The translations under genes and the position numbers were made by a program. Below the pieces are notes generated by a model. The model did not search any database, was not told the origin of the DNA, and was given only the letters and a program-made list of their open reading frames with translations. DNA of 64,000 nt from Chitinophagaceae bacterium (GTDB lineage Bacteria; Bacteroidota; Bacteroidia; Chitinophagales; Chitinophagaceae), in contig JALHNJ010000006.1 in assembly GCA_022843585.1 (NCBI GenBank), forward strand, positions 124,001-188,000, given 5' to 3'. Of the stretch, positions 1 through 64,000 are shown piece after piece. The stretch's first letter is position 1. Each line of letters begins with the position of its first letter.

Positions 1-2023
1 ATGCTTTTACATCTGCGAAAGTTACAGGTAATGGATTTTGATCGATAGCTGTATTACCCAAAGCAAACGGACTAAATACAGTAACCGCAGTTCTGGTAAC
101 AGAACCTGTAACCTGTGTACCAGCTCCTGTACCAGCATGTGTATCCCAGCTGGTACCATTAAAATGAGCAAGAGTTACTGCTGCAGGTAGCGTAACATAA
201 TTGCCAGTACCGCAACCACTATTACTAAACCAGTTTACTGTTACATTGATGGAGTTATCATTATTATCATCGTTTGTTTCATCTAAAATCCAGTATTCGC
301 AATTACTTACATTGTATAAACCTGGAGAAGTAATGCCGCCCAAAGCTGTTGCACTGGCTCTTCTATACTCTGCCTGGAATGCATCAACAGCATTGTCTGG
401 AGCTGAGATGGCTATTGGTGAATACATACCTGCATCTCCCACAGGGAAAGTGAAGGCCGCATTACCGGTTTTACGAATTGGCCCATCAATATGCGATGCA
501 GTAGAACCACCGCCAGGTATTGTACCGGTAGAAGTGATTAAAAGAAGACCATTTGAAGAAGCTGTATTTACTACACCATCTGTCAAAGTCATTACACCAG
601 TTACTGTAATATCTCTTGAAAGAGTAACACCTGCAACACTTGAATTGTTGATAGTAACAGCACCAAATGTAGTTGGCTGAGTACCACCAATATCTTGAGC
701 TGAAGAACCATTAAAATTTATAACAGTTGTACCCGGAGTAAATGTACCAGTGCTATTTTTAATCCAATTTCCGGTAATGCTTAAAGTATTTCCATTAGCT
801 AATGTAAACGGTGCGTTGGCAGAAATAGTGAGGTTACCGCTTAAAGTACGGTTACCGCCAAGTGTCCATGTTTTGGTACCAGTAGAATTGGAGATGGTAA
901 GATTTTTATAATCTGTTCTATCGGTAACTGTCTGTGCTGCACCAGCATTATACTCAATGGTAGAATTTGCGCCTAGTGTTATAGTAGGGTTATTATTAGA
1001 ATTAATTGCAGTGGTAGTGAGGCCTGAGAAACCTTGTGCATCTGTAGTTTGAAATGTTCCATCAATGTTTACGGATTTAGTACCTCCGCCACCGCCAAAA
1101 GATACTTGACCGCCGCCAGCATTCATTGTTGAACCTGCACCCACTGAAAGTGTTTTTGTACCTGTACCAAATGTAATTGCATTACCTCCCGAATTAAACA
1201 AACTTCCTGAAGTAATATTTCCAACCAAAAGATTATTTGCAAGATTTGTAGTTGTTATTGCAGCTCCTAGTGTAGCACCTGCTGCATTTGTGTTGTTTAT
1301 CGCAAGGTTATTGTATGTATATTGAGTAACATTAATAGTTTGAGCTGAGCTTCCATTATAATTAACTGTTCCTGTACCTCGTGTAAAAAAACCAAAATTG
1401 GGACTTGCCATAAACGTACCACCAACATTTAAAGTTCCTGCCCCAGAGAAAACAATTCCTGTCTCACCACCAGCACCTTGAATATTTCCACTACAAGTAA
1501 TGTTACCTGAAACAGTAACGCTTCCTGAAGAGATAGTAACTTGTGTCCGTCTATTTGTACTACCTAAATTGCCAGCAATGGGGTTAAGTGCAATAGATCC
1601 ACAAGTTAAACTTCCTGCACCAACACTTAATATTGTTGCCTGATTTCCAGAATTAGCAGTTGTTCCGTTCATTGTAACAGCACCAGTTACAGTTAAAGCA
1701 TTCGTGCCTGTGAATGTAAGGTTCGTATTGTCAGTTCCGGCCGCAAACACTAATGTCCCAATATCATTTACGGGGCTTGCATTAAGTGTAATATCATGTG
1801 TGTTCCTGATTGTAACGGTTGCTGGAGACGCTAACTCCCCTGGATATCCTTGCAACGCAGTAGGAGTCGCCCAAACTTCTGGCCCTACCGAGTTCAATAT
1901 TTGCCATGTCCCTAAAGTAGCCCAGTTACCAGTACCATTGGAACGATAATCACCAACAGCTTGCGCCGTTGCAAAAAAATGGATGCCCATTACAGCCATC
2001 ACAATAAGTAAAATCTTTTTCAT
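1..2023 (-). CDS. Secreted beta-strand-repeat adhesin, type IX secretion style (C-terminus cut off by window edge)
   Basis: Reading the minus strand from an ATG at 2023 gives 674 codons with no stop to the window edge. Residues 1-21 form a signal peptide (MKKILLIVMAVMG, ending near ATAQA). The rest is Gly/Thr/Asn/Ser-rich beta-strand sequence. Three internal repeats of the form (V/I)x(Y/F)N(G/A)(S/A)(S/A)AQxI...NLxIxN lie at about residues 219-244, 356-379 and 434-460. A segment with HIDGPIRKTG (511-520) and FPVGD is followed by PFALGN and LPVTFADVKA at the edge. In Bacteroidota surface proteins LPVTF-type sequence usually comes shortly before a type IX C-terminal sorting domain, which would lie outside the window. 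The inferred role is cell-surface adhesion or matrix; no enzymatic motif is seen. Open frames on the opposite strand here are antisense shadows. Confidence 0.8.
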   Translation of the reverse strand, partial: MKKILLIVMAVMGIHFFATAQAVGDYRSNGTGNWATLGTWQILNSVGPEVWATPTALQGYPGELASPATVTIRNTHDITLNASPVNDIGTLVFAAGTDNTNLTFTGTNALTVTGAVTMNGTTANSGNQATILSVGAGSLTCGSIALNPIAGNLGSTNRRTQVTISSGSVTVSGNITCSGNIQGAGGETGIVFSGAGTLNVGGTFMASPNFGFFTRGTGTVNYNGSSAQTINVTQYTYNNLAINNTNAAGATLGAAITTTNLANNLLVGNITSGSLFNSGGNAITFGTGTKTLSVGAGSTMNAGGGQVSFGGGGGTKSVNIDGTFQTTDAQGFSGLTTTAINSNNNPTITLGANSTIEYNAGAAQTVTDRTDYKNLTISNSTGTKTWTLGGNRTLSGNLTISANAPFTLANGNTLSITGNWIKNSTGTFTPGTTVINFNGSSAQDIGGTQPTTFGAVTINNSSVAGVTLSRDITVTGVMTLTDGVVNTASSNGLLLITSTGTIPGGGSTASHIDGPIRKTGNAAFTFPVGDAGMYSPIAISAPDNAVDAFQAEYRRASATALGGITSPGLYNVSNCEYWILDETNDDNNDNSINVTVNWFSNSGCGTGNYVTLPAAVTLAHFNGTSWDTHAGTGAGTQVTGSVTRTAVTVFSPFALGNTAIDQNPLPVTFADVKA

Positions 2024-2240
2024 GCTCTCGAGTTTTAGTTTTAAAAAGGTTTCGATACGGTTGTGGTTTTACAAAAGAGGATTTTACTGGCGGTCTTCAA
2101 GGGGAGAATGGATATATATTTTGGTTACAATGCACAATAACAAATTGTACAAATGCCTATGGTTTCAATCTTTGTTTTTTTGAAATGGGTCTGTGGTCTT
2201 TACCGACGGATTTTGGAGGATAGCTTTTTGCTATGGAGAC

Positions 2241-2272
2241 CAAATATAATAGGCGGGGTTTATACTTGCAAG
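2241..2272 (-). promoter_or_regulatory. Candidate Bacteroidota promoter of the adhesin gene
   Basis: On the minus strand CTTG (2272-2269), a 20-nt spacer and TATATTTG (2248-2241) match the Bacteroidota -33/-7 pattern TTTG/N19-21/TAnnTTTG. It would give a leader of about 210 nt before the ATG at 2023. A small hairpin (ATAGC, five T, GCTAT) lies just downstream. The rest of the 338-bp gap 2024-2361 shows no gene. Confidence 0.5.
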
Positions 2273-2319
2273 TTTTTACAGGAATTTTTACTGGACTAAC
2301 ATAGTATTTTTACGAGTCT

Positions 2320-2355
2320 GCCTTTAAAAAGGCTAAATAACTTGATTAAAGTTAT
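2320..2355 (-). terminator. Weak hairpin pair downstream of uvrA
   Basis: Two short perfect inverted repeats follow the uvrA stop: ATAACTT/AAGTTAT (2337-2343 and 2349-2355) and GCCTTT/AAAGGC (2320-2325 and 2328-2333). Neither is followed by a clean T-run on the minus strand, so termination is only a possibility. Confidence 0.3.
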
Positions 2356-2361
2356 CTGTTG

Positions 2362-5298
2362 TTAAAGGTATTTTGCAGTATGGCTTTCCTTTTTCTTTTT
2401 TAAATCTGCGGGTTTGCCGGCAAAAACAAGATTGCCGCCGGCATCCCCTGCTTCGGGGCCAAGGTCTATTACCCAATCTGCACTTTTAATTACATCTGTA
2501 TTATGTTCTATTACTAAAATAGAATGTCCCTGTTCTATTAAGGCATTAAAGGAGGCGAGTAATTTTTTTATATCATTAAAATGAAGGCCGGTTGTTGGCT
2601 CATCAAAAATGAAAAGTATCTTATTGTTAGCCCTGCCCTTTCCAAGAAAGGATGCCAGCTTTACCCGTTGTGCTTCACCGCCCGATAAAGTATCCGACGA
2701 TTGACCAAGCTTTACATAACCAAGACCTACATCGCTCAATGGTTGAATGGCTTTTGCTAAATTTTTTTCATCATAGAAAAAATCAATCGCTTCATCCACA
2801 CTCATCTCCAGCACATCATAAATACTTTTATCATTATATTTTACTTCCAGCACTTCTTCCTTAAATCGTTTTCCTCCGCATGATTCGCAGGTAAGATGTA
2901 CATCTGCCAGAAATTGCATCTCTACCACCTGTTCGCCTTCGCCTTTGCAGGTATCGCATCTTCCTCCATCCACATTAAAAGAAAAATGTTTGGGTTGAAA
3001 GCCCCGCATCTTACTCAGCGGTTGCCTGGCATATAAGTCTCTTATTTCATCGTATGCTTTTATGTAGGTAACCGGGTTACTTCTTGATGATTTGCCAATA
3101 GGGTTTTGATCCACCATTTCTATCTGCCCAATGCTATCTATATCACCTTTTAATTGTTTATGAAAACCGATCTTATCGCCAAACTCTCCTTTAATTTTTC
3201 GTAAAGCAGGAGCCAATATTTGTTTTACCAATGTTGTTTTTCCACTACCGCTTACACCACTTACTACGCACAATACATTCAATGGAAACTCAACCGTAAT
3301 GTTTTTTAAATTATTATGTCTTGCTCCTTCTACGATAATGGAGCTATTCCATTTGCGAACATTTTTTGGCGGATCGATTGTTAAATCCCCATTTAAATAT
3401 TTTCCCGTAAGGCTCATCGGGTTTGAAATAATTTCATCGTAATCACCTTCAGCTACAACTTCACCCCCAAGATGGGATGCCAGCGGTCCCATATCAATTA
3501 TATGATCGGCTTCCCGCATCATCATTTCATCATGCTCAACCACCACCACTGTATTGCCCAAGTCTCTTAATTCTTTCAACACCTGTATAAGGTTAGCCGT
3601 ATCTCTTGAATGAAGACCAATGGATGGTTCATCCAAAATATATAAGGAGTTGGTGAGATTACTTCCCAAGCTTCTTGTTAATTGTATACGCTGGCTTTCT
3701 CCACCGCTTAATGAATTGGCCAAACGGCTGAGTGTTAAATAACCAAGGCCCACTTTTAATAATGTATCAAGACGGTTATTTAATTCAATAAAAATTCTTT
3801 TACCTACTTCTTTATCATGTGCACTCAGTTTTTTTTCTACTGAATCAAACCAAACTTTCAGATCCTTTACCGGCATACTGCTCAATTCACCGATATTCTT
3901 TCCATTCACCTGTACATACAACGCTTCCTTGCGAAGACGATAGCCATTACAATCGGGGCAATCTGTGCGGCCCCGATAACGACTTAACATTACCCTATAC
4001 TGAACTTTGTACAATTGAGATTCTACATCTTTAAAAAAATCATTGATACCCATTACCCCATCGCTGCCTTCCCATAATTGTTTGTATTGTTTGTCTGTAA
4101 GATCAGCAACGGGTTTATGCACCGGAAAATTGAATTGCTTTGCTCCTTTTATAAAATTCTGACGCCACCAATCCATCTTCTCTCCTTTCCAGGGAGCAAC
4201 AGCAGCATCATACACACTTAGTCTTCTATCGGGAATAACGAGATCCGGATCAATGCCCAACACCTGTGAAAAACCTTCGCAAGTAGGGCAGGCACCAAAC
4301 GGATTATTGAAAGAAAATAAATTCGGCTGCGGTTCTTCAAATTGCATTCCGTCCAGTTCAAAGCGGTTGTTGAAGTGGAGGAGTCTCGAGTCCGAAGTCG
4401 GGGGTCGGGAGACAGAGTCTTTAGACCGCTTCTTTCCCGACTCTTGATTAACGACTCCAGACTCAGTCTGTACTTCAATATACACATCACCTTCTCCTTC
4501 ATAAAATGCGGTACCAACAGAATCACTTATCCGGTGTTTATCATCTTCATCAAATTCTTTTACTACAATTCTATCAATAAGAATATGTGTTATTTTTTTT
4601 GTCTTTAATTCTTTATCTGTTAACTCTAATAACTCTTCTATCCGATGAACGACTCCCGGCTCCTGACTACCGGCTCCTGACTCCCGACTCTTGACTCCCA
4701 TCTCACGACTATAGACTCTGGAGAAACCTTTCTGCACCAAAATATTCAACTCTTCTTTAATATCACGGTTTTTATGTTGTTTGAATGTGGCAAGAATAAA
4801 AACCTTATCTCCTTCTTTCAACTTCATTATTGCATTTAACACATCCGTTACATCATCCTTCTTTACTTGTTTTCCAGAAATGGGTGATATCGTTTTTCCG
4901 ATCCTGGCAAAAAGTAACCGCAGGTAATCATAAATTTCCGTCATACTGCCTACCGTACTGCGGGGAGTTCTTGTAATTACCTTTTGCTCGATGGCAATGG
5001 CGGGGCAAAGACCTTTGATAAAGTCCACATCTGGCTTATTCATCCGGTTCAAAAACTGGCGGGCATAAGCACTCAGGCTTTCAGCATATCTGCGCTGCCC
5101 TTCGGCGTATAAAGTATCAATTGTAAGTGATGATTTGCCTGAACCAGACACTCCTGTAACAACTATTAATTTGTTCCTTGGAATTTCTACGGTAACATTC
5201 TTTAAATTATGTACCCGGGCCCCTTTGATAAGGATATTTTCTGCGGAAATTACGGTCTTCGATTTGGCGGGATTTTTCCCTTTTATTGTTTTTTCCAT
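2362..5298 (-). CDS. uvrA: Excinuclease ABC subunit A
   Basis: UvrA is the DNA-damage recognition ATPase of nucleotide excision repair. It works as a dimer and loads UvrB on lesions. This 978-aa protein has two ABC cassettes: Walker [11 protein letters not shown] near the N-terminus and [10 protein letters not shown] in the second half, with LSGGESQR and LSGGEAQR signatures. Zinc-binding cysteine sets are visible (CPTC with CPDC; CDTC with CESC). It is slightly longer than the usual 940-960 aa because two low-complexity segments rich in S, R, E, G and D interrupt the region between the first Walker A and the first signature. They are encoded by heptanucleotide tandem arrays at 4651-4720 and 4381-4466. 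The reading frame stays open through both. The ATG at 5298 lies 12 nt below a TACCTTTG -7 box. Confidence 0.97.
4381..4415. repeat. Heptanucleotide tandem array in uvrA (GAGTC orientation)
   Basis: Five consecutive 7-nt units in register: GAGTCTC, GAGTCCG, AAGTCGG, GGGTCGG, GAGACAG. They encode part of a Ser/Arg/Asp-rich insertion in UvrA. The array lies 23 nt from an array of opposite orientation (4439-4466); GTCGGGA and TCCCGAC can pair across the gap. Confidence 0.75.
4439..4466. repeat. Heptanucleotide tandem array in uvrA (GACTC orientation)
   Basis: Four units in register: GACTCTT, GATTAAC, GACTCCA, GACTCAG. The units are the reverse complement in kind of those at 4381-4415, so together the two arrays form an imperfect inverted pair inside the uvrA coding sequence. 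Confidence 0.65.
4651..4720. repeat. Ten-unit heptanucleotide tandem array inside uvrA
   Basis: Ten consecutive 7-nt units in unbroken register: GACTCCC, GGCTCCT, GACTACC, GGCTCCT, GACTCCC, GACTCTT, GACTCCC, ATCTCAC, GACTATA, GACTCTG. Read on the minus strand they encode a Ser/Arg/Glu/Gly segment (contains [12 protein letters not shown]). The period of seven is not a codon multiple, so the amino-acid pattern repeats only every 21 nt. Confidence 0.85.
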
Positions 5299-5309
5299 TA
5301 TTTGTATTG

Positions 5310-5317
5310 CAAAGGTA
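5310..5317 (-). promoter_or_regulatory. Candidate -7 box of uvrA
   Basis: TACCTTTG on the minus strand matches TAnnTTTG and lies 12 nt before the uvrA ATG. No convincing -33 element at the expected distance was found, so this is a partial match only. Confidence 0.4.
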
Positions 5318-5540
5318 AAGCCTTACTGGGCTTGATTTTAAAGCAAAACTCTTAACATTTTCTTAGCACCCTAAACTACAGTTTGCCTTCACAAATGTTT
5401 GGCAATTTGATGAAAAGGTCTATTTTTAATTTCCAATATATCCAAAAAATGAAAAACTTAAAATTTAACCCGCCTATCGCCTAAACTTCTACATCACTTT
5501 TTTCCGAATTAATCAAAGCCAATATCCATTTGAATTGCTG

Positions 5541-5553
5541 TGGCATTATGCCA
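5541..5553. promoter_or_regulatory. Inverted repeat upstream of the sigma factor gene
   Basis: TGGCAT-T-ATGCCA is a perfect 6-bp inverted repeat centred 34 bp before the ATG at 5581. It could be an operator for the sigma factor gene. No TAnnTTTG box was found near it. The remaining sequence of the gap 5299-5580 is AT-rich and holds no gene. Confidence 0.3.
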
Positions 5554-5580
5554 TGCAAACAAACCTAAACTGTAGGAGTT

Positions 5581-6162
5581 ATGAAAGCATTTATCAAACA
5601 AACTGATCATGAATTAATCCATCTGTTTACAGAAGGAAACCTTGATGCCCTTGAAGCATTGGTGCTTCGGCATAAGGATAAGTTATATACCTCTATTTTG
5701 TTCCTGGTAAAGGACAAGTACCTGGCAGAAGATATTTTCCAGGACGCCTTTATCCGCATTATAGATACCATGCGTGGCGGACGCTATACGGAAGAAGGGA
5801 AGTTTTTGCCCTGGGCTATGCGTATTGCACATAACCTTTGTGTAGATCATTTCCGTAAAGTGAAAAGAACGCCAACAATCCGCACAGGTGATGATAAAGA
5901 TATTTTTGAAGTATTGAATTTTTCGGAAGACAGTGCAGAAACAGTAATGATGAGAAGACAAAGTCATGACAGAGTTCGTGACATGTTACAAAGCCTGCCA
6001 GAAGATCAAAGAGAAGTTATTATATTGCGTCATTACGCAGATATGAGCTTCAAGGAAATTGCGGCAGCAACTAATTGCAGTATTAACACCGCCTTGGGCA
6101 GAATGAGATATGGATTGATTAATTTGCGTAAACTAATGACACAAAAACAGATTGCTTTATAA
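5581..6162 (+). CDS. ECF-type RNA polymerase sigma factor
   Basis: A 193-aa sigma-70 family protein of the extracytoplasmic-function class, which redirects RNA polymerase to alternative promoters. Region 2 covers about residues 20-95 (LAEDIFQDAFIRI and the following WAMRIAHNLCVDHFRK). Region 4 covers about 128-187 (LPEDQREVIILRHYADMSF, then helix-turn-helix KEIAAATNCSINTALGRM). Region 3 is absent, as expected for the class. No anti-sigma factor gene is adjacent: the next gene lies convergently across a terminator. The target regulon cannot be read from the sequence. An inverted repeat sits about 30 bp upstream of the start. Confidence 0.92.
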   Translation: MKAFIKQTDHELIHLFTEGNLDALEALVLRHKDKLYTSILFLVKDKYLAEDIFQDAFIRIIDTMRGGRYTEEGKFLPWAMRIAHNLCVDHFRKVKRTPTIRTGDDKDIFEVLNFSEDSAETVMMRRQSHDRVRDMLQSLPEDQREVIILRHYADMSFKEIAAATNCSINTALGRMRYGLINLRKLMTQKQIAL

Positions 6163-6265
6163 GCTCTTGTCATTCTGTATCTCCATCCGGAGTAAAACGA
6201 ATTCCCTAATCAGAATTTTGTTTGCTTGCCATACCGGAAGGCTGGTACAGAATGACACCAAATTG

Positions 6266-6305
6266 AAAAAGCCCCGTCTCGTATAAAACGTTACGGGGCT
6301 TTTTT
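6266..6305. terminator. Bidirectional rho-independent terminator
   Basis: AAAAAGCCCCGT (6266-6277) pairs with ACGGGGCTTTTTT (6293-6305). The stem has A and T tracts on both sides, so it can terminate the sigma factor gene (+) and the dsbD-like gene (-), which converge here. Confidence 0.9.
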
Positions 6306-6322
6306 ATGCTGCTATTTCAATT

Positions 6323-8296
6323 TTATTTTTTCTGCTTTGCAAATGTTTCCAATCCGCAGATAAGCCAATCTGCAAATTCTGCCGGATCCGGTGTATAATA
6401 TTTTGTCTTCGTTAATAAAACCTGCTCCGGATTAATAATTGCATATTGCGGTTGAGAGGTAGCACCAAAATTTTCTATCTGGAAGGTTGACCACTTATCT
6501 CCTACTGATACAATTGATTTTTCTGTTCCGTTTGATAGCATTACTATTCGCTGCTCCGTCAATGGTAAGTTCTTTTTTTCGTCTACATATAGTGACACTA
6601 CAATAAATTCATTTCGCATCAGGCTATCCACCACTTTATCCGGCCATGCCTTTTCTTCCATTCTTCGACAGTTAACACATGCCCAGCCGGTAAAGTCAAT
6701 CAACACTGGTTTGTTCTGTTCTTTTGCCAGCTTTAATGCGCCATCATAATCATTATGAATGGGCTCAAAAACACCTGACTGTCCTTTTTCATTATTATAA
6801 ACGCTATACGTTCTGGGAGGCGGAAAACCACTGATCAATTTAAGATCGGCAGCTTTTGTATTGGTAAGACCCGGAATAAGATAGATAGTGATGGATGCAA
6901 AGAGAACAATAAAGGCAATCCTTACGAAGGAGAATTTCTTTACCGGTGAGCTGTGTCCAATTCTTAATTTACCTAACAAGTATAAAACAGTCAGTAAACC
7001 TATTAACACCCATAGACCGATAAATATTTCCCTTTTTAAAAGCCCCCATTGTTTTACGAGGTCTGCGTTGGAAAGAAACTTCACTGCTAATGCCAATTCC
7101 AAAAAACCGAGTACCACTTTTACATCCGTCATCCAACCGCCAGATTTTGGCAAGGATTGAAGCCAATGCGGAAACATTGCAAACAAAGCAAATGGCAATC
7201 CGAGTGCAATACCAAAGCCGGCCGCACCAACAGTAAGCGGCCATGCCCCCTGGTCAGCAACACCTACTAATAAAGTTCCCAAAATTGGACCCGTACAAGA
7301 AAATGAAACAATGGCTAATGTAGCTGCCATGAAAAAGATTCCGCCAATATTTCCCAGGCCAGATTTAGAGTCCATTTTGTTTGCTAATCCTGCAGGTAAA
7401 CCAATTTCAAACAAGCCAAAAAAAGAAAGCGCAAAAAAAACAAAGATGGCAAAGAAGGCTATATTAAGCCAAACATTGGTAGAGATGTTATTGAATATCT
7501 CCGGGCTGATGGCTTTGCCTGCCACATGAAAGGGTAATGTAATAAGTATGTAAATCAGGAAAATAAAAGTACCATATAAAATAGCATTGCCAACTCCACT
7601 TTTTTTACCGGCAGATTTTTTAGTAAAGAAGGTTACCGTTACCGGAATCATTGGGAAAACACAAGGTGTAAGTAAAGCTATTAAACCACCTAACAAACCC
7701 AGAAAGAAAATAGTCAGCAAACTCTTGTCTTTTGTGCCATCATCACCACAAGGGCTTACCGGGTTATTAATATCAATGGAAGCCACTTTGGCCTGCCATG
7801 TTGATTCTACTCCATCTTCCATAGGAACGGTAAAGAAAAAAGTTGCTGCAGGGTAAAACTCATCTGCCTTTCCGTAGGTATAATACAAAGTGCCAGAAAG
7901 TTTCGCCGGCACCGTACCGCTAATCTCAATAACAGTTTTCCATTCAACTGCTGTTTCATATACACTAACCTTAGTATTTTCAAAAATTGCACTGCTAATT
8001 TCTGTTGGCTTTGTTTGCAACGCAAAATCACCTTGCTGTACTATGGAGGAGTCGGCAAATTTTAACTCGGTAGTTTTTATTTCCAGTAATACCTGGTTGG
8101 GAGCATATAACTGCCAGCCGCCACTGATTGTTCCGGAAAAGCTGAGTTCATATTTTCCTTCATCTAATTTCTTGCTGATAACTTTCCAATCTTTTATAGC
8201 ACCCAAACTATCTTGTGCAAGCACAGAGCCAATACCCAGGAAGACCGTACAAAAAAAAGCAAGTATCTTTTTTACAGTTAGCATTGATATTCTCAT
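6323..8296 (-). CDS. dsbD: DsbD-type thiol:disulfide reductase lacking the N-domain cysteines
   Basis: A 657-aa inner-membrane protein of the DsbD family, which carries electrons from cytoplasmic thioredoxin to the periplasm. Order: signal peptide (about 1-28), DsbD-N-like beta domain (about 30-160), transmembrane domain with about eight helices (about 193-470) holding the two conserved redox cysteines Cys212 (LLTPCVFPM) and Cys334 (SFSCTGP), then a thioredoxin-like domain with Cys540-Val-Asn-Cys543. In the N-domain the segment YYTYGKADEFYP aligns with the E. coli active-site loop, but Tyr141 and Phe147 stand where the two cysteines should be. The small gene upstream, 61 nt away on the same strand, is a free DsbD-N domain that keeps a cysteine pair. 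The start may be Met5 (8284) rather than Met1, since MLTVKK is a more typical signal start. Confidence 0.9.
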   Translation of the reverse strand: MRISMLTVKKILAFFCTVFLGIGSVLAQDSLGAIKDWKVISKKLDEGKYELSFSGTISGGWQLYAPNQVLLEIKTTELKFADSSIVQQGDFALQTKPTEISSAIFENTKVSVYETAVEWKTVIEISGTVPAKLSGTLYYTYGKADEFYPAATFFFTVPMEDGVESTWQAKVASIDINNPVSPCGDDGTKDKSLLTIFFLGLLGGLIALLTPCVFPMIPVTVTFFTKKSAGKKSGVGNAILYGTFIFLIYILITLPFHVAGKAISPEIFNNISTNVWLNIAFFAIFVFFALSFFGLFEIGLPAGLANKMDSKSGLGNIGGIFFMAATLAIVSFSCTGPILGTLLVGVADQGAWPLTVGAAGFGIALGLPFALFAMFPHWLQSLPKSGGWMTDVKVVLGFLELALAVKFLSNADLVKQWGLLKREIFIGLWVLIGLLTVLYLLGKLRIGHSSPVKKFSFVRIAFIVLFASITIYLIPGLTNTKAADLKLISGFPPPRTYSVYNNEKGQSGVFEPIHNDYDGALKLAKEQNKPVLIDFTGWACVNCRRMEEKAWPDKVVDSLMRNEFIVVSLYVDEKKNLPLTEQRIVMLSNGTEKSIVSVGDKWSTFQIENFGATSQPQYAIINPEQVLLTKTKYYTPDPAEFADWLICGLETFAKQKK

Positions 8297-8357
8297 TTAA
8301 AAAACAAACGAGTCCATTTAAGAACTCGTTATATGTAAAATTATTTTTGTTCCCCGT

Positions 8358-8810
8358 TTATGTTAGCGGTACAGAAAAACTAACTTTTTTTGGCGGCAAA
8401 CATTTTTTATCATCACAGGTTTGATACTCTACAGTTCCTGAAAAGTTGGTTTTTACCTTCCCTTTCATTTTTATTTTCTGTACAAAATTAACCGTGTTTG
8501 AATACTGATGAGCGGATATGCCTAAAGCTGCATCTTTCATTACTTCCATTTTACCCACCTCTTTAACTTTACCATCCAGACTAAATAAAGGATTGGGATT
8601 AATTACAAATTCTGTTGGATCAATGATTGCGTCTGCCGGCTGCTTTTGAGAATATAAGTGCCACTTATTTTGTATAGTGGCCTTCATATGAATCTCATAG
8701 TTCTTATCATCAATTTTCTTGGCAGTAAATGTCCATGTTACAGGATTTAATTGAGCCTGGCTCATAAGAGTGGTGGCCAAAATCACTGTTATAAATAATA
8801 ATTTCTTCAT
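8358..8810 (-). CDS. Secreted free-standing DsbD N-terminal-domain protein
   Basis: A 150-aa exported protein: signal peptide residues 1-19 (ends MSQAQ), then one immunoglobulin-like domain of the DsbD-N type. The motif CDDKKCLPP (Cys132 and Cys137) follows YQT, as in the active-site loop of E. coli DsbD-N (YQ-G-C...C-YPP). It lies directly upstream of the large dsbD-like gene on the same strand and probably in one operon. The two proteins look complementary: the large one lost these cysteines and the small one has them. It probably receives electrons from the CVNC thioredoxin domain and passes them to periplasmic substrates; that transfer is inferred, not seen. Confidence 0.8.
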   Translation of the reverse strand: MKKLLFITVILATTLMSQAQLNPVTWTFTAKKIDDKNYEIHMKATIQNKWHLYSQKQPADAIIDPTEFVINPNPLFSLDGKVKEVGKMEVMKDAALGISAHQYSNTVNFVQKIKMKGKVKTNFSGTVEYQTCDDKKCLPPKKVSFSVPLT

Positions 8811-8836
8811 TTGTTTATTTGGTTAATTCATGTACG

Positions 8837-8917
8837 CAAAAATCCTGCTTTTGTGTATTCCAATCTGTTAAAGTATTGAATATGCAAATTTACATATCAA
8901 AATCCTGATTTTTTGTA
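8837..8917. promoter_or_regulatory. Two copies of a dyad motif around a -7 box upstream of the dsbD operon
   Basis: CAAAAATCCTGCTTTTGTGTA-like sequence at 8837-8857 and a near copy at 8898-8917 share the form CAAAA-tCCTG-TTTT-TGTA, each a weak dyad. Between them, on the minus strand, TAAATTTG (8892-8885) is a perfect TAnnTTTG -7 box about 75 nt before the ATG at 8810. The arrangement looks like an operator pair. The rest of the 366-bp gap 8811-9176 shows no gene. Confidence 0.35.
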
Positions 8918-9176
8918 TGGAATATGACAAAACCCGTCAATTTAAGGATAAGTAGGTTTTGGAGCTGTACAGGTTGCTATAGGATAGCTTTTGAGCCCTG
9001 TTTGATAAAATTATATTCTCTGACGGTCATTTTTCTACACTCACTCTTTATCCGTAACAAATACAAGTTATAAAGGTAAAAGAGTATGATGCCGCACCTC
9101 CTTTGGCTTTTAGCCCCCCAATCTGCTGATTGTCCCTAAGAATAATGACCAAGAAGAGAAAGAATGCTACTCAATT

Positions 9177-9419
9177 CTATTTATTGAGTATGGAAACCAA
9201 CTTATGATTGCGGAAAAATTCTACAATCTCTACATCCAGAGCCTTGCTGATTTTTCTTAATGTAAGAACAGTAATATTACTTTTTCCAGCTTCTATCCTG
9301 GACATACTGGCCTTTTCAAAATTGCAACGAATGGCCAACTCATTCTGTGTAATTTTTCTTTTAATCCGTAATTCTCTTACTCTTTGGCCTATACATACCA
9401 AAAATTTTTGATTTGTCAT
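9177..9419 (-). CDS. Small XRE-family DNA-binding regulator
   Basis: An 80-aa single-domain helix-turn-helix protein of the Cro/C1 (XRE) class. The HTH covers about residues 10-65: RVRELRIKRKITQNELAIRC, then KASMSRIEAGKSNITVLTLRKISKALDV. No sensor or oligomerisation domain follows, only a short tail. A perfect 16-bp palindrome 82 bp upstream (9501-9516) is a candidate autoregulatory site. It is transcribed away from the signalling cassette to its right; its targets are unknown. The size and lone HTH would also fit a toxin-antitoxin or controller protein, but no toxin or restriction gene is adjacent. Confidence 0.85.
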   Translation of the reverse strand: MTNQKFLVCIGQRVRELRIKRKITQNELAIRCNFEKASMSRIEAGKSNITVLTLRKISKALDVEIVEFFRNHKLVSILNK

Positions 9420-9500
9420 TTTAAAAAAATCTAATTAGCAAAATATCTGCAATGCTATTTAGCAGAAGTGTTGTTTTATATGACAATTTTCAGGTTCTCA

Positions 9501-9516
9501 ACTGATTTAAATCAGT
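9501..9516. promoter_or_regulatory. Perfect 16-bp palindrome, candidate XRE operator
   Basis: ACTGATTTAAATCAGT is fully self-complementary and lies 82 bp upstream of the XRE gene start. Small XRE proteins commonly bind such dyads as dimers and repress themselves; binding here is inferred. Confidence 0.4.
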
Positions 9517-9854
9517 AAAAGATGATTAGATAAAAAAACGTACCCCAATCTGTAGAATAATTAAATTTTTATATGTTGATTTAAAAAGCAACATTTGTGT
9601 AAGGTTTGGTCTGTTTTTAGAATTATATATTCAATTATTCAAAAGCATGTTGCTTTTTTAACTGATAAGAGAATAAGGTGTTTCCTGATTAGTAATACGT
9701 TTAATAAACGATTGCCACCATGAAATTTTCTATCAAAAAAATACTACACTTTATTATTACACTTGCCCTCCCCGAATTGGGTAAAACTATATGTATTTAT
9801 ATAGCCAGAACGAAACAAGGCAACACTTTCAATAAGCAAAAATTTAATCCTTTA

Positions 9855-9903
9855 CAACGGGTCTATATGCTGACGGGGAATTTGTTGGGATATAGACCTG
9901 TTG
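9855..9903. repeat. Long inverted repeat in the leader region of the receptor kinase
   Basis: CAACGGGTCTATAT (9855-9868) pairs with ATATAGACCTGTTG (9890-9903) over 14 bp with one G-U pair in plus-strand RNA, leaving a 21-nt loop. It could be an RNA structure or a protein-binding dyad. Confidence 0.5.
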
Positions 9904-10101
9904 AACTAATAAATACACATCATCATCACTAAGTAGATTTTGTAAATGTATCCCGGTATGAACGATAGATTCAGGCCGGGAATTAAATGTGATGAAAAAA
10001 GGAACGAATGATTTCCCTGTAATGCCCAAAAAGTAGCACTGAAAAGGATTGTTCCTATCAGCTCATAAAAGAAAAAATATCATAGCCATAAATTAAACAC
10101 T

Positions 10102-13100
10102 ATGGATCAGGTAGGTGAATTTTTTAGCCGCTTATTTAGCAGTAGCGACTGGCCGCCCCGCTGGCATTGCGGGGAATGGACATCCTTTCATGGCTGGTTG
10201 TATATCATCAGTGATTTACTAATATGGTCTGCGTATTTCACTATCCCAATTGTAATCATCCGGTATCTTTCAAAAAAGAAGGATATTCGGTTTGTAAAAT
10301 TATACTTTTTATTCGCCGCTTTTATATTGGCTTGCGGTGCTACTCACCTTTTAGATGCTATTGCTTTCTGGATTCCTGCTTATCGTTTAAGTGCACTGTT
10401 CCGGTTTGTAACTGGTATAATAAGTTGGGTTACCGTTTTCTACCTGATAAAAAATCTTCCTCAGATTTTTTCTTTAAAACCACAAAAAGCCTTAGAAGCG
10501 GAAATAGAACAACGGATTATATCAGAAGAAAAATTCAGGGGCTTATTAGAAGCCGCACCTGATGCCATGGTAATTGCCAATGAAAAAGGACTGATTATAT
10601 TAGTTAACCGGCAAACGGAAAAGCTTTTCGGCTACACTAAAGATGAACTTATCAGCAAGCCAGTTGAAATACTTATTCCTACCTCGCTGCATCATAAACA
10701 TGTAGCTCACCGGGAAAAATATACTCAGGATCCGCATGTCCGTAGTATGGGTGCAGGGCTGGAACTGGAAGCATTGAAAAAAGATGGCAGTAAATTTCCG
10801 GTAGAAATAAGTTTATCGCCATTAGTTACAAAAGATGGCACTTTAATCTCCGCTTCTGTTCGTGACATAACAGAGCGAATAAAAGCGGAAAAAAAAATAA
10901 AAGAATTTCAGTACTTCTTTAACCACAGCAATGATCTTTCCTGTATTGCCAACAATGAAGGATTTTTTGAAATTGTTAATCCAAGTTTTACTAAGATATT
11001 GGGGTATTCCGAAAATGAATTATACAATCATTCATTTATAGATTTTGTTCATCCGGATGATATTGCTGCCTCACTGGAAATATACGGGCAGTTGAAATCA
11101 GGTGCCACTGTACTGCATTTCACTAACCGTTACCGCAAAAAAGATAACAGCTACCTGTGGCTGGAATGGAATGCGACTCCCAATCCCATTACCGGAAAAT
11201 TGTATTGCATAGCAAGGGATATTACCGATCGCAAAAAAGCGGAAGATGCGTTGAGTAAATTAAATGAAGAACTGGAGCAAAGGGTGGAAGAAAGAACAAT
11301 AGAAATAGAAAAAAATGAAAAACGTTTTAGAGCATTAATTGAGAATAGTCATGACATTATAACCCTGATGAACGACCAGTTCAATGTCATTTATAGAAGC
11401 CCTTCCGCATCCCGTACCAACGGCTGGAGCCATGAAGAATTAAAAGATGTTAGCATATTAAAAAATATCCATCCTGCTGACATTGAAATTGCCAAAGAGA
11501 TTATGCAGGAATTAATAAAAAATCCGGGTAAAGAACTCCATGTATCATTTCGCATTCAGCATAAGGATAAGCATTATCTGTGGGTTGAAGGCACTGTTAT
11601 TAATTTGCTGCATGATGCAGATGTAAAAGCAATTGTATTCAACTTCAGGGATATTACGCAACGAAAAAAACTGGAAACCCTGCTGCATAAAGCCAACACC
11701 CTTGCACGAATGGGAAGTTGGGAGGTAGATCTGGTGAACGAAACCGTTTATTGGAGTGATATTACAAGGGAAATTCATGAAACGGAATACAAATATGTTC
11801 CGGATTTATCCACAGCTATCATTTTTTATAAAGAAGGGCCCGGTAGAGACTTAATTACCCAAAAAGTAAAAGAAGCTATTGAATCGGGTAAGCCATGGGA
11901 TGAAGAGTTGCAAATTATTACAGCAAAAAATAATGAAAAGTGGATTCGTACGATCGGTGAAACTGAATTTATAAATGGTAAATGCGTTAGAATATACGGT
12001 AGTTTTCAGGACATTCATCAACGAAAAGAAGCGGAAGAAAAAATAATAGCCAGCGAAAAAAGGTTTCGCACCACACTGGATAATATGCTGGAAGGGGCAC
12101 AAATAATTGGGTTCGATTGGCGATATATTTATATAAATGATTCATTTGAAAAACATGCAAGATACAGGCGGGATGAAATGATCGGCTATACAGTAATGGA
12201 GAAATTTCCCGGTATTGAGCAAACGGAAGTCTACAAAGTATATGAACGTTGTTTTGCTGAACGGGTATCTATTCATCTTGAAAATGAATTTAAATTTCCC
12301 GACGGTACGATTGGATGGTTTGAGCTTAGTTTTCAGCCTATACCCGAAGGAATTTTTATTCTATCTATCGATATTACGGAGCGTAAAAAAGCCGAAGCTA
12401 ACATCATCCGTGCCGAGACCAACTACCGGGAAATATTTGACAAAGCAAGCGATGCCATATATGTACACGAAATTGATACTGGCAGAATTATTGAAGTTAA
12501 CCAGAAAGCTGTTGCTATAACTGGTTTTAGTAAAGAAGAAATATTGAATAGCAACCCGGAAATATTTACTTCTGATAATCCTGAATATACAGTAACTCAT
12601 GCCGTAACCTACTTGCAAAAAGCAGCAGCCGGTGAGCCTCAACTTTTTGATTGGTTAACACGGAAAAAAGACGGTTCTGATAGCTGGATGGAAGTAAATT
12701 TAAAAAAAGCAACCATTGCGGGAGAAGAACGGATACTTGCCTTTTTCCGAGAAATAAATGACCGCAAAAAAGCACAATTGGAAGTACAAAAATTAAATGA
12801 AGAGCTGGAGCAGAAAGTTATCAGCCGTACCGAACAATTAAAACGAACGAATGAAGAACTGGAAGCATTCTCTTATTCCGTTTCTCATGATTTGCGGGCA
12901 CCATTGCGGGGTATTATTGGCTTTACCAATATCCTGGAAGAAGATTATAGCAGTAAACTGGACGATGAGGCTATGCGAATAACATCTGTCATCAAAACCA
13001 ATACAATGAGGATGGCCAATCTTATAGATGATTTGCTGGCATTTTCCCGTATGGGCAGACAAGAGTTACTAAAAGCACCAGTCGATACCAATACAATGGT

Positions 13101-13539
13101 GCGGGAAATTATTGATGAACTAAAACCAACAAATAAAAATCCACAACTGCAATGGCATATTGAACCGTTACCGGAAATTGATGCAGATATTGCAACTATG
13201 CGGCAGGTGTGGACCAATCTAATAAGTAATGCCATCAAATATTCATCAACTAGCCAAAAGCCACAAATAACAATAGGTCATTATACTGAAAAGCAGCAGC
13301 AAATATTTTTTGTAAAAGATAATGGAGTAGGCTTTAATAACGAATACCGGAACAAGCTCTTTAGAGTTTTCCAACGTTTGCACAACTCACAGGATTTTGA
13401 GGGTACAGGAATAGGACTGGCTATTGTAGAAAAAGTAATTACCAAACACGGTGGTAAAGTTTGGGCTGAAGCCGAAGTAAACAAAGGCGCCTGTTTCTTT
13501 TTTAGCCTGCCTGTTACCAATGAAAAAAATGAAAAATAA
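10102..13539 (+). CDS. Ethylene-receptor-like multi-PAS sensor histidine kinase
   Basis: 1145 aa. Residues about 33-120 form three membrane helices resembling the N-terminal ethylene-binding domain of plant ETR1: YIISDLL...AYFTIP, then FILACGATHLL. Asp38, Tyr45, Ile75, Cys78 and His82 fall at the same relative spacing as ETR1 Asp25, Tyr32, Ile62, Cys65 (copper ligand) and His69 (copper ligand). Six PAS domains follow (about 140-260, 265-380, 405-520, 525-645, 650-770, 775-900), most ending in DIT(E/D/Q)RKKAE-type linkers. A coiled coil (NEELEQKVISRTEQLKR) leads to HisKA with phospho-acceptor His929 (SVSHDLRAPLR) and an HATPase_c domain (NLISNAIKYS, DNGVGF, GTGIGLAI). There is no receiver on this protein; a stand-alone one follows 24 nt downstream. 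Copper or ethylene binding is inferred from residue conservation. The domain could instead sense another small hydrophobic ligand. Confidence 0.93.
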   Translation: MDQVGEFFSRLFSSSDWPPRWHCGEWTSFHGWLYIISDLLIWSAYFTIPIVIIRYLSKKKDIRFVKLYFLFAAFILACGATHLLDAIAFWIPAYRLSALFRFVTGIISWVTVFYLIKNLPQIFSLKPQKALEAEIEQRIISEEKFRGLLEAAPDAMVIANEKGLIILVNRQTEKLFGYTKDELISKPVEILIPTSLHHKHVAHREKYTQDPHVRSMGAGLELEALKKDGSKFPVEISLSPLVTKDGTLISASVRDITERIKAEKKIKEFQYFFNHSNDLSCIANNEGFFEIVNPSFTKILGYSENELYNHSFIDFVHPDDIAASLEIYGQLKSGATVLHFTNRYRKKDNSYLWLEWNATPNPITGKLYCIARDITDRKKAEDALSKLNEELEQRVEERTIEIEKNEKRFRALIENSHDIITLMNDQFNVIYRSPSASRTNGWSHEELKDVSILKNIHPADIEIAKEIMQELIKNPGKELHVSFRIQHKDKHYLWVEGTVINLLHDADVKAIVFNFRDITQRKKLETLLHKANTLARMGSWEVDLVNETVYWSDITREIHETEYKYVPDLSTAIIFYKEGPGRDLITQKVKEAIESGKPWDEELQIITAKNNEKWIRTIGETEFINGKCVRIYGSFQDIHQRKEAEEKIIASEKRFRTTLDNMLEGAQIIGFDWRYIYINDSFEKHARYRRDEMIGYTVMEKFPGIEQTEVYKVYERCFAERVSIHLENEFKFPDGTIGWFELSFQPIPEGIFILSIDITERKKAEANIIRAETNYREIFDKASDAIYVHEIDTGRIIEVNQKAVAITGFSKEEILNSNPEIFTSDNPEYTVTHAVTYLQKAAAGEPQLFDWLTRKKDGSDSWMEVNLKKATIAGEERILAFFREINDRKKAQLEVQKLNEELEQKVISRTEQLKRTNEELEAFSYSVSHDLRAPLRGIIGFTNILEEDYSSKLDDEAMRITSVIKTNTMRMANLIDDLLAFSRMGRQELLKAPVDTNTMVREIIDELKPTNKNPQLQWHIEPLPEIDADIATMRQVWTNLISNAIKYSSTSQKPQITIGHYTEKQQQIFFVKDNGVGFNNEYRNKLFRVFQRLHNSQDFEGTGIGLAIVEKVITKHGGKVWAEAEVNKGACFFFSLPVTNEKNEK

Positions 13540-13563
13540 TTTTATCATCTAAAAAGAAAAAAA

Positions 13564-14007
13564 ATGCCACTCAATTCTGTAGACATATTACTTGTTGAAG
13601 ATAATATGAATGATGCGGAGTTAACTATTCGTGAACTTAAAAAACATAATCTCTCCAATAAACTCTTTCATGTAAGAGATGGAGAAGAGGCTCTGGAATT
13701 TATTTTTGCCACTGGCAAATTTGCCGGGCAGCGACAGGTGGACTATGTACCCAAAGTAGTGCTATTGGATATACAGATGCCAAAAATAAATGGTATAGAA
13801 GTATTGCAACAAATAAAAGAAAACGAACGGACAAAAATTATTCCGGTGGTTATGCTTACTTCTTCTAAGGAAGACCCCGATATACAACGATGCTATGCAC
13901 TGGGGGCCAACAGTTACATAGTGAAGCCTGTGAATTTTGAAGGCTTTGCCGAATCTATAAAAAACCTGGGCTTTTACTGGTTATTATTGAATCAGCCTCC
14001 TCATTAA
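13564..14007 (+). CDS. Rcp1-like single-domain response regulator
   Basis: A 147-aa stand-alone receiver domain with no output domain. Phospho-acceptor Asp69 (VVLLDIQMP), acidic pair Glu12-Asp13 (LVEDN), the Thr/Ser switch (MLTSS) and Lys (VKPV) are all present. The start ([16 protein letters not shown]) and the ending [12 protein letters not shown] are those of the Rcp1 group, known as partners of phytochrome-type kinases in cyanobacteria. It lies 24 nt after the receptor kinase and 6 nt before the next kinase, so the three genes probably form one operon, with this protein as phosphate acceptor or shuttle. Confidence 0.93.
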
Positions 14008-14013
14008 TCAAAT

Positions 14014-15873
14014 ATGACAAAGTCACTAAAAATATTAATGCTGGAAGACAGCCACACTGATGCTGAAATAGTACAACGAGTGCTAAAAAGGGATTATCAA
14101 CCCTGTATTTTCCATCTTGCCATGTCGGAGGAAAGCTTTATAAAAGCCCTGGATAGTTTTCAACCTGATGTTATACTCGCCGATAATTCATTGCCACAGT
14201 TTGATGCGGCAAAAGCATTGATAATAACGAGGCAACATAAATTAGAGATCCCCTTCATCATGGTAACTGGGACCATGTCTGAAGAATTTGCTGCCGGAAT
14301 CATCAAAAGTGGTGCGGATGATTATATTCTTAAAGATAGATTAGCAAGATTGCCTGCGGCTATTGATGCTGCGTTAAAACAACGGAGCAGTGAAAAAGAA
14401 AAAAAAGAAGCAGAACAAAAAATATTGCAATCAGAAATTCACCTTCGTGCTATTTTCGAAAACACTTCAGAAGGTTTTCTGTTAATGGACACTGATGGCA
14501 TTGTAAAAAAGTTAAATAGCAAGGCTGGTGAATATTCTTTTTTTAATCAAGACAGAGAAATACAAGTGGGGCATCCCATTTACGACTTTATTGAAGAAGA
14601 AAGGAAAACTGTATTTAAAAAAATACTATCAAAAGTATTGGAAGGAAATACTGTGGAATACCAACGGTCATTCGAAATGGGTGATGGCAATACAAGATGG
14701 CTTGATTTTTCTGTAACGCCGGTTTGGGAATCCGGTAATATAAATGGTATTTGTATTTCCGGACGAGATATTACCGCACAAAAAACTGCGGAAGAAAAAT
14801 TAAATAAAAATTTTATTGAAAAGCAGGCACTGGCACAGCGAATGTCGGCTATCCTCAATACCCTACCGGCAAATATTGCCCTGCTGAATGAAAATGGGAT
14901 TATAGTAGATATAAATGATGCATGGAGGAATTTTGCAGACGACAACGGATTTATTGGAAATAATTATGGAATAGGGGATGATTATATTGTTATTACAAAA
15001 AAATCAGTTGGAAATGGCAAGGCAGATGGCTTAGCAGTTGCCGAAGGAATAGAATCTGTTCTTAAAGATAAAGTCAAAGAATTTGTTTTTGAGTATGCCT
15101 GCCACTCTCCAGCATTAAAGAGATGGTTTAGGATGGTAGTATCTCCTTTGCAGGGAAAAGAATATTTAGGGGCCGTAGTTATGCATATTGATATTTCCGA
15201 AATACGAAAGCTGGAAAAGGAAAGGCTGGAAAACAAAATAAATGAGCAAAAAAAGGTTACCAAAGCTATGCTCCAGGCACAGGAGAATGAACGCAATGCA
15301 ATAGGAATTGAGCTGCATGATAATGTGAACCAGATACTGGTGGGTACCAACATGCTTCTGCGAATGGTAAAAGAAAATCCTAAAAAAATAGAAGAGCTAC
15401 TCCCCTCCTGTATAGAAAATATCAAAAGTGCTATTCAAGAGAACAGAAAAATAGCTCATGAGCTGGTAGCACCCGACTTGGGAGCTGAAACACTATTACA
15501 GCAACTGTTCCGGCTAAACCAAACAATGCTGGAAACAGCAGGTATGGAAACTTTTACTCTTCATGATGATTATAGCGAAACCTTATTAAGTGATGACTTA
15601 AAATTGGCTGTATACCGGGTAATGCAAGAGCAATATACTAATATAATAAAGCATGCTAATGCCCGAAAGGTGGAAATTACGTTATCAACAATCGCCAATA
15701 TTTTTACATTAAGAATAATTGATGATGGCAAGGGCATGCTTAACAATAATATCACTAACGGTATTGGATTACGAAATATCAAATCCCGGATCAGTGTATT
15801 TGAAGGTATTGTAAATATTGAATCAATGCCGGACAAAGGCTTTGCTCTCAATATAGAAGTTCCAATTTTGTAA
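14014..15873 (+). CDS. Receiver-PAS-PAS-HisKA_3 histidine kinase
   Basis: 619 aa, soluble. An N-terminal receiver (about 5-122; Asp57 in VILADNSLP, Thr85 in MVTGT, Lys107 in ILKDRL) is followed by two PAS-like domains (about 140-262 and 275-400), a coiled coil and a NarX/DegS-type kinase core: HisKA_3 with His435 (ERNAIGIELHDNVNQIL) and HATPase_c (about 520-619, DDGKGM and NGIGLRNI). This kinase class normally pairs with LuxR-type (NarL) response regulators; none is adjacent. The N-terminal receiver suggests it is itself controlled by phosphorylation, perhaps from the receptor kinase upstream, which would make the cassette a relay. The stop is 17 nt from the convergent purQ stop, with no terminator visible. 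Confidence 0.9.
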   Translation: MTKSLKILMLEDSHTDAEIVQRVLKRDYQPCIFHLAMSEESFIKALDSFQPDVILADNSLPQFDAAKALIITRQHKLEIPFIMVTGTMSEEFAAGIIKSGADDYILKDRLARLPAAIDAALKQRSSEKEKKEAEQKILQSEIHLRAIFENTSEGFLLMDTDGIVKKLNSKAGEYSFFNQDREIQVGHPIYDFIEEERKTVFKKILSKVLEGNTVEYQRSFEMGDGNTRWLDFSVTPVWESGNINGICISGRDITAQKTAEEKLNKNFIEKQALAQRMSAILNTLPANIALLNENGIIVDINDAWRNFADDNGFIGNNYGIGDDYIVITKKSVGNGKADGLAVAEGIESVLKDKVKEFVFEYACHSPALKRWFRMVVSPLQGKEYLGAVVMHIDISEIRKLEKERLENKINEQKKVTKAMLQAQENERNAIGIELHDNVNQILVGTNMLLRMVKENPKKIEELLPSCIENIKSAIQENRKIAHELVAPDLGAETLLQQLFRLNQTMLETAGMETFTLHDDYSETLLSDDLKLAVYRVMQEQYTNIIKHANARKVEITLSTIANIFTLRIIDDGKGMLNNNITNGIGLRNIKSRISVFEGIVNIESMPDKGFALNIEVPIL

Positions 15874-15890
15874 ATTGGTTACAGATGGAT

Positions 15891-16565
15891 TTAAGAAACC
15901 AGTTGGTCCGCCATCAACAATGTTTGAATAATTTCTCTTCCATCGATATTACCTAACACTGTAGAACAAGCTCTTTCCGGATGCGGCATCATACCAAATA
16001 CGTTGCGGTTAGCATTACAGATGCCAGCAATATTTCTTATTGCCCCGTTTGGATTAGAGGCTTCTGTTCTATTACCCTTTTCATCACAGTAATAAAATAT
16101 TACTTGTCCGTTAGCTTCTAATTCATTCAACGTTTTTTCATCTGCATAATAACGGCCTTCGCCATGTGCCACTGGTATCTTATAAATTTTCCCCGTATGA
16201 TTAGTAATAAAAACGTTTTTGCAAACAAATTGTTGATTGGCATTTCTCAATAACCCTCCGGGCAGTAAATGCGACTCACATAATATCTGAAAGCCGTTGC
16301 AAACACCAAATACTTTTCCTCCGGCATTGGCAAATTCAATAACACTCTGCATCATCGGGCTAAAACGGGCAATAGCACCACATCTTAGATAGTCTCCATA
16401 AGAAAAACCTCCCGGTAAAACGATACAATCTTCGGTACTAAACTTGCTTAAATCTTTGTCTTTATGCCAGAGCATAGAAACATCCTGCCCCAAATCATAA
16501 CTAAGCGCATCAAACATATCTCTGTCGCAATTAGAGCCAGGGAAAACAACAACGCCAAATTTCAT
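15891..16565 (-). CDS. purQ: Phosphoribosylformylglycinamidine synthase, glutaminase subunit
   Basis: PurQ (224 aa) hydrolyses glutamine and feeds ammonia to PurL in the fourth step of de novo purine synthesis. It is a class I glutamine amidotransferase: nucleophile Cys89 (FGVCNGFQIL), His195 and Glu197 (MMPHPER), and the N-terminal MKFGVVVFPGSNCDRD typical of PurQ. The frame stays open 49 codons further upstream, but the family start and a TATCTTTG -7 box 25 nt before it place the start at 16565. Neither purL nor purS is nearby. The small stand-alone form means PurL should be the non-fused type, encoded elsewhere. Confidence 0.95.
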   Translation of the reverse strand: MKFGVVVFPGSNCDRDMFDALSYDLGQDVSMLWHKDKDLSKFSTEDCIVLPGGFSYGDYLRCGAIARFSPMMQSVIEFANAGGKVFGVCNGFQILCESHLLPGGLLRNANQQFVCKNVFITNHTGKIYKIPVAHGEGRYYADEKTLNELEANGQVIFYYCDEKGNRTEASNPNGAIRNIAGICNANRNVFGMMPHPERACSTVLGNIDGREIIQTLLMADQLVS

Positions 16566-16590
16566 ATTTTGATTTTCTGTATGTGAGCAG

Positions 16591-16598
16591 CAAAGATA
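16591..16598 (-). promoter_or_regulatory. -7 box of purQ
   Basis: TATCTTTG on the minus strand matches TAnnTTTG exactly and lies 25 nt before the chosen purQ ATG. No clear -33 element was seen. It supports the downstream start. Confidence 0.45.
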
Positions 16599-16657
16599 AA
16601 ACATAGCCGCCAAGTGTTTTTCACCATTTCTTACCAAAGGGAAATACAGCCGGAATT

Positions 16658-17647
16658 TTACCACCCGGGCCCATAATATTGGTAGCCAAGTACAAATGCC
16701 ACCGTAAGCCAAAACAATAGCAAGGGTAATATGCGCAGTGTGGAATAGAGGTAAGTGCAGGCATGAAAAGCAGCAAAAGGAATAGCCGCCATCACCCAGT
16801 TTTCAAAACTATCGCTGTTGTTTACAAAAGGGACTAAAATGGCCCCCAGCAAATATAAAAGCAGCAAACTCCAACCCTTTCGAACCTGTATAAGCATACG
16901 CCGGAGGCTATCCTGAACATAATACCCTCCCGCCAAAAAAGGTATTGCTAATAGAAAAGCACTAAAAGCAAGCCATACCGATTGTTTTACAAAAGGCAAT
17001 CCAATAGAAAAATGAGGCAGAAAGGCCGACCAACTCCAACTATCATCAATAAAAAGGTAAATGGCGAAAAAATAATAAGGAGCCGTTATACCTAGAATAC
17101 ATAATACCCATTCGTTTAATCTAAACGGACGCATTACAGCTAATGCCAATAATACCCAGATAATAAAAGTGAGGGATGGAAAGAATAGAAAACTGGCGAT
17201 ACCTAATGCAAAGCCGATATTGAAAATGGCTCCCTTTGCATTTTGCTGATTGTATATTTTAAATAAGCTGGAAAGAATAAAAAGAAGGATAGTATTAACC
17301 AGTATTGGTGCTGAAAAAAAATTCCACTCCGGAAATAAAGAGGTTATCAATAGATAAGCCATGCCCGGGAAATAAGTTGGCTTACTCATCATCCGCTGCG
17401 TATTGATAAACCGGGTAAGCATTATTGCCTGGCTAAATAATAAGAGAAACGTAATTATAGGGTAAAAGGAAGGATTTGATTTGCCAAATGGCCCTAAAAA
17501 CTTCAACAGCGCATTAAATAAAATCCCTTCTTCGGAATCGCTAGTTGGTATATGTGGCCGAAGAAACATCGGGAGTTTTATAAGTACTCCCAATACCAGC
17601 AGCAGAAAAATATTAGCCGGAGTTTTTTGTTTAAATATTCCTGTCAC
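16658..17647 (-). CDS. Polytopic membrane protein, DUF6427-like
   Basis: A 329-aa protein with about nine to ten hydrophobic helices and short loops (for example NIFLLLVLGVLIKLPMFL and the C-terminal LLLFWLTVAFVLGYQYYGPGW). The N-terminus (MTGIFKQKTPANIF) and overall pattern resemble the DUF6427 membrane proteins of Bacteroidota, whose function is not established. The start is GTG at 17647. It lies between the unknown secreted protein gene (24 nt upstream) and purQ (92 nt downstream), all on the minus strand. No catalytic motif can be recognised. Confidence 0.75.
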   Translation of the reverse strand: MTGIFKQKTPANIFLLLVLGVLIKLPMFLRPHIPTSDSEEGILFNALLKFLGPFGKSNPSFYPIITFLLLFSQAIMLTRFINTQRMMSKPTYFPGMAYLLITSLFPEWNFFSAPILVNTILLFILSSLFKIYNQQNAKGAIFNIGFALGIASFLFFPSLTFIIWVLLALAVMRPFRLNEWVLCILGITAPYYFFAIYLFIDDSWSWSAFLPHFSIGLPFVKQSVWLAFSAFLLAIPFLAGGYYVQDSLRRMLIQVRKGWSLLLLYLLGAILVPFVNNSDSFENWVMAAIPFAAFHACTYLYSTLRILPLLLFWLTVAFVLGYQYYGPGW

Positions 17648-17671
17648 GGATAATGGACAAAATTAGCAAGT

Positions 17672-19198
17672 TTAGTTATACTCGATTTTGGCAAAGCAAA
17701 TATAGTTACGATACATACAAGGTATGATCATTTGCCGGGCACTTACCTGTTTGGCATACTTTGGCATAAACTCATAACCTTTATCAAGATTTTTTAAGGT
17801 GGGATTGCGGGTAAGTTGACCATCAGGTGCAATACTGAAATCAGATAACAAGTTGTTTCTTCTCTCTTGTTGGTTAAAGAGAAAATGCAGTTGATCGCCG
17901 GTATTCATTACCTGGTAAGATAGCTGGTCGTCCGACTCATCATTAAATTGACTTTTGCCTACCACATTATTCCATTCCAAATGACCGTTTTTATCGAAAG
18001 ACAGAATTGTAATATTATCTGCATGATACCGAACTGCTTGTCCGCTATTTCCCTGGCGGGAATTCCACCAATAGTTATTATAATAAGGAGAGTAATAATA
18101 ATTATTGAAAGAATTCATATACGGCGAACCATATAAATAATTCCAGCGGTTCCAATTATTGAAACGGGAAGTGGTATAATATGCTTCGCTGCCAATAATA
18201 AACCCGCCATCTCTTCGGGTAATAATATTTCGAATGAAATAATCGTTGAAAGCCATCTTCAGCGCTGCATCTCCCCTTGCTTCCCTTCTTAATTCTTCTG
18301 AAAAAACACTGGTAGTTTCAATTAGCGGCTGTTTGTTTACTTTATCCCATACATAAAAATAAAAGCCTTCAATATTACCCCTTTTTTCCTGGTAGTAAAA
18401 AGAAGTTATAAAATACCTTTTATTATAGTTGTCAACCTTAATATGTATTTCATCCAGCCATGTTTTCTCCAAATTCAATTCTTTGGAAATCAATTCATCT
18501 GACAAGGCTGGTTTTATTATAAAGGCCGCTTTGTTAATATTATCATTATTTCCCCGTAAGAATTTACAGAATATCAGATCCCCTTCATTGTCCAATTGAA
18601 AATCTCCCAGGTAATCATTCCGCTCATCCATATTAATTGGCAACCGGCTCTTTTTCTGCAGCTCAAGTTTATTATTCAGCAAAATTGTAGTCATTGCATA
18701 CATTCTCTTGTTTTTACTGTTTATTTTAAAAATGCCAATCTGGCTTTTATCTTCACTGGTTAGTACTGTATATATCTTATTATTAGCTGAAAAACCTACC
18801 TGGGTTGTATCTAGCTCTATCACTTCGCCAATTTTTTCTCCATTGCCCCCAATTTTAGAAACCATACAATACACAATGTTCTTCTTTTGGTATTGATAGA
18901 TCATGTAAGCAAAATCTGCGTAGGGGAAAAAGTCAACGTTGATCATCCGGTCGTTATCCGGCACATAGTCCTGCTCTACCTTAGCTATTTGCTGCATATC
19001 GTTATTAAGTACAGATATCCAGTTGCGGTTCCTTATATTTTTATACACTAAAAAATTACCCCCTATTTTTCCTACCACCTCAAAGTCAAGGCGACGGGTA
19101 TCATCTTTTTCTGGTTCAGAATACACAATTTTTTGTGCAGTCGCAGAAATTCCACTACCCACCACGAACAACAAGAAAATCCATCTTATTCCTGACAT
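17672..19198 (-). CDS. Secreted protein of unknown function with Asn/Tyr-rich segment
   Basis: 508 aa. A signal peptide covers about residues 1-22 (WIFLLFVVGSG, ending SATAQ). The body is beta-rich, with recurring blades such as NNKIYTVLTSEDKSQIGIF and DNEGDLIFCKFL that suggest a propeller-like fold, but I cannot assign a family. Residues 344-385 form a low-complexity stretch dominated by Asn, Tyr and Trp (NNYYYSPYYNNYWWN). No lipobox is present, so it is probably periplasmic or secreted. It is followed by the DUF6427-like gene at 24 nt and is probably cotranscribed with it. Confidence 0.75.
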   Translation of the reverse strand: MSGIRWIFLLFVVGSGISATAQKIVYSEPEKDDTRRLDFEVVGKIGGNFLVYKNIRNRNWISVLNNDMQQIAKVEQDYVPDNDRMINVDFFPYADFAYMIYQYQKKNIVYCMVSKIGGNGEKIGEVIELDTTQVGFSANNKIYTVLTSEDKSQIGIFKINSKNKRMYAMTTILLNNKLELQKKSRLPINMDERNDYLGDFQLDNEGDLIFCKFLRGNNDNINKAAFIIKPALSDELISKELNLEKTWLDEIHIKVDNYNKRYFITSFYYQEKRGNIEGFYFYVWDKVNKQPLIETTSVFSEELRREARGDAALKMAFNDYFIRNIITRRDGGFIIGSEAYYTTSRFNNWNRWNYLYGSPYMNSFNNYYYSPYYNNYWWNSRQGNSGQAVRYHADNITILSFDKNGHLEWNNVVGKSQFNDESDDQLSYQVMNTGDQLHFLFNQQERRNNLLSDFSIAPDGQLTRNPTLKNLDKGYEFMPKYAKQVSARQMIIPCMYRNYICFAKIEYN

Positions 19199-19403
19199 AA
19201 TTATCTGGTTTTTTGCTTATTAAAGTTACAGGTTGCCAGCCAAAATCGAGCCTGCTTTTTTAGAGATGATATGTTAATGTCTTTTGCATACGAACGACTA
19301 TATTAAAACATCCGAAAGCTGCTTTGCCTGGTTATTTATGGACGCAAAAACCGGAAGAATAGTAAAGTTTGGGTAGTTGCTCTTTATAATTAAATTTTGC
19401 ATA

Positions 19404-19411
19404 TACCTTTG
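19404..19411 (+). promoter_or_regulatory. Candidate -7 box of kup
   Basis: TACCTTTG matches TAnnTTTG, 57 nt before the GTG start. The nearest TTG upstream (19377-19379) leaves a 24-nt spacer, slightly long. Nothing else notable is seen in the gap 19199-19467. Confidence 0.4.
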
Positions 19412-19467
19412 TCATCACACATGGCAGAATAAAAAATCTGTACCGTGACAAAACATAACTAGAGAAA

Positions 19468-21444
19468 GTGAAAATACCGACTAACAAAGTCACAGCCGCA
19501 GGTTTATTAATTGCCTTAGGAATAATTTACGGAGACATTGGAACCTCACCTTTATATGTTTTCAACGCCATTATTGGGGGAAGAATAGTTAGCGAAGACC
19601 TTATCGTTGGAACCCTATCCTGCATTATTTGGACACTTACTCTTCAAACAACCATTAAATATGTAATCCTGATTTTACGGGCCGATAACCGGGGTGAAGG
19701 AGGAACCTTTGCATTGTATGCATTGGTGAGACGGAGAAAAAAATGGTTGGTAATTCCTGCTATGATTGGTGGAGCCGCCTTGTTGGCAGATGGTATTATT
19801 ACACCGCCTATATCCATTACATCAGCAATAGAAGGGTTAAAACAATTACCGTCGCTGGGTATTGAAGATGGTAGTGATGCAGTAGTTATAATTGTATTAA
19901 GTATTCTTGCTTTGTTTTTCTTCATGCAGCAGTTTGGAACTGCCTCTATTGGAAAACTGTTTGGGCCGATCATGTTTATTTGGTTTACCATGCTTTTGTT
20001 ACTGGGCATCATCCATATATTCGATGATCTTTCCATTTTAAAGGCTATTAGCCCATACTATGCAATTAATTTTCTTAAAAACTACCCCGAAGGTTTTTGG
20101 CTTCTAGGTGCCGTTTTTCTTTGTACTACGGGTGCCGAAGCATTATACAGCGACTTAGGCCATTGCGGAAAAAGCAATATACGATCCTCCTGGATTTACG
20201 TAAAAACCTGCTTGTTGATTCACTACTTCGGCCAGGGGGCAAATCTACTTGCACACCGCAATGGACTGCATATTACTGATGAAGTAAAAAAATCGCTAAG
20301 TATTAATGCTTTTTACGATTTGATGCCTCAATGGTTTATAATTCCCGGGGTGATTATTGCAACCTCTGCCGCCATCATTGCCAGCCAGGCAATGGTTTCA
20401 GGAGCTTATACGCTTATTAGCGAGGCCATGCGATTAAACTTGTGGCCCAAGGTAAAAATTCGCTACCCATCAGAAGCAAAAGGCCAACTTTTTATACCGG
20501 CTATTAATTTTTTAATGTTTCTGGGTTGCGTAGGAGTAGTGCTTTATTTCCGCAAGTCATCTAACATGGAAGCTGCTTATGGTTTAGCAATTATCGTAAC
20601 CATGCTGATGACGACTATTCTATTTGCCAACTATCTCGTCCTTCACCGGATAAAATCCTTATGGATTTATATATTCCTCGGTATTTACATTTCAGTAGAA
20701 ATAGGCTACCTCGTCGCTTTAATGGTAAAGTTTACACATGGCGGCTATATTACTTTAATCATCGGCTTTTTGATGTTTGCCGTAATGTATATCTGGTACA
20801 GGGCCAGAAAAATCAAAAATCGCTACGTGGAGTTTGTGCGGATGGAGCATTATGTGCCTAAAATACAGGAGCTGAGTAACGATAAATCCGTACCTAAATA
20901 TGCCACTCACCTTGTTTACTTAACAAGTGCCAATAACCCGAAAGAGATTGAGCATAAGATCATTTATTCTATCCTGAATAAAAAACCCAAACGGGCCGAT
21001 ATATATTGGTTTGTGCATGTTGATACGGTGGATGATCCGTATACCTGCGAGTATAAAGTGGAGCATATTATTCCCAATGATATTATCCGGGTTGATTTCC
21101 GGTTAGGTTTTAGAATGGAACCCCGTATCAATTTAATGTTTCGTAAAGTAGTGGAAGATTTAGTTGCTAATAAGGAAGTAAATATCATCAGCCGGTACGA
21201 AAGTCTGGCCAGCAGTAACACCGTAGGCGATTTTCAATTTATGGTGATGGAGAAATACCTGAGCCAGGATAATGAATTACCATTCTTTGAACGAATAGTT
21301 ATGAAATTCCATTTCTGGCTGAAAGAGCATAGCCTTTCCGAAGAAAAAGGATTTGGGCTTGACCTTGCAAATGTTACCGTCGAGAAATTTCCACTAATAG
21401 TAGCACCGGTTACTACTTTGAAGCTGAAAAGAGTAGAGGAATAA
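19468..21444 (+). CDS. kup: Kup-type potassium uptake permease
   Basis: Kup proteins are proton-coupled K+ importers of the inner membrane. The 658-aa sequence starts with the family hallmark GIIYGDIGTSPLYVF (residues 18-32). It contains GADNRGEGGTFALYALVRR-like sequence after helix 2 and LCTTGAEALYSDLGHCG, and has about 12 membrane helices up to residue 450. A cytoplasmic domain of about 200 residues follows. Length is usual for the family. The start is GTG at 19468, preceded by AGAGAAA; no better ATG exists before the hallmark. It is a single gene with its own promoter-like box, on the opposite strand from the genes to its left. Confidence 0.95.
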   Translation: MKIPTNKVTAAGLLIALGIIYGDIGTSPLYVFNAIIGGRIVSEDLIVGTLSCIIWTLTLQTTIKYVILILRADNRGEGGTFALYALVRRRKKWLVIPAMIGGAALLADGIITPPISITSAIEGLKQLPSLGIEDGSDAVVIIVLSILALFFFMQQFGTASIGKLFGPIMFIWFTMLLLLGIIHIFDDLSILKAISPYYAINFLKNYPEGFWLLGAVFLCTTGAEALYSDLGHCGKSNIRSSWIYVKTCLLIHYFGQGANLLAHRNGLHITDEVKKSLSINAFYDLMPQWFIIPGVIIATSAAIIASQAMVSGAYTLISEAMRLNLWPKVKIRYPSEAKGQLFIPAINFLMFLGCVGVVLYFRKSSNMEAAYGLAIIVTMLMTTILFANYLVLHRIKSLWIYIFLGIYISVEIGYLVALMVKFTHGGYITLIIGFLMFAVMYIWYRARKIKNRYVEFVRMEHYVPKIQELSNDKSVPKYATHLVYLTSANNPKEIEHKIIYSILNKKPKRADIYWFVHVDTVDDPYTCEYKVEHIIPNDIIRVDFRLGFRMEPRINLMFRKVVEDLVANKEVNIISRYESLASSNTVGDFQFMVMEKYLSQDNELPFFERIVMKFHFWLKEHSLSEEKGFGLDLANVTVEKFPLIVAPVTTLKLKRVEE

Positions 21445-21544
21445 ACAGTTTTGTTAATTGTTTGTAGTTTCTTAGATTCGACTTGTAGCTCGGCAATTTT
21501 GTATAACAAAACTTTGTTAGGGTAACTATAAACTAAAAACTGCT

Positions 21545-22336
21545 TTGCCTCCATTCATCTGGTATATCATTGCTGGCATTGCTGCACTTTCCATCATTGC
21601 TTATTTTATACAAGAAAGGCTAATCTTTAAGCCTGAAAAATTGAAGCAGGATTTTGCTTTTAAATATGATGTTCCTTTCCGTGAATATTTTTTTGATATT
21701 GAACCAGGAGTTCGCATCAATGCACTTCATTTTCACCGGGAGAAACCGAAAGGGTTGATTCTATATTTTCATGGCAATACAAGAAGCATAAAAGGTTGGG
21801 CCAGGTATGCGAAAGATTTTTATCGCTTCGATTACGATGTAATTTTAGTGGACTATCGTGGCTTTGGAAAAAGCACTGGTAAAAGAAGTGAGAAAGATAT
21901 GTTGAGTGACATGCAATTCATTTATGACAAACTCAAGGAGGAATACTCTGAAAATCATCTCATCGTTTATGGTCGCAGTATGGGTAGCGGCTTTGCCACC
22001 AAGCTGGCTTCCGATAATAGCCCCCGGTATTTAATATTGGATGCCCCTTACTTCAATTTCTTACGGGTCATTGAACGGTTTCTTCCTATGCTTCCTGTTC
22101 GAATAGTGTTACGTTTTCATTTGCGAACTGATCTTTGGTTGCCAAAAGTAAAATGCCACACTTATATCATTCATGGAACTAAAGACATGTTGATCCCGAT
22201 CCGGCATAGTGAGGCATTGCAAAAAATAAACCCTCGTACAATTACGCTGATTCGCATACACGGCGGCGGCCATAATAATCTTCCATCTTTTGATGAGTAC
22301 CATAATTTCATAAGGGATATTCTCAAATTCGAATGA
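21545..22336 (+). CDS. Membrane-anchored alpha/beta hydrolase (first of two paralogues)
   Basis: 263 aa. One N-terminal membrane helix (about 5-22) is followed by an alpha/beta-hydrolase fold: oxyanion region YFHGNT (74-79), nucleophile elbow GRSMGSG with Ser145, Asp214 (HGTKDML) and His243 (GGGHNNL). It resembles the BEM46/YfhR-like serine hydrolases; the substrate is unknown. The only start that includes the membrane helix is TTG at 21545. A second hydrolase of the same architecture lies 1.3 kb downstream beyond a lipoprotein gene (shared YFHGN, D-YGFGKSTGKR-type and HGTKD motifs), which indicates a duplication. Confidence 0.85.
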   Translation: MPPFIWYIIAGIAALSIIAYFIQERLIFKPEKLKQDFAFKYDVPFREYFFDIEPGVRINALHFHREKPKGLILYFHGNTRSIKGWARYAKDFYRFDYDVILVDYRGFGKSTGKRSEKDMLSDMQFIYDKLKEEYSENHLIVYGRSMGSGFATKLASDNSPRYLILDAPYFNFLRVIERFLPMLPVRIVLRFHLRTDLWLPKVKCHTYIIHGTKDMLIPIRHSEALQKINPRTITLIRIHGGGHNNLPSFDEYHNFIRDILKFE

Positions 22337-22430
22337 TATTACCACCCAACTGTTAAGGATTGCATAATTGATACTCTCTTGTGTAATATGGACTATTCTT
22401 TGAACGTCAAACACTAAAATGGAGGTATTT

Positions 22431-23582
22431 ATGAAATCAAAACTCTACACATTTTCTTTTATTGCCGTTTTAAGTCTGGTTGCGTTTTCTTGTAAAACAG
22501 CTAGTAAACTATATGAGAAAGGGAATTACGACGAAGCAGTTGAATTAGCTGCAAAAAAACTGCAAAAAGATCCAGATGATGCTAAGTTATTAGAAGTTCT
22601 TCAAAATGCTTACCGTTATGCTGTTAATGACCATGAAGACCGCATACGTACCAATGCAGAAAGTAACAATGAATTAAAATGGGAATGGATGTACAACGAA
22701 TATATCTCCCTGCAACGGTTGTATGATGCGATTTACAGAGTGCCTTCAGTATTTAATATTGTAAATCCAGTTAACTACTCTTCATACTTAATAACTTATG
22801 CAGAAAAAGCTGGTAATATCCGCTATGATAGAGGATTAACCTTTATGAACCGTTACGATAAACAAAGTTATCGCAACGCCTACCGTGAATTTCAGGCGGC
22901 TCTAAAATTTAAACCCGGCCATAGAGATATCATTGTAAAAATGGATGAAGCATACGACTATGCAGTAACAAATGTGGTTATTCTTCCTATGCAGCAATAT
23001 GGTGGTTATGTATACAGCTCATATAACATTGGTGGCAATAATTTTGATGACCAGTTGATAAGAGACCTCCAATATAGCAGTGGCAACGAGTTTGTAAAAT
23101 TTTATTCTGGTTGGGATGCCCGTAGCCAAAATATACGAGTGGACCAGGAAGTTGATATGCAACTGGCGAATGTAAATATTGGTAGATATTATGATAACCG
23201 TAGCAACAGAAGAGTTATGAAAGAAATTGTGGTAAAAGAAACGGTGTATAAGCCTGACTCCGTAGTAAGAGAATATGCAAAAGTATATGCTGATATAGTT
23301 ACAACCCGTAGAACAATGAGCTCCAATGCAGTGATGCAGGTGAGAGTAAGAGATACAGATGGACGTTGGTTATGGAGTGATAATTTTACTGGTAATCATA
23401 GCTGGACAACTGAATTTGCAACTTATACTGGTGATTCAAGAGCTCTAAGTGAGACAGAGAAGCAATTGGTAAACCGCAGACAGGAATTTGCACCACCAGA
23501 AAGTGAGATTATGCGAATTCTGCTGGAACAAATTGGTAACGATGCCCGGTATAGAATTGCAACCTACTTCAACCGATTCTAA
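22431..23582 (+). CDS. Lipoprotein of unknown function with TPR-like N-terminus
   Basis: 383 aa from the ATG at 22431. An ATG 12 nt earlier is in frame, but the bases between them include GGAGGT, a clear Shine-Dalgarno spaced for the second ATG, which is rare in this genome and decides the start. The signal is LVAFSC with the lipid-modified Cys, followed by a TPR-like segment (KLYEKGNYDEAVELAAKKL) and a second helical repeat near residues 140-175. The C-terminal half is beta-rich. It is probably a periplasm-facing or outer-membrane lipoprotein. It is flanked by two paralogous hydrolases on the same strand and closed by a terminator. Confidence 0.8.
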   Translation: MKSKLYTFSFIAVLSLVAFSCKTASKLYEKGNYDEAVELAAKKLQKDPDDAKLLEVLQNAYRYAVNDHEDRIRTNAESNNELKWEWMYNEYISLQRLYDAIYRVPSVFNIVNPVNYSSYLITYAEKAGNIRYDRGLTFMNRYDKQSYRNAYREFQAALKFKPGHRDIIVKMDEAYDYAVTNVVILPMQQYGGYVYSSYNIGGNNFDDQLIRDLQYSSGNEFVKFYSGWDARSQNIRVDQEVDMQLANVNIGRYYDNRSNRRVMKEIVVKETVYKPDSVVREYAKVYADIVTTRRTMSSNAVMQVRVRDTDGRWLWSDNFTGNHSWTTEFATYTGDSRALSETEKQLVNRRQEFAPPESEIMRILLEQIGNDARYRIATYFNRF

Positions 23583-23603
23583 ATTAAATTATATGCCTCG
23601 AGC

Positions 23604-23631
23604 AAGGACATGTACCGCATGTCCTTTTTTA
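23604..23631 (+). terminator. Rho-independent terminator after the lipoprotein gene
   Basis: AAGGACATG (23604-23612) and CATGTCCTT (23618-23626) form a perfect 9-bp stem with a 5-nt loop, followed by a T-run. The next gene starts only 19 nt later. Confidence 0.85.
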
Positions 23632-23649
23632 TTTCCATCTTTGCGCCTC

Positions 23650-24462
23650 ATGAATAAGGCAAGATTAAAGAAATACTGGAAATGGTTCCGAATCACAGCA
23701 TTCGTTTATATTATGATAGGTACTGCTTTATATTTTTTACAAGAGAAGTTTATTTTTCATCCGAAAAAGTTACCAGCTGATTACCAGTACCAATTTGATA
23801 TTCCCTTTAAAGAAATAAATATTCCAATAACGGATAAAAAAAACCTGAGTATTGTTCAATTCACTGTACCGGATTCTATTAGCAAAGGCATTGTACTTTA
23901 TTTTCATGGCAACCGTGCCAATATAAGCCGCTACGCAAAGTATGCAACTGATTTTACCAGCAAAGGATATCAGGTATGGATGATCGATTATCCCGGTTAT
24001 GGAAAATCAACCGGCAAAAGAACAGAGCAAGTTTTATATGATGATGCACTAACGTTTTATAAAATGGCACTTAGCAAAGTATCTGCCGAGCATATAATTA
24101 TTTATGGCAAATCATTAGGTACCGGGATAGCCGCTCAATTAGCTTCTGTAAGGGATTGCAAAAAACTGATTCTCGAAACTCCTTATTATAGCATGGATGC
24201 GTTAGCAAAACATTATTTCTTTATGTATCCTGTAATGCCAATGTCGAAATATTCGTTGCCCACTTTTGAGCATTTTAAATATATCAAAGCTCCGATCAGT
24301 ATTTTTCATGGTACAAAAGATGCGATAATTCCTTTTAAACATGCAAAGTGGTTATCCCAAAAGAAGCCGGGAACAGAATTAATAGTAATTGAGAGGGGAA
24401 AACATAACAACCTGAGTGAGTTTCCTTTATACAAACAGAAGCTGGATTCTCTACTTCGTTAG
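23650..24462 (+). CDS. Membrane-anchored alpha/beta hydrolase (second paralogue)
   Basis: 270 aa. The frame is open 54 codons further upstream into the lipoprotein gene, but that part overlaps the terminator and reads as non-protein-like sequence; MNKARLKKYWKWFR at 23650 is the natural start. One membrane helix (about 14-30) is followed by a hydrolase domain with YFHGNR (84-89), nucleophile Ser155 (YGKSLGTG), Asp224 (HGTKDA) and His252 (GKHNNL). It shares architecture and motifs with the hydrolase at 21545. A CATCTTTG box ends only 7 nt before the ATG, so the transcript may be nearly leaderless. The substrate is unknown. Confidence 0.87.
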   Translation: MNKARLKKYWKWFRITAFVYIMIGTALYFLQEKFIFHPKKLPADYQYQFDIPFKEINIPITDKKNLSIVQFTVPDSISKGIVLYFHGNRANISRYAKYATDFTSKGYQVWMIDYPGYGKSTGKRTEQVLYDDALTFYKMALSKVSAEHIIIYGKSLGTGIAAQLASVRDCKKLILETPYYSMDALAKHYFFMYPVMPMSKYSLPTFEHFKYIKAPISIFHGTKDAIIPFKHAKWLSQKKPGTELIVIERGKHNNLSEFPLYKQKLDSLLR

Positions 24463-24488
24463 TAGAGAAATATACCACATTTGGGGTA

Positions 24489-24519
24489 TTGACTTCGTTT
24501 GCAGACTACTCTACCTTTG
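24489..24519 (+). promoter_or_regulatory. Promoter of the 24524 gene
   Basis: TTG (24489-24491), a 20-nt spacer and TACCTTTG (24512-24519) match the Bacteroidota consensus. The ATG follows 5 nt after the -7 box, implying a leaderless or near-leaderless mRNA. Confidence 0.5.
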
Positions 24520-24523
24520 ACAG

Positions 24524-25075
24524 ATGAAACACCTTATCCTTTTCTGTTTCACTTTTTCCTTTTTGATTGCTAAAAGTCAAGATAGTACAACTTATACCAA
24601 TCTTTTGCAATCGGTACCTGAGCTTTGGTTAGCAGATAGTGTTCAAATAAATGCAGGAAAGGGAGAGATGAAATTACTTGATACCAATTCAGTAAAAAAA
24701 TGGTTTTCCCGTTTGTTGCCTCCTGGTAGTAATAATAGATTAAAGAACCGCAGTTATTACCTTACCGGAAAAATAACTACACATACAAATTTTGATTTAT
24801 TATTGGTGCAAGAACAAAAGCAAAGAGATGATACTACAAGTGTTCAGGTAGTTTATTTAGTAAGCACAAAAAAAGATGGCACTTATATTTCATCTCTGGA
24901 AGTAGCAGTAACCGGAACCCGCAAAAGATCTTTCTACAATATTTCTTCCTGGTTGTATAAAGATTACCAGATTGTTCAAGACAATCAGATTATAGTCAAC
25001 GAAAAATCATATGGCGATATGAGCTATTACAAAATAAATGGTGGTGGTAGATTTATTCTTTCCTCCAATTATTAG
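24524..25075 (+). CDS. Small secreted protein of unknown function
   Basis: 183 aa with a signal peptide (MKHLILFCFTFSFLIAKSQ). The remainder is beta-rich with no recognisable catalytic motif (for example YYLTGKITTHTNFDLLLVQ). It ends 2 bp from the stop of the convergent ldcA, with no terminator between them. I do not recognise the family. Confidence 0.7.
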   Translation: MKHLILFCFTFSFLIAKSQDSTTYTNLLQSVPELWLADSVQINAGKGEMKLLDTNSVKKWFSRLLPPGSNNRLKNRSYYLTGKITTHTNFDLLLVQEQKQRDDTTSVQVVYLVSTKKDGTYISSLEVAVTGTRKRSFYNISSWLYKDYQIVQDNQIIVNEKSYGDMSYYKINGGGRFILSSNY

Positions 25076-25077
25076 AC

Positions 25078-25986
25078 CTATTCTTCCAGGGTTACTTTGC
25101 TTTTAGTAACCCTTAATTTATATCCAACGCCTACTTTCAACGCATAGTTTCTATCTGAATGGCTCACCGGAAAATCGAAGCAAACCGGGTAATTGTATTC
25201 ACTGATAAGCTCATTAATAATTTCATAGGCAGTTTTGCCAAATGGCCTTTCTGTATTTTGAGTTTCTGTAAACCCACCAACAATTAAACCCGCCAGTTTT
25301 GCCAATTTTCCGCTTCTTTTTAGCTGGTGCATCATCCGGTCAATATTGTACAGTTGTTCTCCAACATCTTCAATAAATAAAATCCGTCCTCGTGTTTTTA
25401 AATCGGAATCTGTCCCCACCAAATGAGATAGCAACGCAAGATTCCCTCCTACTAATTCGCCAACAGCTTCTCCTTTTTTATTAAACTCATGAGCCGGGCA
25501 GCTGTATTTAATTTTCTTTCCTTCCAAAGCGTTTTTTAGAGAAAGAACAAATTCGTTTTTATACCCTTCTTCATTGAATGCACCTGCCATTGGTGAATGA
25601 AGCGATGAGATGTAATAATTGGAATATAGATGTGAATGAAGAACAGTTATATCACTATATCCAATGACCCACTTGGGTTGTTTCTTGAATTTTTTAAAAT
25701 CGATCTTATCAATTATTCTTCCCATGCCATAGCCTCCTCGTCCGCAAAGCACTGCTTTTACTTCATCATCATCGAGCATTTGCTGAAAATCATTAAGTCT
25801 TTCTTCATCGGTGCCGGAAAAATAGGTTTGCGAATCCCCGCCAACAGTTTTCCCCAGTTTTACCTGGTAGCCCCATTGCTGTAATGTATCAACACAAGTT
25901 TGTACTTTTTCTGCCATCATAAAGCCAGCTGGACAAACTATTCCAATGGTATCGCCTTTTCGCAAGTAGGGAGGTATTTTAATCAT
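25078..25986 (-). CDS. ldcA: LD-carboxypeptidase, peptidase family S66
   Basis: 302 aa. The LdcA/MccF family cleaves the terminal D-residue from L,D-linked peptides, normally the murein tetrapeptide during peptidoglycan recycling. The S66 motifs are CGRGGYGMGRI (81-91), nucleophile Ser111 in VIGYSDIT, Glu206 in LFIEDVGE and His276 in FPVSHSDRNYAL, consistent with the Ser-Glu-His triad. No signal peptide, so cytoplasmic, as expected for recycling. It is divergent from metG, with overlapping promoters in between. An MccF-like self-immunity role is possible for the family, but no microcin genes are near. Confidence 0.9.
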   Translation of the reverse strand: MIKIPPYLRKGDTIGIVCPAGFMMAEKVQTCVDTLQQWGYQVKLGKTVGGDSQTYFSGTDEERLNDFQQMLDDDEVKAVLCGRGGYGMGRIIDKIDFKKFKKQPKWVIGYSDITVLHSHLYSNYYISSLHSPMAGAFNEEGYKNEFVLSLKNALEGKKIKYSCPAHEFNKKGEAVGELVGGNLALLSHLVGTDSDLKTRGRILFIEDVGEQLYNIDRMMHQLKRSGKLAKLAGLIVGGFTETQNTERPFGKTAYEIINELISEYNYPVCFDFPVSHSDRNYALKVGVGYKLRVTKSKVTLEE

Positions 25987-26003
25987 GGTTAATCAGTAAG
26001 CCC

Positions 26004-26035
26004 TAAAGTTATTCCAATTCGTTCATTTTGGGCAA
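26004..26035 (-). promoter_or_regulatory. Candidate promoter of ldcA
   Basis: On the minus strand TTG (26035-26033), a 21-nt spacer and TAACTTTA (26011-26004) approximate the consensus. Its -33 element falls inside the spacer of the opposing metG promoter. Confidence 0.4.
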
Positions 26036-26058
26036 TGCCTGCTATTCCGGTATTTTTG
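26027..26058 (+). promoter_or_regulatory. Promoter of metG
   Basis: TTTG (26027-26030), a 20-nt spacer and TATTTTTG (26051-26058) match TTTG/N20/TAnnTTTG exactly. Transcription would start near 26064, giving a leader of about 145 nt that contains the inverted repeat at 26115-26151. Confidence 0.6.
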
Positions 26059-26114
26059 CAAGCTTACAGCCTATCTGCATAAAGTTGGGTGGCGGACAGA
26101 ACGATGAAGAGTGC

Positions 26115-26151
26115 TTATTTTATTCTCTTCCACTGGAAGAAAATAAAATAA
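26115..26151. promoter_or_regulatory. 18-bp inverted repeat in the metG leader
   Basis: TTATTTTATTCTCTTCCA (26115-26132) and TGGAAGAAAATAAAATAA (26134-26151) are complementary except at one position, around a single central base. A GGCC-TTC-GGCC hairpin follows at 26154-26164, and the start codon is 59 nt downstream of the repeat. It could be an mRNA hairpin or a DNA operator. No T-run follows, so a simple attenuator is unlikely. Confidence 0.5.
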
Positions 26152-26209
26152 CAGGCCTTCGGCCACAACAGACGATGCTAGTAGCACTGCAGCTGGAAAA
26201 ATAAAAATT

Positions 26210-28345
26210 ATGACTGACCCAAAAAGATATTTGATCACTTCGGCCCTGCCTTATGCCAATGGCTTGAAACATGTTGGTCACCTGGCTGGTGCGTATATTC
26301 CTGCAGATATTTATGCCCGTTACCTCCGGGCACAAAAAAGAGATGTGGTGTTTGTTTGCGGTAGTGATGAACATGGAACTGCTATTCCAATTCAGGCGAT
26401 GAAGGAAGGAACTACCGCCCAGGCCATCATTGATAAATATCACCAGGCTATGAAAGAAGATTTTGATGACCTGGATATCAGCTTCGATATTTATCATCGC
26501 ACCAGTTCTCCATTGCATCATGAAACAGCACAGGAGTTTTTTACCAAACTGAATGATGCCGGTGAATTGGAAACAAAAGAAACGGAACAGTTTTACGATG
26601 AGAGCACAAAAACATTTTTAGCTGACCGTTATATTAAAGGCACCTGCCCCAATTGCGGAAGCGACAGGGCTTTTGGTGATCAATGCGAAAACTGTGGCAC
26701 TACATTAAGTCCGGACGAGCTGATAAATCCTGTAAGTACTTTGAGTGGGGCTACGCCGATAAAGAAAAAAACTACTCATTGGTATTTGCCGCTGGGTAAA
26801 CATGAACAGTTTTTAAGAGATTGGGTTCTTGAAGAACATAAAGATGACTGGAGAGCAACCGTTGCAGGACAATGTAAAGGATGGATTGATGGTGGCCTGC
26901 AATCAAGAGCAGTAACAAGAGATTTGGATTGGGGAATAAAAGTTCCGTTGAAAGAAGCGGATGGAAAAGTTTTATACGTTTGGTTTGATGCGCCGATCGG
27001 TTATATAAGTGCCACAAAACAATGGGCGATAGATAATAAAAAGGACCTGCCTGCCGGCGAGGCAAGTTGGAAACCTTATTGGGAAGATAAAGACACCAAG
27101 CTGGTACACTTTATTGGCAAAGACAATATTGTTTTCCATTGTATCATCTTCCCCATCATGCTGAAATTGCATGGAAATATTTTACCAGACAATGTTCCGG
27201 CCAATGAATTTTTAAATCTTGAAGGGGATAAGATGAGCACCAGCCGTAACTGGAAGCTGGAAATGAGGGATTATATTAATGATTTTGTAAAGAAAGAAAA
27301 TGGCGGCGGACAATGTGTAGATATGCTTCGCTATTACCTTACACAAATTGCTCCTGAAACAAAAGACAGTGAGTTTATGTGGAAGGGTTTTCAGGATGCG
27401 GTGAATAGTGAGTTGGTTTCGGTTTTCGGCAATTTTGTGAACAGGACTTTTGTATTAATGCATAAACTCTGCGGCGGAAAAGTTCCTACACTACATGAAG
27501 ATATTTTGGATGATAGTGACAAGTTTTTGATCGCTGAAATTGAGAATACCAAAGCAGAAGTGCAATCGGCCATAGAATATTATCATTTTAAAGATGCATT
27601 ATTTCAAATAATTGACCTGTCGAGAAAAGGCAATCAATATATGCAGAAAAAAGAGCCTTGGATTGTAGCTAAACAGTTAGCTGAAAATCCAGCAGCACAA
27701 AAGCAAATTGACAATAGCTTACATATTTGTTTGCAGTTATGTGCCAATCTTGCTGTGCTAATTAATCCATTTTTACCCAATACGGCTAAGAAGATGTTGC
27801 ACATGATGAAGGTAGTGGACAAAATGCTTGATTGGGAAAATGCAGGTAAATTAAAATTACTGAGTGTGGGGTATAGTTTAAGGGAACCTCAATTGCTGTT
27901 TAGAAAAATTGAAGACACGGAAATTGCAGAACAAATTGAAAAACTGAAAAGCGGACTTATTAAACCCGCAACAAACACTAAAATGGAAACTTCACAACCC
28001 GAAACACCCAACCCGAAACCTGAAATAGTATATGATGATTTTGCAAAGCTTGAATTAAAAGCAGGGACGGTAACTACCTGCGAAAAAGTAGCGAAAGCAG
28101 ATAAGTTATTGAAGTTGGAAGTTGATTTGGGTACTGAAAAAAGAACGATCGTTTCTGGCATTGCATTGCACTATTCTCCGGAAGAAATGGTGGGTAAACA
28201 AGTGGTAGTGGTCACTAATCTTGCACCCCGCAAAATGAAAGGAATAGAAAGCCAGGGGATGATATTGACTGCGGAAGACAGCGATGGAAAATTACAATTG
28301 CTGAAACCTGAAAATCCAGTTTCTCCAGGTTCAAACGTTAGTTAA
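26210..28345 (+). CDS. metG: Methionyl-tRNA synthetase with C-terminal tRNA-binding domain
   Basis: 711 aa; charges tRNA-Met. It is the class I synthetase form with a zinc knuckle. HIGH-like HVGH (21-24), zinc ligands Cys146, Cys149, Cys159 and Cys162 (CPNC, CENC), and KMSTS (341-345) are visible. The anticodon-binding helical domain runs to about 580. A linker rich in Pro, Glu and Thr (about 593-606) leads to a Trbp111/EMAP-like domain (about 609-711: DFAKLELKAGTV, RKMKGIESQGMIL). The linker is encoded by 7/14-nt periodic DNA (27986-28028). The gene has its own promoter, a structured leader, and is divergent from ldcA. Confidence 0.97.
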   Translation: MTDPKRYLITSALPYANGLKHVGHLAGAYIPADIYARYLRAQKRDVVFVCGSDEHGTAIPIQAMKEGTTAQAIIDKYHQAMKEDFDDLDISFDIYHRTSSPLHHETAQEFFTKLNDAGELETKETEQFYDESTKTFLADRYIKGTCPNCGSDRAFGDQCENCGTTLSPDELINPVSTLSGATPIKKKTTHWYLPLGKHEQFLRDWVLEEHKDDWRATVAGQCKGWIDGGLQSRAVTRDLDWGIKVPLKEADGKVLYVWFDAPIGYISATKQWAIDNKKDLPAGEASWKPYWEDKDTKLVHFIGKDNIVFHCIIFPIMLKLHGNILPDNVPANEFLNLEGDKMSTSRNWKLEMRDYINDFVKKENGGGQCVDMLRYYLTQIAPETKDSEFMWKGFQDAVNSELVSVFGNFVNRTFVLMHKLCGGKVPTLHEDILDDSDKFLIAEIENTKAEVQSAIEYYHFKDALFQIIDLSRKGNQYMQKKEPWIVAKQLAENPAAQKQIDNSLHICLQLCANLAVLINPFLPNTAKKMLHMMKVVDKMLDWENAGKLKLLSVGYSLREPQLLFRKIEDTEIAEQIEKLKSGLIKPATNTKMETSQPETPNPKPEIVYDDFAKLELKAGTVTTCEKVAKADKLLKLEVDLGTEKRTIVSGIALHYSPEEMVGKQVVVVTNLAPRKMKGIESQGMILTAEDSDGKLQLLKPENPVSPGSNVS
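27986..28028. repeat. Heptad-periodic DNA in the metG linker
   Basis: GAAACTT, one extra base, then ACAACCC, GAAACAC, CCAACCC, GAAACCT and GAAATAG follow in 7-nt register, close to a 14-nt unit. It encodes the disordered Pro/Glu/Thr linker before the tRNA-binding domain. The relation to the GACTCCC-type arrays elsewhere is uncertain. Confidence 0.45.
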
Positions 28346-28430
28346 TCGGTAAAAATTTACCCAACTATCGTTTTTTAAACCTAAAGAGAGAGAGTTCCCC
28401 TTATAAAGTGGTGTGGCAGGTTTATTGCCC

Positions 28431-28452
28431 GTTGAATTTCAGTAAATTCAAC
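28431..28452. promoter_or_regulatory. 9-bp inverted repeat upstream of the AsmA-like gene
   Basis: GTTGAATTT-CAGT-AAATTCAAC is a perfect 9-bp stem ending 19 nt before the TTG start at 28472. No T-run follows, so it is more likely an operator or leader hairpin than a metG terminator. Confidence 0.4.
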
Positions 28453-28471
28453 CTTAAATTCTTTCCGCACC

Positions 28472-31400
28472 TTGGCAGCAACCCGTTCTGGAAAAAAATT
28501 TCTCAAAATCACAGGTATTATCCTCGGCATACTTATAATATTGCTGACAGGGTTTCATTTTTGGTTTCAGGCTCATGCTAAGGGTATGATTGAAGATTTG
28601 GTGGAGTCCAAATCGAATAATAAACTGAAATTAAAAATTAAGAAACTTCGCTTTAGTTACTTCAGCAGAAAAATTGAAATTGAAAATGCTGTTTTCATAA
28701 GCACCGATACGCTAACAACAGGAACTGCCTATCGCTTTGCAGTGGATAAAATAAAATTGCAAGCCAAAGCGGTTCTGCCTATTATTTTCCAAAATCAATT
28801 ACAAATAGATTCTCTTAGTTTATTAAGTCCGCACATAGAAGTTACCCGGTTAAGAGCAAGAGAGAAGCAAGAGCAAGTGGAGAAAAACGATGTTTCCATA
28901 CCTGAGGAAATGGGAAAGATATATTCCTCCATTCAGGATGCCTTGCAATTGCTGGAAATAAAACGCTTTCAGATAGACAATGGAACTTTTACGCTTATCA
29001 ATAAAATTTCGCCCGACCAATTGCCCGTAAAAATCTCTAACCTTCATTTTCACATTGACAACCTGCAGGTAAGCGATAAAAATTCGGGACAAGATGGTAA
29101 GATTTTATTTAGTGATAATGTAGTACTTCGAAGTACTAACCAGGACATACTTTTTCCGGATGGAAGACACCGGCTCAGCTTCAGCAGTTTTCGCATCAAC
29201 TTACAGAATAAGCTTGTGCAATTTGATAGCTGTACCATTGCTGCTATAAAAACCGATAACAATAATGCTTCCTTTAATGTTTTCTTTGATGTATTGAAAT
29301 TGACCAACATTGACTTTGACACCTTGTATAAAGCAGAAGTCATTAAAGCGGATTCTGTTTATTGCATTAATCCCAAGTTTAACCTGGAGGTAGAAGTGGG
29401 AAAAAAGACTGGCACAAAAAATCCTCCTAAATTGGAAGATATAGTAAAGCAACTCACCGGCGATCTGCAACTGGAACATGTAATTGTAAGCAATGCAGAT
29501 TTTAATATCAAGTCAATAAAAAATGACATTCCCAGCTCTTTTACGTTTAGTAATAATAGTTTCGAAATGCAGGGACTCAGCATTGAGCAGCAAAGTGAAA
29601 AGCCCATTAAGGTAAAAAGCTTTGTAATGGCAATTCGCAATTATGATAATTTTATTAAAGACAGTGCCTACAATATTAAGTTCGACAGTATACTTTTTAA
29701 AGACGACCGGATTACGTTGAGCAATTTCCTATTTACCAAACTGGAAGCTGGAAAAACGATGAATTCGTTCAGTATTCCTCAATTCAATTTGCAGGGGCTT
29801 TCCTGGGATGACCTTGTGTTTGAAAATAGATTGAAAGCCGACCAGGCAATCATGTTTTATCCGCAAATCAGCTATACAGCTCCCAGTAAAGCAAGCACCA
29901 AAGAGAAGCAAACTATATTTCAATCACTGGGGGCTGTAAATGAATATATGGATTTACAATATCTAGAAATTGTAGATGGTGCAATTGATCTAAAGCTAAA
30001 AAAAGATTTACGCATACAATTACAAAATGCTGATGTATCCGTTCAAAGTAATTCCTTGCTTACTTCCACCAAAATTGCAGGTATTAAAAATTCGCTTACC
30101 CAACTTAGTTTTAAAAATGGAAGCGTTCAGGCAGGAAACCTGAATATATACCTGAATGATATCCGCTACACCGGGAAAAGTGGTCGCTTTAGTGCTGGAA
30201 ATATTTCAGTGAGTGACAAATCAAAAAAGTTATCAGTATTATTAGAAGACGTAGCTGTAGAAAAAATGCAGGTTGATGAATTTGCCGGAAATATTTTTGC
30301 CGATGGAGTAAACTGGCAAAAAGGGAATATTACAATCAAAGCATTTCCCGGAGAAAACAGTGATGAACCAAATACATCCACACTTGAATTAAGAAATGTA
30401 CAAGGCTATAATACCACTATTAATGCTACGGCTGGTGGCAAAACAATCTCTACCGATATTTCAACTGTTTCCTTTAATGAGTTAGTAAAAAAACCTGACA
30501 GTAAATTACTATTGGATGGTTTGGCTATAAAAGGAAGCGACTTAGTAATTAAAGATGAAAATCTAAACGCTACTGTTAGCAATTACAATATAATAGATAA
30601 TCAAAATTCTTTGTTCAATGAAGTAAGCTATAAAAACAATACAAATAAAACAGGTGTTGCGGTATCTGCGCCCAACATTACATTAATACCACATGTTCAA
30701 AAAATATTGAATGGAACAATTGCACTGGATGCTATAACAATTACAAGGCCGGTGATTGATATTGCAAAATCTTCAGGCGGAAAAAGACAACAATCATCGA
30801 CAGCTCCAAAAATTGAAATTGATCAGGTAAGACTTATAAATCCGGCAATAAATTATACCCAGGAAACTGATAGCGGTAATGTTCGTTTCAATTGGGCCGG
30901 AGCTAAAAATGCTGCTGATTTTTTACAATTAAATGGCTTGATAACAAATGAAGGCTCCTTATCACTAAACCAATTGGCTGTTACTCTCACTGATGTCACT
31001 TATACCACACCGCAGGGAAATATGTTTAATAGTGGCAATGGTAAAATAGTAGCCAGCCTGAGAAATATCAATCTCAAACAAAATGTGGCACAGGAAGCCG
31101 AATGGTCGGCAACCGTTAGCAATGTTGATGTAAAAGATTTTCAATTGGATAGCATTGGCATTGGAAAAATAGGAGTGGCATTAAATACAGGTCGCATACA
31201 AGAATTCCATCTCAAATCTTCTTCTATCGGCAATATCAGGAAGCTGATGGCGGAAAATAAATCATTCCGCCTCGAAAAATTTACCGGACATTATACTGGT
31301 AGTGATAATAATTTTCGTTGGTACAATGCCGGTTTCAACCGTGTCAATAATACTTTTTCGCTTGATTCATTTTCATTGATACCCATTCAACCCATAGATT

Positions 31401-32320
31401 CTTTCCTCGCAAATCAAACTTTTCAAAAAGATTATATCACTCTTCGGGCAGGTTCCATTAAAGCCGGCCCATTGGATATTGATAATTATATACAAAACAA
31501 TATTCTCAACAGTAAACGTATAACCATCGACAAACTTCAGTTCACTGATTATAAAGACAAACAAATTCCGTTCAATGCCGGTATCATTAAGCCATTACCG
31601 GTAGGATTATTAAAACAATTGCCACTGCAATTGGCGGTTGATAGCATTTCATTTACTAACGCCGAAATTGAATACACAGAAGTAAGTGATAAAACTAAAA
31701 TGGCAGGAACAATTCCTGTAAAACGACTTTCTGCAACGCTGATAAATGTAAAAAATTATGATTATTCTGCTACGGATAGTTTAACCATTAAAGCAACAGG
31801 TTATGTGATGGATTCTATCTGGACAAAATTGCAGGTAAAAGAATCATATACAGATTCTCTCGGGGGATTTGTAATGACACTGCGAATGAAACCCGGTGAC
31901 ATCACTATTCTAAACCCTGCAATAATTCCATTGGCTTCAGTAAAAGTTTTATCAGGTCGGTTTGATACATTAAACATGCGGGCTATCGGCAGAGAATATC
32001 TTGCCCTCGGGGAAATGAACATGTTCTATGAAGACTTAAAAATCCAGATTCTTAAGAATGGAGAAGAAGGCAGAAAGACCTTACTCACCCGGTTAATGAA
32101 TTTTGCTGCCAACACTTTTGTCATCCGCAAAAACAATAAAAGCAGAATGGGGAATGTATTTTTTATTCGTGACAGAGACAGATCTGCCATTAATTATCTT
32201 ATCAAAATTGCTATGAGTGGCATGGCCAGCAGTGCCGGTGTAAAGCGGAATAAAAAAATAATAAAACAATATAAAAAAGAGTTGGAAAAACGGGGCTTAC
32301 CTCCGATTGAACTAGATTAG
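28472..32320 (+). CDS. Very large AsmA/DUF748-like membrane-anchored protein
   Basis: 1282 aa. One N-terminal membrane helix (about 10-32, ITGIILGILIILLTGFHFWF) is followed by more than 1200 residues of periplasmic beta-strand sequence with recurring short motifs of the type LxLxNVxVxxF, IKxLxIxxGxF and KxLRIQLQNADVSV. This is the pattern of the AsmA/TamB/YhdP superfamily, whose members form long hydrophobic grooves carrying lipids between the membranes. Helical residues close the C-terminus (KKIIKQYKKELEKRGLPP). The start is TTG at 28472; the first in-frame ATG lies after the membrane helix. Family assignment is by pattern, not by a diagnostic motif. It follows metG after 126 bp and a perfect inverted repeat. 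Confidence 0.75.
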   Translation: MAATRSGKKFLKITGIILGILIILLTGFHFWFQAHAKGMIEDLVESKSNNKLKLKIKKLRFSYFSRKIEIENAVFISTDTLTTGTAYRFAVDKIKLQAKAVLPIIFQNQLQIDSLSLLSPHIEVTRLRAREKQEQVEKNDVSIPEEMGKIYSSIQDALQLLEIKRFQIDNGTFTLINKISPDQLPVKISNLHFHIDNLQVSDKNSGQDGKILFSDNVVLRSTNQDILFPDGRHRLSFSSFRINLQNKLVQFDSCTIAAIKTDNNNASFNVFFDVLKLTNIDFDTLYKAEVIKADSVYCINPKFNLEVEVGKKTGTKNPPKLEDIVKQLTGDLQLEHVIVSNADFNIKSIKNDIPSSFTFSNNSFEMQGLSIEQQSEKPIKVKSFVMAIRNYDNFIKDSAYNIKFDSILFKDDRITLSNFLFTKLEAGKTMNSFSIPQFNLQGLSWDDLVFENRLKADQAIMFYPQISYTAPSKASTKEKQTIFQSLGAVNEYMDLQYLEIVDGAIDLKLKKDLRIQLQNADVSVQSNSLLTSTKIAGIKNSLTQLSFKNGSVQAGNLNIYLNDIRYTGKSGRFSAGNISVSDKSKKLSVLLEDVAVEKMQVDEFAGNIFADGVNWQKGNITIKAFPGENSDEPNTSTLELRNVQGYNTTINATAGGKTISTDISTVSFNELVKKPDSKLLLDGLAIKGSDLVIKDENLNATVSNYNIIDNQNSLFNEVSYKNNTNKTGVAVSAPNITLIPHVQKILNGTIALDAITITRPVIDIAKSSGGKRQQSSTAPKIEIDQVRLINPAINYTQETDSGNVRFNWAGAKNAADFLQLNGLITNEGSLSLNQLAVTLTDVTYTTPQGNMFNSGNGKIVASLRNINLKQNVAQEAEWSATVSNVDVKDFQLDSIGIGKIGVALNTGRIQEFHLKSSSIGNIRKLMAENKSFRLEKFTGHYTGSDNNFRWYNAGFNRVNNTFSLDSFSLIPIQPIDSFLANQTFQKDYITLRAGSIKAGPLDIDNYIQNNILNSKRITIDKLQFTDYKDKQIPFNAGIIKPLPVGLLKQLPLQLAVDSISFTNAEIEYTEVSDKTKMAGTIPVKRLSATLINVKNYDYSATDSLTIKATGYVMDSIWTKLQVKESYTDSLGGFVMTLRMKPGDITILNPAIIPLASVKVLSGRFDTLNMRAIGREYLALGEMNMFYEDLKIQILKNGEEGRKTLLTRLMNFAANTFVIRKNNKSRMGNVFFIRDRDRSAINYLIKIAMSGMASSAGVKRNKKIIKQYKKELEKRGLPPIELD

Positions 32321-32360
32321 CTTATAGTTAGATACTAAATATTATTTGCGGGGCTCCTGT

Positions 32361-32405
32361 ACTACTATCAACCCAGTTGCGTCGCACTCTTGTACGTTCT
32401 ATTCC
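32361..32405 (+). repeat. Dispersed intergenic repeat, copy 1
   Basis: Contains CTACTATCA followed after a few bases by TTGCGTCGCACTCTT; the same pair occurs at 44285-44320 (reverse orientation) and 47975-48019. This copy and the 44.3-kb copy also share TGTAC after the core. It lies between the AsmA-like gene and the fadN-like gene. Confidence 0.7.
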
Positions 32406-32430
32406 CTATTCAGCTTATTATACAATCCGT

Positions 32431-32460
32431 TTTATACTTTCCCAAAAACTCTTATCTTCG
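32431..32460 (+). promoter_or_regulatory. Candidate promoter of the fadN-like gene
   Basis: TTTA (32431-32434), an 18-nt spacer and TATCTTCG (32453-32460) approximate the consensus, 37 nt before the ATG at 32498. Confidence 0.35.
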
Positions 32461-32497
32461 ATTACGAAATAGTTGCATAACTAACTAATTTTATCGT

Positions 32498-34879
32498 ATG
32501 TCAAAAAGAAGTATAAAAAAAGTAGCCGTTTTAGGCAGTGGTGTTATGGGTTCCAGAATTGCCTGTCATTTTGCAGGTATTGGTGTGCAGGTATTATTAT
32601 TAGATATAGTACCGAAAGATGTGGCTCCTGATGCAAAGCCTGCTGAGAAAAATAAAATAGTAAATGATGCATTGACGGCGGCTATCAAAAGCAACCCCTC
32701 TCCAGTTTATACCAAAGACGTAATTAAAAAAATAACCACCGGCAACTTTGATGATAATATGAAAGACATCGCCGGTTGTGATTGGACGATTGAAGTGGTG
32801 GTAGAAAGATTAGACATCAAACAAAAAGTATTTGAACAGGTAGAAAAATATCGCAAGCCCGGAACGTTGGTCACTTCTAACACTTCCGGCATTCCCATCC
32901 ATATGATGGCCGAAGGCAGAAGTGATGATTTTAAAAAGCATTTCTGCGGCTCCCACTTCTTTAATCCGCCACGGTATTTACGTTTATTGGAAATTATCCC
33001 AACTCCACATACTGATCCGGAGATCGTTGACTTCTTAATGAGTTATGGTGATCTTTACCTCGGTAAAACAACCGTATTGTGTAAAGACACTCCTGCCTTT
33101 ATCGCCAACCGTGTTGGTGTGTTTGGTATGATGGCGATTATGAATGTAAAAGAAAAGTTGAACCTGAGTATCGATGAAATTGATGCGTTGACCGGACCAA
33201 TAATCGGTCGTCCAAAATCTGCTACGTTCCGCACTGCAGATGTAGTGGGTATTGATACATTAGTAAAAGTAGCAAAAGGCGTTGCGGATAATTGTCCCAA
33301 TGATGAAGCAAAAGATCAATTCAATATTCCTGCCTGGTTAGATAAAATGGTTGCCAATAACTGGCTGGGTGATAAAACAGGACAAGGATTTTTCAAAAAG
33401 ACAAAAGGTGCAGGCGGCGAAAAAGAAATTCTGACATTAAATCTTGATACCATGGAATATGGTGCAAGAGTAAAACCAAAGTTTGCTACACTTGAAGCAG
33501 CCAAACCAATTGATGATCTGTATACAAGGTTGAAAATGCTGGTTGCCGGGCAGGATAAGGCTGGCGAATTTTATCGTTTGTTCCATTATGGTTTGTTCTC
33601 TTATATATCTCACCGCATTCCAGAAATTAGTGATGAGCTATATCGGGTTGATGATGCAATGATGGCCGGTTTTGGTTGGGAAATTGGTGCCTTTGAAAGT
33701 TGGGATGTATTGGGAGTTGCTAAAACAACCGAAGCCATGAAAGCAGCTGGTTATAAAGTAGCACCATGGATTGATGAAATGATTGCTGCCGGAAACAAAT
33801 CATTCTATAAAGTAGAAAGTGGTAAAAAATATTGCTACGATCCTGCATCTAAAACATACAAAGTTCTTCCGGGTGCTGAAGCATTTATTGTAATGAGTAA
33901 TTACACCGATAAACAGATCTGGAAAAATGGAAGTTGTCGTTTGTATGAATTAGGAGATGATGTACTCGGCTTACAATGGTTCACCAAAATGGGAAGTATT
34001 GGTGGTGATGTATTGGCAGGTATGCAAACAGCCATTGACAAAGCAGAAAAAAGTTATAAAGGATTAGTGATTGCTAATGAAGGTCCGAATTTTTCTGCCG
34101 GTGCTAATGTAGGAATGATCTTCATGTTAGCCATCGACCAGGAATATGATGAACTGGATATGGCCATCCGTATGTTCCAAAATACAATGATGCGGGCAAG
34201 GTATTCATCCATACCTGTTGTTGTTGCTCCACATGGTTTAGCATTAGGTGGTGCCTGCGAATTAAGTTTACATGCTGATAAAGTATGTGCTGCTGCAGAA
34301 ACATATACCGGTTTGGTAGAATTAGGAGTGGGTCTTATTCCCGGCGGCGGTGGCACTAAAGAATTTGTGTTAAGGGCTTCTGATGAAATGCATGAGGACG
34401 AACCTGAAACAATTACTCTTAAAAATCGTTTTCTTTCTATTGCTACGGCAAAAGTTGCCACTTCGGCACAAGAAGGTTTTGCATTGGGTGTATATAGAAA
34501 AGGTTTGGATGAAGTAGTAATGAACCAGGGAAGACGAATTGCCGAAGCAAAAAAATCAGTGATTGAAATTTATGACAGTGGCTACACAACTCCTGTGCAA
34601 CGAAAAGATATTAAAGTATTGGGTCAATCAGCACTAGGTGCATTGTACTCCGGCATTCATGCCATGCGTACTGCTAATTATGCTACGGAACATGATTCAG
34701 TAGTGGCGAAAAAACTGGCTTATGTTATGTGCGGTGGTGACTTAAGTGAGCAAACTTTAGTTTCCGAACAATATTTATTGGATTTGGAAAGGGAAGCATT
34801 TCTTTCTTTATGTGGCGAAAAGAAAACATTGGAAAGGATACAAAGTGTGTTGAAGAGCGGAAGGCCGATCCGCAATTAG
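32498..34879 (+). CDS. fadN: 3-hydroxyacyl-CoA dehydrogenase / enoyl-CoA hydratase, FadN type
   Basis: A 793-aa bifunctional beta-oxidation enzyme that hydrates enoyl-CoA and oxidises 3-hydroxyacyl-CoA with NAD. The domain order is the FadN one, with the dehydrogenase first: Rossmann motif VAVLGSGVMGSRIA (9-22), then HFFNPPRYLRLLEIIP (about 154-169) and the C-terminal dehydrogenase domain. The crotonase domain lies at about 490-720 (GPNFSAGANVGM, LALGGACEL, GLVELGVGLIPGGGG with the catalytic Glu region). FadB of E. coli has the opposite order. No thiolase or acyl-CoA dehydrogenase gene is adjacent. A long hairpin follows the stop. Confidence 0.92.
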   Translation: MSKRSIKKVAVLGSGVMGSRIACHFAGIGVQVLLLDIVPKDVAPDAKPAEKNKIVNDALTAAIKSNPSPVYTKDVIKKITTGNFDDNMKDIAGCDWTIEVVVERLDIKQKVFEQVEKYRKPGTLVTSNTSGIPIHMMAEGRSDDFKKHFCGSHFFNPPRYLRLLEIIPTPHTDPEIVDFLMSYGDLYLGKTTVLCKDTPAFIANRVGVFGMMAIMNVKEKLNLSIDEIDALTGPIIGRPKSATFRTADVVGIDTLVKVAKGVADNCPNDEAKDQFNIPAWLDKMVANNWLGDKTGQGFFKKTKGAGGEKEILTLNLDTMEYGARVKPKFATLEAAKPIDDLYTRLKMLVAGQDKAGEFYRLFHYGLFSYISHRIPEISDELYRVDDAMMAGFGWEIGAFESWDVLGVAKTTEAMKAAGYKVAPWIDEMIAAGNKSFYKVESGKKYCYDPASKTYKVLPGAEAFIVMSNYTDKQIWKNGSCRLYELGDDVLGLQWFTKMGSIGGDVLAGMQTAIDKAEKSYKGLVIANEGPNFSAGANVGMIFMLAIDQEYDELDMAIRMFQNTMMRARYSSIPVVVAPHGLALGGACELSLHADKVCAAAETYTGLVELGVGLIPGGGGTKEFVLRASDEMHEDEPETITLKNRFLSIATAKVATSAQEGFALGVYRKGLDEVVMNQGRRIAEAKKSVIEIYDSGYTTPVQRKDIKVLGQSALGALYSGIHAMRTANYATEHDSVVAKKLAYVMCGGDLSEQTLVSEQYLLDLEREAFLSLCGEKKTLERIQSVLKSGRPIRN

Positions 34880-34881
34880 GC

Positions 34882-34924
34882 AAAAGTGGTTTATTAATTT
34901 CTTAGTACATTTAATAAATCACTT
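34882..34924 (+). terminator. 15-bp hairpin after the fadN-like gene
   Basis: AAAGTGGTTTATTAA (34882-34896) pairs with TTAATAAATCACTTT (34910-34924), all but one position Watson-Crick and that one G-U in plus RNA, with a 13-nt loop. It begins 2 nt after the stop. Only three Ts end the arm, so termination efficiency is uncertain. Confidence 0.45.
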
Positions 34925-34939
34925 TAAAACCAACTAACC

Positions 34940-35296
34940 ATGCAAGCAACCGTAGTAGATTTCGCTAAAGACCGTGTAGTATATAATATTACTGGTACCA
35001 GCAAAGAAGAGCTGGAAAACAAACTCAATTTATTCTTTACTTCGGAAGGATATAAACTAAAATCTGCTGAAGGAGAAACACATACTTATACAAAAGGCAA
35101 CCGGGTAATGCGGATACTATTTGGTGCTTTTGTAAAATACCATAAACAGTCAGCAATTATAAAGAATGAAGGCGATTTATTCTCTGTCATGCTGCATAAA
35201 GACTCAACTGGCATGTCCGGTGGATTGATTGGGATGAACCAGGTAAAAAAAGAATTTGCCCGGTTATCCGAAGCATTTAAGCTTTACTTCAAATAG
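34940..35296 (+). CDS. Small conserved-looking cytoplasmic protein, unknown function
   Basis: 118 aa, no signal peptide, mixed alpha/beta with a central basic-hydrophobic segment (RVMRILFGAFVKYHK) and a Gly-rich turn (GMSGGLIGMNQ). The ATG is 16 nt after the hairpin that follows the fadN-like gene. I do not recognise the family, and no catalytic residues stand out. Confidence 0.65.
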   Translation: MQATVVDFAKDRVVYNITGTSKEELENKLNLFFTSEGYKLKSAEGETHTYTKGNRVMRILFGAFVKYHKQSAIIKNEGDLFSVMLHKDSTGMSGGLIGMNQVKKEFARLSEAFKLYFK

Positions 35297-35371
35297 TGCA
35301 TGATTGTTGCCCTTTGAGCAATGTGATTTAAGCCTTACCATGTGAAAATTTAACCATTAAACACTTTACAC

Positions 35372-36058
35372 ATGAAAAAGCTTGCTTTTAGTTTATTCCT
35401 ATTTTCAATCGCCTTTTGTCTTTCGGCACAAACAAATTACTCCGGTACTTATGGTTATTCTTTTAAACCAGAAGGCGATCCACCAAAAACAGAAGCAGAT
35501 AAAGGCCCAACCGGCAAACTGGTATTGCTAAGAATGGATGGCAACAAATACCGGTTCTGGCTGGATGTAGGTTTAGGCTGGCCCAATTATCATGTTGGCG
35601 AAACCGATGGCACTATCATTATTGTTAATGATACAGCATCGTTTGATAATACTTTTGAAGACGCTACTACTCCCTGCATTTTAAAATTTAAAATTGACGG
35701 CAATACAATTAATATCAACAGCCTTTCAAGCTCTTTTAATTGCGGCTTTGGCAGTGGTGTAAATGCAGATGGGAACTATACTAAGCTGCCTGTGCAGCCA
35801 GCATTAAATAACGAATGGCTGAAAAAAGAATATTACAATTCTCCCCGAATAATTATCACCGCAGCAAAAGCTGAAATTTTCCAGGACGAAGGTGGCCTCC
35901 ACTCCTTTGTTCCAAATAAATATTTTAACAAAGGTGATAACCTGATCAATATTGCTGAAACAGAAAAAACAGTTTACACTGAGTTTATTCCTTCTCCCGG
36001 CAAACTAATTTACGGCTGGATTAAAAAAGCAGCCGTGAAAATTGTTCCGGTAAATTAG
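35372..36058 (+). CDS. Secreted protein of unknown function, paired with a metzincin-like gene
   Basis: 228 aa. Signal peptide MKKLAFSLFLFSIAFCLSAQ. The first mature domain (about 21-145) is beta-rich (YSGTYGYSFKPEGD, YRFWLDVGLGWPNYH). The second (about 155-228) resembles an SH3-like domain (IITAAKAEIFQDEGG ... LIYGWIKKAAVKIVP). It ends 3 bp before the metzincin-like gene on the same strand, so the two are very probably cotranscribed. An inhibitor, chaperone or cell-wall-binding partner role is possible, but nothing in the sequence decides it. Confidence 0.7.
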   Translation: MKKLAFSLFLFSIAFCLSAQTNYSGTYGYSFKPEGDPPKTEADKGPTGKLVLLRMDGNKYRFWLDVGLGWPNYHVGETDGTIIIVNDTASFDNTFEDATTPCILKFKIDGNTININSLSSSFNCGFGSGVNADGNYTKLPVQPALNNEWLKKEYYNSPRIIITAAKAEIFQDEGGLHSFVPNKYFNKGDNLINIAETEKTVYTEFIPSPGKLIYGWIKKAAVKIVPVN

Positions 36059-36061
36059 TAT

Positions 36062-36706
36062 ATGGGAACTGTAGAACTAATCAATCATCAAATAGCAATA
36101 CGATCTCACATTATAACTTACGGCAATGCCGCTGATGACACTATTACGGAAATGATCCGGGATGAAATAGAAACCATGTGGAATGAACCAAAAGGAGTTT
36201 TAAACTTCGATGGTTTGACAATGCATGTTCGTTTTGAAATTACCGCCTCGTTTCAACCCGCTATAACGGATGTAGAAATTTATCAGAACCTTGATCCCCG
36301 TAATAATTATTTTAGAATCGAAGAATTTGCACACGGAAATATTTCATTCGTTGATGGTTTGGGCTGCAACAGCGGGTATTTTAAACTCGAAAATTTATAC
36401 AAAGGCTCTACCACTGCGGCCCATGAATATGGTCATACATTAGGATTGGAACATCCAGATAATTTAGATATACGTGGTTTTGGTGTACCCGGCATTATGT
36501 ATCCAAGAGGAACATTGGTTGACGCTGTTTATCAATACGAACCCGATAAACCGGCTGGTACAAAAGGTGGTACCATGCACCCAATGTTCAGAAGGGTTAG
36601 CCAGCAGGATATTGATTTACTAAAACTCCATAAACTTCAGTTCCGTAATAATGTCGCTGTTATTGGTGAGTTTACCAATTTCTGGCATGAGGCACAACAG
36701 CCTTAA
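36062..36706 (+). CDS. Metzincin-like zinc metalloprotease without signal peptide
   Basis: 214 aa. HEYGHTLGLEH (121-131) is a complete HExxHxxGxxH zinc site (His121, His125, His131; catalytic Glu122). A Met-turn follows at GIMYP (Met146), as in matrixin-type metzincins. The N-terminus (MGTVELINHQIAIRSHIITYG) is not a signal peptide, and there is no propeptide cysteine switch. The start is fixed by the 3-bp spacing from the upstream stop. The protein should therefore stay in the cytoplasm, or leave by a route not visible here, unusual for a metzincin. The substrate is unknown. It is cotranscribed with a secreted protein of unknown role. Confidence 0.82.
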   Translation: MGTVELINHQIAIRSHIITYGNAADDTITEMIRDEIETMWNEPKGVLNFDGLTMHVRFEITASFQPAITDVEIYQNLDPRNNYFRIEEFAHGNISFVDGLGCNSGYFKLENLYKGSTTAAHEYGHTLGLEHPDNLDIRGFGVPGIMYPRGTLVDAVYQYEPDKPAGTKGGTMHPMFRRVSQQDIDLLKLHKLQFRNNVAVIGEFTNFWHEAQQP

Positions 36707-36811
36707 ACTGCCGTATAAACTAAAAACACAGCATTCATCAGGTAATTGCTCTTTTTTGGGGTCAGCTTCGTAACTTACCACCCACATTTCGTAAACCTTA
36801 ATTTATTTTAT

Positions 36812-38338
36812 ATGTGTAAAAAATGGATTACCCTTTTGGGTATTGTTGCAATAACAACGGCCTCTGCACAAACCTTTACTAATAGTGCCGGCGAAACAAA
36901 AGAACAAATAAAAAAGAGAGAGGAGACAGAGGCAAAGAAAAAGGAGGAGGCTGAAAAAGAAGCAGGAGGCAACGACAGAAAATCTAACAGTGAAGAACGA
37001 TCTGATGCTTTACACAAAGCCAGAACTATACCGGCTCCAAGGTTGCCAAAGAATTACTATTGGAAACAATTAAGCAATGGACTTGAAATTGTTGTTATTG
37101 AAAATAATAAAGTGCCGCTTGCCACCATTGAAATGGCAGTAAAAAACGGTGCTTACACGGAAGGTCCGGAATACAGTGGTTTGTCACATTTATTCGAACA
37201 CATGTTTTTTAAAGCCAACAAAGATTATCCTGACCAGGAAAAATTTATAAAAAGAACAGAAGAGTTAGGCATGATTTGGAATGGAACTACTAACGTAGAA
37301 AGAGTAAATTATTATTTCACATTTGATAAAGACAGTTTGAATGCAGGCCTTCGTTTTATGAATGCGGCCATCCGCTATCCTATTTACCGAACAGAGGATA
37401 TGCAAAAAGAACGTCCGGTGGTAGATGGAGAATTTCAACGGGCAGAAAGTGATCCGTGGTTCCAGATTTGGATTGAAACACAGAAAAAAACATGGGGGGA
37501 TTTGGTGACAAGAAAAAATCCCATTGGCGATCATGATGTAATTAATACAGCAACTCCGGAAAAGATGATGATCATCAAAGACAAATATTATCATCCCAAT
37601 AACTCCTTGCTGGTAATCTGTGGCGATGTAAACCACGATAGGGCATTTGCAGACGCTGAAAGAATATTTGGCGATTGGAAACACAGTGGTTTTGACCCTC
37701 ATGAGAGATACCCTGTTCCTGCCTTCAAGCCGTTAACCTCAACTGAATATTTTATTAAAGAATCATCCATTGCACAAACTCCTTACCAAATGTTTCAATG
37801 GATAGGCCCTGATTTTAGCACCGATTCCGCCGGAACTATTATTGCAGATGTTTTCTCTGCTGTGCTGCGTCTTAACTCTTCAAAATGGCAACAGGCACTG
37901 ATTGATAAAGGACTTGCAAGCTATGCAGATTTGAGCTATACCACCAATAAATATGCAGGTCCTGTTACAATATTTGTGGTTCCAAATCCTACCAAATTAC
38001 AGGAGTGCACCGAAGAAATAAAAAGACAAATCAACCAGTTTAATAGCAGCGATTATTTTACTGATGAACAGATAGCAACTGCAAAAGATATTATACGCAG
38101 AAATCATATCCGTGATACTGAGAAGCCTTCGTCCCTGGCTTCCCAGGTTACTTACCAATGGTGCAGCACTTCGCTAAACTACTTTACAGATAACATAGAT
38201 GCCTATATGAGGGTTACCAAAAAACAACTACAGGAATATGCTGAAAAATATCTTGTAAACAAACCTTTTGTAGCTGGAATGATTATCAACAGCGAAATGA
38301 ACAAAGAGCTAAACCCTGGCTTATATTTTAAAAATTAA
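36812..38338 (+). CDS. M16 zinc peptidase, catalytic partner
   Basis: 508 aa from the ATG at 36812; the 22 codons open upstream read as non-signal sequence, whereas MCKKWITLLGIVAITTASAQ is a proper signal peptide. A charged Lys/Glu helix (28-70) precedes the M16 domain. The inverted zinc motif HLFEH (126-130) and downstream Glu207 (VVDGEFQRAE) form a complete catalytic site. A second M16 half follows (about 290-500). The gene 10 bp downstream encodes an M16 protein without the zinc site. Such catalytic/non-catalytic pairs are common in Bacteroidota and act together as periplasmic oligopeptidases. The substrate is unknown. Confidence 0.92.
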   Translation: MCKKWITLLGIVAITTASAQTFTNSAGETKEQIKKREETEAKKKEEAEKEAGGNDRKSNSEERSDALHKARTIPAPRLPKNYYWKQLSNGLEIVVIENNKVPLATIEMAVKNGAYTEGPEYSGLSHLFEHMFFKANKDYPDQEKFIKRTEELGMIWNGTTNVERVNYYFTFDKDSLNAGLRFMNAAIRYPIYRTEDMQKERPVVDGEFQRAESDPWFQIWIETQKKTWGDLVTRKNPIGDHDVINTATPEKMMIIKDKYYHPNNSLLVICGDVNHDRAFADAERIFGDWKHSGFDPHERYPVPAFKPLTSTEYFIKESSIAQTPYQMFQWIGPDFSTDSAGTIIADVFSAVLRLNSSKWQQALIDKGLASYADLSYTTNKYAGPVTIFVVPNPTKLQECTEEIKRQINQFNSSDYFTDEQIATAKDIIRRNHIRDTEKPSSLASQVTYQWCSTSLNYFTDNIDAYMRVTKKQLQEYAEKYLVNKPFVAGMIINSEMNKELNPGLYFKN

Positions 38339-38348
38339 TTCAACAGCG

Positions 38349-39689
38349 ATGAAAAAAATAATTCATTATATAGTAATAACGATTATAACCGCATTACCTT
38401 TTTCTGCACAAGCACAAATGGGACAGGCTTACGAGATGATGGTGAATGGCGTTAAAGTAATTGTGCAACCCAGCGGCAATGAGATAGTAGTTGTGCAAAC
38501 GATTATTAAAGGTGGCGTTGAAAACTATCCTGCCAACAAAGCCGGAATAGAAAGCCTTGCTTTTACGGCTCTTACTGAATGTGGTACAACTAAGGATGAT
38601 AAAAATAGTTTTAAGAACAAACTGGATAAAGTAAGTGCACAAATGTATGGAAGCACTAATATGGACTTTGGCAATTTCAGCATGAATTGTATTAAAGGTG
38701 ATTTCGAAACCGTTTGGCCCTTATACACAGCCGCACTAACTACACCTGCATTTGATGCAAAGGAATTTGACCGTATTAAGCAAGATGCCATTACTAATAT
38801 CCGGGCTAACGAATCAAACCCGGATGCAGCTATTGATAAAATGGCAAAGCAAACTGCTTTTACAGGAAAAAATTATGCAAAAGATCCTGGAGGTACCGTT
38901 GAAACAGTAACAGCACTTACTGCCGCTGCAACCAAAGCATACTGGCAATCTATTTTTACCAAATCAAGATTAGTAATTGTAATAGTAGCTGACCTTGATA
39001 GAAAAATGATTGAAGAGAAAGTTAAAGATTTACTTGCTAAGGTACCGGCAGGTACCCCATTCAAATTATCCAAAGCAAGTTACACTCCAACTACAAATAG
39101 TTTTAAGTCATTGCAAAGAGAGAATGCTACCAACTATGTGCAGGGTATTACCAGCGGACCGCAGCCGGGTTCCCCAGACTTTAATGCATTTGTACTAGCC
39201 ATGCGAATATTCAGCAACAAGCATTTTATAGAAATAAGAACTAAGAATGGTCTTTCTTATGCTCCTGGAGCCTGGTTCAGTGCCGGCACAACTTCCTACT
39301 CTAATATATATGTAACTACAACAGATCCTAATAAATACATAGCGGTAGTCCGGCAGTTAATCGACAAGATAAAACAAGAAGGATTTGCAGAAGATGAACT
39401 CAAAAATGAAAAAACAGGCTATATTACCAATGTATTTTACCGACAAGAAACCAATGAAGCACAGGCTTCTTCACTGGCGAGCAATGAAGTAATTCATGGA
39501 AACTGGAAACGCAGCAATACTATCAGCAACGATATGAAGAAAGTTACTGTTGCAGATATCAACAATGCATTTAAAAAATACATTAATAACATTACCTGGG
39601 TGTATCAAGGCGATCCAAAAAAAGCAACGCCTAACTTGTTTACACAAAAAACAACACCAAAGGTTCCGGAAGAGAAAAAAGGGTTTTAA
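38349..39689 (+). CDS. M16 peptidase-like protein, non-catalytic partner
   Basis: 446 aa with a signal peptide (MKKIIHYIVITIITALPFSAQAQ). The position of the zinc motif reads GIESLAFTALTE: Ser, Phe and Thr replace the His, Glu and His of HxxEH, so it cannot bind zinc. The Arg/Tyr element of the second M16 half is kept (IRTKNGLSYAPGAWF), which in two-subunit M16 enzymes helps to position substrate. It is 10 bp from the active partner and surely in its operon. The stop codon is already within the A-tract of a bidirectional terminator. Confidence 0.9.
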   Translation: MKKIIHYIVITIITALPFSAQAQMGQAYEMMVNGVKVIVQPSGNEIVVVQTIIKGGVENYPANKAGIESLAFTALTECGTTKDDKNSFKNKLDKVSAQMYGSTNMDFGNFSMNCIKGDFETVWPLYTAALTTPAFDAKEFDRIKQDAITNIRANESNPDAAIDKMAKQTAFTGKNYAKDPGGTVETVTALTAAATKAYWQSIFTKSRLVIVIVADLDRKMIEEKVKDLLAKVPAGTPFKLSKASYTPTTNSFKSLQRENATNYVQGITSGPQPGSPDFNAFVLAMRIFSNKHFIEIRTKNGLSYAPGAWFSAGTTSYSNIYVTTTDPNKYIAVVRQLIDKIKQEGFAEDELKNEKTGYITNVFYRQETNEAQASSLASNEVIHGNWKRSNTISNDMKKVTVADINNAFKKYINNITWVYQGDPKKATPNLFTQKTTPKVPEEKKGF

Positions 39690-39725
39690 AAAATAACCCC
39701 TGGTTTAAACCAGGGGTTATTTTTT
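39688..39725. terminator. Perfect palindromic bidirectional terminator
   Basis: A 38-bp perfect palindrome centred at 39706/39707: A-tract, TAACCCCTGGTTT, AAACCAGGGGTTA, T-tract. It serves both convergent genes, and each stop codon (TAA at 39687-39689 on plus; TAA at 39719-39717 on minus) lies inside or at the edge of the stem. Confidence 0.95.
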
Positions 39726-40643
39726 GCTGCATAGTTTATCCAATGCAGATTGATGTGTTGGATACTGAAACACAAATCCAGTTTCCTGAACTTTCCGACA
39801 ACTCACCGTTGCACTCTTTAATACCTCAATACTCATTTCACCTAACACAAGTTTAAGTACAAAAGATGGAACAGGTATAGGAATAAATAATTTCTTTTTT
39901 CTGGCTAAATAAAGGGTAAACTGTTTATTAGAAACGGGGTTCGGAGCTACGGCATTATACACACCTCTCATTCTTTCATTCTCAATAGCCGCTATATACA
40001 TTTGTACTAAATCATCAATATGAATCCAACTGATTATTTGTTTGCCGTTTCCTAAAATAGCAGCTACTCCAAAACTTAATGGCTTTTTAAATTCTTGCAA
40101 AGCACCACCCTTATCACTTAATACAATTCCGGTTCTCAGCTTTACTACCCTTTTACCAACTTGCTCAGCGGCTGTAATACTATCTTCCCATTTTTTACAA
40201 GTATCACCTAAAAAGGCATCATCTGCAGGAGCATTCTCTGTAAAGGGAGCAAGATTAGGAATAGAAGGGTCTGGACCGTACCAGCCAATAGCCGAAGCAC
40301 TTATCACAGCTTTTACTTTGTTAGGTAACCGTTTCAAGCTATCCACAATTAGTTTACTGCTGTTTACCCGACTTTTTACGATTTCTTGCTTTCTCTTTTC
40401 TGTCCACCGCTTATCAGCAACCCCTGCACCAGCCAAATGAATAATAAAATCAGCTTCCCCTATTGCCGTTTCATCGATAGTTTGAGTTTCGACATTCCAT
40501 TGGGCAAATGTGTATCCGACTCCAACCTTTTTTTCTCCCCCATCCCTGGTAAGAATAACTACCCGGTAACCTTTGTTAACCAGGGCTTGTCTTAGTTGAG
40601 TACCCACTAAACCATTACCACCTGTAATTAAAACTGTATGCAT
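39717..40643 (-). CDS. NAD(P)-dependent epimerase-like protein, TIGR01777 (YfcH) family
   Basis: 308 aa. An atypical short-chain dehydrogenase with N-terminal Rossmann motif TGGNGLVGTQLRQAL, FIIHLAGAGVADKRWTEKRKQEI typical of the YfcH/SDR39U1 group, SAIGWYG in place of the usual active-site region, and a C-terminal DUF1731-type segment (GEMSIEVLKSATVSCRKVQETGF). The function of the family is not established. It is a single gene convergent with the M16 pair and divergent from the ABC transporter. Confidence 0.9.
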   Translation of the reverse strand: MHTVLITGGNGLVGTQLRQALVNKGYRVVILTRDGGEKKVGVGYTFAQWNVETQTIDETAIGEADFIIHLAGAGVADKRWTEKRKQEIVKSRVNSSKLIVDSLKRLPNKVKAVISASAIGWYGPDPSIPNLAPFTENAPADDAFLGDTCKKWEDSITAAEQVGKRVVKLRTGIVLSDKGGALQEFKKPLSFGVAAILGNGKQIISWIHIDDLVQMYIAAIENERMRGVYNAVAPNPVSNKQFTLYLARKKKLFIPIPVPSFVLKLVLGEMSIEVLKSATVSCRKVQETGFVFQYPTHQSALDKLCSKK

Positions 40644-40730
40644 TGTATTAATGATTATAAAGATATTCTATTAATAACACCTGAAGTTCCTGTTAGTTCA
40701 TCCTTAAAATTAAGCAGGTCATCCCTTTGT

Positions 40731-40761
40731 TTTGGCTGAGCATAATAAACTGTTATCTTCA
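40731..40761 (+). promoter_or_regulatory. Candidate promoter of the ABC transporter operon
   Basis: TTTG (40731-40734), a 19-nt spacer and TATCTTCA (40754-40761), with the ATG 17 nt later. The -7 box deviates from TAnnTTTG at the last two positions. Confidence 0.4.
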
Positions 40762-40778
40762 TCTCTTAATTTATCCCA

Positions 40779-41678
40779 ATGAGTGTTGTACTTTCTATAA
40801 AAAATGTTGCAAAATCATACGGTGCTGTTAAAGCATTAAACGGCGTTTCGTTTGATGTACCGCAAGGAAGTGTGTTTGGCATTTTAGGGCCTAATGGCAG
40901 TGGTAAAACCACCTTACTTGGTATAGTGATGGATGTGTTAAAAGCAAATAGCGGCGAATTTCTATGGTTTGGACAACCCGGTGGTTCTCCGGATCAACGA
41001 AGGAAGATTGGGTCTTTGTTAGAAACTCCCAACTTCTATAGTTATTTATCCGCACTAGATAATTTAAAAATTACACAAGCCATCAGTGGCCGGGGAAATA
41101 AAAAAGAGATTGACGAAGTGCTGAAAAAAGTAAATCTGCACCAACGAAGATTCAGCAGTTTTAAATCATTTAGTTTAGGCATGAAGCAACGTCTTGCTAT
41201 TGGTGCTGCTTTATTAGGCAGTCCTAAAGTATTGGTGTTGGATGAACCTACGAACGGATTAGATCCGGTTGGTATTTCTGAAATAAGAAACTTGATTCTT
41301 GAATTAAAAGACCAGGGGCATACTATTATTATGGCTAGTCACTTGCTGGATGAAGTTGAGAAAGTTTGTACCCATGCTGCCATATTAAAAACGGGCAATC
41401 TACTTACCATAGGAAATGTGGAAGATATTTTAATGGATGAAGACATTGTTGAAGTAAGTGCTGCTGACTTACATAAATTGGCTGCTTTATTACAAACAAT
41501 GGGTTCGGCAATAACTATTGATGAAAAGGCAGGAACCATTCAACTTGTATTACCGAAAAATTCGGCTCGTATGGAAGAAATAAACCAGCATTGTTTTAAT
41601 AACGGAGTTGTATTAACACAACTAGTATTGAGAAAGAAAAGATTAGAGGCCCGTTTCTTTGAATTAACCAATAATTAA
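40779..41678 (+). CDS. ABC exporter ATP-binding subunit
   Basis: 299 aa. Walker A GPNGSGKT (37-44), signature SLGMKQR, Walker B VLVLDEPTNGLDP and the switch His (MASHLLDEVEK) are all present. The C-terminal about 80 residues form an accessory domain as in CcmA/BcrA-type subunits of ABC-2 exporters. The permease gene follows after 18 bp. The substrate cannot be predicted; two-gene ABC-2 systems of this kind include antibiotic, lipid and gliding-related exporters. Confidence 0.93.
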   Translation: MSVVLSIKNVAKSYGAVKALNGVSFDVPQGSVFGILGPNGSGKTTLLGIVMDVLKANSGEFLWFGQPGGSPDQRRKIGSLLETPNFYSYLSALDNLKITQAISGRGNKKEIDEVLKKVNLHQRRFSSFKSFSLGMKQRLAIGAALLGSPKVLVLDEPTNGLDPVGISEIRNLILELKDQGHTIIMASHLLDEVEKVCTHAAILKTGNLLTIGNVEDILMDEDIVEVSAADLHKLAALLQTMGSAITIDEKAGTIQLVLPKNSARMEEINQHCFNNGVVLTQLVLRKKRLEARFFELTNN

Positions 41679-41696
41679 TACCGAAACTATACACTG

Positions 41697-42515
41697 ATGA
41701 ATACGCTGATAAGAACAGAATGGTTGAAGATGAAAAAGTATAATGCCTTTTGGTGGATCATTGGCATTACCGCACTTAGCTACCCCGGAGTAAATTACAT
41801 ATGTTACCAGGCTTACGCTGAAATTACCAACAACCCGACAGAAGCAGGACAAATAGCCAAAATGGCTTTAGGCAATCCTTTCGCTTTTCCGGAAGTATGG
41901 CGTACGGTGGCCTTTTTCTCTTCCTGCTTTGTATTTATCCCTGCTGTAGTCGTAATCATGCTTGTTTGTAATGAATATACCTTTAGAACTCATCGCCAGA
42001 ATGTTATTGATGGATGGAGCCGCAGCCAGTTTGTTACCAGCAAATTGCTGGATGTAGCCATGATTTCTCTCATGATCACAATTTTGTATACCGCAGTTGC
42101 ATTAGTAACGGGTTTTGCTAACCAGGAAAGATTAATACAAGATACCTGGAGTCAATCTTATTATATTGGATTATTCTTTTTACAAACTTTTGCCCAACTT
42201 ACCATTGCATTTCTTCTTGGCTTTCTTATTAAAAGAGCATTTTTGGCTTTAGGTCTTTTCTTATTTTATTTTATAATATTAGAGAACCTCCTGGTGGGAT
42301 TATTTGAATGGAAGCATCTGATGGCAGGAGACTATTTGCCCTTGCAAATTTCAGATAAGATTATCCCCCGACCTGCCTTTTGGGGGAAGCTGGATCAGGA
42401 AACTTACAATAAATCTTTAGAGATAATTCCGCAGCATATAATACTTACAGTAATTCTTACAGCCATAATTTGGGGAATCTGTTACCGGGTAAATAATAAA
42501 AGAGACCTGAAATAA
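41697..42515 (+). CDS. ABC-2-type exporter permease
   Basis: 272 aa with six hydrophobic helices in the ABC-2 arrangement: a cytoplasmic N-terminus (MNTLIRTEWLKMKKYNAFW), helices near 20-40, 70-95, 115-140, 155-180, 185-205 and 245-265. It includes the element FRTHRQNVIDGWSRSQFVTSK (CNEYTFRT context) seen in permeases of this group. It partners with the ATPase gene 18 bp upstream. Confidence 0.88.
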   Translation: MNTLIRTEWLKMKKYNAFWWIIGITALSYPGVNYICYQAYAEITNNPTEAGQIAKMALGNPFAFPEVWRTVAFFSSCFVFIPAVVVIMLVCNEYTFRTHRQNVIDGWSRSQFVTSKLLDVAMISLMITILYTAVALVTGFANQERLIQDTWSQSYYIGLFFLQTFAQLTIAFLLGFLIKRAFLALGLFLFYFIILENLLVGLFEWKHLMAGDYLPLQISDKIIPRPAFWGKLDQETYNKSLEIIPQHIILTVILTAIIWGICYRVNNKRDLK

Positions 42516-42585
42516 AAATCGGGTATCCTTACCAGAAAGTCTGGCACAAATGTTTCCGGAAAGATAGTAGTGCTTATATTTAGGG

Positions 42586-43392
42586 ATGGCCAAACCGCTT
42601 TGCCTATCCGTACTGTGTATTTTCTTTTTTCAAAGTGCTAATGCGCAAAAAAAATTGAGGTGGATTGATGGCATGTACCTGCAATGGGGTTACAATGTAG
42701 AGTGGTATACCACAAGTAATATTCGTTTTAAAATGAGCAATGGAGATGACTTTACATTGCATAAAGCTAGGGCTCACAATAATCCGGGTTTTCAAACTAT
42801 CATCGATAAGCCACTTCAGATCTCCATTCCGCAATATAATTACCGGGTTGGCTTTTATATCAATAAAAAAAACACCAGAGCTATTGAGATCAATTTCGAT
42901 CATACCAAATATATTGTTAACCAGAAACAGAAAGTATATGTAACTGGAAAAATAGACGGTATTCCTGTTGATGGTGATAGTGTACTGAATGCAAATACCT
43001 TCCTGGCATTTGAACATACAGATGGTGCTAATTTTTTCCACTTTAATTATGTACAACATAAAACACTAGCAACTACAAAAAGCAAATCCAGAAAATTACT
43101 GACCAGTATCTGGAAAGCTGGTGCCGGTTTCAATATTCCCCGGTCAGATTTTACCTGGCGTGGCGAAAGATTAAATAATAAATTCCATATATCCGGATAC
43201 AATGCCAGCCTCGAAGGAGGCTTACGCTTATATCCCGGTAAAAAATTCTTTATTGAGTTAACCGGAAAATCTGGTTATGTAAGATATGTAAATGCACTAG
43301 CTGAAACTGCTACCAGTAAAGGCAACCGGGCCACACATGGCTTTGGCTACTTTGAAATAATTAGCACATTTGGTTATGATATTAACTGGTAA
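42586..43392 (+). CDS. Secreted protein, probable outer-membrane beta-barrel
   Basis: 268 aa. Signal peptide MAKPLCLSVLCIFFFQSANAQ. Alternating hydrophobic strands and an aromatic C-terminus (GFGYFEIISTFGYDINW) suggest a small outer-membrane barrel; the Gly/Tyr-rich strands IWKAGAGFNI, LEGGLRLYPG and GKSGYVRYV fit. No motif names a substrate. A TATATTTA box lies about 5 nt before the start region, but no clear -33 element is seen. Confidence 0.65.
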   Translation: MAKPLCLSVLCIFFFQSANAQKKLRWIDGMYLQWGYNVEWYTTSNIRFKMSNGDDFTLHKARAHNNPGFQTIIDKPLQISIPQYNYRVGFYINKKNTRAIEINFDHTKYIVNQKQKVYVTGKIDGIPVDGDSVLNANTFLAFEHTDGANFFHFNYVQHKTLATTKSKSRKLLTSIWKAGAGFNIPRSDFTWRGERLNNKFHISGYNASLEGGLRLYPGKKFFIELTGKSGYVRYVNALAETATSKGNRATHGFGYFEIISTFGYDINW

Positions 43393-43560
43393 CTTCCCTT
43401 TGCAACTGTAATACTATTGTAGGGAAAAAATTCCCCAGATTGGGCGAAATAAAAAATTTTGCCTAGTACCAGGGGTTTGGTACCCGGTTTGTTTACTATA
43501 CTTCGGACAAGCTTAATATTTAAGGCTATACAATTCAGGTCACCACTAAAAACAACTAAC

Positions 43561-44187
43561 ATGAAATTTACTATTGTAATAACAGCTTTTCTTTTTTTAC
43601 TTGGAAGCTCAAAAGGATATGCTCAAAACTGTGTTCTTACCTGCCCCTCTAATATAATTGTAAAAACAGAAGCTGGCAAAGAAGGGGCAGTAGTTAATTT
43701 TTCAGGTGCTGTTGCACAAGGAGATTGCGGTACGCTTAGTTATTCACCGGCATCTGGCTCCTTTTTCAGACTGGGTTCGCACAGTATAATTGTTACAAGT
43801 GCCACCGGCCAAAAATGCTCCTTTACGTTAATAGTTACAGACAATGAACCACCTGTGTTATCACCATTATCATTGTCAATTGATAAACTATGGCCAGCCA
43901 GCAATAAAATGAAAAAAGTGGGAGTGTATTACACCGTAACTGATAATGGGGAAAAGGTAAATACTGTATTGTCGGTTTCCAGTAATGCTACAGACACTGA
44001 CAATAAAGATTACGAAATAGTAAATAATAATCTCTTAAAACTAAAAGCTTCCCGACTTCCTGATGGAATGCCAAGAATTTATACCATCACTGTTACTTCA
44101 ACTGATGATGCTGGAAACAAAACAACAAGATCAACTAGTATTGCTGTTTCCAAGACTATGATTGCTGAAACAGCTGTTACCAAGTAA
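43561..44187 (+). CDS. Secreted HYR-domain protein
   Basis: 208 aa from the ATG at 43561; the 34 codons open upstream do not look like a signal sequence, whereas MKFTIVITAFLFLLGSSKGYAQ does. Residues about 25-95 form a HYR (immunoglobulin-like) domain: CPSNIIVKTEAGKEGAVVNF ... GSHSIIVTSATGQKCSFTLIVTDNEPP. A second Ig-like segment follows (about 96-200: VYYTVTDNGEKVNTVLSVSS, YTITVTSTDDAGNKTTR). It is probably adhesive or structural. No sorting domain is recognised at the C-terminus. Confidence 0.8.
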   Translation: MKFTIVITAFLFLLGSSKGYAQNCVLTCPSNIIVKTEAGKEGAVVNFSGAVAQGDCGTLSYSPASGSFFRLGSHSIIVTSATGQKCSFTLIVTDNEPPVLSPLSLSIDKLWPASNKMKKVGVYYTVTDNGEKVNTVLSVSSNATDTDNKDYEIVNNNLLKLKASRLPDGMPRIYTITVTSTDDAGNKTTRSTSIAVSKTMIAETAVTK

Positions 44188-44284
44188 TATAAATTCTTCG
44201 TCACTAATACTTCTCTAAAATTTGAATTAAAATAATTCATGTTAAGCATATGAATTTTGCAAAATGCCGAGTAGAATTCATTCA

Positions 44285-44320
44285 GTACAAGAGTGCGACG
44301 CAACAAAAGTTGATAGTAGT
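44285..44320 (-). repeat. Dispersed intergenic repeat, copy 2
   Basis: On the minus strand it reads CTACTATCAAC, four T, then TTGCGTCGCACTCTTGTAC after one G. It matches the copies at 32361-32405 and 47975-48019, with a 1-nt length difference from copy 1. It lies in the 306-bp gap between the convergent HYR gene and ftsZ, which holds only this repeat and the terminator. Confidence 0.7.
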
Positions 44321-44377
44321 AATGCCGCTGACAAAATAATTTTTATCCGCCGTAAGAGTTTGGAGCTGCCGACGTGG

Positions 44378-44407
44378 ATAAAAAACCCTCCGATAGAAAT
44401 CGGAGGG
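44378..44407 (-). terminator. Rho-independent terminator of the dcw cluster
   Basis: CCCTCCGAT (44386-44394) and ATCGGAGGG (44399-44407) form a perfect 9-bp stem with a 4-nt loop. Read on the minus strand it is followed by a T-run (complement of 44381-44385 and beyond), so it closes transcription from ftsZ. Confidence 0.92.
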
Positions 44408-44493
44408 AACAACTAAAAAACACTAGCTGATAAATGCTCAGTGGTTTCATCGGAACGAACGAAGTTTTGTACTTCTATATACATGCTCAAGGC

Positions 44494-46482
44494 TTAGTCA
44501 GGTTTCTTCCCGTCTAAAAAAGTATTAATAGTACTTATTTGTGTTTGATTATTCTGGTCTGTTTTGACCTCGTAATTACTATAAAATTTTTCAACTCTGG
44601 AGTTGTTGCTATGCAACTCCATATTGCGGCGGATATAAGCCGGCACGGTTTCAAACTCATTATTGGGGTCAGCAGCATTTACATTAAACGACAAGTTTCT
44701 CAACTTGTGTAATCTCTCCGCTGCCCTACGTTGTTGTTCTTCGGTTTCGTCCTGCAGTGCAGGATCCTCAACCTCGGAGGACAAAGGTGCTTGAGTTTGG
44801 TAGGCCAAAGTTACATCCGCCGCTGGAATGTCATCCCGTTCTACGATTTGCATTTGCAAGTCAAGGAGTTCATCCTCTTCATTGCTGGCAACGTTTGGTG
44901 AGGGGACCGGTTCTTCGGCAGAGATAGTTGAGGCATTGGCCTCTGCTTTTGGTTCTGCGTAGATATTGGACGGTCTGGCCAGGTAACCTCCCGATGCTGC
45001 AGCCACAGGAGAGCTACTATCTTTAATACTGAGTATCAGCTCAGCATCTTTTTCTATAATCGGTTGGGGAACGGATTGTAATTGATTAGCTGAAATTATA
45101 CTTTCATCTTTTCCTACAATTGACATTTTGCCAACAGTAGATGTACTTGTCATTTCATCCGTAGTATTACTAAGTATTTTTTCGTTTGCATGTAAAACAG
45201 GAATTGACTTCTCTGTTTGCAATTCAAAGTGAATAATCTCAGCTACTTCTTCCTTCAAATCTGTAAAATCTATAACAGGAGCCATTATGATTGGTGGTTC
45301 CTCTACCAATTTCGGCATCAGATAATCTTCTTGCTCTATAACAGGCGATTGTAGAGATGCTTCCATAACTTCCATCTCTTTTTCTGCTACTTTATCTATT
45401 TGATCACTCTTTACTATCCTTAGCGGTTTCTCCTCTTCCACTTTACCCAACACCATTACAATTTTCTCTTCTGGTTTTGGTTCTTCTTTTTTAACTACAG
45501 GTTTAGCAAATGGATCTTTATGTTCAAACCCAGTTGCAATTAAAGTGATGCCAATTTTATCCCCGAGTGTGCTATCATAGCCCATACCAAGAATAACATC
45601 GGTGCCATCACCAGCTTGTGCTAATAAATAATTCTGAATTACTTCTACTTCATCCATCGTAAACTCATGTTCACCAGCCGATGAATTGATATTAATAAGA
45701 ATCCATTTAGCTCCCTTAATATCGCTATCATTCAGCAATGGAGAATTCATGGCTTCTTCAATGGCCCGTTGTGCCCTGTGTTCGCCTGATGCTTCTGCAT
45801 TACCTAATATTGCTACACCTCCATTACGCATAACAGTACATACATCTGCAAAGTCAACATTTATCTGACCGGTACTGTTAATTACATCTGTAATACATTT
45901 TGCTGCAGTAGCTAATACATTATCTGCTTTTTCAAATGCTTCTCTCATTTTCAAATTGCCAAACTGGTGGCGCAACTTGTCGTTGCTAATCACTAACAAG
46001 GTATCAACATAACCTTTCAATACTTTTATTCCTTCTTCTGCCTGCTGTTGTCTTTTCTTTCCTTCATAAGCAAAAGGTGTGGTAACAATACCAACTGTAA
46101 GTATGCCAAGATCTTTACAAATTTTTGCAATAATAGGAGCACCACCTGTTCCAGTTCCACCACCCATACCAGCCGTGATGAACGCCATCTTGGTATTTAC
46201 TTCCAATATGCGTTTGATTTCTTCTAACGACTCTTCGGTTGCCTGACGACCAATATCAGGATTAGCACCTGCACCCAACCCTTGTGTAAGATGGGGTCCA
46301 AGTTGAATTCTGTTAGGTATACCACTATTTGCTAATGCCTGTGCATCTGTATTGCATATAATAAAATTAACGCCGTCAATCTGCTGACTGAACATGTGGT
46401 TCACCGCATTCCCACCGCCACCACCTACACCAATCACTTTCAGGATGGACGATTGTTCTTTTGGCAAATCAAAATGAATCAT
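44494..46482 (-). CDS. ftsZ: Cell division GTPase FtsZ with a very long C-terminal linker
   Basis: 662 aa; tubulin homologue that forms the cytokinetic ring. The GTPase core spans about 1-325, with GVGGGGGNAV (18-27) and the tubulin signature GMGGGTGTGGAP (105-116). A poorly conserved, acidic, probably disordered linker of about 280 residues follows (rich in Glu, Pro, Ser, Val). The conserved C-terminal peptide that binds FtsA is recognisable as VPAYIRRN, but about 45 further residues follow it, so the peptide is not at the very end. Most FtsZ proteins have 350-450 aa. It is the last gene of the dcw cluster, 55 nt after ftsA, and followed by a strong terminator. Confidence 0.97.
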   Translation of the reverse strand: MIHFDLPKEQSSILKVIGVGGGGGNAVNHMFSQQIDGVNFIICNTDAQALANSGIPNRIQLGPHLTQGLGAGANPDIGRQATEESLEEIKRILEVNTKMAFITAGMGGGTGTGGAPIIAKICKDLGILTVGIVTTPFAYEGKKRQQQAEEGIKVLKGYVDTLLVISNDKLRHQFGNLKMREAFEKADNVLATAAKCITDVINSTGQINVDFADVCTVMRNGGVAILGNAEASGEHRAQRAIEEAMNSPLLNDSDIKGAKWILININSSAGEHEFTMDEVEVIQNYLLAQAGDGTDVILGMGYDSTLGDKIGITLIATGFEHKDPFAKPVVKKEEPKPEEKIVMVLGKVEEEKPLRIVKSDQIDKVAEKEMEVMEASLQSPVIEQEDYLMPKLVEEPPIIMAPVIDFTDLKEEVAEIIHFELQTEKSIPVLHANEKILSNTTDEMTSTSTVGKMSIVGKDESIISANQLQSVPQPIIEKDAELILSIKDSSSPVAAASGGYLARPSNIYAEPKAEANASTISAEEPVPSPNVASNEEDELLDLQMQIVERDDIPAADVTLAYQTQAPLSSEVEDPALQDETEEQQRRAAERLHKLRNLSFNVNAADPNNEFETVPAYIRRNMELHSNNSRVEKFYSNYEVKTDQNNQTQISTINTFLDGKKPD

Positions 46483-46537
46483 AGTTGTTGAATTAAGTAA
46501 TTAGTAATGATTTTTAGTTGTCTGGTGTTAGCTCCTT

Positions 46538-47908
46538 TTATAAATGCTTGTCTTCCTCTTCCTTAAACAAATCAATAATCCCATCTTTGAATTTGCCCCA
46601 GAAGTTGTTCAATCCCTTTCTTCTCTTTCCTGTATCTACTGCTGCTTCTTCAACAGTCACTATAACTTCTTCTGTTCCATTATTCTTTAATCCGTCGGGT
46701 ACTTCGACTTTTTTGTATTCCTTTTCAAATTGCTTGCGGTTATGTTCATAATCATCATACCCTTTCAATATTAGTCCGATACAAGTAGAGTAAGTAGGTT
46801 TAGCCAATTCTTCAATATGACCAGCAGCTAAGTGTTCGTTCGGGAACCCAATTCTTGCAGGTAAGCCAGTTACATATTCTGTTAATTGAATAAGATGTTT
46901 TAATTGAGAACCACCACCGGTAAGAATGATACCACCATTCAACATGCGATTTTCTAAACCAACTTGTTTTAAATGATACGTAACAAAATCCATGATCTCA
47001 CTCATTCTTGCCTGGATAATATTTGCCAGGTTTTTTACACTGATCTCTTTTGCAGGCATTCCTCTTAATCCGGGAATAGTGATATAGGCATTTGCTTTTG
47101 CTTCATTCGCCAATGCACTACCAAACTGCACTTTCATTTGCTCCGCCTGTGTTTTCAATACACCTAAACCAGTTTTAATATCATTGGTAATATTTTCACC
47201 AGCGAAAGGAATTACAGCCGTGTGTTTCAAAATACCTTCATAGAAAACAGCTAGGTCAGTTGTCCCACCACCAATATCAACGATGGCCACACCTGCTTCC
47301 AAATCTTCCTGTCCCATTACAGCAGAAGAAGAGGCTAATGGTTGCAATACTAAATCTTTAGTAAACAATCCGGCCTTTTCTACACTGCGATTGATATTCT
47401 TGATCGCATTTTTATCACCCGTAATGATGTGAAAATTTGCACCAATCTTTACACCGCCATATCCAATTGGATTAGGAATGTTTTGAAAATTATCAACGGT
47501 GAATTCTTGTGGAATCACATCAATTATCTGATCACCTGCAGGAATATATGTTTTATACTGATCATCGATCAGCTGATCAATTTCACGTTGTGTAATTTCT
47601 TCATCTGTCTTCTGACGAACAATATCGCCTCTTGTCTGCAAACTTTTTATGTGGTGCCCCGCAATACCCACATACACTTCGTTCACATCCAGGTTAGGAT
47701 TGGATGCAAAACAATTTTCCAATGCACTTTTAATTGCTTTAATCGTTTCATCGATGTTCAGCACCTGACCATGCTTCACACCATTGGAGTTGGATTTTCC
47801 GAATCCAAGAATCTCCAATTTGCCAAACTCATTTTTGCGTCCGGCAATTACAGCGATCTTGGTGGTACCAATGTCCAGACCGACAATAATGGGTTGTTCG
47901 TTGTTCAT
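46538..47908 (-). CDS. ftsA: Cell division protein FtsA
   Basis: 456 aa, actin-fold ATPase that tethers FtsZ to the membrane. Phosphate-1 motif IVGLDIGTTKIAVIAG (8-23), phosphate-2 VAIVDIGGGTTDLAVF and adenosine motif GIILTGGGSQLKHL are present; the 1C domain replaces actin subdomain 1B. The C-terminus (NNFWGKFKDGIIDLFKEEEDKHL) is the amphipathic membrane-targeting helix. It lies upstream of ftsZ and 215 bp downstream of ftsQ; the gap contains a dispersed repeat. Confidence 0.97.
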   Translation of the reverse strand: MNNEQPIIVGLDIGTTKIAVIAGRKNEFGKLEILGFGKSNSNGVKHGQVLNIDETIKAIKSALENCFASNPNLDVNEVYVGIAGHHIKSLQTRGDIVRQKTDEEITQREIDQLIDDQYKTYIPAGDQIIDVIPQEFTVDNFQNIPNPIGYGGVKIGANFHIITGDKNAIKNINRSVEKAGLFTKDLVLQPLASSSAVMGQEDLEAGVAIVDIGGGTTDLAVFYEGILKHTAVIPFAGENITNDIKTGLGVLKTQAEQMKVQFGSALANEAKANAYITIPGLRGMPAKEISVKNLANIIQARMSEIMDFVTYHLKQVGLENRMLNGGIILTGGGSQLKHLIQLTEYVTGLPARIGFPNEHLAAGHIEELAKPTYSTCIGLILKGYDDYEHNRKQFEKEYKKVEVPDGLKNNGTEEVIVTVEEAAVDTGKRRKGLNNFWGKFKDGIIDLFKEEEDKHL

Positions 47909-47974
47909 AATTGATGTTTTTAGTTGTTGTTGTTATCGAAATCGTTCGTTTTTTTTTATTTACCAAGCACCTTT

Positions 47975-48019
47975 GCTACTATCATCGTTCCTTGCGTCGC
48001 ACTCTTCACCGTTCTGTTC
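47975..48019 (+). repeat. Dispersed intergenic repeat, copy 3, inside the dcw cluster
   Basis: CTACTATCA and TTGCGTCGCACTCTT recur here as in copies 1 and 2, followed by CGTTCTGTTC, similar to copy 1. It sits between ftsQ and ftsA. The rest of the gap 47909-48123 is low-complexity T/C-rich sequence on the plus strand. Confidence 0.7.
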
Positions 48020-48123
48020 TATGCTCACCATTTTGCCAACTCACTATTCATCTGTATCATTTCATCTCTGCGTACTCTCCGTGATACTCTCTATCTTTCC
48101 TTCTTCTCCTTTAAACTCTTAGC

Positions 48124-49248
48124 CTAATTATATCCTCCATTCGCTTCCTCCGCTACTACCTTAGCCGGCATTACCGCTTTTGGTTTCTTAGGTGCTGGTT
48201 TAGGTTTTGGGTCTTTATCTTTCGTTACTTTATTATCTTTTTTCACTGTCATTTTCGGTAAAGTAGATTTCAAAGGGTTAGGACTTTTGTTCTTTGCAGG
48301 ATTGTTCATCAAATTATCCTGCAGGGATGGATCGGGAGTGGTGGCTGAATCTTTTTCTAATTTCACTACTGGTGGCAAAGCTCTTATAACAGTATCGTTC
48401 TCTGCCTCAATTGACTGACGCAGTAATTTTTCTACATTTTTTCTCAATTGTATTGAATCAACTTTTGCATTGCCTGCATACTTTGATGTGACTACTTGTC
48501 CCTTATACTGCACATCGATCAATTTGTACTTATCAAATCCGGTCTTGCTTAATACTTGTTTATAAAAAATCATTAGCCGGTTAAACTTTTTATCTATATT
48601 TTCTCCGTTCCCCAATTTTACCAGGTGATTACCAACAACTGGTACCATTTCAAAATTTCGCTCCGGCGTAATATCTATTTGTGCCACCTGCGATTGCCAG
48701 AAGCCATCATTGTTAACATAATTGGCAACTGTTTTTACTTCCATTAATAAAACACTATCTTTTCCTATTAATTTTTTCTTTTCCGGAAAACCGGTAAAAA
48801 CAGGAACCCTTGCACTTAACTTATCCGATAATGGGATTCTATTTCCTACACTATCTATGTAAAAAGAATTCCCTGCTGTAGTAAACACTCTTGCCACAGG
48901 TTCTTTCTCTGTAACCGTTACATGCAACACATCTTTGTTGTCAAAATAAAGTTCAGCCTCATTTATCCAGGTATTATGCTCCAGCATTTGCTCCAACTCA
49001 TGAAGGTTAAAAGAAACCACCGGCTCACCTTTAATATCTCCTTTAGTCGCTTTCTTTAATAACAGCTCCACATCTTTCTGATCTATAAATAAATTTTTAT
49101 CTGCTCCTTTTAGTGTAATAACATAATCACTGCAATGCCCTTTTTTCTTGGAGCTGATGGCAGCCATTAACAATATGAACATGCCGCCGCCAATACATAG
49201 CCAAATGGCAACAAACAATATTCTCTTTATGGTTGATTTTGCATTCAC
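48124..49248 (-). CDS. ftsQ: Cell division protein FtsQ
   Basis: 374 aa. One N-terminal membrane helix (about 9-31, ILFVAIWLCIGGGMFILLMAA) is followed by a POTRA domain (about 42-115: YVITLKGADKNLFIDQKDVELLLKKA ... WINEAELYFDNKDVLHVTVTEKEPVARV) and the FtsQ beta domain. The C-terminus carries an extra Lys/Pro-rich tail of about 90 residues (KDKDPKPKPAPKKPK). FtsQ links FtsA/FtsZ-dependent assembly to FtsL/FtsI and FtsW. The start is GTG at 49248, 2 bp after the murC stop. Confidence 0.92.
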   Translation of the reverse strand: MNAKSTIKRILFVAIWLCIGGGMFILLMAAISSKKKGHCSDYVITLKGADKNLFIDQKDVELLLKKATKGDIKGEPVVSFNLHELEQMLEHNTWINEAELYFDNKDVLHVTVTEKEPVARVFTTAGNSFYIDSVGNRIPLSDKLSARVPVFTGFPEKKKLIGKDSVLLMEVKTVANYVNNDGFWQSQVAQIDITPERNFEMVPVVGNHLVKLGNGENIDKKFNRLMIFYKQVLSKTGFDKYKLIDVQYKGQVVTSKYAGNAKVDSIQLRKNVEKLLRQSIEAENDTVIRALPPVVKLEKDSATTPDPSLQDNLMNNPAKNKSPNPLKSTLPKMTVKKDNKVTKDKDPKPKPAPKKPKAVMPAKVVAEEANGGYN

Positions 49249-49250
49249 TC

Positions 49251-50675
49251 TTATATAACTTTTAATTCATTCTTAATCGGTTCTACCAGCATGTCAATGT
49301 CGCCTGCGCCTGCTGTTATTAATACTTCTCCAAATTCTTTATTCAATGTATTTGCGTAATTCTCCTTTATCCAATTCAACAACTCTTCTTTTCCTAACAC
49401 CCTTTTATTATCACTCTTCATTTTATCTACTATCATTTCGCTACTTACTCCTTCAATCGGCAACTCTCTGGCCGGATAGATAGGCAACAAAATCACTTCG
49501 TCTGCCAAATCCAGTACTTCTGCAAATCCATCTGCCAAATCTCTTGTTCTGCTGTACAAGTGCGGTTGAAAAATGATCGTACATTTTTTTTGCTTGAACA
49601 AGGTTTTTGCTCCGTTTATCAAAGCCCTCAGTTCTTCTGGGTGGTGGGCATAATCATCAACAAACACTAATCGTTCATTTTTAATGACATACTCAAATCG
49701 TCTCTTCACTCCCCGAAAATTTTCAACCGCTGCTTTGATTCTTTCATTATCTATTCCCAAAGAACTGGCTACCGCAATGGCAGCAACAACATTTTCTACA
49801 TTATGCATTCCTCCCATATTCAGTTTCACATTCTCCAGCATATTATCCGGCATCATCACATCAAACTCATAACTTCCATTCATCATCCGGATATTCGCTG
49901 CATACACATCCGCACTTTCATTCTGCAAACTATAAGAGAGATATTCTTGCGATTTCAACTCTTTTGTTCTCTCCAATCCGAATTTTCCTATTACTACTCC
50001 ACCCGGTTTCACCCGGTTACTAAAATCAATAAAAGCCTGCTCCACCGCTTCTGCTGTACCATATATATCCAGGTGATCAGCATCCATGGCTGTTATAATG
50101 GCGACATCAGGACTCAACTTCAAAAAACTTCTGTCATACTCATCCGCTTCTATCACACATACATTTCTTTCACTGCTCCAAAAATTGGTTCCATAATTAA
50201 CAGCAATACCACCCAAAAATGCATTACATCCAAATCCACTATCTCTTAACAAATGCGCCACCATGGTGGTAATGGTTGTTTTGCCATGTGTGCCTGCAAT
50301 ACATATATTAAAAGAACTCTCACTAATTATTTGTAATACATCACTTCTCTTTACCACTTTATATCCGCTCTCTCTATAATAAACAAACTCTTTGTGTTCA
50401 GCTGGTATCGCTGGTGTGTAAACGACCAGGTCGACTTTCTTCGGTATCAGATCAACATTCTCTTCATAGTGAACGGCGATTCCACTTCCTTCCAACTCCT
50501 TTGTCAATACCGTTGGTGTTTTATCGTATCCGCTTACTTTCACACCACTTGCATTAAAAAATCTTGCGATGGCACTCATTCCAATTCCCCCGATCCCGAT
50601 AAAATACACCTCGTTCATCTTTTCAAACCCCCGGAAAGGGGCATTCATAAGGACAGTATTAACTTGTACGTTCAT
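49251..50675 (-). CDS. murC: UDP-N-acetylmuramate--L-alanine ligase
   Basis: 474 aa; adds L-alanine to UDP-MurNAc. VYFIGIGGIGMSAIARFF is the N-terminal MurC Rossmann motif, GTHGKTTITTM the ATP loop, and EADEYDRSF and DYAHHPEE further family motifs. The ATG at 50675 leaves a 5-bp gap after murG, in line with the 2-6 bp spacing of neighbouring genes, and gives 19 residues before MNEVYFIGIGG. A start at that second Met (50618) would also fit the family. Confidence 0.96.
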   Translation of the reverse strand: MNVQVNTVLMNAPFRGFEKMNEVYFIGIGGIGMSAIARFFNASGVKVSGYDKTPTVLTKELEGSGIAVHYEENVDLIPKKVDLVVYTPAIPAEHKEFVYYRESGYKVVKRSDVLQIISESSFNICIAGTHGKTTITTMVAHLLRDSGFGCNAFLGGIAVNYGTNFWSSERNVCVIEADEYDRSFLKLSPDVAIITAMDADHLDIYGTAEAVEQAFIDFSNRVKPGGVVIGKFGLERTKELKSQEYLSYSLQNESADVYAANIRMMNGSYEFDVMMPDNMLENVKLNMGGMHNVENVVAAIAVASSLGIDNERIKAAVENFRGVKRRFEYVIKNERLVFVDDYAHHPEELRALINGAKTLFKQKKCTIIFQPHLYSRTRDLADGFAEVLDLADEVILLPIYPARELPIEGVSSEMIVDKMKSDNKRVLGKEELLNWIKENYANTLNKEFGEVLITAGAGDIDMLVEPIKNELKVI

Positions 50676-50680
50676 GATTC

Positions 50681-51769
50681 CTAAATCACTTTCAAAATTT
50701 CTTCTGCTATTTTCTTATCTGCATCGGCAATTGCTAATGCAGATATATTTTCTATCAATTCCCGTTGCTTGCTTTCATCCATCGACAATTCAATTGTCAT
50801 AAAAACTAACTTTTGCATTGCTTCGCTATCTCTTACCATCATTGCGGCATTCTTTTTTACCAGCGTCATTGCATTCACAGTCTGATGATCTTCGGCGGCA
50901 AATGGGTAGGGTACGAATAAAACGGGCTTTTTAACAACACATAATTCTGCAACAGTCATAGCTCCCGAACGGGCTACTACAATATCAGCTGCTGCATAGG
51001 CATATTCCATTTGCGTAATAAAATCATTTACCCAAACTGAACTTATTCCGTTGGTTCGTTCTTTTGCTTTTGCCGAATAGGGTTTTCCTGTTTGCCAGAT
51101 AATTTGCAAGCCTGCTTTTAATAAATTATCCAACTCTTTATAAATTGCTTCGTTGATGGATTTCGCACCAAGGCTTCCGCCAACAACCAGAACAGTTTTC
51201 TTTCCTTCTTCTAGTGAAAAGAATTTCAATCCTTCACTTTTGGTAATTGTTGATTCCGCTATTGCTGTTCGCACAGGATTTCCTGTTATCGAAATTTTTT
51301 GACTAGGAAAGAACTTTTCCATTCCGTCAGTTCCTGTAAAAATTCTCCTGGCTTTTCTTCCCAGCATAATATTCGACCTGCCTGCAAATGAATTAGACTC
51401 ATGAATAAAAGTCTTTATTCCTCTTGCCTGTGCAAATCGCAATACCGGAAAACTTGAATAACCTCCCACACCGATTGCCGCATCGGGTTTGAACTTTTTA
51501 AAAATTGTTCGTACCTGTAAAAAACTTTTTAGCAACTTATAAGGCAAACCAATATTTTTTATCAAAGAGCTGCGGTTGAACCCCGCTATATCTAATCCTA
51601 CAATTTTATATCCTGCCTGCGGCACTTTTTCCATTTCCATTCTTCCCTTTGCACCTATAAATAGTATCTCGATACTTTCATCCATTTTTTTCAGTGCATT
51701 TGCAATGGCAATGGCCGGAAAAACATGTCCTCCTGTTCCACCTCCTGCTATGATCACTCTCTTCACCAT
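50681..51769 (-). CDS. murG: UDP-GlcNAc:lipid I N-acetylglucosaminyltransferase
   Basis: 362 aa, GT28 glycosyltransferase that converts lipid I to lipid II at the inner face of the membrane. The N-terminal glycine loop GGTGGHVFPAIAIANAL (9-25), GVGGYSSFPVL and HESNSFAGRSN in the first domain, and VVGGSLGAKSIN, ARSGAMTVAEL and PYPFAAEDHQTVNA in the UDP-GlcNAc domain are all present. It lies between ftsW and murC with gaps of 4-5 bp. Confidence 0.97.
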   Translation of the reverse strand: MVKRVIIAGGGTGGHVFPAIAIANALKKMDESIEILFIGAKGRMEMEKVPQAGYKIVGLDIAGFNRSSLIKNIGLPYKLLKSFLQVRTIFKKFKPDAAIGVGGYSSFPVLRFAQARGIKTFIHESNSFAGRSNIMLGRKARRIFTGTDGMEKFFPSQKISITGNPVRTAIAESTITKSEGLKFFSLEEGKKTVLVVGGSLGAKSINEAIYKELDNLLKAGLQIIWQTGKPYSAKAKERTNGISSVWVNDFITQMEYAYAAADIVVARSGAMTVAELCVVKKPVLFVPYPFAAEDHQTVNAMTLVKKNAAMMVRDSEAMQKLVFMTIELSMDESKQRELIENISALAIADADKKIAEEILKVI

Positions 51770-51773
51770 ACAG

Positions 51774-53042
51774 TTATTTTACATCTGCAATAGCAGCTTT
51801 TCCTTCCAGCTGTTCCACATTTCTTGCTACACTTAATATAATACCGATAGCCAAACAGGTAAATATGAAACTCGTTCCTCCCATACTAACCAGTGGCAAC
51901 GTAACTCCCGTTACTGGAAACAAATTCACCGTAACTGCCATGTTTGCTACAGCTTGTATTGCCAGTGTAAAACTTAATCCTAATGCGAGAAATGCTCCAA
52001 ACGCATACGGACATCGTTTATAAATTCTAATGCATCGATATAAAAACACTAAATAAATAAACATGATAAATGCGCCACCGATCAATCCGTACTCTTCCAT
52101 AATAATGGCATAAATAAAATCGTTATATGCCTGCGGTAAATAATCTCTTGTTGTGCTATTTCCCGGACCAACACCAAACATTCCTCCTTTTGCAATGGCG
52201 ATCTTCGCCTGGTTTACCTGGTAGGCCCCTTCATCAATGTCTTTACTACCATAGATAAAGCTTTCCATTCTTCCTATCCAGGTATCTACTCTTCCAAATA
52301 ATGTAGAAGAAGATTTTTTTGCTGCAACTACGGCATCCTCATTTTTTTCTTTTCCATGCCGAATAACAGCAGCCGAAATCAGGAATACGATTGGTATCAA
52401 TGCAACTCCAATCGTCATTAATAAATGTTTAGTACTAACACGACCGATAAACATTAGTAATAAACAGCTTGCTCCAAGTAATAAAGCAGTAGAAAGATTT
52501 GCTGGTGCAATTAGTGCACAAGTAATAGCTACCGGTGCGATAATTGGAAGAAATCCTTTTTTAAAACTTTTTATTACCTCCTGCTTTTTACTGATAAGCC
52601 TTGCCAGATACATGAACAAAGCCAGCCGTGCAAAATCAGATGTCTGCATGGTCATATTAATTAACGGCAGGCGAATCCAGCGACTTCCTTCATTCATCTT
52701 TACACCAAAAAATAATGTATAAAATAAAAGAGGCAAGGAAATAAGAAATGCAATTTGAGCAGCCTTCGAATAGAAAGTATAGTTAACCAGGTGGGCAAAA
52801 TAAATTACCATAATACCGGCCAGGATAAAAGCTACTTGTTTAAAGAGATATATCTCTGTGTTGCCTTTATAATTTTTATAGGCCAGCGAACCTGTAGCAC
52901 TATATACTGCCAACAAAGAAACCAACGTCAACAATATCACCAACGCCCAAATAACCTTATCACCTTTCGTTTTACTGAGCAGGCTATTTGTGTTAAATGT
53001 GTTTCTAAACTCGTTTAATCGTATGTCTCTTGTTGCGTCCAT
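51774..53042 (-). CDS. ftsW: Division-specific SEDS glycosyltransferase FtsW
   Basis: 422 aa, polytopic SEDS protein that polymerises lipid II at the septum with FtsI. About ten helices are visible. Family motifs: YFAHLVNYTFYSKAAQ, GSRWIRLPLINMTMQTSDFARLAL, the long extracytoplasmic loop with GVGPGNSTTRDYLPQAYNDFIYAIIMEEYG, and the C-terminal GVTLPLVSMGGTSF. In this position of the dcw cluster it is FtsW rather than RodA. Confidence 0.95.
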   Translation of the reverse strand: MDATRDIRLNEFRNTFNTNSLLSKTKGDKVIWALVILLTLVSLLAVYSATGSLAYKNYKGNTEIYLFKQVAFILAGIMVIYFAHLVNYTFYSKAAQIAFLISLPLLFYTLFFGVKMNEGSRWIRLPLINMTMQTSDFARLALFMYLARLISKKQEVIKSFKKGFLPIIAPVAITCALIAPANLSTALLLGASCLLLMFIGRVSTKHLLMTIGVALIPIVFLISAAVIRHGKEKNEDAVVAAKKSSSTLFGRVDTWIGRMESFIYGSKDIDEGAYQVNQAKIAIAKGGMFGVGPGNSTTRDYLPQAYNDFIYAIIMEEYGLIGGAFIMFIYLVFLYRCIRIYKRCPYAFGAFLALGLSFTLAIQAVANMAVTVNLFPVTGVTLPLVSMGGTSFIFTCLAIGIILSVARNVEQLEGKAAIADVK

Positions 53043-53048
53043 TATTTA

Positions 53049-54389
53049 TTATAATTCTTTCACGGCATGTTTAAATTGATTGCCCCTGTCTTCATAATTT
53101 TTAAATAAATCAAAGCTGGCACAGGCGGGGCTAAGCAATACCACATCACCTTTATCGGCAAAATGAAAAGCTGCATGCACCGCTTCAGCTGCTGTTGATG
53201 TATTTACAATAGTGCTCACAGTATTACCAAATGCCTCATGAATTTTTCTGTTGTCTGTTCCAAGGCAGATAATTGCTTTTACTTTTTCTTTAACCAATTC
53301 GTCGATCAAAGAATAATCATTCCCTTTGTCTACTCCGCCCAAGATCAACACGGTTTGTTTGGTCATGCTTTCTAATGCATACCAGGTAGAGTTAACATTA
53401 GTGGCTTTACTATCATTAATAAACTCCACCCCCCTTACCGTTGCTACATGCTCCATGCGGTGTTCAAGACTTTGAAAATCTTGTACCGCATCCCGGATCT
53501 TTTCTTTCCGGATATCCAATGTTGTTGCGGCTACACAAGCTGCCATAGTGTTGTATTGATTATGTTTCCCTTTCAGGGCAAAATCAAATACACTCATCGT
53601 GGTAAAATCTTGTCCCGTTCTTACGTACATATCCCCGTCTTTAATAAATGCACCGTTTGGTAGTTCTCTTTTCATACTTATTGGCAGTTGGTTAGATTGA
53701 ATATTGAACTGGTTTAAATATTTAATTGTTATCTCATCATCAGCGCAGTAGATAAAATGATCTTCCGGTTGCTGATTCATTGTTATTCGAAATTTGCTTT
53801 TTATATAATTCTCAAACTTATAATCGTAACGGTCAAGATGATCTTCTGTAATATTGGTTAGTATAGCTATATCCGGCCTGAATGTTTTTATATCATCCAA
53901 TTGAAAACTGCTAACCTCTACTACATACAATGGTTTTGGATCTTTAGCTACTCTTTTAGCAAATGAATCCCCGATATTTCCTACCAATGCACAATCCAAT
54001 CCTCCTTCTTTGCAGATATGATAGGTCAGAGCTGTTGTTGTTGTTTTTCCGTTGCTACCGGTGATGGCAATTATTTTGCTTTCACCTTTAAAACGATAAG
54101 CCAACTCTATTTCACTGATCACATCAATACCTTTTTCCCTTATCTTTTTCACTATCTCACTTTTCTCTGGAATGCCGGGGCTTTTCATTACTTCATCGGC
54201 ATTCAAAATTTTTGACTCCGTATGCAGGCCTTCTTCAAAATCAATTCCTGCATTTTGCAATTCGTTACGATACTCGTTTTTCAAAGAACCTCCATCGGAA
54301 AGGAATACATCATACCCCTGCTGCTTTGCCAGTAGTGCGGAACCCACACCACTTTCGCCTCCTCCCAATATGACAAACCTTTTTCCCAT
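53049..54389 (-). CDS. murD: UDP-N-acetylmuramoylalanine--D-glutamate ligase
   Basis: 446 aa; adds D-glutamate to UDP-MurNAc-L-Ala. FVILGGGESGVGSALLAK is the N-terminal nucleotide-binding motif, GSNGKTTTTALTYHI the ATP loop, and FQSLEHRMEHV and NDSKATNVNSTWYAL the MurD signatures. The frame opens at a TTG two codons earlier; the ATG at 54389 is the better start. A 6-bp hairpin (CCGTGT/ACACGG, 54400-54416) lies just upstream within the 149-bp gap to mraY. Confidence 0.96.
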   Translation of the reverse strand: MGKRFVILGGGESGVGSALLAKQQGYDVFLSDGGSLKNEYRNELQNAGIDFEEGLHTESKILNADEVMKSPGIPEKSEIVKKIREKGIDVISEIELAYRFKGESKIIAITGSNGKTTTTALTYHICKEGGLDCALVGNIGDSFAKRVAKDPKPLYVVEVSSFQLDDIKTFRPDIAILTNITEDHLDRYDYKFENYIKSKFRITMNQQPEDHFIYCADDEITIKYLNQFNIQSNQLPISMKRELPNGAFIKDGDMYVRTGQDFTTMSVFDFALKGKHNQYNTMAACVAATTLDIRKEKIRDAVQDFQSLEHRMEHVATVRGVEFINDSKATNVNSTWYALESMTKQTVLILGGVDKGNDYSLIDELVKEKVKAIICLGTDNRKIHEAFGNTVSTIVNTSTAAEAVHAAFHFADKGDVVLLSPACASFDLFKNYEDRGNQFKHAVKEL

Positions 54390-54538
54390 GGTCAATAATC
54401 CGTGTACGGAACACGGTTCTTCATAAGCATTGGACTTTCAATACAACTGCACCACAATTCGATTGATCAGAACATTAGTCTTCTAAGGGGATAATGGATG
54501 GGTTTTTCAAGTAATATATTTCTCAAAAGCAATTAGTC

Positions 54539-55825
54539 TTATCTCAACTTCAGCGTTACGATACTCAACACCACTAACAACACCGTCACTATCCAAAACC
54601 GGTTCACAATTTTTACTTCATGGTATCCTTTAACCTGGTAATGGTGATGAAGCGGTGCTTTTAAAAAAGCTCTCTTTCCAACACCAAACTTTCTCTTCGT
54701 GTATTTAAAATATCCAACCTGTATCATCACACTTGCTGTTTCCACAAAGAATACTCCACAAAAAATGGGTATCAATAATTCCTTATGAACAATGATGGCC
54801 AAGGCTGCTATGATTCCTCCTAATGTCAAACTACCCGTATCACCCATAAAAATTTGCGCCGGATAAGAGTTGTACCATAAGAAACCAATACAAGCCCCGA
54901 TCATCGCTGCAATAAAAATGGACAGCTCTCCCAAATCAGGTATATACATAATGTTGAGATAATCCGCAAACACCAGGTTGCCACTTGCGTAAGCGAATAT
55001 GCCGAGTAACACTCCTATTATAGCAGATGTCCCGGTAGCTAGCCCATCCAATCCATCGGTAAGATTGGAACCATTAGATACAGCAGTGATAATAAAAATC
55101 ACAATCAATATGTAAAGAACCCATGTATAATCTCTCCACGAAGCCGGTAACAGTTTTGAGTAGTTAAACTCATGATTTTTTACAAATGGAATGGTTGTTA
55201 CTGTTGCCGTATTCGCTTCTACAAAATATTTTGTACTTCCATTGACCTGCTTTTGTATAACAATTGTCTTTGGATCACTTGGTGGTATTGTTCCCACATA
55301 CTCTCGCCATATTCTTACTTCGCTATTAAAATAAAGTGTCGCTCCAACTGTAATCCCTAATCCAACCTGTCCCAAAATTTTAAACCATCCTGCTAAACCA
55401 TCTTTTCCACTCTTGGAATATTTCTCTCCTTTTTGTTCTGCTTGCCTTTTTCCCTTCAGCTTCAGGTAATCATCTATAAAACCTATTATACCTAACCATA
55501 CTGTACTCACCAACATCAACTGCACATATACTTTTGTCAGATCCGCCAATAACAAGGTGGGTATAATGATGGCGAGAATAATAATGATTCCACCCATCGT
55601 TGGTGTACCTTTTTTACTTTCTTGCCCCGCCAATCCTTCTTCTCGTATACTTTCACCTATCTGCTTTTTTTGTAAGAAGTTAATTAGCTTTTTACCATAG
55701 AATGTGGTGATAAAAAGCGACAACAACACTGCTATTAATACACGGAAAGTGATGAATTCAAAGAGACGATGCCCCGGGAACTTTATTCCTTCACTATTCA
55801 ACCAATCAAATAAGTGATATAGCAT
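54539..55825 (-). CDS. mraY: Phospho-MurNAc-pentapeptide transferase, with a large loop insertion
   Basis: 428 aa; transfers phospho-MurNAc-pentapeptide to undecaprenyl phosphate to make lipid I. Membrane protein of about ten helices. The motifs KKGTPTMGG, FIDDYLK, NGSNLTDGLDGLATG, MGDTGSLTLGG and APLHHHYQVKGYHE are intact. It is longer than the E. coli enzyme (360 aa) mainly because of an extracytoplasmic insertion of about 70 residues between helices (around 170-235: WREYVGTIPPSDPKTIVIQK, STKYFVEANTATVTTIPFV). I regard the insertion as a lineage feature. Confidence 0.96.
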   Translation of the reverse strand: MLYHLFDWLNSEGIKFPGHRLFEFITFRVLIAVLLSLFITTFYGKKLINFLQKKQIGESIREEGLAGQESKKGTPTMGGIIIILAIIIPTLLLADLTKVYVQLMLVSTVWLGIIGFIDDYLKLKGKRQAEQKGEKYSKSGKDGLAGWFKILGQVGLGITVGATLYFNSEVRIWREYVGTIPPSDPKTIVIQKQVNGSTKYFVEANTATVTTIPFVKNHEFNYSKLLPASWRDYTWVLYILIVIFIITAVSNGSNLTDGLDGLATGTSAIIGVLLGIFAYASGNLVFADYLNIMYIPDLGELSIFIAAMIGACIGFLWYNSYPAQIFMGDTGSLTLGGIIAALAIIVHKELLIPIFCGVFFVETASVMIQVGYFKYTKRKFGVGKRAFLKAPLHHHYQVKGYHEVKIVNRFWIVTVLLVVLSIVTLKLR

Positions 55826-55873
55826 TCCTCGTTTGTTGTTTCTGGTTTACTTTATCTTGCTCCTCGTACCTTG

Positions 55874-57337
55874 TTATTTATCTAACAGCTCAAACATCTC
55901 TTTCACTTCTTCTTTATCATCAAAGTGATTTCTCACTCCTTTTATTTCCTGGTATTTCTCGTGTCCTTTTCCGGCAATTAATACGATGTCTTCCGAATTC
56001 GCTAAACTTATCGCCGTCTTTATTGCTTCCTTTCTGTCAACTATCGAGATATATTTCTTTCTATGCGATACGGCTAATCCTTCTTCCATATCTTTTATTA
56101 TCTGTGCAGGATCCTCGCTTCTCGGATTGTCGCTGGTAAAAATCACTTTGTCACTATGCTCACAAGCCGCTTCTGCCATCACCGGTCTTTTTGTTCTATC
56201 TCTATCTCCACCGCAACCCACCACGGTTATCACTTGCTCAAATCCTTTTTTCAATTTTTTTATCGTTGCCAACACATTTAATAAAGCATCCGGTGTATGT
56301 GCATAATCAACGATCGCAATCACTTTCTCTTTGGGCGAAACGATATAATCAAATCTTCCTTCCGCTCCTGTCAACACACTCAATGCTGTTAACACTTCTT
56401 GTTTATCTTCTCCCAAACAAACCGCTGCACCATATACCGCTAACAGATTATATGCATTAAACTCACCGATCAACCTGAAGTGTACTTCTATATCATTCAC
56501 CGTCATCATTAACCCATGCAGGCTGTTGTCTAAAATCTTTCCTTTAAACTCAGCGACTGTTTTCAGACTGTAGTAATACTTTTTCGCATTAGTATTCTGC
56601 AGCATCACCGTTCCTCTTTTATCATCTGCATTGCTTATAGCAAATGCTGCTGATGATAATGAATCAAAGAAGGCCTTCTTTACCCGGATGTACTCATCGA
56701 ATGTTTGATGATAATCCAGGTGATCATGTGTGATATTGCTGAAAACCCCTCCCGCATACTGCAAACCCGTTACCCGGTGCTGATGAATAGCATGTGAACT
56801 TGTTTCCATGAACACATGTGTGCATCCTTCATTCACCATCTGGCTTAACAACTGGTTAAGACTAATGGCATCCGGTGTAGTATGCGTTGCTGGCACTATT
56901 GTAGAGCCGATCTGATTTTCAACAGTGCTTAACAATCCACATTTATATCCCAATCTTGTAAAGAGCTTATATAATAATGTTGCTATCGTTGTTTTTCCAT
57001 TCGTTCCCGTCACCCCCACCAGCTTAATTTTCTCTGATGGTTTGTCGTAAAAATTACTCGCCATATATGCCGCAGCACTTGCACTATTTTCGACCTGCAC
57101 ATATACAACACCTTCTTTCTTCTCAGCCGACAATTCTTCTCCTACTATTACAATAGCTCCATTCTCAATTGCTTTCTCAATGAACTGATGACCGTCTACC
57201 GCTGCTCCCTTTACAGCTACAAATACACTTCCCGGCTGAATCTTTCTCGAATCAATTTGCATGTCACTCACTTCAACCGATGTACTCCCCGCCACCGACC
57301 TGATCCCTACTTTATATAATACATCTTGCAATAACAC
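55874..57337 (-). CDS. murE: UDP-MurNAc-tripeptide synthetase, meso-diaminopimelate type
   Basis: 487 aa; adds the third amino acid to the murein stem peptide. ATP loop GTNGKTTIATLLY, ETSSHAIHQHRV, and the DNPR motif (FTSDNPRSEDP), which marks meso-diaminopimelate rather than lysine specificity. The start is GTG at 57337. murF does not follow; mraY is next, so the final D-Ala-D-Ala ligase gene must be elsewhere. Confidence 0.96.
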   Translation of the reverse strand: MLLQDVLYKVGIRSVAGSTSVEVSDMQIDSRKIQPGSVFVAVKGAAVDGHQFIEKAIENGAIVIVGEELSAEKKEGVVYVQVENSASAAAYMASNFYDKPSEKIKLVGVTGTNGKTTIATLLYKLFTRLGYKCGLLSTVENQIGSTIVPATHTTPDAISLNQLLSQMVNEGCTHVFMETSSHAIHQHRVTGLQYAGGVFSNITHDHLDYHQTFDEYIRVKKAFFDSLSSAAFAISNADDKRGTVMLQNTNAKKYYYSLKTVAEFKGKILDNSLHGLMMTVNDIEVHFRLIGEFNAYNLLAVYGAAVCLGEDKQEVLTALSVLTGAEGRFDYIVSPKEKVIAIVDYAHTPDALLNVLATIKKLKKGFEQVITVVGCGGDRDRTKRPVMAEAACEHSDKVIFTSDNPRSEDPAQIIKDMEEGLAVSHRKKYISIVDRKEAIKTAISLANSEDIVLIAGKGHEKYQEIKGVRNHFDDKEEVKEMFELLDK

Positions 57338-57375
57338 GATAACAACAAACTTTAAACTTCAAACTATAAACCCTC

Positions 57376-59517
57376 TTAACTTAATTCAAGTATTACCGTA
57401 ATCCCTTTTGCCAATGCTGTTCCCGGAGCAACAGATTGCATTGCCACTTTTCCTCTTCCTTTTATGGCTACTTTCAATCCCATATTCTCTAACAGGTAAA
57501 CTGCATCTTTCAATCCCATACCTCTTACATTTGGCATTACCTGTCTGCGAACTGTTGCCTGCTTCATTACGGGTTGATAATTGGCCGCATATACACTTGT
57601 CCAATTACTGTTAGATGATGAATCTTTGTAAGACATATTCATTGTCTGGAATACATTCTTTATATCCGACGTATAACCTGAATAAAAAAACTTTGCACTG
57701 TCTTTTTTCGCAGCATACAAGGATGCATTCTTATTCTCTACATACATTGCATATAGCTTGGTAGCAATTTCTTTAAATACTGGTGCCGCTAATGTGCCAC
57801 CATAATGAGAAGCCGCATGTGGTTTTGTACGAATAACAACTATGCAGGTGTACTGAGGTTTATCAGCCGGAAAATATCCTACGAATGTTGCCTGGTAAAC
57901 TCCATGGGCATATTTAATTGCGCCATCCGATACATGGGCAGTTCCTGTTTTACCCGCAACAGCAAATGGCAATCCTGCCAAAGCTTTTCTTGCAGTTCCT
58001 TCAGTTACTACTGCCCGCATAGCATCTTGTGCATTCTTAATGGCTTCAGGCTTACAAATATTTTCATCCAATACTGTTGGCAAAAATTCTTTTGTAACCA
58101 CTCCATTGCTTTGAATACCGTTTACCAAATACGGTTTCATCATCTTGCCATTATTCGCCACGGCGTTATATAATGTAAGTGTGTGCAAAGGGCTTACCTG
58201 TACCGCATAACCAAAACTCATCCACAACATATTTCCTAAACCAGCTTCTCCTTTTGCAGTTGATAATGGAGCCATGGTGGGCTTGGGTACATTCATTAAA
58301 TCAATTGGTGACCTTGTATCTAAATGGAATTTTTTAAAATAATTTTTGATCTCCGAAGGATTACTTCCAAATGCTTTGAAAGCAAGTTTGCTCATACCCA
58401 CATTCGAACTATGCGCAAAGCAATCTTTTACTGATAATTCAACTGCACTATGTCTTTCTGCATCCACAACAACTTTACCTGGTGCCACCTCCAATCTTCC
58501 TGCACCGCCTACATATACTTTTTCATCAATAGTGCTGCTTCCTTTATCTAATACTGCTAACAATGTTGCCAACTTAATTGTAGACCCAGGCTCTGTAACC
58601 CGCAAAGCATAATTATCATCCTCCCAATAAGTACCATCGCTACGGCGACCCAAATTGGCCATCGCTTTTATCTTACCCGTACTTGTTTCCATTACGATCG
58701 CAGTACCATAAGGACCTTCGCATTGCTGCATCATTCTTAGCAATGCTGTTTCAGTAATGTCCTGGATATTTACATCGATCGTTGTATATATATCTTTTCC
58801 ATTTACCGGATCTGTTTGCGAACCTTCAACCGGAATAGCAGTTCCACCGGCGATGTATCGAACCAATCGCTGTCCATCATGACCGCTCAACACCGTATCA
58901 TAACTTCTTTCTAAACCAACATTCTGTTTTTTAGCGGCGTTATTGGCATCTTTAAATTCTCTCGATAAGCCAATTGTTCTGTTTGCCAATAAGCCAAAGG
59001 GTGTTTCTCTTTTGCTATTCACTTCTACAATTACACCACTTTTATTTCTTCCCTGTCTTACCAATGGAAATTCACGGAACACTTTATAGGTTTCGAAATT
59101 CAATTTCTTTTTTAACGGATAGTAACGCTGATTTTTATTGAAAGCAGTTTTCAAATCTTTTTTATACTGCGCAGCCGTTTTGTCTTTAAAGAAATCAGCC
59201 ATTGAAATAGAGAAGGAGTCAACATTCTCATGAAAACGTTTTCCTTTTTTCTCTGTTAATCCGTCTGCATTAAAATCTATGTAGATATCAAAGGTGGGAA
59301 TTGAAGTGCTAAGCATTTGTCCATCTTCGCTGTAGATCGTACCTCTTTCCGCATCAAGAGAAACAAACCGCTGATGTAAACTGTCGCTCATGTTGCGCCA
59401 GTGATTACCCTGAAATTTTTGAATGTAGAAAGCTCTGCCGAGGACAAGGAAGCTAAGCACCACGATGCCTACAAAACTGAGGTACACCCTCCATAATATG
59501 TCACGTTTAACGTCCAC
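57376..59517 (-). CDS. ftsI: Septal transpeptidase FtsI (PBP3) with a PASTA domain
   Basis: 713 aa; class B penicillin-binding protein that cross-links septal murein. One N-terminal membrane helix (about 10-30), PBP dimerisation domain (about 50-235; DAERGTIYSEDGQMLS), then the transpeptidase with Ser312-Thr-Ile-Lys315 (EPGSTIKLAT), SSN (FAHSSNVGMSK) and KTG (VAGKTGTAH). A single PASTA domain ends the protein (about 650-713: VMPNVRGMGLKDAVYLLENMGLKV). PASTA-tailed FtsI is usual in Bacteroidota and Firmicutes, not in E. coli. The start is GTG at 59517. Confidence 0.95.
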   Translation of the reverse strand: MDVKRDILWRVYLSFVGIVVLSFLVLGRAFYIQKFQGNHWRNMSDSLHQRFVSLDAERGTIYSEDGQMLSTSIPTFDIYIDFNADGLTEKKGKRFHENVDSFSISMADFFKDKTAAQYKKDLKTAFNKNQRYYPLKKKLNFETYKVFREFPLVRQGRNKSGVIVEVNSKRETPFGLLANRTIGLSREFKDANNAAKKQNVGLERSYDTVLSGHDGQRLVRYIAGGTAIPVEGSQTDPVNGKDIYTTIDVNIQDITETALLRMMQQCEGPYGTAIVMETSTGKIKAMANLGRRSDGTYWEDDNYALRVTEPGSTIKLATLLAVLDKGSSTIDEKVYVGGAGRLEVAPGKVVVDAERHSAVELSVKDCFAHSSNVGMSKLAFKAFGSNPSEIKNYFKKFHLDTRSPIDLMNVPKPTMAPLSTAKGEAGLGNMLWMSFGYAVQVSPLHTLTLYNAVANNGKMMKPYLVNGIQSNGVVTKEFLPTVLDENICKPEAIKNAQDAMRAVVTEGTARKALAGLPFAVAGKTGTAHVSDGAIKYAHGVYQATFVGYFPADKPQYTCIVVIRTKPHAASHYGGTLAAPVFKEIATKLYAMYVENKNASLYAAKKDSAKFFYSGYTSDIKNVFQTMNMSYKDSSSNSNWTSVYAANYQPVMKQATVRRQVMPNVRGMGLKDAVYLLENMGLKVAIKGRGKVAMQSVAPGTALAKGITVILELS

Positions 59518-59623
59518 TGTCCGCTGTTAACCTCCGGATTTAGTCCGTTGGTTTGATTTAGTTGTTGTTAGTTGTATTCGTCCGCCTTTTCTCCGTCCAG
59601 TGAAAAGGTTTTATTTAATTCTC

Positions 59624-59983
59624 TTAATTACTTCCTGTTGTATCTCTCAACACTACCGGAGATTGAACCAATTCTTTTAATCCTAATGGTTCCACTGCCT
59701 TGACCAATTCGCTTTGCTTGCTCTGGTACATCACTTTACTTTTTACAGCGATGTACTCATACTTCAATTCTTTTACTTCTTTAGCAGTACGATTTATTTT
59801 ACGGATCGTATTATCTGCATAATGTCCGTTAAATATGTATAGCACCGCCAGCAATGCGAGGAACAAAAAGAACGGCACCTGTTTTACGATAGACTGATAA
59901 TTCAGCCATCGCTTCCAGTTAGCCTGCATAGCAGGTGGCTCTGGTTTAAGGTTCTGTTCTTTTTGTGTTTCTTGTTCCTGCAT
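59624..59983 (-). CDS. ftsL: FtsL-like division protein
   Basis: 119 aa. An N-terminal cytoplasmic segment rich in Gln, Glu and Pro, one membrane helix (about 36-55, VPFFLFLALLAVLYIF) and a periplasmic heptad coiled coil (about 58-95, IRKINRTAKEVKELKYEYIAVKSKVM). The architecture and position between rsmH and ftsI identify FtsL, which with FtsQ activates FtsW-FtsI. The sequence itself is poorly conserved. It lies 106 bp before ftsI and 143 bp after rsmH. Confidence 0.85.
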   Translation of the reverse strand: MQEQETQKEQNLKPEPPAMQANWKRWLNYQSIVKQVPFFLFLALLAVLYIFNGHYADNTIRKINRTAKEVKELKYEYIAVKSKVMYQSKQSELVKAVEPLGLKELVQSPVVLRDTTGSN

Positions 59984-60060
59984 AAAATGAGTTGTTAGCT
60001 CGTTGGTTTTGGTTTTTCATTTCTCCCATATTGATAGGAGGGTTGATTTCAAAGGATATA

Positions 60061-60075
60061 GATTTTCCGAAAATC
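60061..60075. promoter_or_regulatory. 7-bp inverted repeat in the rsmH-ftsL gap
   Basis: GATTTTC-C-GAAAATC is a perfect inverted repeat located between rsmH and ftsL. It may be an mRNA processing or regulatory hairpin; no consensus promoter was found beside it. Confidence 0.3.
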
Positions 60076-60123
60076 TTTACACCTTATATATGTAACTGTT
60101 CTTTTTTACTTTTCGCTACTACC

Positions 60124-60151
60124 GACTTACGACTCATGACTCCCGACTTTC
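60124..60151. repeat. Heptanucleotide array forming the 3' end of rsmH
   Basis: GACTTAC, GACTCAT, GACTCCC and GACTTTC follow in register. On the minus strand they encode the last residues KVGSHES of RsmH and its TAA stop (60129-60127). The units are of the same kind as those in uvrA. Confidence 0.7.
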
Positions 60152-61056
60152 TCTGCTATTCTCAACTTCGAACTTCTCGATCTCGAATTTTGTTTCATCT
60201 CATTATCCGTTGGTACGATCGGCTTTTTAGTTATGATTTTCAATTCGCTTACAGATTCGGTATTGATAAAAGGATTCTCTTCCGGCTCATCAAATGAACC
60301 ACGGCGGAAAAAATTCTTCACCAGTCTGTCCTCGAGGGAATGAAATGTAATGATGGCCACTCTGCCTCCGGGCTTTAACAAGGATGGGATCTGCTCCAGC
60401 ATTTCTTTCAACGCACCTAATTCATCGTTCACTTCTATTCGTAATGCCTGGAAAACCTGGGCGAAGTACTTATTGGGATTTCCTTTCACTATTTCCCGGA
60501 GTGCATTTTTAAAACCATCAATGGTTTTGAGTGAGGCTGTGCTGCGAACATCAACAATTTTTTTAGCTAATGTTTTAGAGTTGGTTACTTCACCATACTG
60601 TTCAAATAGTTTGTGCAACCGTTGTTCAGTATAAGTGTTCACCACATCAAAAGCAGTTAATGTTTGGCGTTGATCCATCCGCATATCCAACTCAGCATTG
60701 TAGCGAATAGAAAATCCTCTGTCCGCTTCATTAAACTGGTGGCTGCTTACACCGAGATCAGCCATAATGCCATCAACCGCAGAAATATTATGCAGGCGAA
60801 GAAACCGTTGCAAGTGACGAAAGTTTTGCGGAACAAAAATGATCCGCTCATCATCCGGCAGGTTTTTTCTTGCATCGTCATCCTGGTCAAAGGCAATCAG
60901 CTTACCCCTTGCACTTAGTTTTGAAAGAATGGCTTTTGAATGTCCGCCACCACCAAAAGTGCAATCCACATAAACACCATCGGGTTGAATGTTGAGGCCG
61001 TCAATTGTTTCTGCAAGCAATACTGGTATGTGATATTGCTCTTCCACACTTATCAA
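60127..61056 (-). CDS. rsmH: 16S rRNA (cytosine-1402-N4)-methyltransferase
   Basis: 309 aa; methylates C1402 in the ribosomal P site. HIPVLLAETIDGL (9-21), SAM loop YVDCTFGGGGHSKAIL (29-44), GIMADLGVSSHQ, DRGFSIR and the C-terminal AIITFHSLEDRLVKNFFRR are family motifs. The C-terminus ends in a segment encoded by heptanucleotide repeats. The frame begins at TTG (61056), overlapping the mraZ stop as TTGA; a GTG three codons later is an alternative. The overlap implies translational coupling with mraZ. Confidence 0.95.
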   Translation of the reverse strand: MISVEEQYHIPVLLAETIDGLNIQPDGVYVDCTFGGGGHSKAILSKLSARGKLIAFDQDDDARKNLPDDERIIFVPQNFRHLQRFLRLHNISAVDGIMADLGVSSHQFNEADRGFSIRYNAELDMRMDQRQTLTAFDVVNTYTEQRLHKLFEQYGEVTNSKTLAKKIVDVRSTASLKTIDGFKNALREIVKGNPNKYFAQVFQALRIEVNDELGALKEMLEQIPSLLKPGGRVAIITFHSLEDRLVKNFFRRGSFDEPEENPFINTESVSELKIITKKPIVPTDNEMKQNSRSRSSKLRIAEKVGSHES

Positions 61057-61508
61057 TTAGTGCCGCCTCCCAATACATCTCGTCCCAAATCACTTAATGC
61101 ATCCGAAGAAATTGAATCAAAGAACTGTTTGTACTTATTACTATCCCAGATTTCTAATTTGTCTCCAGTTGCCATCAACACAATGTCTTTCGTTAGATCC
61201 GCATACATTTTCAGGCTCGGCGGCAACAAGATCCGGCCTGCGGTGTCCGGCTCTACATAAGTAGCGCCGTTCAAAAAAGCCCTTCTGAATTCCCGTTGTT
61301 TAGGATCGAATTCGTTCAGGCCATTAATTTTTGCAAAGAGCGGCTCCCAGGTCCTCATCGGGTAGAGAGCTAAACATTTTTCAAATCCCCTGTTAATAAC
61401 ATAGCGGCTGGTTTCCTCTTCCGGCAATTGCTTTTTGAACCCTGCCGGGAGGAGGAACCGCCCCTTGGCGTCCAAAGTAGCCTCGAATTCTCCGAGAAAG
61501 CCTGTCAT
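61053..61508 (-). CDS. mraZ: MraZ transcriptional regulator
   Basis: 151 aa; first gene of the dcw cluster. Two AbrB-like halves (about 1-70 and 75-151), each with a D-x-x-GR-(F/I)-LLP motif: DAKGRFLLPAGFK and DTAGRILLPPSLK. MraZ forms rings that bind repeats upstream of its own gene and represses the operon in species studied. An AGTGGGAAA element lies inside its promoter here. The stop overlaps the rsmH start. Confidence 0.97.
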   Translation of the reverse strand: MTGFLGEFEATLDAKGRFLLPAGFKKQLPEEETSRYVINRGFEKCLALYPMRTWEPLFAKINGLNEFDPKQREFRRAFLNGATYVEPDTAGRILLPPSLKMYADLTKDIVLMATGDKLEIWDSNKYKQFFDSISSDALSDLGRDVLGGGTN

Positions 61509-61544
61509 TATCAGTTAATTGAGTCAAGTTTGAATTAATTGACA

Positions 61545-61577
61545 CAAAATAACACTTTTTCCCACTTAACTACCAAA
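61545..61577 (-). promoter_or_regulatory. Promoter of the dcw cluster with candidate MraZ sites
   Basis: On the minus strand TTTG (61577-61574), a 21-nt spacer and TTATTTTG (61552-61545) approximate the Bacteroidota consensus 37 nt before mraZ. AGTGGGAAA lies in the spacer and GGTGGGGAT about 35 bp further upstream; both contain TGGG, the core of MraZ boxes known in E. coli. The remainder of the 362-bp gap 61509-61870 shows no gene. Confidence 0.5.
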
Positions 61578-61850
61578 TTTTTCCTATTTTCTTTTATCCC
61601 CACCCGTTTTTGCTCCGAAAAGCAAAACTGTAAAGGGTTTGAGAGAATGTTAGGCGTTTTGGAACTTTTTTATGCTGTATAGGTTGTGGATTGCGGTGGA
61701 TAAGCTGTGAATAGAGCAAGTACGAGGTTGGAAATTTGAAGTACGATGAGAGGCAGTAATTACAAAAATTCTCATTTTTTACCAATGAAAAGTGAAAAAT
61801 ATTCAGGAACACAGTTATAAATAAACGATAGTATTTTCGCCCCTTATCAA

Positions 61851-61869
61851 ATACAACAGTTGGTTGTAT
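61851..61869 (+). promoter_or_regulatory. Hairpin directly before the queA start codon
   Basis: ATACAAC-agttg-GTTGTAT is a perfect 7-bp stem with a 5-nt loop ending one base before the ATG at 61871. In mRNA it would cover the ribosome-binding region; it may instead be a DNA operator. Confidence 0.4.
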
Positions 61870-61870
61870 C

Positions 61871-63136
61871 ATGACAGACCCAAGAAATATATCCATCAAC
61901 GACTACACCTACTCTCTTCCTGAAGAAAGAATAGCGAAATACCCATTAGCAGAAAGAGATGCTTCCAAATTGCTTATTTATAAAAAAGGGGCAATCGAAG
62001 CAGATATTTACAAAAACATTGCTGAAAATGTTCCTAATAACTCATTGCTTGTTTTCAATAATACCAAAGTCGTAGAAGCAAGATTGCTCTTTCATAAATT
62101 AACAGGCGGGGTTATTGAAATATTTTGCCTGGAGCCACATGAACAATACCCTGACATTACAACTGCCATGCTGCAAAAAGAAAAAGTGTTGTGGCAATGT
62201 TTGGTTGGTGGTGCATCTAAATGGAAGGCTGGACAAATATTAGAAAAGAAAATCCAATATGGTGAACAAGAAATCATTTTGTTAGCAAAATATGTTCAGA
62301 AACGAAACGATTCATTCATTATAGAGTTATCATGGACCCCTGCTTCACTCAGTTTTGCAGAAGTATTACATTATGTTGGTGCTATTCCATTACCTCCATA
62401 CATTAAAAGGGCTGTTGAAGAATCGGACCATGAACGATACCAAACAGTATATGCCCATTTTGATGGCTCGGTAGCTGCACCAACAGCTGGCTTACATTTT
62501 ACCGACAACATTTTTAATCAACTCAAAGAAAAAAATATTCAGACTGATTTTGTGACCCTCCATGTTGGCGCCGGAACCTTTAAACCAGTGAAAAGTGACA
62601 CCATGCAAGAACATGAAATGCATGCCGAATGGATTGACGTACCAAAAAAAATTATTGAAACCATTTTAAAGAATCTTGATAATAACATTATTGCTGTTGG
62701 CACTACTTCGCTGCGTACGTTAGAGAGTTTGTATTGGTTGGGAGCAAAACAGTTCGGAATTCGGAGTTCGGAATTCGGAGTTGAACCCGATAGATCGCTA
62801 AGTCTTTTGCAGTGGGAAGCTTATGTTTTGAATGAAAAAAATATCGGCGTAAAAGATTCATTAGAATCCTTGTTGAATTGGATGGAGAAAAATAAGCTGG
62901 AACATTTAGTTGCTAAAACCCAAATACTAATTGCACCGGGTTATAATTTTAAGATTGTAAATGGTTTGATTACTAATTTCCATCAACCGCAATCAACCTT
63001 GCTACTATTAGTTGCTGCACTAATTGGTGACGATTGGAGAAAAGTGTACGCCTATGCTATGCAAAACGATTTTCGTTTTCTTAGTTATGGAGATGGAAGT
63101 CTGCTGTGGAGAAAACAACATCTCAAACTTCAGTAA
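61871..63136 (+). CDS. queA: S-adenosylmethionine:tRNA ribosyltransferase-isomerase
   Basis: 421 aa; transfers the ribosyl group of SAM to 7-aminomethyl-7-deazaguanine in tRNA to make epoxyqueuosine. YSLPEERIAKYPLAERDASKLL near the start, the SVAAPTAGLHFT-type motif (DGSVAAPTAGLHFTDN), THVGAGTFKPV-like VTLHVGAGTFKPVKSD, GTTSLRTLESL and the C-terminal ITNFHQPQSTLLLLVAAL are family motifs. It is longer than the roughly 350-aa norm; one extra segment after GTTSLRTLESLYWLGAK (FGIRSSEFGVEP) is encoded by a heptanucleotide array. It ends 4 bp from the convergent kinase gene. Confidence 0.95.
   Translation: MTDPRNISINDYTYSLPEERIAKYPLAERDASKLLIYKKGAIEADIYKNIAENVPNNSLLVFNNTKVVEARLLFHKLTGGVIEIFCLEPHEQYPDITTAMLQKEKVLWQCLVGGASKWKAGQILEKKIQYGEQEIILLAKYVQKRNDSFIIELSWTPASLSFAEVLHYVGAIPLPPYIKRAVEESDHERYQTVYAHFDGSVAAPTAGLHFTDNIFNQLKEKNIQTDFVTLHVGAGTFKPVKSDTMQEHEMHAEWIDVPKKIIETILKNLDNNIIAVGTTSLRTLESLYWLGAKQFGIRSSEFGVEPDRSLSLLQWEAYVLNEKNIGVKDSLESLLNWMEKNKLEHLVAKTQILIAPGYNFKIVNGLITNFHQPQSTLLLLVAALIGDDWRKVYAYAMQNDFRFLSYGDGSLLWRKQHLKLQ
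62751..62785. repeat. Heptanucleotide tandem array inside queA
   Basis: AGTTCGG, AATTCGG, AGTTCGG, AATTCGG, AGTTGAA in unbroken 7-nt register (a 14-nt unit repeated 2.5 times). It encodes the insertion FGIRSSEFGVE. The units resemble the AGTCCGA/AGTCGGG units of the uvrA array at 4381-4415. Confidence 0.8.
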
Positions 63137-63140
63137 ATTA

Positions 63141-64000
63141 TTAATTTCTCTTCAACGGCAAGTCAACTGTAAAAATACTTCCCTTACCCAATGTACTTTC
63201 TGCTTTAATATCACCATCATGAGCTTCAACCATTGTTTTTACATAGCTTAACCCAAGACCAAAGCCTTTTACATTATGTACATTACCCGTATGGGCCCGA
63301 TAGAATTTTTCAAATATTCGTTTTACTGTATCTTTATTCATTCCGATACCATTGTCCTCAATTCGTATCGTAAAATGTTTTGCATTTGATTGCGTTGAAA
63401 GCTTGATAAGCGGGGGAATATTTTCTTTGGCATACTTCACTGCATTATCTACCAGGTTATTGACAAGGTTTGAAAAATGAACCTCATCTGCATTAATCAG
63501 ATCGTTTGGCGCATTTAACTCCAACTCAACCTTTCCTTTTTTATCTTCTAATTGCAATGCAAAATTATCAACCACATCCTGTATAATTTCATGCACATGC
63601 AATGGCTTCAAGTTTAAATCCACCTCCTGCTTTTCTAATTGCGATGCCCGCAAGATAGTTTCTACCTGGCGGTTCATTCTTTGGTTCTCCTCTTTTATAA
63701 TATCACTGAAATAACCCATTTTCTGCCGGTCCTGTATCACTTTTTCATTTCGCATAGCATCCACTGCCAGCGAAATAGTAGCAATAGGTGTTTTAAATTC
63801 ATGCGTCATGTTATTGATGAAGTCATTTTTTATTTCTCCCATCTTCTTTTGCCGAAGCATGGTACGAACAGTAAGATAAAACGCTGCAAGAATGATTAGT
63901 GTAAATAAAACAGATAGAATAATTCTGCCCTGAAGTGATTGGTACACTAAATTCTTTATTACTGGCACTACCACTACTAATATTTCGTTTACTGATAAAT
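63141..64000 (-). CDS. Sensor histidine kinase (N-terminus beyond the window)
   Basis: The frame is open to the right edge, so the sensor part is missing; at least 285 codons are visible. A membrane helix (ILSVLFTLIILAAFYLTV) is followed by HisKA with the phospho-acceptor His in NNMTHEFKTPIATIS and HATPase_c with NNLVDNAVKYA, EDNGIGM, FEKFYRAHTGNVHNVKGFGLGLSYV. This core is typical of Bacteroidota classical two-component kinases paired with OmpR-type regulators; the partner would lie outside the window or elsewhere. It is convergent with queA. Confidence 0.92.
   Translation of the reverse strand, partial: LSVNEILVVVVPVIKNLVYQSLQGRIILSVLFTLIILAAFYLTVRTMLRQKKMGEIKNDFINNMTHEFKTPIATISLAVDAMRNEKVIQDRQKMGYFSDIIKEENQRMNRQVETILRASQLEKQEVDLNLKPLHVHEIIQDVVDNFALQLEDKKGKVELELNAPNDLINADEVHFSNLVNNLVDNAVKYAKENIPPLIKLSTQSNAKHFTIRIEDNGIGMNKDTVKRIFEKFYRAHTGNVHNVKGFGLGLSYVKTMVEAHDGDIKAESTLGKGSIFTVDLPLKRN

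Follow-up and report, generated by a model that had tools for sequence, protein, structure and literature searches.

Gene content of the locus

The window, by which we mean the whole 64-kb stretch of Chitinophagaceae DNA that was analysed, carries on its plus strand three consecutive genes for a sensor histidine kinase with an ethylene-receptor-type membrane domain, a single-domain response regulator and a further kinase. All three are intact, tightly spaced and free of internal stops, with kinase and receiver domains above cut-off. The features are listed below, with the basis for each in brackets.

8358-8810, minus strand: DsbD_N-like gene, left flank of the extra segment (congener comparison)
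8895..15873, no strand: segment without counterpart in the 8 congener loci compared; edges approximate, the left one at 8748-8895 depending on the congener (locus comparison)
10102..13539, plus strand: sensor histidine kinase of the ethylene-receptor type, 1145 aa, ATG start, in the order ETR1_N, six PAS, HisKA, HATPase_c (ORF, Pfam)
10153..10179, plus strand: N-terminal loop PPRWHCGEW, residues 18-26, with H22/C23 before helix 1 (alignment)
10189..10473, plus strand: ETR1_N ethylene-binding-type membrane domain, residues 30-124 (Pfam; AlphaFold helices 29-57, 65-87 and 94-123)
10213..10215, plus strand: Asp38, ETR1 Asp25 (residue alignment)
10333..10335, plus strand: Cys78, ETR1 Cys65, copper ligand (residue alignment)
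10345..10347, plus strand: His82, ETR1 His69, copper ligand (residue alignment)
10402..10404, plus strand: Arg101, ETR1 Lys91, proposed salt-bridge partner of Asp (domain survey; PMC11819568, PMC13012798)
10525..12771, plus strand: six PAS domains, outer limits approximate (PAC-type junctions at residues 255, 373, 517, 637, 757 and 884)
12862..13056, plus strand: HisKA domain, residues 921-985, SVSHDLRAPL (Pfam)
13186..13518, plus strand: HATPase_c domain, residues 1029-1139 (Pfam)
13564..14007, plus strand: single-domain response regulator, CheY/Rcp-like, 147 aa, 24 bp past the kinase (ORF, Pfam, structure match)
14014..15873, plus strand: receiver-PAS-HisKA_3-HATPase_c kinase, 6 bp past the response regulator (ORF, Pfam)
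15891-16571, minus strand: purQ, right flank of the extra segment (congener comparison)

The first kinase has the make-up of a two-component sensor, in that HisKA, with its phospho-acceptor His, and HATPase_c both exceed the Pfam cut-off and a response regulator gene adjoins. The six PAS domains originally predicted were recovered as six PAS/PAC junctions. A phytochrome-like core had also been proposed, and this holds for the kinase core, whose best match among solved structures is a 'Histidine kinase' (E 6e-43), followed by bacteriophytochromes (E 1e-33), but extends no further, as the 12 Pfam families reported at E 0.001 include neither GAF nor PHY. Bacteriophytochromes that pair with Rcp-type regulators resemble the window proteins in kinase core and response regulator, whilst the GAF/PHY chromophore module is theirs; membership of the phytochromes, which carry a PAS-GAF-PHY module, was rejected on the basis of this Pfam scan.

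The membrane domain and its conserved residues

The Pfam profile ETR1_N (PF25487) matched residues 30-124 of the kinase with 105.1 bits (E 2.4e-30, cut-off 27), bearing out the likeness to the ETR1 sensor domain on which the original prediction rested. Searched against the host genome, the model gave a single match in 4.49 Mb (110.8 bits), and it found none in 14 control genomes; given this score, the lone match and the empty controls, the similarity lies far beyond chance. The prediction that Asp38, Tyr45, Ile75, Cys78 and His82 are spaced as ETR1 Asp25, Tyr32, Ile62, Cys65 and His69, with an Asp-to-Cys distance of 40 in both proteins, was confirmed. Ile48 and Pro49 (ETR1 I35 and P36) are likewise kept, so that all seven ETR1 ethylene-binding residues (D25, Y32, I35, P36, I62, C65 and H69) are present. 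On sequence grounds, namely the profile match together with this complete set, the domain is a member of the ETR1_N family.

AlphaFold predicts three helices (in agreement with three hydropathy peaks) and places the binding residues in the first two, with Asp in helix 1 and Cys and His in helix 2. The model is a monomer with a pLDDT of 79, and for ETR1 itself AlphaFold fitted EPR data less well than another model did (PMC13012798). No solved structure of the membrane domain turned up when the PDB was searched by sequence with E values as high as 10.

We then considered how these residues fare among relatives. Across 123 distinct surveyed domains (window counted), all seven binding residues are exact in 81, and the ethylene residues that are not ligands (Asp, Tyr, Ile, Pro and Ile) are kept in most. 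ETR1 Lys91, which lies outside the seven, is replaced in the window protein by Arg101 with retention of the positive charge, and Arg stands at that position in most surveyed domains. When the Asp25 and Lys91 positions are taken together, 112 of the 123 domains pair an acidic with a basic residue, six have neither, three only the acid and two only the base; this covariation fits a salt-bridge model, with one independent pair on supported branches. The domain set omits two weak Chitinophagaceae matches that are below cut-off and contain stops (G113 and G140).

One could suppose that the membrane domain serves chiefly as an anchor and dimerization module, and that the six PAS domains read the real signals, such as light, redox state or small molecules. 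The number of PAS domains would suit such an arrangement, as would the light and ethylene bifunctionality of SynEtr1 (PMC11819568) and the wide variation among relatives in length, from 232 aa (a short frame) to 1532 aa, and in PAS content, with none reported in L128 and several in L065. An anchor, however, has no need of near-invariant Cys78 and Asp38, and in 91 relatives selected for bearing His69 (a comparison that omits ten distant His-bearing rows) Cys is found in 91 and Asp in 85; we therefore regard this explanation as improbable.

Comparison with known ethylene receptors

Compared directly, the window domain is 31 % identical (E 3e-20) to that of AzoEtr1, the Azospirillum brasilense Sp7 receptor. 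Ethylene is bound by the first 130 residues of AzoEtr1, and its gene is followed by that of a small response regulator (PMC11819568). The two systems share an N-terminal ETR1_N-type domain, the seven binding residues (which align in the AzoEtr1 locus, L224), PAS, HisKA/HATPase_c and a single-domain regulator encoded next. They differ in that AzoEtr1 has one PAS domain rather than six, an N-terminal loop of the PHGVC type rather than PRWHCG, and Lys rather than Arg at the ETR1-91 position. The Cys-x-x-Trp of this loop is nevertheless common to the window protein, AzoEtr1 and two aligned cyanobacterial domains. A blastp comparison of AzoRR-etr1 with the window response regulator gave no match at 1e-3, and a third kinase gene, present in the window operon, is not mentioned for Azospirillum in the available text of PMC11819568.

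SynEtr1 of Synechocystis and GeiEtr1/2 of Geitlerinema, compared by description, also carry an ethylene-binding domain on a sensor kinase, and SynEtr1 signals from histidine kinase to response regulator, as we propose here; unlike the window species, their hosts are photosynthetic, and SynEtr1 is additionally a photoreceptor (PMC11819568, PMC6682694). Arabidopsis ETR1 shares the seven binding residues at equal spacing, but is a receptor of eukaryotic endomembranes, has a receiver fused to it and carries Lys91. It signals mostly without need of its own histidine kinase (PMC11819568). The nearest domains, at 77-78 % identity in the locus search, belong to homologues from Terrimonas pollutisoli and Ferruginibacter (L064, L065 and L066), which like the window protein are long kinases (912 to 1453 aa, against 1145 aa) with a response regulator encoded next; L065, when scanned, showed the same ETR1_N, PAS, HisKA and HATPase_c domains.

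Distribution and genomic site

The family had been described as best characterised in plants and cyanobacteria, yet it is not confined to them: ETR1_N occurs patchily in Bacteroidota (70 of 394 Chitinophagaceae genomes and 21 of 395 from the phylum), and is known from Proteobacteria, with putative ethylene receptors in other bacterial phyla also (PMC11819568). The window receptor is thus real yet not unprecedented, such receptors being scattered through the Chitinophagaceae. Titles and abstracts searched in the open literature contained no report of an ETR1_N protein from Chitinophagaceae, of the domain next to FeoB or of its fusion to a copper ATPase. The locus set leaves out one Chitinophagaceae place above cut-off (G773) and nine of the 19 genomes from other families of the phylum with an ETR1_N match.

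Of 99 His69-bearing loci (window counted), 43 encode a single-domain response regulator at +1 in the same orientation, and 26 have a kinase matching the third gene no more than three genes away; as 56 of the 99 have no such +1 regulator, the kinase-regulator gene pair is not universal. None of the 21 loci without His69 has a regulator at +1.

Within the host genus, ETR1_N was found in one of 42 genomes, and is therefore dispensable there. The operon is extra DNA: of 24 assessable congeners, 23 have this site in a short form, and in another species it carries other cargo. No tRNA that might mark an insertion lies within the 64-kb window, and the G+C content of the three genes is not distinct from the surroundings, with a dip to 0.32-0.34 at 8.5-10.5 kb. 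Rarity in the genus and the exchange of cargo are what one might see if the operon were degenerate or unused after horizontal acquisition; three intact, tightly spaced genes with domains above cut-off and no internal stops speak against this, and we give it very little credence. An intact operon in one species, not found in the 41 other genomes of the genus, offers a clean loss/gain test of ethylene sensing beyond plants and cyanobacteria. Very few microbes have been shown to perceive ethylene by way of a named receptor, those before Azospirillum being Synechocystis and a mycorrhizal fungus (PMC11819568).

Proposed signalling

We consider it probable that the operon encodes a Cu(I)-dependent receptor kinase for ethylene or another small alkene, which signals to the downstream response regulator and perhaps, by relay, through the third gene. 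In the three-helix domain, Cys78 and His82 of helix 2 would hold Cu(I), with Asp38 in helix 1 positioning the His and pairing with Arg101 in helix 3. Binding of ethylene or a similar small alkene to the copper would loosen the His-copper contact and alter helix packing, and this change, passed through the six PAS domains, would alter HisKA/HATPase autophosphorylation, most likely lowering it. Phosphate would then pass to the Rcp-like response regulator, and the third gene product probably relays the signal onward, as gene order suggests; none of the operon genes names the output. Copper, ethylene and the direction of the effect are here carried over from AtETR1, SynEtr1 and AzoEtr1, and an ethylene or small-alkene signal, as originally suggested, is our best guess because of the direct match to AzoEtr1, for which ethylene binding is experimental.

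The host genome contains three copper-ATPase genes above cut-off, and copper handling therefore exists, such genes also being present in 13 of 14 controls. ACC deaminase was rejected as a sign of ethylene metabolism, as the best host match scored 22.6 bits where the cut-off is 392 (six of the 14 controls also had below-cut-off matches); there is hence no independent link to ethylene metabolism.

Relatives linked to FeoB or fused to a P-type ATPase

Fourteen relatives are encoded just downstream of feoB and have lost His69 and most of the N-terminal RWHC loop; those scanned have no ATPase domain. This subfamily has lost P18, R20, H22, C23 and His82, five of 51 conserved columns. Another Bacteroidota lineage has ETR1_N fused to a P-type ATPase that carries a CPC motif and an HMA domain.

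Statistics that treat His69/C23 co-loss or FeoB linkage as independent events were rejected, as the data do not reject a single origin of the forms that lack His (p-AU 0.351), and supported branches offer just one to three independent pairs. For FeoB linkage, the Fisher p of 3e-13 counts relatives as independent and is not to be taken at face value; in the paired test, one pair differed in the expected direction and two showed no difference. The second tree omits five very long-branch rows (L210, L211, L212, L213 and L217).

Both the FeoB linkage and the ATPase fusion tie ETR1_N to metal supply, and they suggest that H22/C23 are an additional element of the copper site in bacteria. Taken further, the window protein might be a copper or periplasmic redox sensor, whose Cys/His site is read by metal occupancy with ethylene incidental. 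The copper ligands are indeed the core of the domain, and both the fusion lineage and the His-less feoB-linked subfamily would agree with such a role. Yet the window protein and most of the 123 domains retain the non-ligand Asp, Tyr, Ile, Pro and Ile, AzoEtr1 binds ethylene with the same residue set (PMC11819568) and the neighbouring genes that were read next to the operon include none for copper, so that we think this unlikely and favour the ethylene or small-alkene receptor.

For the family at large we raise, tentatively, a broader and still doubtful idea, that bacterial ETR1_N is a general metal-coupled membrane sensor. Its metal site would extend beyond the helix-2 Cys and His, and the Bacteroidota loop R20-x-H22-C23 would belong to the copper-loading site. 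The subfamily placed beside the ferrous iron transporter FeoB would, in giving up the loop residues, His82 and the kinase's ATPase domain, have become an iron-linked sensor, and the copper-ATPase fusion would be the plant RAN1-ETR1 pair in one protein. From the natural variants one would expect the outer-loop His and Cys to matter jointly with the helix-2 His, and the survey makes testable which residues hold copper and in what way the metal is loaded. The ATPase fusion may represent a single protein that joins copper delivery and sensing.

Domain content and binding residues of the sensor kinase

The sensor kinase and the two genes that follow it are as listed:

10102-13539, + strand: sensor histidine kinase, 1145 residues
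24 bp 3' of the kinase: single-domain response regulator, 147 aa
6 bp after the response regulator: third gene, 619 aa, with receiver, PAS, HisKA_3 and HATPase_c domains

Using a Pfam scan, we found that the ethylene-receptor profile ETR1_N matches kinase residues 30-124 at 105.1 bits (E 2.4e-30, cut-off 27), so that profile comparison bears out the original prediction of a membrane domain like that of Arabidopsis ETR1. C-terminal to it lie PAS domains, followed by HisKA (921-985) and HATPase_c (1029-1139); six PAC-type junctions put the number of PAS domains at six, as expected beforehand, and neither GAF nor PHY was reported by the scan. In a profile search the 4.49-Mb host genome held one ETR1_N copy, and the same profile had no match in 14 control genomes. 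Each of the seven residues on which ethylene binding by ETR1 depends is present: the five originally named as equivalents (Asp38, Tyr45, Ile75, Cys78 and His82) and additionally Ile48 and Pro49. Among the positions discussed, only that of ETR1 Lys91 differs, being Arg101 here; a bond between this position and the Asp is proposed in PMC11819568 and PMC13012798.

Hydropathy gave three peaks, with no further peak over the threshold used, and AlphaFold2 (64-row alignment; mean pLDDT 79.3, pTM 0.65) predicted helices at 29-57, 65-87 and 94-123. In this model the first would hold Asp38, Tyr45, Ile48 and Pro49, the second Ile75, Cys78 and His82, and the third Arg101.

The closest CHARACTERISED relative is the Azospirillum brasilense Sp7 receptor AzoEtr1 (L224), found by tblastn of plasmid records, 18 of which matched; its 529-codon open frame resembles the kinase (E 3e-20, 31 %) across window residues 11-145. 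According to PMC11819568, AzoEtr1 residues 1-130 bind ethylene saturably and the next gene encodes a small response regulator; the paper also describes effects on root colonisation and biofilm. For the window kinase, homology and the set of binding residues are established. It is probably a receptor kinase that depends on copper, senses ethylene or another small alkene and signals to an Rcp-like regulator; the copper, the ethylene and an inhibitory direction of signalling would carry over from studied relatives.

Operon and genomic site

The best solved matches of the response regulator were the CheY-type regulators 5ic5, 5brj and 3heb, with RcpB, RcpA and Rcp1 within the best eleven. Gene order suggests that the third gene would serve in a relay.

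We surveyed 123 distinct ETR1_N domains from 161 domain-bearing frames, with genes called by ORF length. The sample is uneven: 80 loci are the best 80 of 140 relatives from a pattern search ([DGN][WF]PPRWHC, FHGWL[YF]II), and further loci come from 70 of the 71 places above the cut-off in the family (the window's own aside) and from 10 of 19 genomes of other families that matched in the phylum search. Neighbouring genes were called, and counted, at 120 loci, among them the window's. A same-strand single-domain regulator comes next at 43 of the 99 loci bearing the copper ligand His69 (ETR1 numbering; window counted) vs 0/21 others, and at 26/99 vs 0/21 loci a protein to which each half of the third gene has a match is encoded no more than three genes away, in 11 of the 26 on the same strand.

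ETR1_N was found in 70/394 Chitinophagaceae genomes (68 over cut-off), 21/395 across the phylum and 1/42 in the genus. The segment concerned is:

8895-15873: sensor-operon segment at the purQ-dsbD site

Among 28 congeners searched, 24 carry purQ and the DsbD gene on the same contig, separated by <1 kb in 23 and by ∼14 kb in one (G849), compared with 7.6 kb in the window. A DsbD_N-like gene directly follows purQ in seven of eight congener loci fetched; in the eighth, that of G849 (L240:795-14166), an unrelated stretch of ∼13.6 kb intervenes, which as read from its ORFs includes ECF sigma, anti-sigma, SusC/SusD-like and thioredoxin-like genes. As the gap is short in 23 of the 24 assessable congeners and is filled by this unrelated stretch in G849, another species, the sensor operon appears to be cargo in a site whose content varies. 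No mobility gene was seen among the ORFs listed at the window site. Upstream of the operon, a low-G+C stretch contains an 80-aa small ORF (9177-9419, - strand), which seems to encode a helix-turn-helix regulator of the XRE type.

Variants linked to feoB

The relatives hold more surprising material than the window kinase itself. His69 is present in 101/123 domains and absent in 22 (Tyr 15, Phe 6, Gln 1), and for 14 of these 22 a same-strand upstream gene encodes a FeoB-cluster protein of 702-717 aa (FeoB_N, Gate and FeoB_C by Pfam in the one tested):

feoB-linked ETR1_N loci (n=14): L140 (9983-11026), L122, L123, L130, L133, L134, L136, L141, L142, L157, L202, L204, L209, L210

The linkage occurs at 14/21 His-less loci with upstream genes vs 0/94 His-bearing; the ETR1_N gene is immediately next in 13/14 and one position further in the remaining one, with gaps of 98 to 162 bp in five measured cases. 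Divergent neighbours at 7/14 read as HesB/SufA and IscS, with IscU too in five. The linked proteins have 341-362 aa; in L140, L157 and L210, as well as in L205 (His-less, without a feoB call), Pfam found ETR1_N, a match of PAS type and HisKA, the last scoring under its cut-off in L140 and L157, and no HATPase_c in any of these four. By alignment, all 14 retain the phospho-acceptor motif and end soon after it, with no HATPase_c domain.

All 14 also lack His69 and most of the N-terminal RWHC loop (PPRWHCGEW, residues 18-26, in the window kinase). Of 51 conserved columns (≥ 85 % in 91 His69-bearing rows), five, namely Pro18, Arg20, His22, Cys23 and His82, are kept by <50 % of feoB rows; Cys23 is present in 97/101 His69 rows vs 3/22 others, two of these three being feoB rows. 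Since it was not rejected that the His-less forms arose only once (p-AU 0.351, tree of 118 rows), these losses are correlated changes within perhaps one lineage, not independent repeats. The record of L123 (JANLJF010000063.1) is titled Azovibrio restrictus yet has a Chitinophagaceae-type domain; the name looks wrong.

A fusion to a copper-type ATPase

One genus from a different Bacteroidota family encodes a protein of 1532 aa (L217, 6440-11038, genome G371) that combines HMA, E1-E2 ATPase, HAD hydrolase, ETR1_N (residues 868-963), PAS, HisKA and HATPase_c in the Pfam scan, with CPC at 449 and CxxC at 16; its CPC-motif ATPase part with an HMA domain is of the P-type (copper-type) kind. ETR1_N also matched an equally long open frame (1567 codons) in G556 and a 1028-codon frame cut near a contig end in G839; the scan for ATPase domains covered L217. 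According to PMC6656775, plant ETR1 and the copper ATPase RAN1 interact as judged by BiFC, and the fusion would unite this pair in a single chain. The L217 domain retains the copper ligands but has Asn in place of the Asp and an Asp at the Lys91 position, so it may bind ethylene with low affinity; PMC13012798 reports a ∼100-fold drop in affinity for an Asp-to-Asn change.

Across the survey, an acidic residue at ETR1-25 and a basic one at ETR1-91 occur together in 112/123 domains, and neither in six, a co-occurrence that fits the salt bridge proposed between them. In the 123-domain alignment, the Lys91 position is Arg in most Bacteroidota forms (window 10402-10404). On an Acaryochloris plasmid (L226:2552-5034), an ETR1_N kinase is annotated as several separate ORFs and is possibly a broken gene.
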